A DNA stretch of 31,166 nucleotides from a virus. Below are positions 1-31,166 of the stretch, piece by piece; the stretch's first letter is position 1, and each line of letters starts with the position of its first letter. The translations under genes and the position numbers were made by a program. Where the stretch lies: the IMG/VR virus record IMGVR_UViG_3300020595_000128, positions 1 through 31,166 of that record; one strand, written 5' to 3'. The notes beneath the pieces are model-generated. The model was not told where the DNA came from and made no database searches. It saw nothing but the letters and a program-made list of their open reading frames with translations.

Positions 1-250
1 TATTGAAAAGGCTATGTCCAAGTTCTTCAAAGTGTTTAATCCATTTTGTCTCTGCGGTACGGATATCAAGAATGTCTTTCTCAAGTATTTGAACTATTGG
101 TTCATAGCCTAATGAGTTATACCATTCCTTCAACTTTTCATTATGAGACATTCTGTGTTGATATGGTCTGATTAAATCTTTAGTTTGAGACATACCCACA
201 TAAACAACATTTAGTTTATTGTCTGATAAAGCGTAGATATAGTTTGTCAT
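1..250 (-). CDS. GIY-YIG nuclease domain protein, C-terminus cut off by window edge
   Basis: Reading leftward from ATG at 248-250, the frame is open to the window edge (83 codons). The N-terminus reads MTNYIYALSD, then VVYVGMS at about residues 15-21, which is the GIY-YIG signature (YIY ... YVG). A conserved-looking RxYxH segment and a following helix with E and W (TAETKWIKHF) fit the fold. GIY-YIG proteins are single-domain DNA nucleases found as phage homing endonucleases, repair nucleases and stand-alone phage enzymes. The catalytic Glu would lie beyond the edge, so activity cannot be judged. The leader upstream (AAAACTAATTACTT) resembles the leaders of other leftward genes and follows a small hairpin. 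This is a free-standing gene in the small-gene cluster. Family call is fairly sure; exact role unknown. Confidence 0.75.
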   Translation of the reverse strand, partial: MTNYIYALSDNKLNVVYVGMSQTKDLIRPYQHRMSHNEKLKEWYNSLGYEPIVQILEKDILDIRTAETKWIKHFEELGHSLFN

Positions 251-319
251 AAGTAATTAGTTTTGATGGATAAACCCATCTTTATATGCTTAAACACTTG
301 TTAGTGGTGTAAATAAGCA
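251..319 (-). promoter_or_regulatory. Spacer with hairpin and A/T-rich leader
   Basis: The 69-base spacer before the GIY-YIG gene holds a 5-bp hairpin (GATGG, loop GTTTAT, CCATC on the minus strand, 270-285) followed by an AACTAATTA-type leader up to the start codon. It follows the same plan (hairpin, then A/T leader) as the spacers at 3.9-9.0 kb. No hammerhead core is present. Confidence 0.35.
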
Positions 320-460
320 CTATTCAATGGTGTTAAAGGTTTCGTCGTAGTAGTCTTGAAATTTTATACGCTTACCATACAAAGCACCATCCGCATAAAC
401 TTTTTCAAGAATCAGTTTTGTTATGACTGAACTATCTACTACTTCTTTCGGCTCACCCAT
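320..460 (-). CDS. Small hypothetical protein (46 aa)
   Basis: ATG at 458-460 opens a 46-codon frame ending in TAG at 320-322. The protein begins MGEPKEVVDSSVITKLILEK and is rich in charged residues and tyrosines, with no membrane segment or recognisable motif. It overlaps the end of the upstream small gene (439-564) by 22 bases in another frame, which is typical of the tightly packed leftward cluster. The clean frame, plausible composition and tight packing support it, but I do not recognise a family. Confidence 0.5.
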   Translation of the reverse strand: MGEPKEVVDSSVITKLILEKVYADGALYGKRIKFQDYYDETFNTIE

Positions 461-564
461 CTTGCGTACATCTTGGCTGCCCAAGCGTTTCTTTGTTTCT
501 TGAAAGGGTATCTCTTTCTTAACCTCGCATTTGCTATGCGTAGGAATTGATTCATCTTATTCAT
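439..564 (-). CDS. Small basic hypothetical protein (41 aa)
   Basis: ATG at 562-564 overlaps the TGA of the upstream gene as ATGA, which suggests translational coupling. The 41-residue product (MNKMNQFLRIANARLRKRYP...) is strongly basic, with many Arg/Lys and aromatic residues (WAAKMYARWV). That would suit nucleic-acid binding or a small structural role, but I cannot assign a function. The stop is TAG at 439-441. Confidence 0.55.
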   Translation of the reverse strand: MNKMNQFLRIANARLRKRYPFKKQRNAWAAKMYARWVSRKK

Positions 565-842
565 AAGGCTTCGTTATGTATTTCTTCTAAAGTCTTTTCC
601 AATATAGAGTCTATGCCACGCTGAATTTGCATCATAACAAACTCATCTCCTTTACCCATCTCAGCCAATGCCTCACGTAGGTGTCTCTCGATCTTCTTCT
701 CTAGGTTGGTCATCAGGTTCTTGATATCGTGTCTATACATCTTTAGACCACGCATCTCATCCATAATCTCTAGTGAAGCCTGCATCAATAGTGATAGCTT
801 TACAGCTTTATTAAACTGCTCAAATTCCTTCCTCTCACTCAT
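561..842 (-). CDS. Hypothetical helical protein (93 aa)
   Basis: The product starting MSERKEFEQFNKAVKL is almost wholly predicted helix with heptad-like spacing of Leu, Ile and Met (SLLMQASLEIMDEM, then LEKKIERHLREAL), so a coiled coil or helical bundle is likely. I chose ATG at 840-842 because it overlaps the TAA of an upstream frame as TAATG; an in-frame ATG three codons upstream (851) is possible. The downstream end overlaps the next gene as ATGA. No family is recognised. Confidence 0.7.
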   Translation of the reverse strand: MSERKEFEQFNKAVKLSLLMQASLEIMDEMRGLKMYRHDIKNLMTNLEKKIERHLREALAEMGKGDEFVMMQIQRGIDSILEKTLEEIHNEAL

Positions 843-869
843 TAGTTCCAATATAAAAATTCGTAATTA

Positions 870-1088
870 TCACCACGCTGTTTCTCCGATTTGTTTACAG
901 CTGTAGATTCTATCAATTCTAATACCTCTTTGTCCTTTGTACTTGGACCCGTAGTATTCATCGTTGAGTCTTGCTCTTGTTTTGGCATCCTCCTGAAGTA
1001 TTTTCTTTTGATCTTGGATAACACTTATGATCCAAGTGTCTCTCTTGTGCCAGTTTTTAGCTTTGAAGATTGAGAGCTCAACCTCCAT
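870..1088 (-). CDS. Hypothetical protein (72 aa)
   Basis: ATG at 1086-1088 gives MEVELSIFKAKNWHKRDTW..., a charged, aromatic-rich product ending GETAW. The frame extends upstream to 1214, but that part overlaps the SSB-like gene antisense-free spacer and reads like noise, so I prefer the internal start. A second frame (842-1024) overlaps its 3' half and also looks protein-like, ending LYWN with a TAATG junction to the next gene. Either one frame is real, or a -1 type frameshift joins them. Function unknown. Confidence 0.5.
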   Translation of the reverse strand: MEVELSIFKAKNWHKRDTWIISVIQDQKKILQEDAKTRARLNDEYYGSKYKGQRGIRIDRIYSCKQIGETAW

Positions 1089-1140
1089 AAAATAAATAGG
1101 GAGGTGAAGCCTAGACTCCACCCCCGTATTTGGGACTCTA
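1089..1140 (-). other. Spacer hairpin after SSB-like gene
   Basis: On the minus strand this 52-base spacer contains GGTGGAG, a short TCTAGG loop and CTTCACC, a 7-bp stem with one G-U pair (about 1098-1117). There is no T-run after it, so it is not a standard intrinsic terminator. Confidence 0.35.
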
Positions 1141-1428
1141 CTAGAATGGTAAACCACCCTCGCTAGTTGTTGGTGCAAACGGGTTGTTTGCGTTGCTCGT
1201 ACCGGCAGGAGCATTACCTCCGTTTGGTTGCCAAGTGTCTAACTCCATATAGAAGTTTCCATTCTTAGCTTGTTTAACTTCAAGGTTTACCCATCCGTTC
1301 TTTTGATTAGCTTGTAAAAAAGCTACAGCTTCGTCTACCTTAATAGACTGCTTCCCTACTACAAATTCAGGAGCGTTTGCGCTTCTCTTAAACGAGAAAC
1401 CTTGTGCAAAAATTTTGTCTTGCGTCAT
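1141..1428 (-). CDS. Small SSB-like phage protein with C-terminal LPF tail (95 aa)
   Basis: The first 65 residues form a compact beta-rich domain (FSFKRSANAPEFVVGKQSI, then a WVNLEVK strand and FYMELDTW). They are followed by a Gly/Asn/Pro/Ala-rich linker and the C-terminus GGLPF. That ending mimics the acidic-hydrophobic tip (…IPF) of single-stranded DNA-binding proteins, which docks repair enzymes. It lies directly downstream of an exonuclease and an Erf recombinase gene and has its own promoter (TTTG-N20-TAAATTTG). A role as an ssDNA-binding partner of the recombination pair is inferred from layout and tail, not from a recognised OB-fold signature. It could instead be an unrelated small phage protein. 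Confidence 0.75.
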   Translation of the reverse strand: MTQDKIFAQGFSFKRSANAPEFVVGKQSIKVDEAVAFLQANQKNGWVNLEVKQAKNGNFYMELDTWQPNGGNAPAGTSNANNPFAPTTSEGGLPF

Positions 1429-1451
1429 CTTAATGAAATTTAATTATTAAA

Positions 1452-1483
1452 CAAATTTACTTTATTCACATTTAATAAACAAA
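1452..1483 (-). promoter_or_regulatory. Bacteroidota-type promoter for SSB-like gene
   Basis: On the minus strand TTTG (1480-1483) is followed by 20 bases and then TAAATTTG (1452-1459), matching the Bacteroidota -33 TTTG and -7 TAnnTTTG boxes at usual spacing. The start codon lies about 24 bases downstream. Confidence 0.7.
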
Positions 1484-1490
1484 TAAAAAG

Positions 1491-2291
1491 CTAGATTTCT
1501 CCGTATATAGCGAAGCTATCCGTCTCTTTACTAGGGTCTTGTAGCCATCGATCAATATTCTCAACGGCACTCCAAAACTTTCTCTTCCCGGACTCCAATA
1601 TCTGAGGTGATGCTTTGTATACAGCTGTAAGGTAAGGCTTAGCCTTGCCCTGAGCTACCCAATAAAATGTATCAGTTCCTGCCACCTGAGTGTAGATGTA
1701 GGCTTGGATATCATAATCAAAGCTCTTTACATCGTATCTAAAACCATACACGTTACGTGTAGACTTGCTGTCCGTAACAAAACCATCTCCCTGAACATCA
1801 AAGAAACCTCTCACGGGTACATCTTCAATCCAAGTGTTAAACTCTAGCTGAGCCTCACCTTGTAAAAAAGACCTAACCGGTATAAGCTCACCAGTTTCAG
1901 GGTCTATAACCTCTGAAGCGTCAAGCCTATTGATCATATCAACAGCCATTTGCCAATCGTCTTCGGACACTTTCGTTCTGCTGTCTTCGTGTGAAGCGAC
2001 CCACTCCTTATACCTTTTCGTGGCACGTGGGTTCTTACCTCCAATCTCTTCAACAATAGAGCTGTCATCTATGACATAAAAGCTGTCGTTCACCTTTTCA
2101 GGTTCTAGCAACATCATATCATATAGTGAACCGAATGATAGCGCAGGGCTGTCTTTTCTCAGTAACCCCCTGATGTAGAGTTCAAACAGCTTCATATCCT
2201 GCTGTCTACCCCCATCAGCGGCGTACTTTAAGGCGGAGTAGGACAGGTAAGGTTTACCCGTCCGTTCCACCAATAGTTTAGCAAATTCCAT
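1491..2291 (-). CDS. PD-(D/E)XK exonuclease (RecE/YqaJ-like recombination nuclease)
   Basis: The 266-residue protein has the expected order of motifs. Near residues 53-64 is FGSLYDMMLLEP, the helix-and-Glu block of RecE/VRR-like phage exonucleases (usually GxxxHxxxLEP). Near 162-178 are the catalytic strands GFFDVQ and VTDSKST, giving Asp and Asp-x-Lys. Then comes YDIQAYIYT, the conserved Gln-Tyr helix. Such enzymes resect double-stranded DNA ends 5' to 3', supplying single strands for an annealing protein. The gene overlaps the Erf gene by ATGA at 2288-2291, and the two form the standard phage end-recombination pair used in replication and repair. The usual His of the first motif is Tyr/Asp here. 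Length fits the family. Confidence 0.85.
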   Translation of the reverse strand: MEFAKLLVERTGKPYLSYSALKYAADGGRQQDMKLFELYIRGLLRKDSPALSFGSLYDMMLLEPEKVNDSFYVIDDSSIVEEIGGKNPRATKRYKEWVASHEDSRTKVSEDDWQMAVDMINRLDASEVIDPETGELIPVRSFLQGEAQLEFNTWIEDVPVRGFFDVQGDGFVTDSKSTRNVYGFRYDVKSFDYDIQAYIYTQVAGTDTFYWVAQGKAKPYLTAVYKASPQILESGKRKFWSAVENIDRWLQDPSKETDSFAIYGEI

Positions 2292-2863
2292 TAAACGAAT
2301 TTCTTAAGTGCCTCAACCTGCTTAGGTGAGAACTTGTTGCCGTACTTCTCTAGAACCATTTTAAGCACCATACCTTTCTTGTCGTCAGGTGTACTCTTTA
2401 GGTACTCTATAGATTGTTGGAAGCTGTCATCTTTCTTTGCCGGTGCACTTGCAGGTGCTGTAGCTTTGCCGTGTCCATTGGTTGCATCAGCATCAGCTGT
2501 ATCATCAATCAGTAGTAGGTTGCCTAAGGCATACTTCTTACCATACGATGAAGCAGAACCAAAAGCCTGAGGTAACTGCATACCTTTTTGGTTGGTATCT
2601 ACACCAACGATAGCTTTTGTTAAGATAGATTGATCACTTTCTACATCGTGAATACTAGCTGTAGAAGTAATAACGGGAACACCTGAGGTGATATCCACAT
2701 CTTCGTTTACAATAAAGTACACTTTGTACTTAGCGTTAAAAGGCTTTAGCCCTTCTAAGATGTCTTCAGCACTACGGAAGTTGTACTTCCCAAAGCTGTT
2801 GTAACGGCTCTTTTTAGCCTTGAATTCTTGCTGTATCGAGGACAGCTTCTCTCCTAAAGTCAT
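2291..2863 (-). CDS. erf: ERF-family single-strand annealing recombinase
   Basis: The 190-residue protein shows the ERF signature QAFGSASSYGKKYALGNLL followed by IDDTADADA at about residues 98-127, with the usual N-terminal helix and YNSFGKYNFRSAEDIL. Erf proteins form rings that anneal complementary single strands in phage recombination and genome circularisation. After an Ala/Lys-rich linker (about 130-143), a short C-terminal domain ends in a basic helix (SPKQVEALKKFV). The gene is first in a three-gene block with the exonuclease (ATGA overlap) and the SSB-like protein. Its start has the cluster's conserved leader (TAACTTAAATTAAAT) and a promoter-like TTG-N20-TACCTTGC upstream. Confidence 0.85.
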   Translation of the reverse strand: MTLGEKLSSIQQEFKAKKSRYNSFGKYNFRSAEDILEGLKPFNAKYKVYFIVNEDVDITSGVPVITSTASIHDVESDQSILTKAIVGVDTNQKGMQLPQAFGSASSYGKKYALGNLLLIDDTADADATNGHGKATAPASAPAKKDDSFQQSIEYLKSTPDDKKGMVLKMVLEKYGNKFSPKQVEALKKFV

Positions 2864-2897
2864 ATGTATTTAATTTAAGTTAGACTCTTAATAATAT

Positions 2898-2928
2898 GCA
2901 AGGTACTAATATCCAAGTACCTATACAA
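2898..2928 (-). promoter_or_regulatory. Probable promoter of the recombination operon
   Basis: Minus strand TTG (2926-2928), 20-base spacer, then TACCTTGC (2898-2905). The spacing equals that of the two better promoters, but the -7 box deviates from TAnnTTTG at two positions, so it is probably weaker or regulated. Confidence 0.45.
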
Positions 2929-2972
2929 CTAAAATGATGCTTTTATAACCTGAATATGCAGGTGTTGTGTAG

Positions 2973-3004
2973 GGGGAGGGGGGGGTTGAGACCCCCCGCT
3001 CCCC
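2973..3004. terminator. Very stable G/C hairpin, possible terminator
   Basis: A run of G pairs with a run of C: inner stem GGGGGGT/ACCCCCC around loop TGAG, one G-G mismatch, then a further 6-bp stem GGGGAG/CTCCCC. No T-run follows on either strand, so factor-independent termination is doubtful. It may end leftward transcription through the gene-poor region or block a polymerase. Confidence 0.4.
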
Positions 3005-3461
3005 GACTAATTCTTGTAGATGGTTAATGTTGCTTACGCCTGAATAGCTTTTGGTGATATCTGAGCAGAGCTTCAAATCCCCCATAGGGTATAGAACCCT
3101 ATAGAGGAAAGGAAATAGCTTAAGGTTGACTCATCGCATTCTCCGGCACCCACGAGCAGGAAAGGTATAGGAATCCATCACTCGCTAACACTTTTGTTTA
3201 GAGCATTGAAACTACAGCTTTTTCCAAAAGCCATAGGTCTCTATCCGGTGTGTATTATTCATCCGGATCATTGGCGAAGTTATCTACTATCAGTAACCAT
3301 CTCTTCCAAACGTAAGGGCTTTGTTTTGTGTTGCGCCTCAATACTCAGCAACAAAAAAGACCCTATCAGTTTCAGCGCCTCGCCCTCGCTTACTCCCGAT
3401 AGAGTCTTAAATGTATACTTCTAAAACAATCACAACGGGCGAGAAGGATTGTTTGTTGATG

Positions 3462-3469
3462 CAAATATA
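3462..3469 (-). promoter_or_regulatory. Possible -7 box (TATATTTG)
   Basis: Minus strand TATATTTG fits TAnnTTTG, but no TTG is found at the right distance upstream. It would drive leftward transcription into the gene-poor region. Confidence 0.3.
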
Positions 3470-3484
3470 AAGCAAATATTTTAA

Positions 3485-3652
3485 TTATTCGCAGTTACTT
3501 CTATGTTGCTTCGTAAATACTTCAATCTGCCCCATCAGGGCTTCTATACGAGCCATATCGTGTGCATCTAGTGTTCTATCTGCGAGCTCAGCTCTTACAC
3601 GTACACGCTCTATTAACGAGTACATATCATCTTTTAAGTCTTGTAGTATCAT
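3485..3652 (-). CDS. Small hypothetical protein (55 aa)
   Basis: ATG at 3650-3652 overlaps the upstream TGA as ATGA. The 55-residue product (MILQDLKDDMYSLIERVRVR...) is helical and amphipathic, with regular Leu/Ile/Met spacing, and ends SNCE. It is the last gene of a three-gene coupled set (3944 to 3485). No family recognised; a small regulatory or oligomerising helix protein is possible. Confidence 0.65.
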   Translation of the reverse strand: MILQDLKDDMYSLIERVRVRAELADRTLDAHDMARIEALMGQIEVFTKQHRSNCE

Positions 3653-3759
3653 TCCTTTATAAATTTAATAGGTTGAGATAAAATTAATACGATTCCATAT
3701 CCTATGAACATAGGTAATAGCAGTACACATATAAGTACAGCTAACACATTTACCTTCAT
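3649..3759 (-). CDS. Small single-pass membrane protein (36 aa)
   Basis: ATG at 3757-3759 overlaps the upstream stop as ATGA, and its own TGA overlaps the next ATG in the same way. The product (MKVNVLAVLICVLLLPMFIG...) is one hydrophobic segment of about 25 residues with a short positively charged tail (FIKE), so a single transmembrane helix is likely. Small membrane peptides in phage early clusters can affect the host envelope or exclude other phages. No specific role is supported here. Confidence 0.65.
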   Translation of the reverse strand: MKVNVLAVLICVLLLPMFIGYGIVLILSQPIKFIKE

Positions 3760-3944
3760 AGCTTATTTATATTACGTATCTTATTAAGAACAATGTAAAG
3801 GTCTCCTAGAACACCTCTAGCGGTTTGTTCTGCCTCATCCATTCCTGCAATTTCGTAGCTGCGTAGCTCTTCAGCTATGTCATCTACAAGAAACTTAACG
3901 CTAATCTCTATAGCCTTTAAGTCGGTTTTACTTAAACTCTCCAT
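3756..3944 (-). CDS. Small acidic helical hypothetical protein (62 aa)
   Basis: From ATG at 3942-3944 the product reads MESLSKTDLKAIEISVKFL and continues as an acidic helical protein ending NKIRNINKL. A TTG eight codons upstream (3968) in the same frame, which sits closer to the conserved leader block (GGTTACTGATTAATTAAC), is an alternative start. It is first of three genes linked by ATGA overlaps. Function unknown. Confidence 0.65.
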   Translation of the reverse strand: MESLSKTDLKAIEISVKFLVDDIAEELRSYEIAGMDEAEQTARGVLGDLYIVLNKIRNINKL

Positions 3945-3968
3945 AAAATTATTTTTGTTATAAGCCAA

Positions 3969-4007
3969 TTTAGTTAATTAATCAGTAACCTGCAAGTCTT
4001 TCCTTGC
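3969..4007 (-). promoter_or_regulatory. Hairpin plus GGTTACTGAT leader module (C1)
   Basis: Minus strand: hairpin GCAAG, loop GAAAGA, CTTGC (3992-4007), then AGGTTACTGATTAATTAAC (3981 onward) leading to the next gene. It shows the same order of parts as the modules at 4.4, 5.3, 5.7 and 5.95 kb, with a different stem sequence. Confidence 0.55.
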
Positions 4008-4062
4008 TGTCAGTCTTTAATATTCTTTGGTGTATGTTACAACCCGCTAGGGCTAGGAGCAC
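3982..4062 (-). CDS. Possible very small protein (26 aa, GTG start)
   Basis: GTG at 4060-4062 opens a frame VLLALAGCNIHQRILKTDSK ending ERLAGY, with the TGA inside the conserved GGTTACTGA block. It is preceded by a hairpin (TCCCG...CGGGA, about 4098-4115 on the minus strand) and an A/T-rich leader (TTCAATTTAATTC), as expected for a gene of this cluster. The frame stays open upstream without an ATG, so the start is uncertain and it may be a decayed gene. Confidence 0.3.
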   Translation of the reverse strand: MLLALAGCNIHQRILKTDSKERLAGY

Positions 4063-4145
4063 ACCTTGACCTTGAATTAAATTGAATTGGCAGAATACTC
4101 TTCTATCCCGAAGACCTCCGGGACTGCTTATGCTCCTATTTTATA

Positions 4146-4418
4146 TTATAGGCTGTACGCTAGGTACAAGTTCCGATCAAACTCTAGCAATTCCTCTAGG
4201 TATACTGAACGAAATGATTCTTCTTGAGGGGTCAATACTGAAAGTGGGTAAGTCTTTGTGTATTTCTTCCCGTGTCTATCGTGTGTCCCCGCGCCAACTT
4301 TCTTGGCTAGTCTAATCGCGGATTTCTTGCTGTAGGCGTATACGTGATTACCTCCGCCTTGCTCCCACGCAAATGTGTAGCAAAGGTCTCCGTTATGGTT
4401 TCTATGTTTCTTAGGCAT
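4146..4418 (-). CDS. Hypothetical protein (90 aa)
   Basis: The product starts MPKKHRNHNGDLCYTFAWEQ. Its N-terminal half is basic (HDRHGKKYTKTY) and its C-terminal half acidic (PQEESFRSVYLEELLEFD). Its start is preceded by hairpin module C2 and the leader GATATCTTAAAAC. No family recognised. It sits in the leftward small-gene cluster. Confidence 0.6.
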   Translation of the reverse strand: MPKKHRNHNGDLCYTFAWEQGGGNHVYAYSKKSAIRLAKKVGAGTHDRHGKKYTKTYPLSVLTPQEESFRSVYLEELLEFDRNLYLAYSL

Positions 4419-4469
4419 AATAAAGTGTTTTAAGATATCAGTAACCGGTGACCCTAATCAGGGTACACC
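4419..4469 (-). promoter_or_regulatory. Hairpin plus GGTTACTGAT leader module (C2), stop codon in loop
   Basis: Minus strand: GGTG(T)ACCC, loop TGATTA, GGGTCACC (4447-4469), then GGTTACTGATATC (4437-4446 region). The TAG of the upstream gene (4454-4456) lies at the loop, so a ribosome terminating there would melt the hairpin. Confidence 0.55.
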
Positions 4470-4723
4470 ATTATCGTTCCGGGGTCATACCATTGGAATC
4501 CCCACCCGTGCTTATCAGCAATCTTTATTAAGCTATTCAGCACACCGAATTCGTAAGACTTGCTGTGGGCGTAATAGTCAAAGTAAGGAATACCTTTGGG
4601 AGTAGTGTAGTCACACTCACCACAAATCCAAATACCTCCCTCAGACCCATCAAAGTCCTCAGTAGTTCCCGTGATTGGAAAGTACTCTCCAAGTACTTTC
4701 AACATTTCCTCTCTGCTTGTCAT
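4454..4723 (-). CDS. Hypothetical protein (89 aa)
   Basis: ATG at 4721-4723 overlaps the upstream stop as ATGA. The protein has a possible single metal-binding pair (WICGECDY, Cys-x2-Cys at about residues 33-36) and an aromatic-rich C-terminal half (GWGFQWYDPGTIMVYPD). One Cys pair only, so a zinc site would need another partner. Function unknown. Confidence 0.65.
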   Translation of the reverse strand: MTSREEMLKVLGEYFPITGTTEDFDGSEGGIWICGECDYTTPKGIPYFDYYAHSKSYEFGVLNSLIKIADKHGWGFQWYDPGTIMVYPD

Positions 4724-4866
4724 TCTCTTACTACTTTAGTTACGTTATTAATAATTAAAGAGAACTCACCACGCTGTAGTTTACGAGCCTCTTTGTAGTT
4801 GTCAGCATATAGCAGTTCATCTTCCCGTTCACCGCCAAAGTAATTCTCAATGGTATACTTTTTCAT
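4720..4866 (-). CDS. Small hypothetical protein (48 aa)
   Basis: ATG at 4864-4866 overlaps the upstream TGA (ATGA), and its own TGA overlaps the next ATG the same way, a strong sign of a real coupled gene. The product begins MKKYTIENYFGGEREDELLY and ends NNVTKVVRE: a short beta-alpha type sequence of mixed charge. No family recognised. Confidence 0.7.
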   Translation of the reverse strand: MKKYTIENYFGGEREDELLYADNYKEARKLQRGEFSLIINNVTKVVRE

Positions 4867-5069
4867 TCTTCAATCAGGTGTTTGATTAGACCTTTTCTAA
4901 ATGTTTCGTACTCGTTATCGGGGCAGTACATTAGCTCACCTATCTCATAGACTAAGTCCATAAGTCCAAGCCCCTTTGCCATAGCCATAGCTCCGTGTAA
5001 ATCTTCACCATCTAGTTTCTCAGCTATCATAATGTAGCCGTTCTTCAGAATTTCCATTCTAGTTATCAT
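4863..5069 (-). CDS. Hypothetical protein (68 aa)
   Basis: The conserved leader (TTAATTAAATGCTT) ends directly at ATG 5067-5069, so I prefer this start over the in-frame ATG two codons upstream, which is part of the leader. The product (MITRMEILKNGYIMIAEKLD...) is acidic and helical, ending FRKGLIKHLIEE. Its stop overlaps the next start as ATGA. Unknown function. Confidence 0.65.
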   Translation of the reverse strand: MITRMEILKNGYIMIAEKLDGEDLHGAMAMAKGLGLMDLVYEIGELMYCPDNEYETFRKGLIKHLIEE

Positions 5070-5079
5070 AAGCATTTAA

Positions 5080-5289
5080 TTAATTGTTGTCTAAGATTTG
5101 AAACTCGTTATCATCAGCGCACCAATGTCCACTATTCAGTATGTAGAATCCATCCTCGGATACACCCTCAATCGTGAGCACCTCACCATTATAACCTATG
5201 TGGTCATCAAGTGTGCCTATCTCATCGGTAATTACACCGATCTTGCCTATGTTGTCGTTCATAAACAAGTAATCCGTATTCGTAGTCAT
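5080..5289 (-). CDS. Hypothetical SH3-like small protein (69 aa)
   Basis: Start chosen at ATG 5287-5289 because the leader (AACTTAAATTAATG) ends there. The product is beta-rich and acidic: IGKIGVITDEIG, then GEVLTIEGV and GFYILNSGHW, a pattern that would suit a small barrel such as an SH3-like fold; this is a guess from strand pattern only. Its TAA merges into the next gene's leader, leaving almost no spacer. Confidence 0.65.
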   Translation of the reverse strand: MTTNTDYLFMNDNIGKIGVITDEIGTLDDHIGYNGEVLTIEGVSEDGFYILNSGHWCADDNEFQILDNN

Positions 5290-5333
5290 AAACATTAATT
5301 TAAGTTATCAATAACCGCTAGACCTAGTCTAGC
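5290..5333 (-). promoter_or_regulatory. Hairpin plus GGTTATTGAT leader module (C3), stop codon in loop
   Basis: Minus strand: perfect 7-bp stem GCTAGAC/GTCTAGC with the 3-base loop TAG (5317-5333), then GGTTATTGATAACTTAAATT. The loop is exactly the stop codon of the upstream gene (5324-5326). The single change C to U in the block (ACTGAT to ATTGAT) would keep pairing with a G as a wobble. Confidence 0.6.
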
Positions 5334-5683
5334 ATAGCAACATTCTCAGGTCTTAAGAACTCAGTGCGGTGTGCATTTTTGAATTTGACCTCTAGCAAGC
5401 CGTTTGCGGACTTGTCTACTAGGAAGCCTAGCTTACCTGTAGATTTACACATTACACCTCTCATAAGGCGTTCTCTACGATTGCTTTGTGGGGCAGTCAT
5501 ATTCTCTTCGTACTTCCTAGCGTACTTCAGGTACAAGTACTCACCATCTTCACCTAGCTGTGCTTTTACTTTGAAGATTAGTTTACGTTGTTCAGCACCT
5601 TTGCTGTAGGCACGTGGGTCTTCACTACGCTCGTAGTACCAATCGTGCATCTCTAACAGCTGTGCAAAGTCTTGTTTGTTCAT
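5324..5683 (-). CDS. Hypothetical basic protein (119 aa)
   Basis: Start chosen at ATG 5681-5683 directly after the conserved leader; an ATG two codons upstream is part of the leader. The product (MNKQDFAQLLEMHDWYYERS...) has a helical N-terminal half with many Arg/Lys/Tyr. The C-terminal half is beta-like with CKSTGKLGFLVDK and GLLEVKFKN, resembling a small KOW/SH3-type fold. No family is certain. Confidence 0.65.
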   Translation of the reverse strand: MNKQDFAQLLEMHDWYYERSEDPRAYSKGAEQRKLIFKVKAQLGEDGEYLYLKYARKYEENMTAPQSNRRERLMRGVMCKSTGKLGFLVDKSANGLLEVKFKNAHRTEFLRPENVAMLD

Positions 5684-5726
5684 AAGCATTCAATTTAAGT
5701 TATCAGTAACCGAGGGCGTTGCCCTC
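5684..5726 (-). promoter_or_regulatory. Hairpin plus GGTTACTGAT leader module (C4)
   Basis: Minus strand: GAGGGC, loop AAC, GCCCTC (5712-5726), then CGGTTACTGATAACTTAAATT to the next start. The upstream stop codon lies five bases before the stem here rather than in the loop. Confidence 0.6.
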
Positions 5727-5731
5727 TTATT

Positions 5732-5932
5732 TTAAGCATTTATCATCTCTAGATACTCTTTGTACTCTTCTTCAAAACTCTTCAGGTATTCAGTTGGATT
5801 TACCAAAGCATTGGCTAATTCTTGAATCCAATCTTCGTGTGTCATAAGACAATTATCCAAATCTAATTCGTAATAGTGAGAAAGTTTTTCTTGCAATTGA
5901 TGTTTTAGGTCTAGCCTTTCTTTAGCGTTCAT
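5732..5932 (-). CDS. Hypothetical helical protein (66 aa)
   Basis: The product MNAKERLDLKHQLQEKLSHY and onward is acidic and helical, with a heptad-like pattern at both ends (QLQEKL; LKSFEEEYKEYLEMI). Its start at 5930-5932 follows the leader AATTTAAACAAACGC and module C5. Function unknown. Confidence 0.65.
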   Translation of the reverse strand: MNAKERLDLKHQLQEKLSHYYELDLDNCLMTHEDWIQELANALVNPTEYLKSFEEEYKEYLEMINA

Positions 5933-5980
5933 AAAGCGTTTGTTTAAATTATCAGTAACCGAGGGGTCATTTGCCCCCTC
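5933..5980 (-). promoter_or_regulatory. Hairpin plus GGTTACTGAT leader module (C5), stop codon in loop
   Basis: Minus strand: 6-bp stem GAGGGG/CCCCTC around an 8-base loop containing the TGA of the upstream small gene (5967-5969), then CGGTTACTGATAATTTAAAC. Position and order match the other modules, while the stem sequence differs. Confidence 0.6.
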
Positions 5981-6113
5981 TTGAAAGTATTTCGTGTTGC
6001 GCTTGAAACTGCAACATACGTAACTCTTCGTACAATTTGTCTAGCTGTACACTAGTCATCTCACGCAGGTCAGAGCTAGATACATTCACAATTATTCTTT
6101 TGTCAAGAACCAT
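5967..6113 (-). CDS. Small hypothetical protein (48 aa)
   Basis: ATG at 6111-6113 lies directly after the conserved leader TAACTTAAATTAAATGCTT. The product (MVLDKRIIVNVSSSDLREMT...) has a short strand followed by a long amphipathic helix (QLDKLYEELRMLQFQ) and ends SRGGK. The GRGG-coding 3' end forms the stem of hairpin C5. Not recognised, but the leader and clean frame make it very likely real. Confidence 0.7.
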   Translation of the reverse strand: MVLDKRIIVNVSSSDLREMTSVQLDKLYEELRMLQFQAQHEILSRGGK

Positions 6114-6131
6114 AAGCATTTAATTTAAGTT

Positions 6132-6265
6132 ATCAGTAACCAAGGACAGCTAGTGCTGTCCCTGCATCTCTCATACGTACTCTCTACGTTCCGTGGTTTC
6201 GCCCCATCTCAGGGGTCGTACCCGTAGGTACAGCTAGGTAGATTGCCTAGCCTCATCAGACTGAT
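6132..6265 (-). ncRNA. Candidate large hammerhead ribozyme with branched stems (HHR3)
   Basis: Minus strand order: stem I strand ATCAGT (6260-6265), core CTGATGA (6253-6259), G10.1 (6252), branched stem II, C11.1 (6201), core GAAAC (6196-6200), stem III ACCA (6193-6196) with TGGT (6139-6142), cleavage triplet GTT, then ACTGAT (6132-6137) closing stem I. In place of a simple stem II there are three hairpins (GCTAGG/CCTAGC, GTACC/GGTAC with TACG loop, CCCC/GGGG). Stem III encloses two more (ACGTA/TACGT and GGACAGC/GCTGTCC). The 5' edge abuts a TAA and the 3' edge the conserved leader. Core residues are complete, but the branched stems are unusual, so activity is uncertain. Predicted cut between 6138 and 6137. 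Confidence 0.5.
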
Positions 6266-6371
6266 TTATTTTTCCATAATGTCAAAGAACGCTGAGGTCT
6301 TACCCTCACTTGCTTCAGCTAATGTACGAAACGTATTCCGTAATTCCTAGCTTATTCACAACTTTATTCAC
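6266..6371 (-). pseudogene. Possible frameshifted small gene
   Basis: Two frames adjoin. From GTG 6369-6371, VNKVVNKLGITEYVSYIS ends in TGA at 6315-6317. In another frame, TFRTLAEASEGKTSAFFDIM ends EK at TAA 6266-6268, immediately before the HHR3 candidate. Joined, they would make a normal-looking 40-residue helical protein, but the second frame has no start codon after its preceding stop. This suggests a frameshift mutation, a sequencing error or recoding. Weak evidence. Confidence 0.3.
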
Positions 6372-6413
6372 ATTCAGTATTAAGTGCTGAGTATAAATAC
6401 TTAGTTGTTAGTC

Positions 6414-6458
6414 CCCGTTCCTAGCACGACCTAGGCGCACCCTAAAGGCACCAACGGG
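6414..6458 (-). ncRNA. Three-way-junction RNA element of unknown class
   Basis: Directly after the stop of the gene ending at 6466. Closing stem CCCGTT/AACGGG (6453-6458 with 6414-6419), inside it GGTGC/GCGCC (6448-6452 with 6434-6438, one G-U), and a CCTAG/CTAGG hairpin (6420-6424 with 6431-6435) that shares two bases with it. No hammerhead core. Placement resembles the ribozyme spacers, so it may be another processing element. Confidence 0.4.
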
Positions 6459-6465
6459 AATGATT

Positions 6466-7068
6466 CTAGGCTTGTTTTATCGAGCCATCCGAATACTCAA
6501 TGAAGTAGTATCCACCGAACTTGATTTCCTCTTCTAGATTCCATTCATTGAAGTACAGCGATGTATTCTCAAAGCACCATTCTATGACCTCGTTGTCGCT
6601 CCAATTATCAAATTGCTCAGGCAGGTATTCTTCAAGGGCATCGTACACGCCATCTCTCAGGTCTTCACGTAGCACCTTAGCGGTATCCTCTTCAGTAATG
6701 GTTATGAAGTCACTATCGTAGTGCACAAAGCCCTCATCCGTTCCTACACCTGTCACATCACATTTACGGCACCATTTACGCACCTCAGTAGGTTGCTCCT
6801 TCAGGTAAAGTGTGGGCTGATTTTCGTTTAAATCGATCTTTTCATTTAACCATAGGCTATAAATTTCATTATAGTCTACTCTTAACATTTTAGCAAGTTT
6901 TTCAAATACACGTTCTCTAACGATACTATCAAAAACCCCAATAAAGTTGTAGACATCTCTATTGTTGTACAAGCAGTAAAGCAGTCCCGTAAAATGTGCG
7001 TTTTCATTAATTTCTTTACCTAGCTCATCGCTTGGATAGTTCTCACAATAAAAATTCTTAATAGTCAT
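6466..7068 (-). CDS. Hypothetical protein (200 aa), paralogue of 7378-7845
   Basis: The product begins MTIKNFYCENYPSDELGKEI. Its C-terminal half contains WCRKCDVTGVGTDEGFV at about residues 108-124, then an acidic stretch and YFNEWNLEEEIKF. A matching order (RRCKESGEGFDDGF, then YTEWEFYEEV) occurs in the gene at 7378-7845, so the two are likely diverged duplicates. Cys-x2-Cys with a following Gly-rich turn hints at a small metal or nucleotide site; no function is known to me. The start follows the leader CTTAAATAAATGCTTT. Confidence 0.7.
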   Translation of the reverse strand: MTIKNFYCENYPSDELGKEINENAHFTGLLYCLYNNRDVYNFIGVFDSIVRERVFEKLAKMLRVDYNEIYSLWLNEKIDLNENQPTLYLKEQPTEVRKWCRKCDVTGVGTDEGFVHYDSDFITITEEDTAKVLREDLRDGVYDALEEYLPEQFDNWSDNEVIEWCFENTSLYFNEWNLEEEIKFGGYYFIEYSDGSIKQA

Positions 7069-7084
7069 AAAGCATTTATTTAAG

Positions 7085-7303
7085 TTAGTTGCGAAAATAC
7101 CTCACATCACAAGAAAGGTAAGCGGTGTTTCTATAGTTCAAAAACACCTCGCAGTTGAATTTACTTTTACCTCTCCATTGACATTCTTTACCTTCCCAAA
7201 TCCACCATCCGGGATTCAGGTTTCCACCTTTTACAATTCTGTACGTGTGACCTTTGATTGTCATTTGGTAACGACCCTTTTCAATTTTAGTTGACCTTTT
7301 CAT
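7085..7303 (-). CDS. Small basic hypothetical protein (72 aa)
   Basis: Start at ATG 7301-7303, directly after the leader and HHR1. The product MKRSTKIEKGRYQMTIKGHT and onward is basic, beta-rich and aromatic (GWWIWEGKECQWRGK), with three cysteines. It reads like a small beta-barrel, possibly nucleic-acid binding, by composition only. Its TAA is inside the next leader, so no RNA element lies between this gene and the following one. Confidence 0.65.
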   Translation of the reverse strand: MKRSTKIEKGRYQMTIKGHTYRIVKGGNLNPGWWIWEGKECQWRGKSKFNCEVFLNYRNTAYLSCDVRYFRN

Positions 7304-7321
7304 AAGCATTTATTTAAATTA

Positions 7322-7375
7322 GTTACGGACTGCCCTGAGGCAGTTTCGGGTGTGCTCACCCATCATCAGCGTAAC
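7322..7375 (-). ncRNA. Type I hammerhead ribozyme (HHR1)
   Basis: Minus strand: stem I GTTACG (7370-7375) pairs with CGTAAC (7322-7327). Core CTGATGA (7363-7369), then one extra T, stem II GGGTG, loop AGCA, CACCC. Then GAAAC (7343-7347), stem III with loop TCAG, and cleavage triplet GTC (7328-7330). Predicted self-cleavage lies between 7328 and 7327, just 5' of CGTAAC. All core residues are present; the extra base at the core/stem II junction is unusual and could slow it. It starts right after the TAG of the gene at 7378 and releases the conserved leader of the gene at 7303. Confidence 0.85.
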
Positions 7376-7377
7376 AG

Positions 7378-7845
7378 CTATTTTTCTTCGTGTGACTCAA
7401 GGTATTCATCCCAAGAAACCACATCACCCGTAGTTAGTTCAAGGTAGAAATTCTCATTTCTCACCTCTTCGTAAAATTCCCATTCAGTATAGTGGTAGCT
7501 TTCATTCTCGTAGTAATATTCTTTTACTCTTTCTAATGACCAAGATTTGTAGCCATCATTGTTAGCCCATTCCATAAGGTATACATCCAAGTCTTTCTCG
7601 TACTTCAGGTAGATACTATCAAGAAGTAAAAACCCATCATCAAAACCCTCACCTGATTCTTTACATCTGCGTGACCAAAATTGTTGCACCTTGAGTAGAC
7701 CCTCAATAGCGTTAACCTTGGATTGAATGCTCAGGTCGGTATCAGATAGTTTTACAGCTATCATCGATACTTCTTCTTCAGCTAATTTACCTTGTCTTTC
7801 AAGGTCTTGCTGAGCGTGTGAATAACGTTGTTCTAGATTTGTCAT
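7378..7845 (-). CDS. Hypothetical protein (155 aa), paralogue of 6466-7068
   Basis: Start chosen at ATG 7843-7845 because the conserved leader (AATTTAATTAAACGCTTT) ends there; the frame's upstream extension covers the leader and an RNA element. The product MTNLEQRYSHAQQDLERQGK continues with a helical N-terminal half. The second half contains RRCKESGEGFDDGFLLLDSIY and YHYTEWEFYEEV, parallel to the gene at 6466-7068 though only one Cys is kept. It ends in acidic SHEEK. Function unknown. Confidence 0.7.
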   Translation of the reverse strand: MTNLEQRYSHAQQDLERQGKLAEEEVSMIAVKLSDTDLSIQSKVNAIEGLLKVQQFWSRRCKESGEGFDDGFLLLDSIYLKYEKDLDVYLMEWANNDGYKSWSLERVKEYYYENESYHYTEWEFYEEVRNENFYLELTTGDVVSWDEYLESHEEK

Positions 7846-7864
7846 AAAGCGTTTAATTAAATTA

Positions 7865-7920
7865 GTTATACCACCAAAGCCCGACCAAGTTTCCAAGGTC
7901 AGGCGAGGCGCAGTAGCAAC
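7865..7920 (-). ncRNA. Structured spacer element A, unknown class (pair with element B)
   Basis: Minus strand: GTT(GC)TACTGC pairs with GTGGTA(T)AAC. Inside is an 8-bp stem GCCTGACC/GGTCGGGC with one G-U, loop TTGGAAACTT. The 3' strand GGGCTTTGGTGGTATAACT is shared with element B, and 22 bases (7861-7882 and 8611-8632) are identical. It sits between the TAG of the upstream gene and the leader of the next, the same place the hammerheads occupy. No known ribozyme core is recognisable by eye. Confidence 0.5.
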
Positions 7921-7926
7921 AGCTAA

Positions 7927-8226
7927 CTAGCTGAGCCCTTTTAAGGCATTCTTAGCCTTCTTCAGGTACTTATGTGTAGCCTGAGCAGATTGGAAATGTG
8001 CGTAGCTTTCACCTAATGCAATGAGCGTATCAACCTCAGCACGTACACGGGTCAACATTTGGTGCGCCATTTGTGGGTTGATGTGTTCCGATGTTTGCTG
8101 ACTCATTGTATCAACGAGGCTTTTAACATTCTCAAATTCCTCAATGTTTGATACCTTAAGGTATGCATCACGCACAGCTGAATTAAGGGTTGCAAATTGT
8201 TTCTCAGTTAAAGTGATAGTCTTCAT
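7927..8226 (-). CDS. Hypothetical helical protein (99 aa)
   Basis: The product MKTITLTEKQFATLNSAVRD and onward is nearly all helix, with a region of repeated charged and Gln residues (TMSQQTSEHINPQMAHQMLT) and a basic C-terminus (YLKKAKNALKGLS). The start at 8224-8226 follows the leader AAACTTAAATTAATTGCTTT. No family recognised. Confidence 0.65.
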   Translation of the reverse strand: MKTITLTEKQFATLNSAVRDAYLKVSNIEEFENVKSLVDTMSQQTSEHINPQMAHQMLTRVRAEVDTLIALGESYAHFQSAQATHKYLKKAKNALKGLS

Positions 8227-8256
8227 AAAGCAATTAATTTAAGTTTAGTATTCTAA

Positions 8257-8595
8257 TTATTCAGTTTCAAATTTGAGTAGCATAGCTCCATCAATTAAAC
8301 GGGGCACGTAATCCATATCCTCATCAGTAGACCATCCGTTCGTAATGCATACATCAGGTGAAAAAACCTGACCAATCTTTGCGGTCATATCATCGGTCTC
8401 AAAGAAGTCACTACGGAACGCTACGCTGTGCTCAGGGAACGCTACCCATACAAAACCCTCATCACCTATGGTAGGGTCTTCAAAGAATGTGATGCGCTGA
8501 CCTAGGTCATTCTTGAAGTCGTTACGAGCATCGAGAATCGTAGCATCATTGCGATGTAGATTCAGCAGGTCTTCAGTTGGATTGATTGATTTCAT
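8257..8595 (-). CDS. Acidic hypothetical protein (112 aa)
   Basis: The product MKSINPTEDLLNLHRNDATI and onward is strongly acidic and mixed alpha/beta, with DEGFVWVAFPEHSVAFRSD in the middle and many Asp residues later (GWSTDEDMDYVP). Acidic small proteins in phage early clusters are sometimes DNA mimics, but nothing specific supports that here. The start follows element B and the conserved leader. Confidence 0.65.
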   Translation of the reverse strand: MKSINPTEDLLNLHRNDATILDARNDFKNDLGQRITFFEDPTIGDEGFVWVAFPEHSVAFRSDFFETDDMTAKIGQVFSPDVCITNGWSTDEDMDYVPRLIDGAMLLKFETE

Positions 8596-8613
8596 AAAGC
8601 ATTTAATTTAATT

Positions 8614-8661
8614 AGTTATACCACCAAAGCCCCGCATTTATTTCAGTGCGAGGTGATGGTA
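8614..8661 (-). ncRNA. Structured spacer element B, unknown class (pair with element A)
   Basis: Minus strand: TACCATC (8655-8661) pairs with GGTGGTA. Inside, CCTCGCA/TGCGGGG is a 7-bp stem with one G-U and the loop CTGAAATAAA, leaving an asymmetric internal loop A against CTTT. The 3' strand is identical to that of element A while the stems differ and still pair, which argues for selection on structure. It lies between a TAG and the conserved leader. Confidence 0.5.
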
Positions 8662-8674
8662 GTTTTGGTTATTA

Positions 8675-8941
8675 CTAGTTTGTTCTTTCAATTATGCCGT
8701 ACTCATCTAAGTCCCTGACCACTCTTACGGGCATTTGGTCACCCTGCTTCATTTTAAGGATATCTTCAAATTCCTCATTAAGTGCGAATACTAACTCACG
8801 CTCTTCTTTATCTTCATTGTAGAAGAACAACTCCTTAAAGGTGAGTTTTTCAGTGTAGGAACAACCTTTGTGAACCATCACTATGGTGTACGTGATTTCA
8901 TCTACGAAGTTGGCTTGGCGATTTGCGAATTGATTTTTCAT
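8675..8941 (-). CDS. Hypothetical protein (88 aa)
   Basis: The product MKNQFANRQANFVDEITYTI and onward appears to be a small alpha/beta protein, with acidic middle (FYNEDKEERELVFALNEEFEDIL) and a beta segment MPVRVVRDLDEYGIIERTN at the end. The start at 8939-8941 follows HHR2 and the leader TAACTTAAATTAAATGCTTT. Function unknown. Confidence 0.65.
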   Translation of the reverse strand: MKNQFANRQANFVDEITYTIVMVHKGCSYTEKLTFKELFFYNEDKEERELVFALNEEFEDILKMKQGDQMPVRVVRDLDEYGIIERTN

Positions 8942-8957
8942 AAAGCATTTAATTTAA

Positions 8958-9007
8958 GTTATAGACCCCCGTAGGGGTTTCGTCCTATCAGGACTCATCA
9001 GTATAAC
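8958..9007 (-). ncRNA. Type I hammerhead ribozyme (HHR2)
   Basis: Minus strand: stem I GTTATA (9002-9007) pairs with TATAAC (8958-8963), extendable by one A-T. Core CTGATGA (8995-9001), stem II GTCCT/AGGAC with a 3-base loop starting with the invariant G10.1-C11.1 pair. Then GAAAC, a stem III of C and G runs with TACG loop, and cleavage triplet GTC (8964-8966). Predicted cut is between 8964 and 8963. Every conserved core position of the hammerhead family is present. It begins inside the TAG of the gene at 9007 and ends at the conserved leader, so cleavage would separate two adjacent genes. Confidence 0.93.
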
Positions 9008-9249
9008 TAGTCTAGGTAACTATCATAGAAACTTCTATAGCTCTCTTGGGTCACTCCTCTTAGCCCTAGTTTAGAACTAAGTCGAGCACTTAGTTTATAA
9101 GCATCATTTTGCTTATCCTCAATGAAGATATCCAAATCTCCAAAAGCGAGTTCTACAGCGTAAGACAATGCGTTTAGCTCCTCCTTAGTGAACCTAGTGG
9201 TGAAGACATCTCTCGTTCCATCTTCGTGCGTGATTGCGTACTTTTTCAT
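9007..9249 (-). CDS. First gene of the leftward cluster, hypothetical (80 aa)
   Basis: Start chosen at ATG 9247-9249 after the leader TTTAAATATTTGCTTT; upstream extension would run through the leader and promoter. The product MKKYAITHEDGTRDVFTTRF and onward has a beta N-terminus and helical remainder, ending SYRSFYDSYLD. It lies about 28 bases after the -7 box at 9277-9284, so it heads the leftward transcript. Function unknown. Confidence 0.65.
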   Translation of the reverse strand: MKKYAITHEDGTRDVFTTRFTKEELNALSYAVELAFGDLDIFIEDKQNDAYKLSARLSSKLGLRGVTQESYRSFYDSYLD

Positions 9250-9276
9250 AAAGCAAATATTTAAATGGTTATTGGG

Positions 9277-9307
9277 CAAATGTACAATACAGCTACCATA
9301 TACACAA
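9277..9307 (-). promoter_or_regulatory. Main leftward promoter
   Basis: Minus strand TTG (9305-9307), 20-base spacer, TACATTTG (9277-9284): a full match to the Bacteroidota -33/-7 pattern at the same spacing as the promoter at 1452-1483. It would transcribe the small-gene cluster containing the hammerheads. Confidence 0.7.
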
Positions 9308-10090
9308 GCATATCAACAAAGATATTAACACTAAGCCATACGAAACCCCGTAAACATTAGCCTCAGCAATGCAAAGTTTTTTTCAGGCAGTGTACCTAAC
9401 CTTGCTATTCAAGGGCACAATCAAGGGGTATGGGGGTCGATGAGTGGATGAGTTATGGCGTGAATAAGGAGGTGTGTGGATTGTTCCTCACCTTACTAGA
9501 ACTCAGGTAACAACTAGCTCAACCTCAATCAGTTAATCACCTTAGCTGAAAGTATTACAAGCAGTCAAAAAGTCTAAAACCCTGAGCGAAAGACAATTAC
9601 GTTGGAGGGGGGTGGGTCAACCAATCCGATTCGGGGCTCCCGATCGTGCGCCCGTGTACATATATAATCCCCCACCTAAATAGAACTCAGATCAAAAAAC
9701 AGGGGTGGTATATTTGGCTGTAATAGAATGTTATAGGGTGTGTTTAAGGGGTGTTTAAGAGCATCTTTTTGGGCGGGGCGTAGGTGTGTATGGTGAATAA
9801 TTGTTTTGCGCTTTAAAAGCGCCCTACGAGCTAGAGGTGTATTGTAGCTGTATATATAGATGCGGGGGTGCTGCACAGCTAATATAGAATATAGTATACC
9901 CTTATACAGAGTTTGCTTTGGATGTTTGAGCTGTAGGGGTGGGTGCGGCGTTGAGCGCCACCCCTAATAGGAGTTGTGTTGGTGGATGATTGAGGAATTA
10001 TGCTACCAACCGCTATCGTTCTCTTTATGCAGTAAAGTTACAGCTTATTTTTGAGAATGTCAAGTCAGTGTTTGTGAGTGATACAGGAGG

Positions 10091-10106
10091 TTTAGGCAAG
10101 CCTAAA
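10091..10106. promoter_or_regulatory. Operator-like palindrome 1
   Basis: TTTAGGCAAGCCTAAA: two 7-base arms (TTTAGGC/GCCTAAA) around AA, a perfect dyad typical of a dimeric repressor site. A near copy lies 34 bases downstream. Confidence 0.5.
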
Positions 10107-10124
10107 ACTCTTATCATCGTCTAG

Positions 10125-10140
10125 TTTAGGTAAGCCTAAA
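10125..10140. promoter_or_regulatory. Operator-like palindrome 2
   Basis: TTTAGGTAAGCCTAAA, the same site with one changed base (C to T, leaving a G-T mismatch in the dyad), also followed by ACTTTT/ACTCTT. Centre-to-centre distance is 34 bases, about three helical turns, so two dimers could bind on one face. Confidence 0.5.
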
Positions 10141-10161
10141 ACTTTTAACGTTATATTCTAG

Positions 10162-10172
10162 CTGTCAGACAG
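10162..10172. promoter_or_regulatory. Short palindrome before rightward promoter
   Basis: CTGTCAGACAG, 5-base arms around one A, 16 bases upstream of the TATCTTTG box. Could be an activator or repressor site; may also be chance. Confidence 0.25.
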
Positions 10173-10187
10173 TTATGATATCTTTAT

Positions 10188-10195
10188 TATCTTTG
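10188..10195 (+). promoter_or_regulatory. Rightward -7 box (TATCTTTG)
   Basis: Consensus TAnnTTTG 26 bases upstream of the ATG at 10221. No TTG at 20-base spacing, unlike the leftward promoters, so an activator may be required. Confidence 0.55.
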
Positions 10196-10220
10196 TGATC
10201 TATTGATAAGGCAACAAGAT

Positions 10221-10586
10221 ATGAAAATAAAGAAGTACGGTAAAGGCGGTAAGTACGATATGTACAACAAGGGTGGTGTAACACCACAAAAGAAACCTGT
10301 ATACGGTCCACCAAAGCCACCGGGATACAAGGAGCCAACAAAAGAAGAAAAGGAAGAGGCTCGTGGAGAGCGTGCGTACTTAAAGCGCCGTAAGGAAGCT
10401 GATCGTGCGTATAAACAAGCACTTAAAGAAGGTGCTACTGAAGCACAAGCTGTAAAGATTGCAGAGAAGTATTTATCTCAAGGTGGTAAGATGTACTTGA
10501 AAGGTGGTCAGGTAAAGCTTGATGTCAATAAAGATGGCAAGATCTCTGGATCAGACTTCAAGATGTTACGTGCAAAGAAGAAGTAA
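10221..10586 (+). CDS. Small Gly/Lys-rich protein with EF-hand-like calcium loop (121 aa)
   Basis: ATG at 10221 chosen over an upstream TTG. The N-terminus is Lys/Gly-rich (MKIKKYGKGGKYDMYNKGG), the centre Pro-rich then a charged helix (EEARGERAYLKRRKEADRAY), and the C-terminus carries DVNKDGKISGSDF, a canonical 12-residue EF-hand loop (Asp-x-Asn-x-Asp-Gly-x-Ile-x3-Asp), followed by KMLRAKKK. One loop alone resembles a dockerin-type or excalibur-like calcium site. Small GGK-motif proteins of this kind are frequent near structural genes of Bacteroidota phages, so a minor virion protein is plausible. Its stop overlaps the next start (TAATG). Confidence 0.75.
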   Translation: MKIKKYGKGGKYDMYNKGGVTPQKKPVYGPPKPPGYKEPTKEEKEEARGERAYLKRRKEADRAYKQALKEGATEAQAVKIAEKYLSQGGKMYLKGGQVKLDVNKDGKISGSDFKMLRAKKK

Positions 10587-10735
10587 TGAAAGCTAAGAAG
10601 AAACTAATTAAACGTAAGGATGGATCATACTCACCTCGTGGGCTATGGGACAACATACGTGCAAATAGAGGCTCTGGTAAGAAACCTACTAAGAAAATAC
10701 TCAAAGCTGCTGAAGAAATAAAACGTGAAAGCTAA
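10586..10735 (+). CDS. Small basic phage protein (49 aa)
   Basis: ATG overlaps the upstream TAA (TAATG). The product MKAKKKLIKRKDGSYSPRGL continues WDNIRANRGSGKKPTK and ends with a basic helix. The segment SPRGLWDNIRANRGSGKKPT is one I associate with small proteins in structural regions of many Bacteroidota phages. Very basic, so nucleic-acid contact or a minor head protein is likely. The function is not established. Confidence 0.7.
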   Translation: MKAKKKLIKRKDGSYSPRGLWDNIRANRGSGKKPTKKILKAAEEIKRES

Positions 10736-10889
10736 GAAAACAAAAACACACGAGATGGTGAAGGCTCCTTCAGGTTATCATTGGATGACTGAGAAGGGTC
10801 GTCACTACCTTATGAAACACGAAGGTAAGTTTGCAGCACACAAGGGAGCTAGCCTAGAAGCTAAATTTCGCGTGAAGAAGGCGCATTGA
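10725..10889 (+). CDS. Small basic phage protein (54 aa, GTG start)
   Basis: GTG at 10725 overlaps the end of the previous gene and repeats its opening residues (KAKK). ATG at 10755 is an alternative. The product contains MVKAPSGYHWMTEKGRHYLM and ends FRVKKAH, strongly basic with several His. Its 3' end overlaps the convergent gene at 10861 by 29 bases. It is the third small basic protein in a row, probably minor virion or DNA-associated proteins. Confidence 0.6.
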   Translation: MKAKKTKTHEMVKAPSGYHWMTEKGRHYLMKHEGKFAAHKGASLEAKFRVKKAH

Positions 10890-11319
10890 TCTTAACCTCA
10901 CCCTGCATCTTATTATAGAAGCGAGCTACAAAGATTCTACCCTTCTGGGATAGGGCGTAGCGTATACGGTAGTTCTCACCCAACTCCTCACGGAATAGGT
11001 GATCATTCTTTTCATTGTTAGGTGCGTATCTGTTAAAGTGCTTGTAGAGGTATCCCTTCTTTAGTAGTGGATATATTATTGTCTTACTCGTACCCCACTT
11101 CTTATTGCCGTACTGCTCAGCAATCCAGTCCCTAGTCCAGAACTCTAGATCGTAAACAAAAAGCATAAACCTTACCTGTGATTCATTGACATCATAGTTC
11201 GTGGACATATCCCTCATCACAGGATGCCACAGCTTTAAATAGTTGTCTTTGATGAATTTGTCATTGATGTATGAGAAGTCTCTAAACATCTTAGACTTTG
11301 CTACCCGTCCCTTAGGCAT
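10861..11319 (-). CDS. Winged-helix-like DNA-binding protein, possible regulator (152 aa)
   Basis: The only leftward gene in the rightward half. After a basic N-terminus, residues 45-95 look like a helical DNA-binding core (NESQVRFMLFVYDLEFWTRD, then YGNKKWGTSKTIIYPLLKKG). Then come a beta wing and YALSQKGRIFVARFYNK, the pattern 'Y-x-LT-x-KG...' common in MarR/PadR-type winged helix proteins. Its promoter faces and overlaps that of the virion gene at 11372, so it is well placed to repress or time late transcription. Regulatory role is inference; the fold call is moderate. Confidence 0.55.
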   Translation of the reverse strand: MPKGRVAKSKMFRDFSYINDKFIKDNYLKLWHPVMRDMSTNYDVNESQVRFMLFVYDLEFWTRDWIAEQYGNKKWGTSKTIIYPLLKKGYLYKHFNRYAPNNEKNDHLFREELGENYRIRYALSQKGRIFVARFYNKMQGEVKINAPSSREI

Positions 11320-11338
11320 AGCTGTAAAATTAAATTAG

Positions 11339-11346
11339 TATCTTTG
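11339..11346 (+). promoter_or_regulatory. Rightward -7 box (TATCTTTG)
   Basis: TATCTTTG, 25 bases before ATG 11372, lacking a TTG box at 20 bases. It faces a leftward -7 box two bases away. Confidence 0.55.
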
Positions 11347-11348
11347 TG

Positions 11349-11356
11349 CAAAGTTA
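11349..11356 (-). promoter_or_regulatory. Leftward -7 box (TAACTTTG) for the winged-helix gene
   Basis: Minus strand TAACTTTG about 30 bases before ATG 11319. With the rightward box it forms a near-inverted repeat across 11339-11356, so the two start sites would interfere. Confidence 0.45.
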
Positions 11357-11371
11357 ACTAATTAAAACGGT

Positions 11372-12100
11372 ATGGCTACATTAGCAGGTCAGAAGATCAA
11401 AGATAAGTACGGTAACCTATTGCAAGTAGAGGGTGGATTAAACTCTACAGAGAAGGTAGTTGAAGATGGGGCTGGTAACGATTCAGCATTAAAGCTGTCA
11501 ACAGATACCGTAGAGGTTGATGGTACTCTTACCTTTACCTCGGCACCCGCTACAGATTCATCAGAGCTTACAGCTTTATTTGTTGACGGTAATAACGATG
11601 TTGTAAAACGTGAGCTTAACGCCTCTGCATTTAGTGCCACTACATTCGCAAACCCAATGTGGGTGCTTAGACCTAGTGCTTCGTATACTTTAACAGCTTC
11701 AGCTGCAACACCAGCACAAGCAGCTGTAAACAACAACGGCAACGCTTCATCACACGAGGTAAACGACACTGCTAACCATTTTCAGACTAGCTCTACTACT
11801 ACGGGAGCTGTAACTGTTCAGCAGGCTGGACTAGTTAAAATAGACGTTAATTTTATACTAGAGGTTACTTCCGGTAACACTGATATCATTATAGACATTA
11901 CTGAAAAGCCTAGTGGGGGGTCAGCAGCTATTATACAGTCTATAACCAGATCGCACGCAAGCACGGGAAATACAGCTGTTGGATTTTCTTTAGTTCGCCA
12001 CGTTGCCGTAAATACTGATCTTTACTATACTATTAGAAATTCAGGTGGAGGAGCTGCAATGGTAACTACATCTACATTTATTTTAACTAAGCTTGACTAA
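11372..12100 (+). CDS. Probable virion protein with C1q/TNF-like C-terminal domain (242 aa)
   Basis: The N-terminus (MATLAGQKIKDKYGNLLQVE) resembles the capsid-binding ends of small phage fibre/decoration proteins. Residues 1-90 are Thr/Ser/Ala-rich with short strands. The C-terminal 120 residues (from about HFQTSSTTTGAVTVQQAGLV to FILTKLD) look like a jelly-roll as in C1q-like trimeric heads. No signal peptide. I infer a head fibre or decoration protein. It is first in the packaging/structural transcript and overlaps the next gene by TAATG. Confidence 0.6.
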   Translation: MATLAGQKIKDKYGNLLQVEGGLNSTEKVVEDGAGNDSALKLSTDTVEVDGTLTFTSAPATDSSELTALFVDGNNDVVKRELNASAFSATTFANPMWVLRPSASYTLTASAATPAQAAVNNNGNASSHEVNDTANHFQTSSTTTGAVTVQQAGLVKIDVNFILEVTSGNTDIIIDITEKPSGGSAAIIQSITRSHASTGNTAVGFSLVRHVAVNTDLYYTIRNSGGGAAMVTTSTFILTKLD

Positions 12101-12435
12101 TGACTGAAAAGCAGAAAGATTGCATACTAGAGATTCAAGAGCTTGTACTAACTATTAACGCTGTTGTTAAGAAACACGATTTAACAGATGACTTTCTAGC
12201 GTGTATTGCTATAGGTTTTTTAAATATGGATACCGTCTATGAAGATGAAGAAGGAAACGAGCGTGCAGATATGAGCTTGCTTTCTTCATTCTCTGTATCG
12301 GACGAAGAAGAACTTGATGATTTACTTTCTTATTGTGTTGAAGCATACAGAATGGAAGAGGAGGATTCTAAAAGCAATCCTTCAAATATAGATTACTGGA
12401 TTAACTTATCACGAAGAGACGGAGATATAAACTAA
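12100..12435 (+). CDS. Acidic hypothetical protein (111 aa)
   Basis: Starts at the TAATG overlap with the previous gene. The product MTEKQKDCILEIQELVLTIN and onward is very acidic (EDEEGNERAD; SDEEELDDLLSYC; MEEEDSK) and helical. No motif recognised. Coupled translation suggests it works with the upstream virion protein, perhaps as a chaperone; this is inference. Confidence 0.65.
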   Translation: MTEKQKDCILEIQELVLTINAVVKKHDLTDDFLACIAIGFLNMDTVYEDEEGNERADMSLLSSFSVSDEEELDDLLSYCVEAYRMEEEDSKSNPSNIDYWINLSRRDGDIN

Positions 12436-12466
12436 ATCTCTTTTTCTTTACATAACTTAAATTAAA

Positions 12467-12700
12467 ATGATACGTAAAATTATAATCGGGGTAAACCCTC
12501 TTAAGGCTATGGCTTATTACATAGGTCAGAAAGCCGGCGAAAGTGTCGTTGATACTATCATATTAGACGACAAGCACTTACATAAATATGAAACTCAGAG
12601 ATATCTGATATATATAAAACACCCAGCAGATGGCGTAATGCTATGGAAATCTGTTGAAGGTATGCCTGTACTTCTAGAGTACGACTGCGACTTTTCTTAA
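12467..12700 (+). CDS. Hypothetical protein (77 aa)
   Basis: Preceded by the leader ATAACTTAAATTAAA, the same A/T block used in the leftward cluster. The product MIRKIIIGVNPLKAMAYYIG and onward is a small alpha/beta protein (KYETQRYLIYIK; GVMLWKSVEGMPVLLEYD). Not recognised. Confidence 0.6.
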   Translation: MIRKIIIGVNPLKAMAYYIGQKAGESVVDTIILDDKHLHKYETQRYLIYIKHPADGVMLWKSVEGMPVLLEYDCDFS

Positions 12701-12721
12701 CTAAGCACAATTCAATTTAAT

Positions 12722-13306
12722 ATGAAAGCAATTCACGATTTCTTTGTGCGCTTGCCTGAAGCTTTTAATAATGAAGTTAAGGTAGGGGACACAACCCTTT
12801 ACATCGATCCAAAATGGAACGAGTTTGAAAACAGAAAGATGGAAGCTGAGATTGTAGCTGTACCTGAAAAGTACGATACAGGAGCTAAAGTTGGCGATAC
12901 GCTATACTTTCATCATCACGTTCTTATTGCCGGAAACGGAAAAAGACAACGTGTGCAAGATGATATATATTATGTCAAGTACAACCCCAACAATAGCAAC
13001 GCTACACAAGCCTACGCCTACAAGAACAAAGATGGCGATGTACAGCTGTTGTCAGAGTGGATATTCCTTATCCCAGAGGATCAGCCTGATGAAGAGGTTA
13101 CAGAAAGCGGAATCATTACCGAAATAAAGAAGCCCGAATTTAATCAATTTGGTTATGTGATGTGTGACTCACCTGTGGTTAGAGACCTAGGTCTCAAAGC
13201 CGGTGATAAGGTTATGATTATGAAGAACGCAGACTACCGTATGAAGGTTGATGGTAAAGAAATTTATCGTACACATATTGATCATATCTACGCAACCGGA
13301 TTTTAA
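12722..13306 (+). CDS. Two-domain GroES-like co-chaperonin (194 aa)
   Basis: Two Cpn10-like halves. The first (residues 15-118) has GAKVGDTLYFHHHV and an ending LLSEWIFLIP. The second (125-194) has GLKAGDKVMIMKNADYRMKV then YRTHIDHIYATGF, matching the GroES pattern of GDxVlf, a turn, and a final Asp-Ile strand. Phage GroES-like proteins (T4 gp31 type) cap host GroEL to fold the major capsid protein. Here two domains are fused and the mobile loop of the second domain seems short, so it may form a pseudo-symmetric ring. It lies upstream of the terminase genes. Family call is good, detail inferred. Confidence 0.7.
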   Translation: MKAIHDFFVRLPEAFNNEVKVGDTTLYIDPKWNEFENRKMEAEIVAVPEKYDTGAKVGDTLYFHHHVLIAGNGKRQRVQDDIYYVKYNPNNSNATQAYAYKNKDGDVQLLSEWIFLIPEDQPDEEVTESGIITEIKKPEFNQFGYVMCDSPVVRDLGLKAGDKVMIMKNADYRMKVDGKEIYRTHIDHIYATGF

Positions 13307-13602
13307 TGGGTCGCAAAAGAATATTCAGCAGCGTTAAAGCCGGCGAAGAGCTGTTGGAAGCTATGGCTGAGGCTATACGAAACATCACCGAAGAAATCAA
13401 GCGCCCTATTGATACTGAGCAAAGCGGCTCTGGCAGACGTGCAGAACTAAAAAGTATTAAGGAATCTGCGTTAGATGCAAAAGAATTAATAACTGAATAT
13501 CAAAAGCTTGAGACAATGATTAAGGAGCTCAAGGAAACTGGAGGTATTGAAGGTGATCAAGACTTTGGTGGCGGGTTCAGTGAGCAGTTTGCTAAACGTT
13601 AA
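13306..13602 (+). CDS. Possible small terminase subunit or packaging accessory (98 aa)
   Basis: TAATG overlaps at both ends couple it to the GroES-like gene and the large terminase. The product MGRKRIFSSVKAGEELLEAM and onward is helical with a coiled-coil-like central part (ALDAKELITEYQKLETMIKE) and a Gly-rich acidic tail (GDQDFGGGFSEQFAKR). Size, helical make-up and position directly before TerL fit a small terminase, which recognises phage DNA and forms a ring. There is no clear HTH, so I hold this loosely. Confidence 0.5.
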   Translation: MGRKRIFSSVKAGEELLEAMAEAIRNITEEIKRPIDTEQSGSGRRAELKSIKESALDAKELITEYQKLETMIKELKETGGIEGDQDFGGGFSEQFAKR

Positions 13603-15725
13603 TGGGTGTACTTAAAGACATAAAAGGATACGAGGATAAGGTTATTAATATATGCCCTAACGATAGCGAGGGTGATGTTATTGAGATCTCTAATCTAGCT
13701 ATACAGCTACCTAAACAGCCGGACCAAAACCGTATATTATATCACAACTTACCTGTAGAAGAACAGCGATGGAAGCGTCAGGATATGCCTGTAGAGCTTG
13801 CACGTATAAAGTCTATGGATGAGTGGTATGATATGCCGAAGGAGTTCAAAAAGAAATACGAGCCATATATACGTAGAGAATTTGAACGCCGTAATAATGG
13901 TCTCTGGTTCTATAACAATGGTGTAGCCACTTATATTACAGGTAAGCATTATATGATGCTTCAGTGGAGTAAGATTGATGCCAGCTTCTACGGTTACTAC
14001 CTTAGCTTTCAAAGGGATATTATGATTCACCTTGAGGCTTGCTTTGTAGATCCTAGGTGTGCCGGGCAGATATACACTAAGTGTCGCCGTTCAGGATACA
14101 CAAACGTAGCTTCTTCAGTACTAGACGATATAGGTACTTCAACCTATGACGTTACTGTGGGTATTATGTCTAAGACCGGTAAGGATGCTCAGGAAAACAT
14201 CTTTATGAAGAAGGTAGTAGGTATGTATAGACACTACCCGTTCTTCTTTAAACCTATACAGGATGGTACTACCAACCCACGTACAGAGCTAGCGTTCCGT
14301 GAGCCATCAAAGCGTATCACTAAAAAGAATAAAACTGCTGGTGGTGGTGAAGCACTCAATACAATTATTAACTGGCGTAATACTACGTCCAATGCTTATG
14401 ACGGTGAAAAGCTAAAAATAATATTCATTGATGAGGCAGGTAAGTTTGAGCGACCTGAAGACATCCTAGAGGTATGGCGTATACAGCGTACCTGTTTGAT
14501 GGTGGGTCGTAAGTTTGTAGGTAAAGCTATCATAGGATCTACAGTCAACCCATTAGATAAAGGAGGTAGAAACTATCGTGACCTTTGGGATATGTCAGAC
14601 CCTAAGGAACGTAATGATAACGGACGCACAAAAAGTATGCTATACAGGATATTTGTCCCTGCATACGAAGCGCTAGAGGGTTTCTTTGATCGATATGGAA
14701 ACCCCGTTATTGACAATCCTGAAAAACCTGTAGAAGGTATAGATGATGAGGATATTGACATTGGAGCCAGAACATATTTAAAGAACGAGCGCAAAGCATT
14801 GTCTAACAATAGTAATGAGCTCAATGAGGTTATACGTCAGTTCCCTTTTACAGCTGAAGAAGCTTTTAGAGATTCCACAAAAGCTAGCTTATTTAACATT
14901 GGTAAGATCTACGAACAGATAGAGCACAATCAAGAGCTCTATCCACATCCTGTGGTTAAGGGAAACTTCGTTTGGAATAACGGAGCTCAGGACACGGAAG
15001 TCTTATTTAGACCTGATCCAAATGGTAGGTTTAGAGTAGCTTGGCTACCACCAGTGGAGCTTAGAAATAAGGTGCTGTCTGAGAACGGTAAAAAGATACC
15101 GGGTAATAAACACTTAGGTTGTGGTGGTGTGGATAGCTATGATCTTGACGCTACTGTTGATGGTAGAGGTTCTAAGGGAGCATACCACTTATACAACAAG
15201 TTTAATATGGAGCATCCCTCTAATATGTTTGTGTTAGAGTATGCGTCACGTCCACCTTTAGCTAGGATATTCTATGAAGATGTGCTTATGGCAGCAGTGT
15301 ATTATGGCTATGAGATTCTTATAGAAAATAACAAGTACGGTATTGCTAGATACTTTGAGAATAGGGGTTACGATGGCTATCTAATGGATAGACCAGAACA
15401 TCTAAAGTCTACAGCTAGGGTAGCTGTAAAAACAAAAGGCATACCTTCTAACTCACAAGATGTTATACAAGCACACGCACAGTCTATTGAAGCATATATC
15501 CACGAGCACATAGGTCTCAACGAAAACGGTGACTATGGTCGTATGTACTTTGAGCGCACCTTAGAAGATTGGATAAACTTTAAGATAGATAACCGTACCG
15601 CATATGACCTTACGATATCTTCAGGTCTAGCTTTGCTCGCAGCGCAGCGGGTTGTAAAAGAAAAGAAAAAGTCTGATTTTTCTAACAAACAGTTCTTCAG
15701 GAAGCTGAAACCAATCATACGTTAA
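13602..15725 (+). CDS. terL: Terminase large subunit (707 aa)
   Basis: ATPase-nuclease motor that translocates and cuts DNA during packaging. Near residue 160 is KCRRSGYTNVASS, a degenerate Walker A of the terminase kind (R-R-x-G-x-T). Near 270-280 is KIIFIDEAGKFE, the Walker B strand with catalytic Glu. The RNase H-like nuclease follows with GGVDSYDLDAT (first Asp, about 509-516), an acidic strand at EILIENNKYG (about 566-575) and a final Asp in TAYDLTISSG (about 667). It is long for the family, mainly an N-terminal extension of about 100 residues. It begins at a TAATG overlap; the portal follows. Confidence 0.9.
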   Translation: MGVLKDIKGYEDKVINICPNDSEGDVIEISNLAIQLPKQPDQNRILYHNLPVEEQRWKRQDMPVELARIKSMDEWYDMPKEFKKKYEPYIRREFERRNNGLWFYNNGVATYITGKHYMMLQWSKIDASFYGYYLSFQRDIMIHLEACFVDPRCAGQIYTKCRRSGYTNVASSVLDDIGTSTYDVTVGIMSKTGKDAQENIFMKKVVGMYRHYPFFFKPIQDGTTNPRTELAFREPSKRITKKNKTAGGGEALNTIINWRNTTSNAYDGEKLKIIFIDEAGKFERPEDILEVWRIQRTCLMVGRKFVGKAIIGSTVNPLDKGGRNYRDLWDMSDPKERNDNGRTKSMLYRIFVPAYEALEGFFDRYGNPVIDNPEKPVEGIDDEDIDIGARTYLKNERKALSNNSNELNEVIRQFPFTAEEAFRDSTKASLFNIGKIYEQIEHNQELYPHPVVKGNFVWNNGAQDTEVLFRPDPNGRFRVAWLPPVELRNKVLSENGKKIPGNKHLGCGGVDSYDLDATVDGRGSKGAYHLYNKFNMEHPSNMFVLEYASRPPLARIFYEDVLMAAVYYGYEILIENNKYGIARYFENRGYDGYLMDRPEHLKSTARVAVKTKGIPSNSQDVIQAHAQSIEAYIHEHIGLNENGDYGRMYFERTLEDWINFKIDNRTAYDLTISSGLALLAAQRVVKEKKKSDFSNKQFFRKLKPIIR

Positions 15726-15732
15726 TATTCGT

Positions 15733-15740
15733 TATATTTG
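15733..15740 (+). promoter_or_regulatory. Rightward -7 box (TATATTTG) before portal gene
   Basis: TATATTTG 26 bases before ATG 15766, just after the terminase stop. No TTG box at 20 bases upstream. Confidence 0.5.
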
Positions 15741-15765
15741 CAGTTGATAACGATTCAGCGAAAAG

Positions 15766-18174
15766 ATGAATAAAAGTATGAAAGGAGGCTTTCCTAACCC
15801 GTTAGCCAAGGTAGAAGAAAAGTTGAACGAGCAGTACGGATTGCAATATGCAAAGGCTATGCTCGCTCAATGGGGAGGTCTAGATAATCAAAATAGTATT
15901 TACGGTAAGAGATTTAAGGAGTTTGAAAGAGCTCGTGCATATGCCGCTGGTACTCAAGATACATCTATCTATAAACAGATTTTAAATAGCCTTGATCCAG
16001 ATAATGGTGATGGGACTTTAATGTCTTTAGACTGGACACCAGTACCTATCGTACCTAAGTTTGCTAAGATCGTAGTCAATAAAATCATTTCTTCTTATCG
16101 TTATCCTCAAGTAGAAGCTGTTGATCCGTTATCACAAAGCGAGAAAGATATTAAGAAAAGAAAGATTGCTGCACGTATTGAAAACAAAGAAAAGTTTCAA
16201 GAAGCTAAAGCAGCAGGACTAGAAGTAGATATTGATCCGGACCGTTTACCAGAGACTCCTGAGGAGGCTGAGATCTTCTTAGAGACGAACGTAAAAACAG
16301 ACGCAGAGATTGCAGCACAGCTAGGAACACAAATGACACTTAGCTGGAATAACTTTGACGAGCGTGTATACAGACGTGTAGTTGAAGATTTAGTTAGCTG
16401 TGGTATGGGGGTGTCTAAGAGAATAAACGATCCTAATTATGGTATTAGTCAGGAGTATGTAGATCCAAAGCTATTTATTCACAATGTTACTGAGGACCCT
16501 ACATTATCTGACTTGGTCTACGCTGGTCATATTAAAACTATGTCTATTGCGGAACTTAAAAGATTCGCTGGTTCTAGATTTACAGAAAGGGAATATCAAA
16601 ATATTGCACAAGGTGTAATGAACAAATATGGAAACGATCCTAGTAACTTCACACGTAGACAGCTAGGGGATACCGTAAACATACAAGATATGCCATATGA
16701 TGAGTACAGCATTCAAGTCTTGGACTTTGAGTTTATGTCTGTAGACTCTATGATATATGAGAAGAAGATGTCTCGCTTTGGAAATCAAGGTTTTTACTTT
16801 AAAGGTGAAAAGTGGGAAGTGCCAAAAAATTCTGTTTATGATCGTGATATCGTAAATATGAATAACGCCACTGTATATGGTGGTAGTTACATTATCGGTA
16901 CTGACTACCTATACAACTACAAGCAGTGTAATAACGTACCTAAAAATATTCACGACCTTACTCGTGCAAGATTGTCTTATAGTGTTGTAGCAAACAATAT
17001 TCGCAATATGATACCTAAATCACTAGTCTCTAGTGTTATTGGTTTTGCGGATCAGTTACAGCTGTCACATTTAAAACTACAGCAAGCTGTTGCGAAGGCT
17101 AAGCCTGATGGTATTATGATTGATATCGAGGGGTTAGAAAATGTTGACCTAGGTCGTGGTGGTGAGCTAACGCCATTGCAGATACAAGATATCTACGAGC
17201 AAACTGGTGTGATGTACTATCGCAGTAAGAATCCGGAAGGTGGTTTTCAAAACCCCCCTATTCGTGAGATAAACAACAGCATTAGAAACATTAACGAGCT
17301 TATAGCACTATACAATCACTACTTACGTATGATCCGTGATGCTACAGGTATCAACGAGATTGTAGATGGAACGACACCTAAGGGTGAAGCTTTAGTTGGT
17401 GTAAGCCAAATGGCTGTAAGCGCTTCTAACAACGCTTTGTATGATATAACGAACTCAGCTATGATCTACTACCGTAGAGTGTGTGAGGATATCGTTAAGT
17501 GTCTACAGATACTACCTAACAAGTCTGTGTTGTATCAGGTCTATGAAAAGGCTATTGGTAAAACCAATATGAGTGTTCTTAACAGCTTTAAGGACCTGCC
17601 TATGTATAACTTTGGTGTTCGTGTGTTGAGTGATCTCAGTGATGTTGATCGTCAGTATCTAGAGCAAAACATTCAGATTGCATTGTCTCAAAAAGAGATT
17701 GACTTAGAAGATGCTATTGCAATTCGTAACATTAAAGATATTGATCAAGCAGAAAGACTATTAATCATTCGCCGTAAGAAGCGTATGGCTCAGCAGCAAG
17801 CTATGCAGCAAGCTAATATTCAAGCGCAATCTCAGGCTAATGCTCAAGCTGCTCAAGCGGGTATGCAAGCAGAAGTTCAGAAAGAGCAAGTGTTAGCAGA
17901 GCTAGAGATGCAGAAGAAACAAATGGAGTTTGAAATGAAGGCGCAGCTAGCTCAGATGGAGCACCAGATGCGTATGGAAATGGAAAAACTTAAAGGGGAA
18001 TACGGTATCGCAGAGCAACAGATTGAGAGTCGTGTGAAAAACTCGTCAGAAATGATGAAAGAAGACCGTAAAGATCAGAGAGTTAAGAAGCAAGCTGTAG
18101 AGCAGTCTAAGTTATTGTCTCAGCGTAAGGGTCAGAGAGGTGAGTTACCAGATCAAGATTCTCTAAGTATTTAA
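15766..18174 (+). CDS. Portal protein with long C-terminal coiled coil (802 aa)
   Basis: Position after TerL, size and sequence fit the dodecameric portal through which DNA is packaged. The crown/stem region shows the helical block DATGINEIVDGTTPKGEALV (about residues 525-545), then VSQMAVSASNNALYDITNSA, typical of portals. From about residue 655 on it is a Gln/Ala/Met/Glu-rich helix (AQQQAMQQANIQAQSQANAQ and onward), a coiled coil of over 100 residues ending in a basic tail (VKKQAVEQSKLLSQRKGQRG). That tail would form the portal barrel inside the head; it is longer than in most portals. ATG 15766 is preceded by its own -7 box. Confidence 0.85.
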   Translation: MNKSMKGGFPNPLAKVEEKLNEQYGLQYAKAMLAQWGGLDNQNSIYGKRFKEFERARAYAAGTQDTSIYKQILNSLDPDNGDGTLMSLDWTPVPIVPKFAKIVVNKIISSYRYPQVEAVDPLSQSEKDIKKRKIAARIENKEKFQEAKAAGLEVDIDPDRLPETPEEAEIFLETNVKTDAEIAAQLGTQMTLSWNNFDERVYRRVVEDLVSCGMGVSKRINDPNYGISQEYVDPKLFIHNVTEDPTLSDLVYAGHIKTMSIAELKRFAGSRFTEREYQNIAQGVMNKYGNDPSNFTRRQLGDTVNIQDMPYDEYSIQVLDFEFMSVDSMIYEKKMSRFGNQGFYFKGEKWEVPKNSVYDRDIVNMNNATVYGGSYIIGTDYLYNYKQCNNVPKNIHDLTRARLSYSVVANNIRNMIPKSLVSSVIGFADQLQLSHLKLQQAVAKAKPDGIMIDIEGLENVDLGRGGELTPLQIQDIYEQTGVMYYRSKNPEGGFQNPPIREINNSIRNINELIALYNHYLRMIRDATGINEIVDGTTPKGEALVGVSQMAVSASNNALYDITNSAMIYYRRVCEDIVKCLQILPNKSVLYQVYEKAIGKTNMSVLNSFKDLPMYNFGVRVLSDLSDVDRQYLEQNIQIALSQKEIDLEDAIAIRNIKDIDQAERLLIIRRKKRMAQQQAMQQANIQAQSQANAQAAQAGMQAEVQKEQVLAELEMQKKQMEFEMKAQLAQMEHQMRMEMEKLKGEYGIAEQQIESRVKNSSEMMKEDRKDQRVKKQAVEQSKLLSQRKGQRGELPDQDSLSI

Positions 18175-18189
18175 TAATCAGTAAATTAG

Positions 18190-18197
18190 TACCTTTG
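18190..18197 (+). promoter_or_regulatory. Rightward -7 box (TACCTTTG), start codon five bases downstream
   Basis: TACCTTTG ends at 18197 and the ATG is at 18202. If transcription starts about 5-7 bases after the box, the mRNA would be leaderless or nearly so. Confidence 0.5.
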
Positions 18198-18201
18198 CAA
18201 T

Positions 18202-18585
18202 ATGGCAACTAGCATAAACTTAGATATAGCAAACAGAGTAGATATCACTACTAGAAAGGGAGACACGTTCACGCTGGAGCTTACTTTTAAAGATGAAGAT
18301 GGTGTAGTAATTGACCTCTCTTCAGGGTACGAATGGATGATGCAGGTACGTGAGTCTGATACTTCAACTTCTGCATTACTAGATGGAGACTCTAATGATG
18401 ACAATGCTGGTTCATTTGGTTTTACAGGAACTAATACTGGACTGCTAACTATTACCGCTTCAGCTGCTATTATGGCTGCTATTGATGGTGGGATATATGT
18501 TTACGATCTACAGTCTTCACAAGGAGCTACTGTAATTACTTGGATGTACGGAATATTTAAGGTAAACGAAGACGTAAGTGAATAA
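18202..18585 (+). CDS. Small beta-sandwich virion protein (127 aa)
   Basis: The product MATSINLDIANRVDITTRKG and onward is beta-rich with TFTLELTFKDEDGVVIDLSSG and GWxxQVRESD-like strands (WMMQVRESDTS), ending YGIFKVNEDVSE. The pattern of short strands joined by Asp-rich turns matches small phage tail or baseplate accessory proteins (BppU N-domain-like: 'GDTxxLxLtl.d..G..vdLsg'). I infer an upper-baseplate or fibre-attachment role. It overlaps the next gene by eight bases. Confidence 0.6.
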   Translation: MATSINLDIANRVDITTRKGDTFTLELTFKDEDGVVIDLSSGYEWMMQVRESDTSTSALLDGDSNDDNAGSFGFTGTNTGLLTITASAAIMAAIDGGIYVYDLQSSQGATVITWMYGIFKVNEDVSE

Positions 18586-18904
18586 TATAACCGTAAAAAA
18601 TAATGAGGCTATTAGCGTATCTATTCGCCAGAGTGGATATAATAAAAGCACGGTTATAAAGCAACCTGTAGAGAACCAGATTGACATCAAAGGTCTTAAA
18701 GGTGGTGGCGATAAAAACTATGTGCATACACAAAGTTCTCCATCAGCAACGTGGACAGTGTCGCATAACTTAGGTAAGCGACCCGCAGCAGTAGTAGTAG
18801 ACTCGGCAGAAGACGTAGTATATGGAGATATACGATATATAGATGATAACACAGTAACCCTAACCTTTTCAGGAGCATTTTCTGGAAAAGCATATTTTAA
18901 CTAG
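18578..18904 (+). CDS. Tail-associated protein with carboxy beta domain (108 aa, GTG start)
   Basis: GTG at 18578 begins inside the previous gene; an ATG is lacking. The C-terminal half contains PSATWTVSHNLGKRPAAVVV and VTLTFSGAFSGKAYFN, a widespread phage fibre-tip domain ('W-x-V-x-HNLG-x-R-P ... TLTFS..FSG.AY.N'). The same domain type ends the gene at 18907 (ITHSLETLDVIVQVY). Probably a small fibre or adaptor. Confidence 0.65.
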   Translation: MNNITVKNNEAISVSIRQSGYNKSTVIKQPVENQIDIKGLKGGGDKNYVHTQSSPSATWTVSHNLGKRPAAVVVDSAEDVVYGDIRYIDDNTVTLTFSGAFSGKAYFN

Positions 18905-18906
18905 CT

Positions 18907-20046
18907 ATGGCAATAAAGTATCTAAACAGTATAAACCTCAGTCAGAATGAGATTCAGAACGTAGTCGTTCATAATCTTGCTTCTGCACCTTCTAGCCCTA
19001 AGCTGGGTCAGATTTATTACAACACCTCCTCTACGGAAGTCTACGTTTGTATTAACGAGATTGGTCCTGTATGGCAGAGTATGAAGGGAGACATTACAGC
19101 GGTAACCGCTTCTACTGGTTTATCTGGTGGTGGTACTTACGGAGCTGTGTCTCTAGCATTAAAGAACAATGCGAACTTCACTGCTAACACACTACAGAAG
19201 TGGGACGATAGTAATAGTCAATTTGTAGACTCCTTAATCTCTGACGATGGTAGCACTGTTACTGTTGCTGGTAACCTAACTGTAAGTGGTACGACTACTA
19301 CAGTTAATACTGAGACTATTAACCTTGCTGACAACATCATCTTATTAAACAGTAACCTTGCTGGAGATGCTGCACCTTCTGAAGACTCAGGTATTGAGGT
19401 TGAGCGTGGTACAGCTGCTAACGTAAGCTTCATTTGGGATGAGAGTGCTGACTACTGGAGTACAGTAAATCAGAAACTACATATTGGTAGCCTTGCTGAC
19501 TTTGGTAATACAACAGGAACTTCTGAGATCCTTCTCCATACTTCTGGTGAGGTTAAGAAGCTTGACATTTCTACAGCATTAGCTGTATTACAATTTGTAG
19601 GTAACTCAGGTACTGAGAGTATTGGACAGACTGCTTACCTAACTATTCAAGGTGACGGAACTACAATTACTACTGACGCTAGCAGTAACTCACTAGCTAT
19701 ATCTATTGCTGATTCTTCTGAAACAGTCAAGGGTGCTGTTGAGTTAGCTACTACAGCTGAGGTGATTACAGGTACAGATACGGTTCGTGCGGTTACCCCA
19801 GCAGGCGTTGAAGCACACTACGATGCTAAGAACTTTGCAAGTGATGTTGGTGACGGAAGTGCTACCTCTTACGCTATTACCCACAGCTTAGAGACATTAG
19901 ATGTAATTGTACAGGTTTACGAAAAGAGTAGCGGTGCTACAGTTTTCACAGACGTAGAGCGTACTGACACAGATACTGTTACTTTGATTTTCGCTTCTGC
20001 ACCCGCTTCAAATGCTTATAGAGTATTGGTAACGAGTGTTGCGTAA
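18907..20046 (+). CDS. Tail fibre protein (379 aa)
   Basis: N-terminus MAIKYLNSINLSQNEIQNVV with a short YYNT..TEVYVC block near 50. Then come beta-rich segments: TGLSGGGTYGAVSLAL and GNLTVSGTTTTVNTETINLA (about 122-141), both common in cyanophage and marine phage fibres. Next is SSETVKGAVELATTAEVITG with VRAVTPAG, a P2-type tail-fibre repeat, and finally the HSLETLDVIV tip domain. The first residues match those of the following giant gene (MAIK-LNS), so both likely attach at the same baseplate site. It is followed by a terminator hairpin. Confidence 0.8.
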   Translation: MAIKYLNSINLSQNEIQNVVVHNLASAPSSPKLGQIYYNTSSTEVYVCINEIGPVWQSMKGDITAVTASTGLSGGGTYGAVSLALKNNANFTANTLQKWDDSNSQFVDSLISDDGSTVTVAGNLTVSGTTTTVNTETINLADNIILLNSNLAGDAAPSEDSGIEVERGTAANVSFIWDESADYWSTVNQKLHIGSLADFGNTTGTSEILLHTSGEVKKLDISTALAVLQFVGNSGTESIGQTAYLTIQGDGTTITTDASSNSLAISIADSSETVKGAVELATTAEVITGTDTVRAVTPAGVEAHYDAKNFASDVGDGSATSYAITHSLETLDVIVQVYEKSSGATVFTDVERTDTDTVTLIFASAPASNAYRVLVTSVA

Positions 20047-20070
20047 TCAGTAATAAATTATTATTTAAAG

Positions 20071-20108
20071 AGGGGTAGTGGCGCAAAGTCGCTACCCCTT
20101 TATTTTTT
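20071..20108 (+). terminator. Intrinsic terminator after fibre gene
   Basis: GGGGTA/TACCCC stem with inner GCG/CGC and a small bulge (20071-20098), then TTTATTTTTTA. The T-run ends where the next -7 box (TATCTTTG, 20108-20115) begins. Confidence 0.7.
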
Positions 20109-20115
20109 ATCTTTG
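20108..20115 (+). promoter_or_regulatory. Rightward -7 box for giant fibre gene
   Basis: TATCTTTG, 17 bases before ATG 20133, immediately after the terminator. No TTG at 20 bases upstream. Confidence 0.55.
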
Positions 20116-20132
20116 CAAGACAAGTAGATATT

Positions 20133-23100
20133 ATGGCAATAAAGTTTCTAAATAGTGTAAATGCAGACTCTGGTGTTCTGTATGTAGATGCAGCAAACGA
20201 TAAAGTAGGTATTGGAACTACGAGTCCTGCGGGAGAATTACATATTAAATCCGCTTCTACCAATGCAAATTTATATATACAAAGAAGCGCTTACGACCCT
20301 TGGAGACTTTCGGCAGGGTCTACATATTTAACTTTTATGCAAGACGCATCTGAAAAGATGCGTATCACCGCAGCAGGAAACGTAGGTATTGGTACTACTA
20401 GTCCTACTGCGGCATTACACGTTCAAAAAGCTATTAGCGGAGGATTTGCAGGAACTATATATAATACTCAAGCCACAGGCGGTTTTGGATTAAGTGTAAG
20501 AGGGGGTAACTCATCTTCTCAAGACGCATTAAGAGTACAAAATGTAGGCGGAACGTATTTATTAAATGTAAAGGGAGATGGTAACGTTGGTATTGGGACA
20601 GCTAATCCAATAGGACTGTTAACAGTACAAGGAGACGATGCTGATATTTATCTTAGGTCAAATGATTATACCATAGCTCGTATTATCAATAGAGGTTCAA
20701 GTGGTACGAATCTAGATACAGGTCTGTTCTCATTAATGAGTTCAGATGGCACTAATAATAACGTAGAAAAAGTTCGCTTAGATGCTGGAGGTAACAGTTG
20801 GTTGAATGGCGGTAATGTTGGTATCGGAACTACTAGTCCTTCTGAAGCGCTGCATATATATCGCAATGCTGCATCTGCTGAGATAAGACTTCAAAACAAT
20901 ACAATTAGTTCTTACATAAGAAGTAATACAGACAATTTAAACTTCTGGGTTTCTAATGGCGAAAAGATGCGTATTACCTCAGCAGGTAACGTTGGTATTG
21001 GCACAACTAGTCCTCAATCCAAGTTAGACGTATCTCATACAATTAGAACAATAGGTGCAGCCACTCCATCAAGCGGAAAAGGTGTTGAAATTAGATATTT
21101 ATCAGGGGATGTAGGAAGTGTTTTATCATATAATAGAGATTCTTCTTCATACACACCTTTACGATTAGAAGGTTCTGTTATTACTTTAAGAGAATCTGGA
21201 AGCGCTGTGCTTACAGTAGATGGAGGTAACGTTGGTATCGGGACGGCTAGTCCTAATACTCAGCTTGAAATACGAAACAATGAAGCAGGTGATGGTGTAG
21301 GTGGAGCAACACTTAGACTTACTAGAGGTGATAGTACTAGTGTGGCAGGTGACCCTGTAGGTACTATAGAATTCTATAGCACAGATGCAGATACTGCTAA
21401 AGTTACAGCATACATAAAAAGTATGTCTGAGGAACTTTACGGTAGAGAAGGTAGTTTGGCATTTGGTGTATCACAGACTATTAATACAGATGCTACGGAA
21501 GTTATGCGAATTAGCGACCAAGGCAACCTTGGTATTGGCACTACTACTCCTCAAGTTAAACTTCACGTAGAAGGACGTATAAGATCAACTTATAGCGGTA
21601 ATACAGCTTGGTACAGTGGTAATTATGTTAGGCTATTTAACTCGCAATCATTTGGGTTCTTGAACTCTAGTGGAAGCAGTATAGCTCAGATAAGTCTAAA
21701 CGGAAACTCTTACTTTAACGGTGGTAATGTAGGTATTGGGACGACTTCGCCTAGTGCTAAGTTAGATGTAGCTGGACAAATCATTACATCAGACAGTGTT
21801 AGATTTACAGGTAATGTTTCTGCGCCTACTGGTAACTCTGTGTTTAGACCAGCTAGTAACACAATAGCCATAGGAACTGCTTCTGTTGAACGTGTACGTA
21901 TTGATGCATCAGGCAACGTAGGTATTGGTATAACATCACCGCTTCAAAAGCTACACGTTACTGGAGCTTCTATTATTGCAGATGGAGTTGTTGTAGTTGA
22001 CCCTGATGTAAAAGGCAATACAGTAGTATCTGGCAAGATAGTAGACGGTGGAGGCTGGGGCGTAAATTCCGGTATTGGTGGTAGAGCAGCGGGAACTGGA
22101 GATACTTGGGCTATTGGGCATAACGGTATTAGCCTCTATATGGCTATTGGTGATGGGGCTAATGCAAATAGTCTTTCAACATTCTTAAGAGCAGATTCAG
22201 ATGGAACTATAGCTTTAGAAGGCTACGGAGCAGGTTACCTTAAGTCAGATGCTTCGGGTAACATCACCGTAGACTCAGACACCATTGAAGATACATTAGA
22301 CTCTGTTACGGATAGAGGAGCTACTACAACTAATGACATAGGCGTTGGAGCAATAACATTGTCTCAATCTTCTAGTATTAGCGGTGCAATGTTAACGCAT
22401 TACACTAACGACTATGTTTACTTACGTGGGGGAACTGAAGGTACTATATTAAGTGATAACTCAGGTAACAATACTGTACAAGTAAGTGGGGCTAGCAATT
22501 ATATACGTTTTGAGACAACAAATGGTTCAGAGCGTATGCGTATTGACAGCTCTGGAAATATGTTAATGGGCTTGACATCTGCAACACCTACAGATGGAAC
22601 TAACATTGAATTAGCCTCATCTACAAGTAGTAGATATATATTAGCATCAACAGGCACAGGTGGTCATAAATGGACAATGGCTGCTGGTCTTTCAGGAGGA
22701 TTAGATTTTTATGATTACACGGAATCAGCATATAGAATGCGTATTGATTCTACAGGCAACGTAGGTATCGGAACGACTAGTCCTACGCATCTACTTACTT
22801 TAGAAACAGCCAGTTCCCCCGGTTTAAAAATAAAAGACACTACGCAAGGGGCAACATTATTAGCATTTAGTCAAGATTCTAATTCGCACGTAGGTACTTT
22901 TAGTTCACATCCGTTAGTTTTTGACACTAACAGTACGGAAAGAATGCGTATTACCTCAGCAGGTAACGTTGGTATTGGAACTACTGCTCCTAATGGACAA
23001 TTAGCTATAAAATCTGGCACAAATTCAGACCTTGAATTTTTCTCCGAAGCTTCAGGTTCAGCTATTCAGTCCTACAATAGAACAACATCTACGTGGGGTT

Positions 23101-26100
23101 ACCTTAGATTCCTTGCAGGAGGTGGTGAAAAAATGCGTATTCACTCAGATGGTAATGTAGGTATTGGGACTACTAATCCATCAGCTGTTTTAGATATTTC
23201 GGGTAGCTCTAGTAGTGATGGTCGTGAATTTCTTGTTCACGGTGGTAGTTCGGGGCATTCTTTAGAAATTGTAGATAGGTCGGGATATACAACAAGTACG
23301 GCTAATGTATATATTCAAGATGCTGATAATTTAAACACTCGTGCCTCACTACACATTAAGGGTAATAATGGTGCAGTAGAGTCTTTATGGGTTTCATCTA
23401 CAGGTAGAACTGGTATAGGTACCGCTTCCCCATCAGAGAAACTACACGTTGTAGGCAATGTACGCATTGAAGGAGACCTTACAGTAAACGGCTCATACAC
23501 ACAGATTGATACAGATGTAAACACTACAGAGCAATGGAACGTAACTAACGATGGTACTGGTCCAGCTGTAACTATCAATCAGACAGGCGCACAGGACATT
23601 ATGGATGTGCAGGATGATGGTACTAGTGTGTTCTACATTGAAGACGGTGGTAATGTCGGCATTGGGACTACGAATCCAACAACTACATTAGACGTTAGGG
23701 GAGATATTAAAGCTGAGGGGGCAAACACGCCTACTATTAGCGTGAAAGACACTACTAATGATTTGGTGGGTAGACTTAGAGCAGCTAACAACTATGTTTA
23801 CTTAACTGCTGACCACGGAGACACCGTAGGCTCTAGCCGTATAGTTTTCCAAGTTGATGGAGATTCTTCAGCTTATGTTACAAATGGTTTATTTGCGGCA
23901 GAGACAAGTGTTCAGTTTACTACATATGGGTCGGGTACTGAAACAGGTACAGCTGCCTATGCCCTAGCCGTAGACAGTAGCGGTAACGTCATTGAAACAG
24001 CTGTACAAGGCTCACCAACAGGTGGTAGTGGTACAGCAGGTAAAATTACTAAGTGGGATACTTCAAGCACATTAACCGATTCTATAATAGCTGAAAGCAA
24101 CGGTAGAATTGGTATAGGCACTACTAGCCCAGACAGACAGCTTCAGGTACACGAGTCAACAAGCGGTACTTCTACAGCTAAGTTTACAAACAGCACTACT
24201 GGAGAAGACGGTGATACTGGTTTCTTTGTAGGTATTAATGGTTCTGAGCAACCAATACTATACGGGTATAATAATACTGATATGATTATCGGAACTAGCG
24301 GTTCTGAAAGAATGCGTATCACCTCAGCTGGCAACGTTGGTATTGGAGATTCTGGTCCAAATGTTAAGTTACAAGTTTCTACTAGTTCACCAACAAATAA
24401 CGTAGCTGTTTCAATAGGTGACGGATGGGTAGGTAATGACCTTTATCATAAAGAAGGTGGTTTACTACTTATTAGTGGAACAAGTCAAGACTCAACACAG
24501 ACAGGAGCTGGTCTTGCTTTTCAAACTAGAAACACACAAAATACAAATTACTGGAAGTCTAGTATTATAATGGACAGGGACGGTGCTATGAGGTTTACTC
24601 TTGGTGGCGCTGGCACTGTCCAAGGCTCTGAAGATTTAACTATAATATCTGGAGGCAACGTTGGGATTGGCGCATCATCACCGCTTAGAAAATTGCACGT
24701 GGTTGGCAACTTTGCTGTTAATGCTGGCACTGGAGAATATTATGGTGTTAACATCACAGGAGGGGAAGGCGCAAACCCAACCATCTTAATTGGTGACTGG
24801 CATAACGCAAGTGCTAATTTAAGTTGGGACAGTACAAATAGGCTTCTTCGCATTGACGCTCAGTATTCTACTAATGGAGCGCCTATTGTATTTAGCGGAA
24901 ATGATGCAGCTATTGAGTATGGTAGGTTTACAGCTACAGGTAATTTTGGTATCGGGACTACTAATCCAGGTGAAAAACTAACAGTAAATGGAAAGATTTT
25001 ATTAGAGAATTCAGGAACACCAATATTTACATTAAAAGATACTGGTAATTCTGGCGGTGGCGGTGCATCAGGTATAATTAGATTTAAAAACAATGCTGGT
25101 GATGCTATTGGTATAGGTTACACAAGTAACGATACAACTACTTCAGACCTACTTATAAGCACTAACGCAGCAAGCACATACGGTGGATACCTAGGTTTGG
25201 ATGCAAATGCTATTACTGATTCTTCTAGTATCATATTAGACCCTAAGACTAGCGTAATTATCAATGGAGATGCCGTAATAGGTGAACACAGAATCATTGA
25301 TTTACCATCGTTTAATATGGGTGCAGGTAGCGTTACAGATGAATACTTAGTAGTCTGTAAGCAAGCTCCTTCAGGTGGTGGTGTTGTTGCTAGTGGTATA
25401 CAAGGTAGAATATCATTCTCTAGAGGTAGTGATGGTTCGTATAACAACTCACATTACATAGATATTAACATACAAATGTCTTTGGATAGTGGTAGCGTTA
25501 ACACTCTAGACGTTACGCAGTTTGAACTTTACAGAGATAGCTCAAATCCATTCTTCTCACAGCTAGAAGAGATTGACATTGACGGTACTAAGTATGTTGC
25601 GTTGAAGGCACGTTCTTCTGGAGGGGGTAGTGTTAACCACTTCTACTTTGAGGGTTCTATCTCTGACGCTTCAGACACGAATATTCTGTCTAGAGTTAGA
25701 GCTTCGGACTCTGCGGTAACGGTAACAGACCCACAGCCTACTGGATTACCTATTACCCCTTACATTACTAAGAACCAAGATGGCAACGTAGGTATAGGGA
25801 CTACGAGTCCAACGTTATCTCCTACTAGTTACACAGGGGGCTTACACGTAGAAAACGATACTTATATTCAAGCTAGACTAAGCTCTTCGTCTTCAGGTGC
25901 TGGATTAGAGTTTATACCGAGTTCAGGAGACCATTGGGAGATACAAGCACAGACTGGAAATAGCTTGATATTCTATAATAGAACTGATAGTTCATATAGA
26001 ATGGTTATTGATGGAGGAGGAAATATTGGCGTTGGAATTACATTACCTGCTGCTAAAATGCATATAGGTCCAGCTGCTTTGGTATCTGGATATACTACAA

Positions 26101-26957
26101 CTAGAACGACATTAGCTGTCTCGGATACAACTAATGGTGCAGAGCTTATTCTTAGAGGTCAGTCTCCACGTATATGGCTTGATGCAACGGCTGGAGGTGA
26201 TGGTGAAATCTATATGGATGGAACTAACTTAGTTGTATACGCAGGCAATCCTACGAGTGCAGGTGACTCTAGATTTAGTATTGACTCTAGTGGTAATATT
26301 AGATTCGCAGCCTACACAGCTGGTTACCTTAAGTCAGATGCAAGCGGTAACATTACTGTTGACACTTCTACCATTGAAGACACATTAGACAGCGTAACGG
26401 ATAGAGGAGCTACTACTACTAATGATATTAGTGTAGGTGCTATTACATTGACAGATGACCCTGCTTCTAGCAATGGAACATTTGTTAAGGTCTATGAGGA
26501 TACTCATAAGAGAATGTATACTGCTAATTTAGACTTTTCTTTTACAGCCGCAGGTACTTACAACTTTAACTTGGTATTCGCTAACTCTGGAGGATATCAA
26601 TATGAATTGACTGCTGTCAATAGTAGAAACGGTCTTTATAGAAACTTCGGTACTCTTAAAGATTCTTCCTACATATATTGGGAGAGCGATGAAGACTTTA
26701 CGCACAGAGCTGAAGGTGATGTGCATTTGATATCAAGCCTTAACGGAGGTATGTACTTCTCAGCAGATACTACTTATTTCCTTTCAGATGGAGTGACAGA
26801 CACACAACAAACAGGTACGGCTAACTGGTCTTACGCTATTATAAGGTATTCTGTATACATCCCTTACTACGTGGGAGACACAACAGGTTCTTGGAAACTA
26901 CATTTAACTACTTACGGAGACACTGGTTCAAGTACTCCTCAATTTGTATTAGCATAA
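20133..26957 (+). CDS. Giant tail fibre / adhesin with about 21 GNVGIGTTSP repeats (2274 aa)
   Basis: After MAIKFLNSVNADSGVLYVDA the protein is built from units of about 60-110 residues. Each ends in a strand (ERMRITSAG or similar), the turn GNVGIGTTSP and a start strand (x-x-KLHV). I count about 21 copies, a few degenerate (GNMLMGLTS; GNIGVGITLP). Such repeats form long trimeric beta-rich fibres in phage tails and bacterial adhesins. A 44-residue block (AGYLKSDASGNITVDSDTIE...) occurs twice, mid-protein and near the C-terminus (separate entries). The last 160 residues are non-repetitive and end SSTPQFVLA, probably the host-binding tip. Long DNA repeats within it could recombine. No chaperone domain seen. 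Confidence 0.85.
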   Translation: MAIKFLNSVNADSGVLYVDAANDKVGIGTTSPAGELHIKSASTNANLYIQRSAYDPWRLSAGSTYLTFMQDASEKMRITAAGNVGIGTTSPTAALHVQKAISGGFAGTIYNTQATGGFGLSVRGGNSSSQDALRVQNVGGTYLLNVKGDGNVGIGTANPIGLLTVQGDDADIYLRSNDYTIARIINRGSSGTNLDTGLFSLMSSDGTNNNVEKVRLDAGGNSWLNGGNVGIGTTSPSEALHIYRNAASAEIRLQNNTISSYIRSNTDNLNFWVSNGEKMRITSAGNVGIGTTSPQSKLDVSHTIRTIGAATPSSGKGVEIRYLSGDVGSVLSYNRDSSSYTPLRLEGSVITLRESGSAVLTVDGGNVGIGTASPNTQLEIRNNEAGDGVGGATLRLTRGDSTSVAGDPVGTIEFYSTDADTAKVTAYIKSMSEELYGREGSLAFGVSQTINTDATEVMRISDQGNLGIGTTTPQVKLHVEGRIRSTYSGNTAWYSGNYVRLFNSQSFGFLNSSGSSIAQISLNGNSYFNGGNVGIGTTSPSAKLDVAGQIITSDSVRFTGNVSAPTGNSVFRPASNTIAIGTASVERVRIDASGNVGIGITSPLQKLHVTGASIIADGVVVVDPDVKGNTVVSGKIVDGGGWGVNSGIGGRAAGTGDTWAIGHNGISLYMAIGDGANANSLSTFLRADSDGTIALEGYGAGYLKSDASGNITVDSDTIEDTLDSVTDRGATTTNDIGVGAITLSQSSSISGAMLTHYTNDYVYLRGGTEGTILSDNSGNNTVQVSGASNYIRFETTNGSERMRIDSSGNMLMGLTSATPTDGTNIELASSTSSRYILASTGTGGHKWTMAAGLSGGLDFYDYTESAYRMRIDSTGNVGIGTTSPTHLLTLETASSPGLKIKDTTQGATLLAFSQDSNSHVGTFSSHPLVFDTNSTERMRITSAGNVGIGTTAPNGQLAIKSGTNSDLEFFSEASGSAIQSYNRTTSTWGYLRFLAGGGEKMRIHSDGNVGIGTTNPSAVLDISGSSSSDGREFLVHGGSSGHSLEIVDRSGYTTSTANVYIQDADNLNTRASLHIKGNNGAVESLWVSSTGRTGIGTASPSEKLHVVGNVRIEGDLTVNGSYTQIDTDVNTTEQWNVTNDGTGPAVTINQTGAQDIMDVQDDGTSVFYIEDGGNVGIGTTNPTTTLDVRGDIKAEGANTPTISVKDTTNDLVGRLRAANNYVYLTADHGDTVGSSRIVFQVDGDSSAYVTNGLFAAETSVQFTTYGSGTETGTAAYALAVDSSGNVIETAVQGSPTGGSGTAGKITKWDTSSTLTDSIIAESNGRIGIGTTSPDRQLQVHESTSGTSTAKFTNSTTGEDGDTGFFVGINGSEQPILYGYNNTDMIIGTSGSERMRITSAGNVGIGDSGPNVKLQVSTSSPTNNVAVSIGDGWVGNDLYHKEGGLLLISGTSQDSTQTGAGLAFQTRNTQNTNYWKSSIIMDRDGAMRFTLGGAGTVQGSEDLTIISGGNVGIGASSPLRKLHVVGNFAVNAGTGEYYGVNITGGEGANPTILIGDWHNASANLSWDSTNRLLRIDAQYSTNGAPIVFSGNDAAIEYGRFTATGNFGIGTTNPGEKLTVNGKILLENSGTPIFTLKDTGNSGGGGASGIIRFKNNAGDAIGIGYTSNDTTTSDLLISTNAASTYGGYLGLDANAITDSSSIILDPKTSVIINGDAVIGEHRIIDLPSFNMGAGSVTDEYLVVCKQAPSGGGVVASGIQGRISFSRGSDGSYNNSHYIDINIQMSLDSGSVNTLDVTQFELYRDSSNPFFSQLEEIDIDGTKYVALKARSSGGGSVNHFYFEGSISDASDTNILSRVRASDSAVTVTDPQPTGLPITPYITKNQDGNVGIGTTSPTLSPTSYTGGLHVENDTYIQARLSSSSSGAGLEFIPSSGDHWEIQAQTGNSLIFYNRTDSSYRMVIDGGGNIGVGITLPAAKMHIGPAALVSGYTTTRTTLAVSDTTNGAELILRGQSPRIWLDATAGGDGEIYMDGTNLVVYAGNPTSAGDSRFSIDSSGNIRFAAYTAGYLKSDASGNITVDTSTIEDTLDSVTDRGATTTNDISVGAITLTDDPASSNGTFVKVYEDTHKRMYTANLDFSFTAAGTYNFNLVFANSGGYQYELTAVNSRNGLYRNFGTLKDSSYIYWESDEDFTHRAEGDVHLISSLNGGMYFSADTTYFLSDGVTDTQQTGTANWSYAIIRYSVYIPYYVGDTTGSWKLHLTTYGDTGSSTPQFVLA
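22230..22361 (+). repeat. Internal fibre block, copy 1 (44 residues)
   Basis: Encodes AGYLKSDASGNITVDSDTIE and the following TLDSVTDRGATTTNDIGVGAITL. It marks where a fibre 'ending' sits in the middle of the giant gene. Confidence 0.75.
26319..26450 (+). repeat. Internal fibre block, copy 2 (44 residues)
   Basis: Same block with few changes (TSTIED for SDTIED; NDISVGAITL for NDIGVGAITL), directly before the non-repetitive C-terminal tip. This suggests duplication of a whole fibre unit or fusion of two fibre genes. Confidence 0.75.
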
Positions 26958-26970
26958 CACAACTATATAT

Positions 26971-29900
26971 ATGGCAATCTCATATCAAAGAAAATTAGGA
27001 GACGGAACAATTGTAATTGACAGCGGTACAAGCAATGTCGGTATTGGGACTAATGATCCAGCTAATAAGCTCACCGTATATCGGGGTGGTGGTGTTAGGG
27101 TAACAGGGATTACTAGTGGCGACTATATTGAGATGAGTGGTGATCTACCAGGATATTCAGCAAATCAATATCCTGTTATTAAATCTGGTGGTACTATTCA
27201 CTTTGCAAATAATAACAAGTACTCTGCTTACATTGAAGGAAATAACACTTATTTTGGAATCTTAGATAACACTCCTACAACTAAAGTGCTTCTTCATACA
27301 AGTGGCAACTCTTACCTAAATGGTGGCAACGTAGGTATCGGGACTACCAATCCACCTAGAAAACTATCTGTTGAAACCAATGATACTGCTACATATAGCG
27401 CTAGTGTTAACGCCTCTGAAATCAGTATAGCTAGAAAGAATAGTAGCAATACAGCAGGTCAGGTAGCTGCAATTAGCCTTAATGCTACAGGTTGGTCAGG
27501 ACAAACTACAGGTGTAGTAGTCCTTAATGCTATAGCACGTCAAGGAAACTTTAGTAATGCAGACTTTGCTATTCAGAACAGAGTTGGTGGAAACTTTGTA
27601 GAAACATTTAGAATTACTACATACGGCAATGTAGGTATTGGTACTGATACTCCAGACGACAATGTAAATACTGGGGCTTATTTTAAGCCAGATGGTGGTG
27701 GTAGATTCTTAACAGTGAAGGACAGTTCAGGTTCTTTTATAATGTTAGAAAGCAGTACAACCACAGATGATGACCAAATAGGTGGGATATACTTTAACAA
27801 CACGGGCGGTCAAGCAGATGCTCACGTACACGTAGCGGGGATTGATGCTATTCTACACAAACACGGTACAAATGATGCACTTAGTGGAGGAGATTTAAGA
27901 TTCTTTACTAAGCCCTCTGGAAGCGGGATAAACGGTCCTAGGATGGTTATTTTACAGAATGGCAACGTTGGTATTGGGACTACTAGTCCAGAACATAAAC
28001 TACATATAGCTGGTAGAACACAGATGGATTACTTAAAAGTTGGTGGGGACACCAGTAGTAGTTCAACATATATATACGATGGTTACTTAGATGCAGGCAG
28101 TGCATATTTTCACCAACCAACAGCATTAATCAGAACAGACAGTTCTGCTACGGGAGGTCTTGATGAAGCTCCAGTTGCATTAGCTATGTTTAACCGTAAC
28201 GGTACTAACAACACTTGGGTTAAAATGTCGTTTGCCTCTAGAGAGGTTAATAGTGCTGGTAATACTGTTTCTATTGCAGGTATCGCTGCTCAAAAAACAG
28301 CTGGAACACAAAACAACTGGGCTAGCGGAAAGCTTTATTTGTGGACTAAAAACGGGGCAGCTTTTGTTCAGAATATGACCCTTATTCCTAACGGCAACGT
28401 TGGTATAGGGACGACTAGTCCAACATTAGCATTAGATGTTAGAGGAACTCAAGGCAGCCCATCAAGTAGTGGGACTTCTCAAACAGGTTCGTTATCTATA
28501 AGAGGCGGGGGAAGTCATTTTATGTCATCAGGTATGTTGAACGTTTCTCCTTGGACGGGATGGTTTCAAGCACAAGACGCTAACAATTTAGCAACTACAT
28601 ACCCATTAGCATTAAATCCTAACGGAGGCAACGTAGGGATTGGTACTACTAGTCCAGGGGCTAAGTTAAATATTGCTACATCATCTGTTTGGGGAACGGC
28701 TGTTACAGAAGCTTTAACTATTGATAATACTGGTTCTGCTGGAAATATTAACACAGAACATAGTTTAGGTAGAATTAGATGGAGAACAAATGGAGTTATT
28801 GGTGCGTCTATTGATGCTATTAGAGATACTCCAGGAGCTGGTCACAATGTAGATATAGCTTTTTCTACAAATACAGGGGGTAGCGGAACATCCGCTGCTG
28901 AGCGTATGCGTATAAACTACAACGGCAACGTAGGTATCGGGACTACTAGTCCTTCCGCTAAACTTGATGTAGACGGAGTAATACGGTCTAGAGGTGGAAC
29001 TTATGCAGCAGATACTGATACTAAAACAGATGTTGGACTTGTAATACCTGAAAATAATTTTATATATACAGCTGATGGTTCTGATTATTTAAGAAAATTA
29101 ATTGGAAAAACTAGTGATATTATTACAATTGGTGAAGCTGGGACATCATTAATAGATGGTATAAATTTAGTGCCTGGAACAGCGGGAGGTTATGTGCAGA
29201 TATTTAACAATAGTTCTATTGCTGCTAAATTTGTAGATGGTAAACTTGGTATCGGGACTACTAGTCCTGACGAAAAACTTTCTGTAATAGGCAACACGGG
29301 ATTATACGGAACAGTCTCAGGAGGTATAGTTTCTCCAGCTTCTCTTAGGTTCTTTACTAGTGAAGATGGTGCGGGTCTTGGGGATTCTACGGATTCAAAC
29401 AAGCAAAAAATAGGTCAAATCACTTGGGCGGGAAAAGACACTTCTTTAAATGCCACTGGTGAATACGCAGCTATTAGAACCTATGTAATTGATTCAAACA
29501 ACCTTATTCAAGGTAGTGCTGGAGAGGGTGGTCAAATAGAATTTAGTATTTTAAGACACGATGTTGGTGCTAACCCTAGAGTGGAGTATACAGCAATGAC
29601 CATTAATAATAGTGCCAACGTTGGTATTGGTACTACTAGTCCTTCTACTAAGTTATATGTAGACGGGGGTGAATCAACATTCAATAGAGGTAACTCTGAC
29701 GGTGCTATTGCTAGATTTAGAGGAAATAATGCAGAACAAGCTGTCATTGGTACAGTAACTTCTTGGTTTGACAGCAACGTTGGTATCGGGACGACTAGTG
29801 TTCCTAGTGAGGCTAATCTGTCGTTAGCAGCAAAAACAACTACAGAAGGAGGTCACCTAGTAATAAATAAAGCTACTTCATCTACACACGCTACTCACAT

Positions 29901-31166
29901 TGATAATAATACAGACACCTTCAGGATAATGAAGGGTACTGATAGTGCTAGTGGTTCCGTACAGTTTATTTTAAATCACACTAACGGCAACGTTGGCATC
30001 GGAACTACTAGTCCTAATTATAAACTTTCGGTTGATGACAATACAATCACAACAGCACCTAAAACTGTATTACAATTTGATGCAGCCAGTATAACTGACA
30101 ATGGCGGTTATAACATAGACTTTAGAACAAGTTCTAATGACGCTGCTGACAGATATGTTGCTAGAATAAGAGGTATTAGAGAATCTACAGGAGCATTAAG
30201 TCAATTATCTTTTTGGACGGAAAGTGGTAGCGCTTTATTGCAAAGAATGACTATACGGGCTTCAGGCAACGTAGGTATTGGGACTACTAGTCCTACATTG
30301 GGTCTTCACGTTGCAAATGGCTTAGGTGCTTTATTTGGACCTTCGGGGTCTGGCGCTTCTACATATATATCAGCTGACGATGAAAACACTATAAATGGTG
30401 GATACGGATTAGACACAGACACAGCTGACCTATGGGTAAACTATAGAGGATATCAAAACGGTACATCTAGATTTAGGGACTTTAGAGTAGGTAATGGTAA
30501 GAATGGTGTTATTGCGTTTTTTGATGGGTCAACAGGCAACGTTGGTATCGGGACTACTGGTCCTGGATTTAAGCTTCAAGTTGGAACTCCAGCTGTTGTT
30601 TCGGGTTCAGATTATAGTTGGTCTTTTGACTTAACTAGAGCTAATAGCACCTCTAGAGGATTTAGTATTGGTCAAGCTGATGGAGGCGGAGTTGTCGTTA
30701 TGGGCGGTCATAACACAGATATGGCATTCGGTCATACTTTTGGTACTGACACTAATGGAAATCCATTGTTCTACGAGACTATGCGGATTCAGCACGTAGA
30801 CCAAGCAGTTGGCAACGTTGGTATTGGGACTACAAGTCCAACACGAAGATTACACGTAAGAAGTACAGATGAGGCAACAGGTATATTCCTAGAAAGAACA
30901 TCTAACTACGGATTTGTTCAGTATAATGAACAGGTTGGAAGTGTAGAAACATACCATTTAGGGTTTGTAAATAATAACACTTTATCCTCAGACATACTGG
31001 TTGCTAATGAACTTGGTAACGTAGGAATTGGAACGACTAGTCCAGCTTACAATCTAACTGTAGATAATGATGCAGCAAATACAAACAACCCCGCACTATA
31101 CGTTAAAAACCCTAATAGTAGCACCGCAGCTGTAATAGCAGAATTTGTAGGTGACTCTGACTCTAT
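26971..31166 (+). CDS. Second giant fibre protein, 3' end beyond window (at least 1398 aa)
   Basis: ATG at 26971, 13 bases after the previous stop, opens a frame that I checked at 28621, 30541 and 31021 and that still reads GNVGIGTTSP-type motifs there, with no stop met up to the edge. The N-terminus is MAISYQRKLGDGTIVIDSGT, followed at once by SNVGIGTNDP. I count 15 repeats in the visible part (for example GNVGIGTTSPEHKLHI and GNVGIGTTSPAYNLTV). It is a paralogue of the 20133 gene, sharing the turn DNA almost verbatim. It likely forms a second or alternative long fibre; the tip and any chaperone lie outside the window. Confidence 0.85.
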   Translation, partial: MAISYQRKLGDGTIVIDSGTSNVGIGTNDPANKLTVYRGGGVRVTGITSGDYIEMSGDLPGYSANQYPVIKSGGTIHFANNNKYSAYIEGNNTYFGILDNTPTTKVLLHTSGNSYLNGGNVGIGTTNPPRKLSVETNDTATYSASVNASEISIARKNSSNTAGQVAAISLNATGWSGQTTGVVVLNAIARQGNFSNADFAIQNRVGGNFVETFRITTYGNVGIGTDTPDDNVNTGAYFKPDGGGRFLTVKDSSGSFIMLESSTTTDDDQIGGIYFNNTGGQADAHVHVAGIDAILHKHGTNDALSGGDLRFFTKPSGSGINGPRMVILQNGNVGIGTTSPEHKLHIAGRTQMDYLKVGGDTSSSSTYIYDGYLDAGSAYFHQPTALIRTDSSATGGLDEAPVALAMFNRNGTNNTWVKMSFASREVNSAGNTVSIAGIAAQKTAGTQNNWASGKLYLWTKNGAAFVQNMTLIPNGNVGIGTTSPTLALDVRGTQGSPSSSGTSQTGSLSIRGGGSHFMSSGMLNVSPWTGWFQAQDANNLATTYPLALNPNGGNVGIGTTSPGAKLNIATSSVWGTAVTEALTIDNTGSAGNINTEHSLGRIRWRTNGVIGASIDAIRDTPGAGHNVDIAFSTNTGGSGTSAAERMRINYNGNVGIGTTSPSAKLDVDGVIRSRGGTYAADTDTKTDVGLVIPENNFIYTADGSDYLRKLIGKTSDIITIGEAGTSLIDGINLVPGTAGGYVQIFNNSSIAAKFVDGKLGIGTTSPDEKLSVIGNTGLYGTVSGGIVSPASLRFFTSEDGAGLGDSTDSNKQKIGQITWAGKDTSLNATGEYAAIRTYVIDSNNLIQGSAGEGGQIEFSILRHDVGANPRVEYTAMTINNSANVGIGTTSPSTKLYVDGGESTFNRGNSDGAIARFRGNNAEQAVIGTVTSWFDSNVGIGTTSVPSEANLSLAAKTTTEGGHLVINKATSSTHATHIDNNTDTFRIMKGTDSASGSVQFILNHTNGNVGIGTTSPNYKLSVDDNTITTAPKTVLQFDAASITDNGGYNIDFRTSSNDAADRYVARIRGIRESTGALSQLSFWTESGSALLQRMTIRASGNVGIGTTSPTLGLHVANGLGALFGPSGSGASTYISADDENTINGGYGLDTDTADLWVNYRGYQNGTSRFRDFRVGNGKNGVIAFFDGSTGNVGIGTTGPGFKLQVGTPAVVSGSDYSWSFDLTRANSTSRGFSIGQADGGGVVVMGGHNTDMAFGHTFGTDTNGNPLFYETMRIQHVDQAVGNVGIGTTSPTRRLHVRSTDEATGIFLERTSNYGFVQYNEQVGSVETYHLGFVNNNTLSSDILVANELGNVGIGTTSPAYNLTVDNDAANTNNPALYVKNPNSSTAAVIAEFVGDSDS

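Follow-up and report, generated by a model that had tools for sequence, protein, structure and literature searches.

The DNA analysed here, called the window throughout, is the whole of a 31-kb viral contig (31,166 nucleotides; G000) encoding a terminase of PHROG family 6681 and a portal protein of family 6547. Judged by terminase, its nearest isolates are phages of Flavobacteriia (Flavobacterium elemovirus, Maribacter, Cellulophaga), with a best identity of 39% in isolates and 47% in an environmental genome. From ~3.5 to 9.2 kb all window genes lie on the minus strand; therefore, the two spacers of interest, A and B, were read on that strand. Each holds a minus-strand element and separates co-directional genes, A lying between genes 7927-8226 and 7378-7845 and B between genes 8675-8941 and 8257-8595. 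On the strength of sequence comparison, the elements of A and B are two copies of one previously undescribed structured RNA family, here named M2, with an outer stem (P1) and an inner stem (P2):

7846..7926 (core 7861-7913), minus strand: spacer A with its M2 element, upstream of gene 7378-7845 (minus)
7897..7904, minus strand: A, 5' strand of P2, GCCUGACC, paired in the fold with 7879-7886, GGUCGGGC; P2 covaries across the family
7871..7882, minus strand: A, 3' side, comprising the end of P2, the internal-loop UUU, the P1 3' strand GGUGG and the start of the tail
8596..8674 (core 8611-8663), minus strand: spacer B with its M2 element, upstream of gene 8257-8595 (minus)
8657..8663, minus strand: B, 5' strand of P1, ACUACCA, paired in the fold with 8620-8626, UGGUGGU
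8647..8653, minus strand: B, 5' strand of P2, CCUCGCA, paired in the fold with 8630-8636, UGCGGGG
8627-8629, minus strand: B, CUU bulge

The initial annotation had described a shared stretch in A and B, a two-stem fold with an asymmetric loop beside CUUU, and stems that differ in sequence and still pair, all of which were borne out. The identical minus-strand stretch ends in ...GGGCTTTGGTGGTATAACTAATT, and its first 18 bases, GGGCTTTGGTGGTATAAC, occur in the window at 7865-7882 and 8615-8632 only. Roughly one-third of the shared bases (AACTAATT...) belong to an A+T-rich leader general to spacers of this phage. Both elements fold into P1, P2 and an asymmetric loop with (C)UUU on its 3' side. 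Minus-strand folds were more stable than shuffled sequences (z -3.2 for A and -4.0 for B, with 0 of 200 shuffles equally stable), and plus-strand folding was weaker. P2 is entirely different in sequence between A and B, yet paired in both (GCCUGACC/GGUCGGGC versus CCUCGCA/UGCGGGG), whereas P1 is weak in A, where a G-G mismatch lies beyond its four pairs, and strong in B (seven pairs). The 3' side of A at 7871..7882 is common to B and to copies in other phages. Likeness of A and B goes far beyond chance because independent copies elsewhere covary; a chance origin is ruled out by the fold z-scores together with covariation in unrelated phages.

As the initial annotation had proposed, metagenomic phages were searched for the conserved strand with its structure. 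Exact, gapped and relaxed patterns and two covariance models applied to IMG/VR returned about 30 copies of M2 on some 20 viral contigs of unrelated phages. Related sequences, cited here by L numbers, are all metagenomic contigs, many of them partial, and several M2 copies are near-identical. Covariance model R1 was trained on five copies, among them A and B, whose scores of 67.9 and 69.7 bits, respectively, are those of training members; the model matched four copies within 3 kb of L109, two in L005, two in L006 and one in L032. Model R2 was built from five copies only, all from phages using Shine-Dalgarno leaders. Free of window sequence, it recovered B (21.6 bits, E 0.007) and, weakly, A (16.8 bits, E 0.14), along with copies in L005, L006, L009, L014, L018 and L109. 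Detection was reciprocal between models from different phage groups.

Several candidates were set aside. Apparent blastn homologues among isolated phages of Vibrio, Staphylococcus and Mycobacterium proved to be short matches due to chance, and L106-L108, L003, L004, L008, L159 and L340/341/344 gave coding-sequence or chance matches. L186 2255-2275, L224 6208-6253 and L204 5622-5669 look like ordinary terminators; L240, L234 and L144 resemble sigma-70 promoters that contain TATAAT. L103-L105, where a palindromic ACCACCTTTGG element precedes a gene, were excluded as doubtful. A circularly permuted pistol, considered because of CCACGUUAAA in L148, was ruled out by the lack of a pseudoknot partner.

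Common to M2 copies are an outer P1, an inner P2, an asymmetric internal loop between them that carries UU in its 3' strand, and a conserved GGUAUAA (GGU-R-N-A-A) tail. In the alignment of R2 hits (alignment A7; 25 distinct rows, of which L186 2255 and L243 12582 are doubtful), 96.9% of cells were paired and 8 of 11 pairs showed double changes, figures biased towards the structure by fitting of the alignment to its model. Covariation scored 0.468, compared with 0.159 ± 0.020 after shuffling (none of 500 shuffles reached the real score) and 0.02-0.12 with slid partners. Compensation is nonetheless evident on inspection of the sequences; forms of P1 include ACUACCA/UGGUAGU in L005 (ACUACCA/UGGUGGU in B), CCACGA/UCGUGG in L015 and L151, and ACCAGUAA/UUACUGGU in L189; L109 has ACCCCUA/UGUGGGU, with one mismatch. 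The P2 sequence is different in nearly every phage, and L018 combines a loop as in B with the stem CCUCCUA/UAGGGGG. Together the stems span 10-16 bp, with just 4+6 in L161 and L243. Outside the stems, M2 keeps the 3'-side UU (AU in two copies) and the tail, of which AGAAA, GAAAC and GUAAC are variants; the 5' side of the internal loop is variable, with 0 to ~9 bases. Conservation of the GUGGUAUAA strand was partly imposed by the search patterns, and copies found by model only reveal the permitted variation. A repeated GUUUAAACG-containing hairpin element was also observed in Shine-Dalgarno phages (L189 842-1038, minus; L186 2203-2346); exemplified by GGGUGUUUAAACGCACCC before UACAAC...GGAGG, it resembles the long 5' loop of some M2 copies.

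Comparison with Rfam agreed with the initial view that A and B are of unknown class. None of 4227 families matched A, B or other M2 copies (E<10 in the window, E<2 in relatives), and no paper on M2 elements was found in open-access literature text. By descriptor search, the hammerhead core (CUGANGA, GAAA, three stems and a UH cut site) is absent from A, B and all M2 copies; Rfam hammerhead models matched at neighbouring spacers alone and at none of these elements. Pistol (RF02679) never matched at M2, though it was found at 55-72 bits in L005, L006 and L269.

With GC-rich P2 followed by UUU, and with TGGTATAAC resembling TGnTATAAT, M2 might be taken for a transcription signal, either an intrinsic terminator or an extended -10 promoter. 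However, P2 is followed by TTT only, with no longer T run, and no terminator- or promoter-like site was called at A or B, counts being near shuffle level. Boxes at -35 accompanied some spurious TATAAT pattern hits but no M2 copy. Moreover, tails vary as listed above, and P1 covaries, which is not required of DNA signals. We consider a transcription signal highly improbable.

Placement of M2, in spacers between small early genes of marine phages, is uniform. A sense ORF has its start codon 8-36 nt after the element in 32 of 32 listed copies (13% for random positions), and a co-directional ORF ends just upstream in 31 of the 32. Median spacing is ~9 nt after the stop codon and ~23 nt before the next start codon. 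M2 occurs across different terminase families, the window type being PHROG 6681 and the L018 and L151 types PHROG 2. The contig of one copy (L342) was assigned to a Candidatus Pelagibacter bin, a weak hint of an alphaproteobacterial host, and host phyla of M2-sharing phages probably differ. No such element is present in isolates with the window's terminase family, as represented by partial records (elemovirus NC_055852, Maribacter phage Panino, MW202828). Among these partial contigs, proteins shared across M2 groups are few and include no obvious RNA-processing protein, which together with the spread over terminase families favours an RNA-only or universal mechanism. One shared protein, phrog_7595 (90-96 aa; L321 13582-13872, minus; L311 12403-12675; L326 13922-14452), is 70-85% identical between otherwise unrelated M2 phages, suggesting recent gene exchange; the 96-aa family has weak similarity to a minor head protein.

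Such placement could also suit a hairpin that stays uncut and is bound by a protein regulating translation or mRNA stability. A phage regulon would account for small stem-bulge hairpins that recur, each with the short conserved motif, in several 5' UTRs of a genome, as the four copies in L109 do. Yet no protein common to all M2 phages was seen except phrog_7595, M2 sits upstream of the ribosome-binding site without overlapping it, and slots of M2 otherwise hold ribozymes. A protein-bound regulatory hairpin is in our judgement unlikely.

Ribozymes and other RNAs in equivalent spacers, together with a further pistol of L269, are as follows:

8957-9008, minus strand: cis hammerhead in the spacer of gene 8675-8941 (Rfam Hammerhead_1, RF00163, and descriptor)
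7322-7375, minus strand: cis hammerhead in the spacer of gene 7085-7309 (descriptor search recovers the complete core with its three stems)
L114 (= L005) 532-596, minus strand: pistol ribozyme (55-72 bits for the three pistols)
L116 (= L006) 1196-1260, plus strand: pistol ribozyme
L269 5072-5136, minus strand: pistol ribozyme
L336 and L337 ~2420-2480, plus strand: three-way-junction RNA in the spacer orthologous to B, with outer stem GCCACAC/GUGUGGC and two inner hairpins

The hammerheads initially noticed in neighbouring spacers are thus real. That at 8957-9008 scores 29.7 bits (E 3e-4), just below the gathering score of 34. The hammerhead at 7322-7375, which an Rfam scan of the window at E<10 did not report, has one extra U between CUGAUGA and stem II, a form also present in different phages (L032 1228-1281, minus; L089 2354-2404, minus). 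Equivalent spacers hold hammerheads in L005, L006, L032, L037, L056, L075 (two), L089, L098 and L336/L337 (three each). Pistols of L005, L006 and L269 are well above the gathering score, and those of L005 and L006 occupy early-operon spacers before a relative of gene 7927-8226.

Comparison by gene reveals exchanges of these elements. Gene 7085-7309 is preceded by a hammerhead in the window and by M2 in L006. Gene 8257-8595 is preceded by M2 in the window and L006, and by the different three-way-junction RNA in L336/L337, which has no Rfam match at E<0.05 and has three hammerheads within the 900 nt after it. The conserved C-terminal part of gene 7927-8226 follows a pistol (L005, L006), M2 (L032) or a hammerhead/GGUU site (L037); the window gene itself has a plain 30-nt leader instead of a ribozyme or M2. 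Spacer A of the window and the L006 copy could be related by a deletion. Genes compared across slots are orthologous or only partly orthologous, and each swap alone is weak evidence because upstream spacer sequence is exchangeable by recombination. Collectively, the swaps suggest that the elements are interchangeable.

Window spacers other than A and B share GGUUACUGAUAAC, directly 3' of a hairpin that differs in sequence each time. These spacers include a putative hammerhead enzyme strand and sites that it could serve:

6192-6267, minus strand: hammerhead enzyme strand, AAAUCAGU-CUGAUGA-(three hairpins)-GAAA-CCACG
6132-6141, minus strand: cis site GGUU/ACUGAU, directly downstream of the enzyme strand, with a hairpin before it
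5951-5960, minus strand: candidate trans substrate GGUUACUGAU, hairpin-abutted, without its own enzyme strand
5702-5711, minus strand: candidate trans substrate site
5307-5316, minus strand: candidate trans substrate site GGUUAUUGAU
4437-4446, minus strand: candidate trans substrate site GGUUACUGAU, then AUC
3981-3990, minus strand: candidate trans substrate site GGUUACUGAU

The enzyme strand, with three covarying hairpins in place of stem II, is conserved in L006, L032, L037/L263, L266, L268, L269 and L271. Hairpin-abutted GGU(U/C)/ACUGAUAAC sites number 5-13 per genome, one per gene spacer (eleven in L037, thirteen in L266/L281 and thirteen in L271/L295). Every genome with several such sites also has one AUCAGU-CUGAUGA-(three hairpins)-GAAA-CCACG RNA (AUCGGU in L269), whose two arms complement the sequences on either side of a hammerhead cut, ACUGAU and GGU. 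A single site is in cis, next to the enzyme strand, and the remaining sites have no enzyme strand of their own. Position N17 of a hammerhead is never G; among 51 distinct hairpin-abutted sites, the would-be N17, the sole freely varying target base, is U in 43, C in 7, A in 1 and G in 0. In cofolding, the arms pair as expected with mean gains of -8.4 and -9.0 kcal/mol versus about -5 for shuffled sites; ~5% of control cofolds reach the real-site gain, so energy alone is not decisive. The RNA at 6192-6267 and its sites constitute a candidate natural trans-acting, multi-target hammerhead; to our knowledge, one serving many sites would be a first.

M2 could in principle be another substrate of such a hammerhead, like the GGUU/ACUGAU sites, and the window enzyme-strand arm GAAACCACG is complementary to (C)GUGGU. 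However, arm I (AUCAGU) does not pair with UAACUA of the M2 tail, and no hammerhead core with matching arms was found in M2-only phages. Within L109, moreover, the would-be target varies between copies, with compensation in cis. Arm I mismatch and the lack of a matching enzyme strand in M2-only phages effectively refute M2 as a substrate of the window's known enzyme strand, and we give the trans-substrate explanation in general almost no credence.

M2 is instead read as a cut site because its slots otherwise hold RNAs that cut or resemble cut substrates. By this analogy, M2 is probably a cis-acting mRNA-processing element, showing where the polycistronic transcript is to be cut between early genes; spacers can also recombine without functional equivalence. 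The RNA would be cut near the border of P1 and tail, at GG/UAUAAC or GGU/AUAAC. Much as with the neighbouring hammerheads, the upstream mRNA would then end not far beyond the P2 hairpin, and the downstream mRNA would begin with a leader of 20-30 nt.

The agent of such a cut might be a host or widespread nuclease acting without RNA catalysis, either on an RNase III-like bulged hairpin or as a sequence-specific endonuclease. In T7-like phages, RNase III sites are bulged hairpins between early genes of a polycistronic transcript, and M2 recalls them in form and position; free variation of its 5' loop alongside a maintained hairpin and short 3' motif also suits a nuclease. An RNase III processing site, however, has about 20 bp of near-continuous duplex with an internal loop, and no such duplex is present in M2, whose stems of 10-16 bp (4+6 in L161 and L243) are under the usual need. 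RNase III also leaves the conserved GGU-R-N-A-A tail unexplained, and M2 is common to phages whose host phyla probably differ. Cutting by a nuclease appears a minority prospect. Self-catalysis, a less certain part of the processing model, is put forward tentatively, slightly ahead of a nuclease: M2 is found in unrelated phages with no obvious common protein and is structurally self-sufficient in cis. An autonomous catalytic core is to some degree disfavoured, since conserved unpaired bases are limited to UU and the GGU-R-N-A-A tail and the 5' loop is variable. The conserved core appears far smaller than in known ribozymes, and for that reason self-cleavage is plausible but kept as a proposal. 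Within the reach of comparison, the initial suggestion that A and B might be another self-cleaving ribozyme or an equivalent processing element has good support from slots shared with hammerheads and pistols and from element swaps; the small conserved core and variable 5' loop speak somewhat against autonomous catalysis.

New ribozyme classes, among them twister-sister, pistol and hatchet, have come chiefly from the genomic surroundings of ribozymes already known. In the present case, operon slots of hammerheads and pistols are occupied, sometimes before orthologous genes, by an undescribed RNA with strong covariation. A bolder and somewhat doubtful reading is that M2 is a new, very small class of self-cleaving ribozyme (34-50 nt, two stems), used by marine phages whose hosts are Bacteroidota and probably also Pseudomonadota. 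It would then be one of several interchangeable cutters, alongside cis hammerhead, pistol and a trans-acting hammerhead serving some ten substrate sites, that convert early operons to single-gene mRNAs without protein nucleases. If M2 does cut, few natural ribozymes would be smaller, and it would help explain the purpose of bacterial and phage hammerheads and pistols as the cutting of polycistronic messages.

Among known systems, twister-sister and twister-sister-like minimal ribozymes resemble M2 in having two stems around an internal loop and a comparable size of 31-35 nt (PMC11620745). In those ribozymes the internal loop is strongly conserved and the cut falls at CA (PMC11620745), whereas the 5' loop of M2 is variable and the Rfam twister-sister model gives no match. 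Pistol (RF02679) resembles M2 in occupying equivalent spacers in close relatives (L005, L006), and its cut falls after an inner hairpin and before the outer stem's 3' strand. In contrast to pistol, M2 has no P1 hairpin of the pistol type, pseudoknot or conserved linker, and is not matched by Rfam scans that find pistol in the same loci. Cis hammerheads (RF00163/RF00008) occupy the same spacer position in the same orientation as M2, about as far from the start codon; in both, a GC-rich hairpin immediately precedes the cut (a proposed one in M2) and an A+T-rich leader follows. M2 differs in having two stems only, with no stem II, no CUGANGA/GAAA core and no Rfam match. Finally, RNase III sites of the T7 type are likewise bulged hairpins between early genes of a polycistronic transcript, but M2 is the shorter of the two, carries a conserved sequence motif on its 3' side and is found alongside ribozymes that fill equivalent slots.

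Follow-up and report, generated by a model that had tools for sequence, protein, structure and literature searches.

Type I hammerheads and a larger hammerhead-like RNA with repeated candidate cleavage sites in a group of related phages

Genomic context

The stretch of DNA analysed here, referred to as the window, comprises 31,166 nucleotides of the viral contig IMGVR_UViG_3300020595_000128 from IMG/VR. Its terminase is nearest to those of phages of Flavobacterium, Cellulophaga and Maribacter, with identity under 60%, and this kinship places the phage host probably in the Flavobacteriia. On the minus strand, two small open reading frames (ORFs) flank a compact element, HHR1, which the original prediction had described as a complete type I hammerhead ribozyme:

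9007 to 9249, minus strand: upstream small ORF, 80 aa, without a PHROG or Pfam match; stem I of HHR1 starts within its stop codon
8957 to 9008, minus strand: HHR1, a canonical cis type I hammerhead, with the predicted cut between 8964 and 8963
8675 to 8941, minus strand: downstream small ORF, 88 aa, without a PHROG or Pfam match; 90% identity in the related contig L019

A type I hammerhead between two small genes

The fold and core of HHR1 were located on the minus strand as predicted, and the core has the order CUGANGA, GAAA, NUH, with CUGAUGA at 9001-8995, GAAA at 8981-8978 and a GUC whose last base is 8964. Three stems surround it. Stem I, the open one, pairs AGUUAUA (9008-9002) with UAUAACU (8963-8957); stem II is GUCC/GGAC (8994-8991 with 8985-8982) around the loop UGAUA; and stem III is CCCC-UACG-GGGG, the loop of which we take to be a cUACGg tetraloop. 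The coordinates 8958-9007 proposed originally were right, with stem I extending one pair further (9008/8957), and the element spans from the TAG stop codon of the upstream ORF (9009-9007) to 15 nt ahead of the ATG of the downstream ORF (8941). As for the description 'textbook', it fits the core and the stems but not the interior of stem I: loop II usually makes its contact with an internal loop or bulge there, and neither was seen.

The covariance-model check proposed with the original prediction gave a full-length match to Rfam Hammerhead_1 with an E-value of 1.2e-5 (250-nt search), at 29.7 bits against a gathering score of 34, which is a curation cut-off and not a biochemical definition. Because HHR1 falls below this score, the window yields no entry in an Rfam scan at default settings. 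The fold is the minimum free energy (MFE) structure, at -17.5 kcal/mol; its z-score versus shuffles is only -1.58, which makes free energy by itself weak, non-discriminating evidence. A descriptor combining the core and three stems matched twice in the window and 0 times in 300 dinucleotide-model sequences. Across 19 phage hammerheads from the window and other IMG/VR contigs, 96.7% of stem cells are paired, stem I drifts freely and all seven of its pairs show double-sided changes; none of 500 shuffles did as well as this set in the share of paired cells or in covariation score. Counterparts of HHR1 are present in relatives, at the equivalent place in L019 and also in L006, L149 and L080, with the fold kept through compensatory changes. 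A blastn search of the phage collection returned zero matches for the HHR1 region or for the larger RNA described below.

The claim of a type I hammerhead between two small phage genes is backed by the covariance-model match, by covariation and by related hammerheads in relatives. The best reading of the sequence is that HHR1 is an ordinary, real hammerhead whose position would suit cutting the message between two small genes. Cleavage would leave an upstream message ending in the stem III hairpin with a 2',3'-cyclic phosphate, and a downstream message with a short 5'-OH leader. We infer this leader, and the label 'early mRNA' that came with it, from gene order and hammerhead chemistry.

The first reading of the sequence missed two further elements on this strand, the large RNA (6275-6126) and a second small hammerhead (7375-7322):

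7322 to 7375, minus strand: HHR2, another cis type I hammerhead, in which A9 is followed by an extra U; predicted cut between 7328 and 7327; kept in three related contigs (G004, G006 and G007)

In all four copies, the window included, the extra U interrupts the core. The RAGATH-1 hammerhead (RF03152) matches both small elements weakly, HHR1 at 25.3 bits and HHR2 at 17.8 bits, both far under its gathering score of 56.3.

Hammerheads have been found in phages before. Several flank prophage genes in the survey of Perreault et al., 2011 (PMC3088659), which proposes that they cut long phage transcripts into operon- or gene-length mRNAs and which describes active core variants, a statement made of the variants there and not of the extra U in HHR2. 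HHR1 and HHR2 are further members of these already known phage hammerheads: like Hammerhead_1 (RF00163) in phages and prophages, they have the core, three stems, an open stem I, an intergenic place and several copies per phage, HHR2 differing by its extra U. One viral contig (L020) carries seven type I hammerheads, several with differing stems, and another (L028) has more hammerhead-like sequences near phage genes, at 2800-2850 and 3086-3160, one of them with a long stem III.

A large hammerhead-like RNA

On the same strand, 2.7 kb beyond HHR1, lies an RNA of ~150 nt with the following parts:

6126 to 6275, minus strand: large hammerhead-like RNA with its tethered site, 167.6 bits with model R1 (a model built from these same sequences)
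6253 to 6265, minus strand: stem I arm AUCAGU (6265-6260) and core CUGAUGA (6259-6253)
6195 to 6201, minus strand: C11.1-GAAA-CC, comprising core GAA and the stem III arm ACC
6132 to 6141, minus strand: tethered site GGUU|ACUGAU, with a hairpin immediately upstream

Its layout reads AUCAGU-CUGAUGA-G-(three hairpins)-C-GAAACC-ACG-(hairpin)-(hairpin)-GGUU|ACUGAU. The core is perfect (CUGANGA / GAAA / NUH), stems I and III are kept in all sequences, and the site is tethered by a linker. Stem II is a single G-C pair that closes the three-hairpin junction; a one-pair stem II has active precedent (PMC3088659). None of the Rfam hammerhead families matched this RNA at E-values up to 10, and for that reason we term it hammerhead-like and do not list it as a hammerhead member. 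The one-pair junction stem II and the presence of matching sites elsewhere in the genome set it apart from the phage members of Hammerhead_1.

Nine phage contigs carry the large RNA: the window itself together with G001-G008. They form one related phage group. Scanning viral contigs and GTDB genomes under relaxed criteria revealed it nowhere beyond these nine, model R1 had zero matches in 395 Bacteroidia genomes, and protein-guided scans using two neighbour genes returned known family members only. Additional hits from the relaxed scans were rejected as family members: each has between 0 and 2 arm matches on the sense strand, and they resemble fortuitous matches in coding sequence. When any core accompanied by repeated arm matches was accepted, the scan yielded mostly noise until an abutting hairpin was made a condition.

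In eight aligned sequences of the large RNA, all 200 of 200 helix cells are paired, and double changes occur at 10 of the 15 pairs of hairpins 1, 3 and 4. Stems I and III have double changes at none of their nine pairs and a single G-U (hypergeometric P about 0.0015 versus the hairpins). Frozen arms of this kind are expected if the arms have to suit many sites simultaneously.

Repeated copies of the predicted cut-site motif

The tethered sequence recurs as a motif, GGUH|ACUGAU, at several downstream places in the window:

5951 to 5980, minus strand: distant site 1, GGUU|ACUGAU with an abutting hairpin
5702 to 5726, minus strand: distant site 2, GGUU|ACUGAU with an abutting hairpin
5307 to 5333, minus strand: distant site 3, GGUU|AUUGAU, where pairing is still possible through G-U, with an abutting hairpin
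4437 to 4469, minus strand: distant site 4, GGUU|ACUGAU with an abutting bulged hairpin
3981 to 4007, minus strand: distant site 5, GGUU|ACUGAU with a hairpin one nucleotide off
3289 to 3298, minus strand: doubtful site GGTTACTGAT, lacking both a strong hairpin next to it and an ORF downstream, and altered in G006

Over the whole records of eight contigs, GGTNACTGAT has 63 matches, all 63 on the ribozyme strand and 0 on the opposite strand. Sixty sites lie >200 nt from the ribozyme, spread over eight of the nine contigs, the window among them; the contig G007 ends about 340 nt past its tethered site and has no further site in it. Within the regions examined, pair-compatible sites are all downstream of the ribozyme except for one loose match in G004 with G at position 17. 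At that position the 60 distant sites have U (51), C (8) or A (1) and never G, an absence that rests on few independent changes. Most sites are followed after 20-30 nt by a start codon, with a few farther away or without an ORF. In 53 of the 60 cases the site adjoins a stem of 5 bp or longer, compared with 10% of control positions, and the upstream 20-mers comprise 47 distinct sequences. Twenty unrelated contigs with the same 17-mer have a single copy each, without such a stem.

The ribozyme arms and the sites also vary together. In five contigs the arm is preceded by AAGUU, and there every site (46/46) keeps AAYUU, able to pair with it; where the ribozyme is without AAGUU, AAYUU is kept at 7 of 14 sites (Fisher 9e-6 between the groups, with shared ancestry ignored). 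The arm in G004 is AUCGGU, and pairing with ACUGAU is preserved through G-U. Permuted arms give 0.1 to 0.7 mean matches versus 4 to 14 observed in eight of the nine records, and by this measure the complementarity of the sites in those eight records to the two arms exceeds what chance would give. A second control took random arms from the record itself, which makes a weak null where the sequence is AT-rich; under it four records were not significant (P of 0.18 for the window, 0.08 for G006, 0.07 for G008 and 0.59 for G007). These motifs, their positions, the covariation and the co-occurrence are observed directly.

Of 38 sites cofolded, 35 take up the hammerhead shape in their MFE structure, although in G006 only one of three sites cofolds as needed. 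Random 50-mers reach binding energies in an overlapping range, so that the energies do not separate the sites from them. The predicted trans pairing is short: stem I has 6 bp (11-12 bp with a 3-nt bulge in five contigs) and stem III has 3 bp. The tethered UGGU end left by cis cleavage may obstruct stem III.

A proposed multi-target ribozyme

We consider it likely that HHR1 cuts in cis between two small genes and that the large RNA likewise cuts the many GGUH|ACUGAU sites downstream of it. It also seems probable, if with some reserve, that the large RNA is a natural trans-acting hammerhead which, from an operon leader, cuts the message of that operon at many intergenic sites and leaves 3' ends capped by hairpins. 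Catalysis, cutting of the distant sites, whether in trans or by long-range contact within one transcript, and an effect on expression are what we infer. A candidate for the leader lies directly ahead of the ribozyme:

6279 to 6307, minus strand: nut-like leader, a hairpin GAGG..CCUC (6307-6294) followed by the boxA-like TTCTTTGACAT (6289-6279)

This copy of TTCTTTGACAT, just upstream of the large RNA, is the sole exact one in the window. It resembles the boxA-like sequence of one Bacteroidia rRNA operon (L176), which has GTTCTTTGAAAT before the 16S gene and GTTCTTTGACAT further down. In the proposed order of events the nut-like leader comes first, the operon would then be read through, and the ribozyme would cut ahead of many start codons. 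Its AUCAGU and GAAACC arms would pair with GGUH|ACUGAU right behind the hairpins in downstream intergenic gaps, and the large RNA, with or without first cutting its own tethered site, would cleave the polycistronic message of each phage at anything from several to roughly a dozen positions. The products would be shorter mRNAs with 3' ends capped by a hairpin. For the role of the leader and the effect on expression we argue by analogy with known boxA biology (PMC10250234) and hammerhead chemistry.

Other explanations deserve consideration. The large RNA might cleave only itself, its tethered site being one copy of an element, hairpin-GGUHACUGAU, whose remaining copies serve as targets for some other factor that binds or cuts them, such as a ribonuclease of phage or host origin or a translational regulator. 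The short trans pairing, with binding energies that overlap random ones, and the occurrence of AACUUAAAU leaders at genes without sites too would agree with this; we nonetheless think it unlikely, given that almost all copies fit the two arms exactly and with the spacing of a hammerhead, that H17 is confined to U, C or A, that the arms are frozen and that AAGUU and AAYUU covary. It is very improbable that the small cis hammerheads are role-less remnants tolerated among phage genes: one phage can indeed be without a hammerhead that its relative has, but the cores are intact, the stems have compensatory changes across phages, and some phages have multiple hammerheads per contig (seven in L020). 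Least credible of all, and rejected, is a DNA operator or promoter palindrome for a protein at GTTACTGATAAC. The commonest form is indeed palindromic (GTTA-CTGA-TAAC), but its left half varies at position 17, where C occurs 8 times and A once, with no corresponding change in the right half; the copies all have the same orientation and a hairpin adjoins 53 of 60.

In nature, RNase P already provides an RNA that cleaves many substrates in trans, as we propose for the large RNA; it differs in having an unrelated fold and chemistry, in needing a protein in cells and in acting on structured precursors. To our knowledge, small self-cleaving ribozymes that occur in nature are viewed as having themselves as their target. 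Most natural hammerheads self-cleave (PMC6412130), and trans-cleaving hammerheads are described as laboratory constructs (PMC6155905; PMC6412130). The latter resemble the large RNA, as we read it, in their separate ribozyme and substrate strands joined by stems I and III. They are engineered, whereas here both halves are phage-encoded, the sites are many and a hairpin abuts a 3-bp stem III. Among the open-access papers searched, no precedent for a natural trans-acting hammerhead was found, and cutting in trans would be the novel part of our proposal. If it is true, the large RNA would process mRNA as a natural RNA enzyme with multiple targets, one hammerhead acting on a dozen of the phage's own intergenic sites. 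There would then be a role for at least some of the hammerheads of prokaryotes, a matter that PMC6155905 describes as an open question.

Other conserved elements

Several further conserved elements were observed on the same strand of the window. A leader motif, CTTTATGA, is found at early gene starts, at 9253, 8945, 8599, 8230, 7849, 7072 and 5936, and is often preceded by a stretch resembling AAATTAAATG. A conserved intergenic element, CCUCGC-hairpin-GGGYUUUGGUGGUAUAACUAA, has two copies in the window (8670-8610 and 7920-7860) and two in G002, with equivalents in L019. Finally, a long, structured-looking non-coding stretch at 4140-3990 separates two early genes, and similar stretches are found in G002 and G006.
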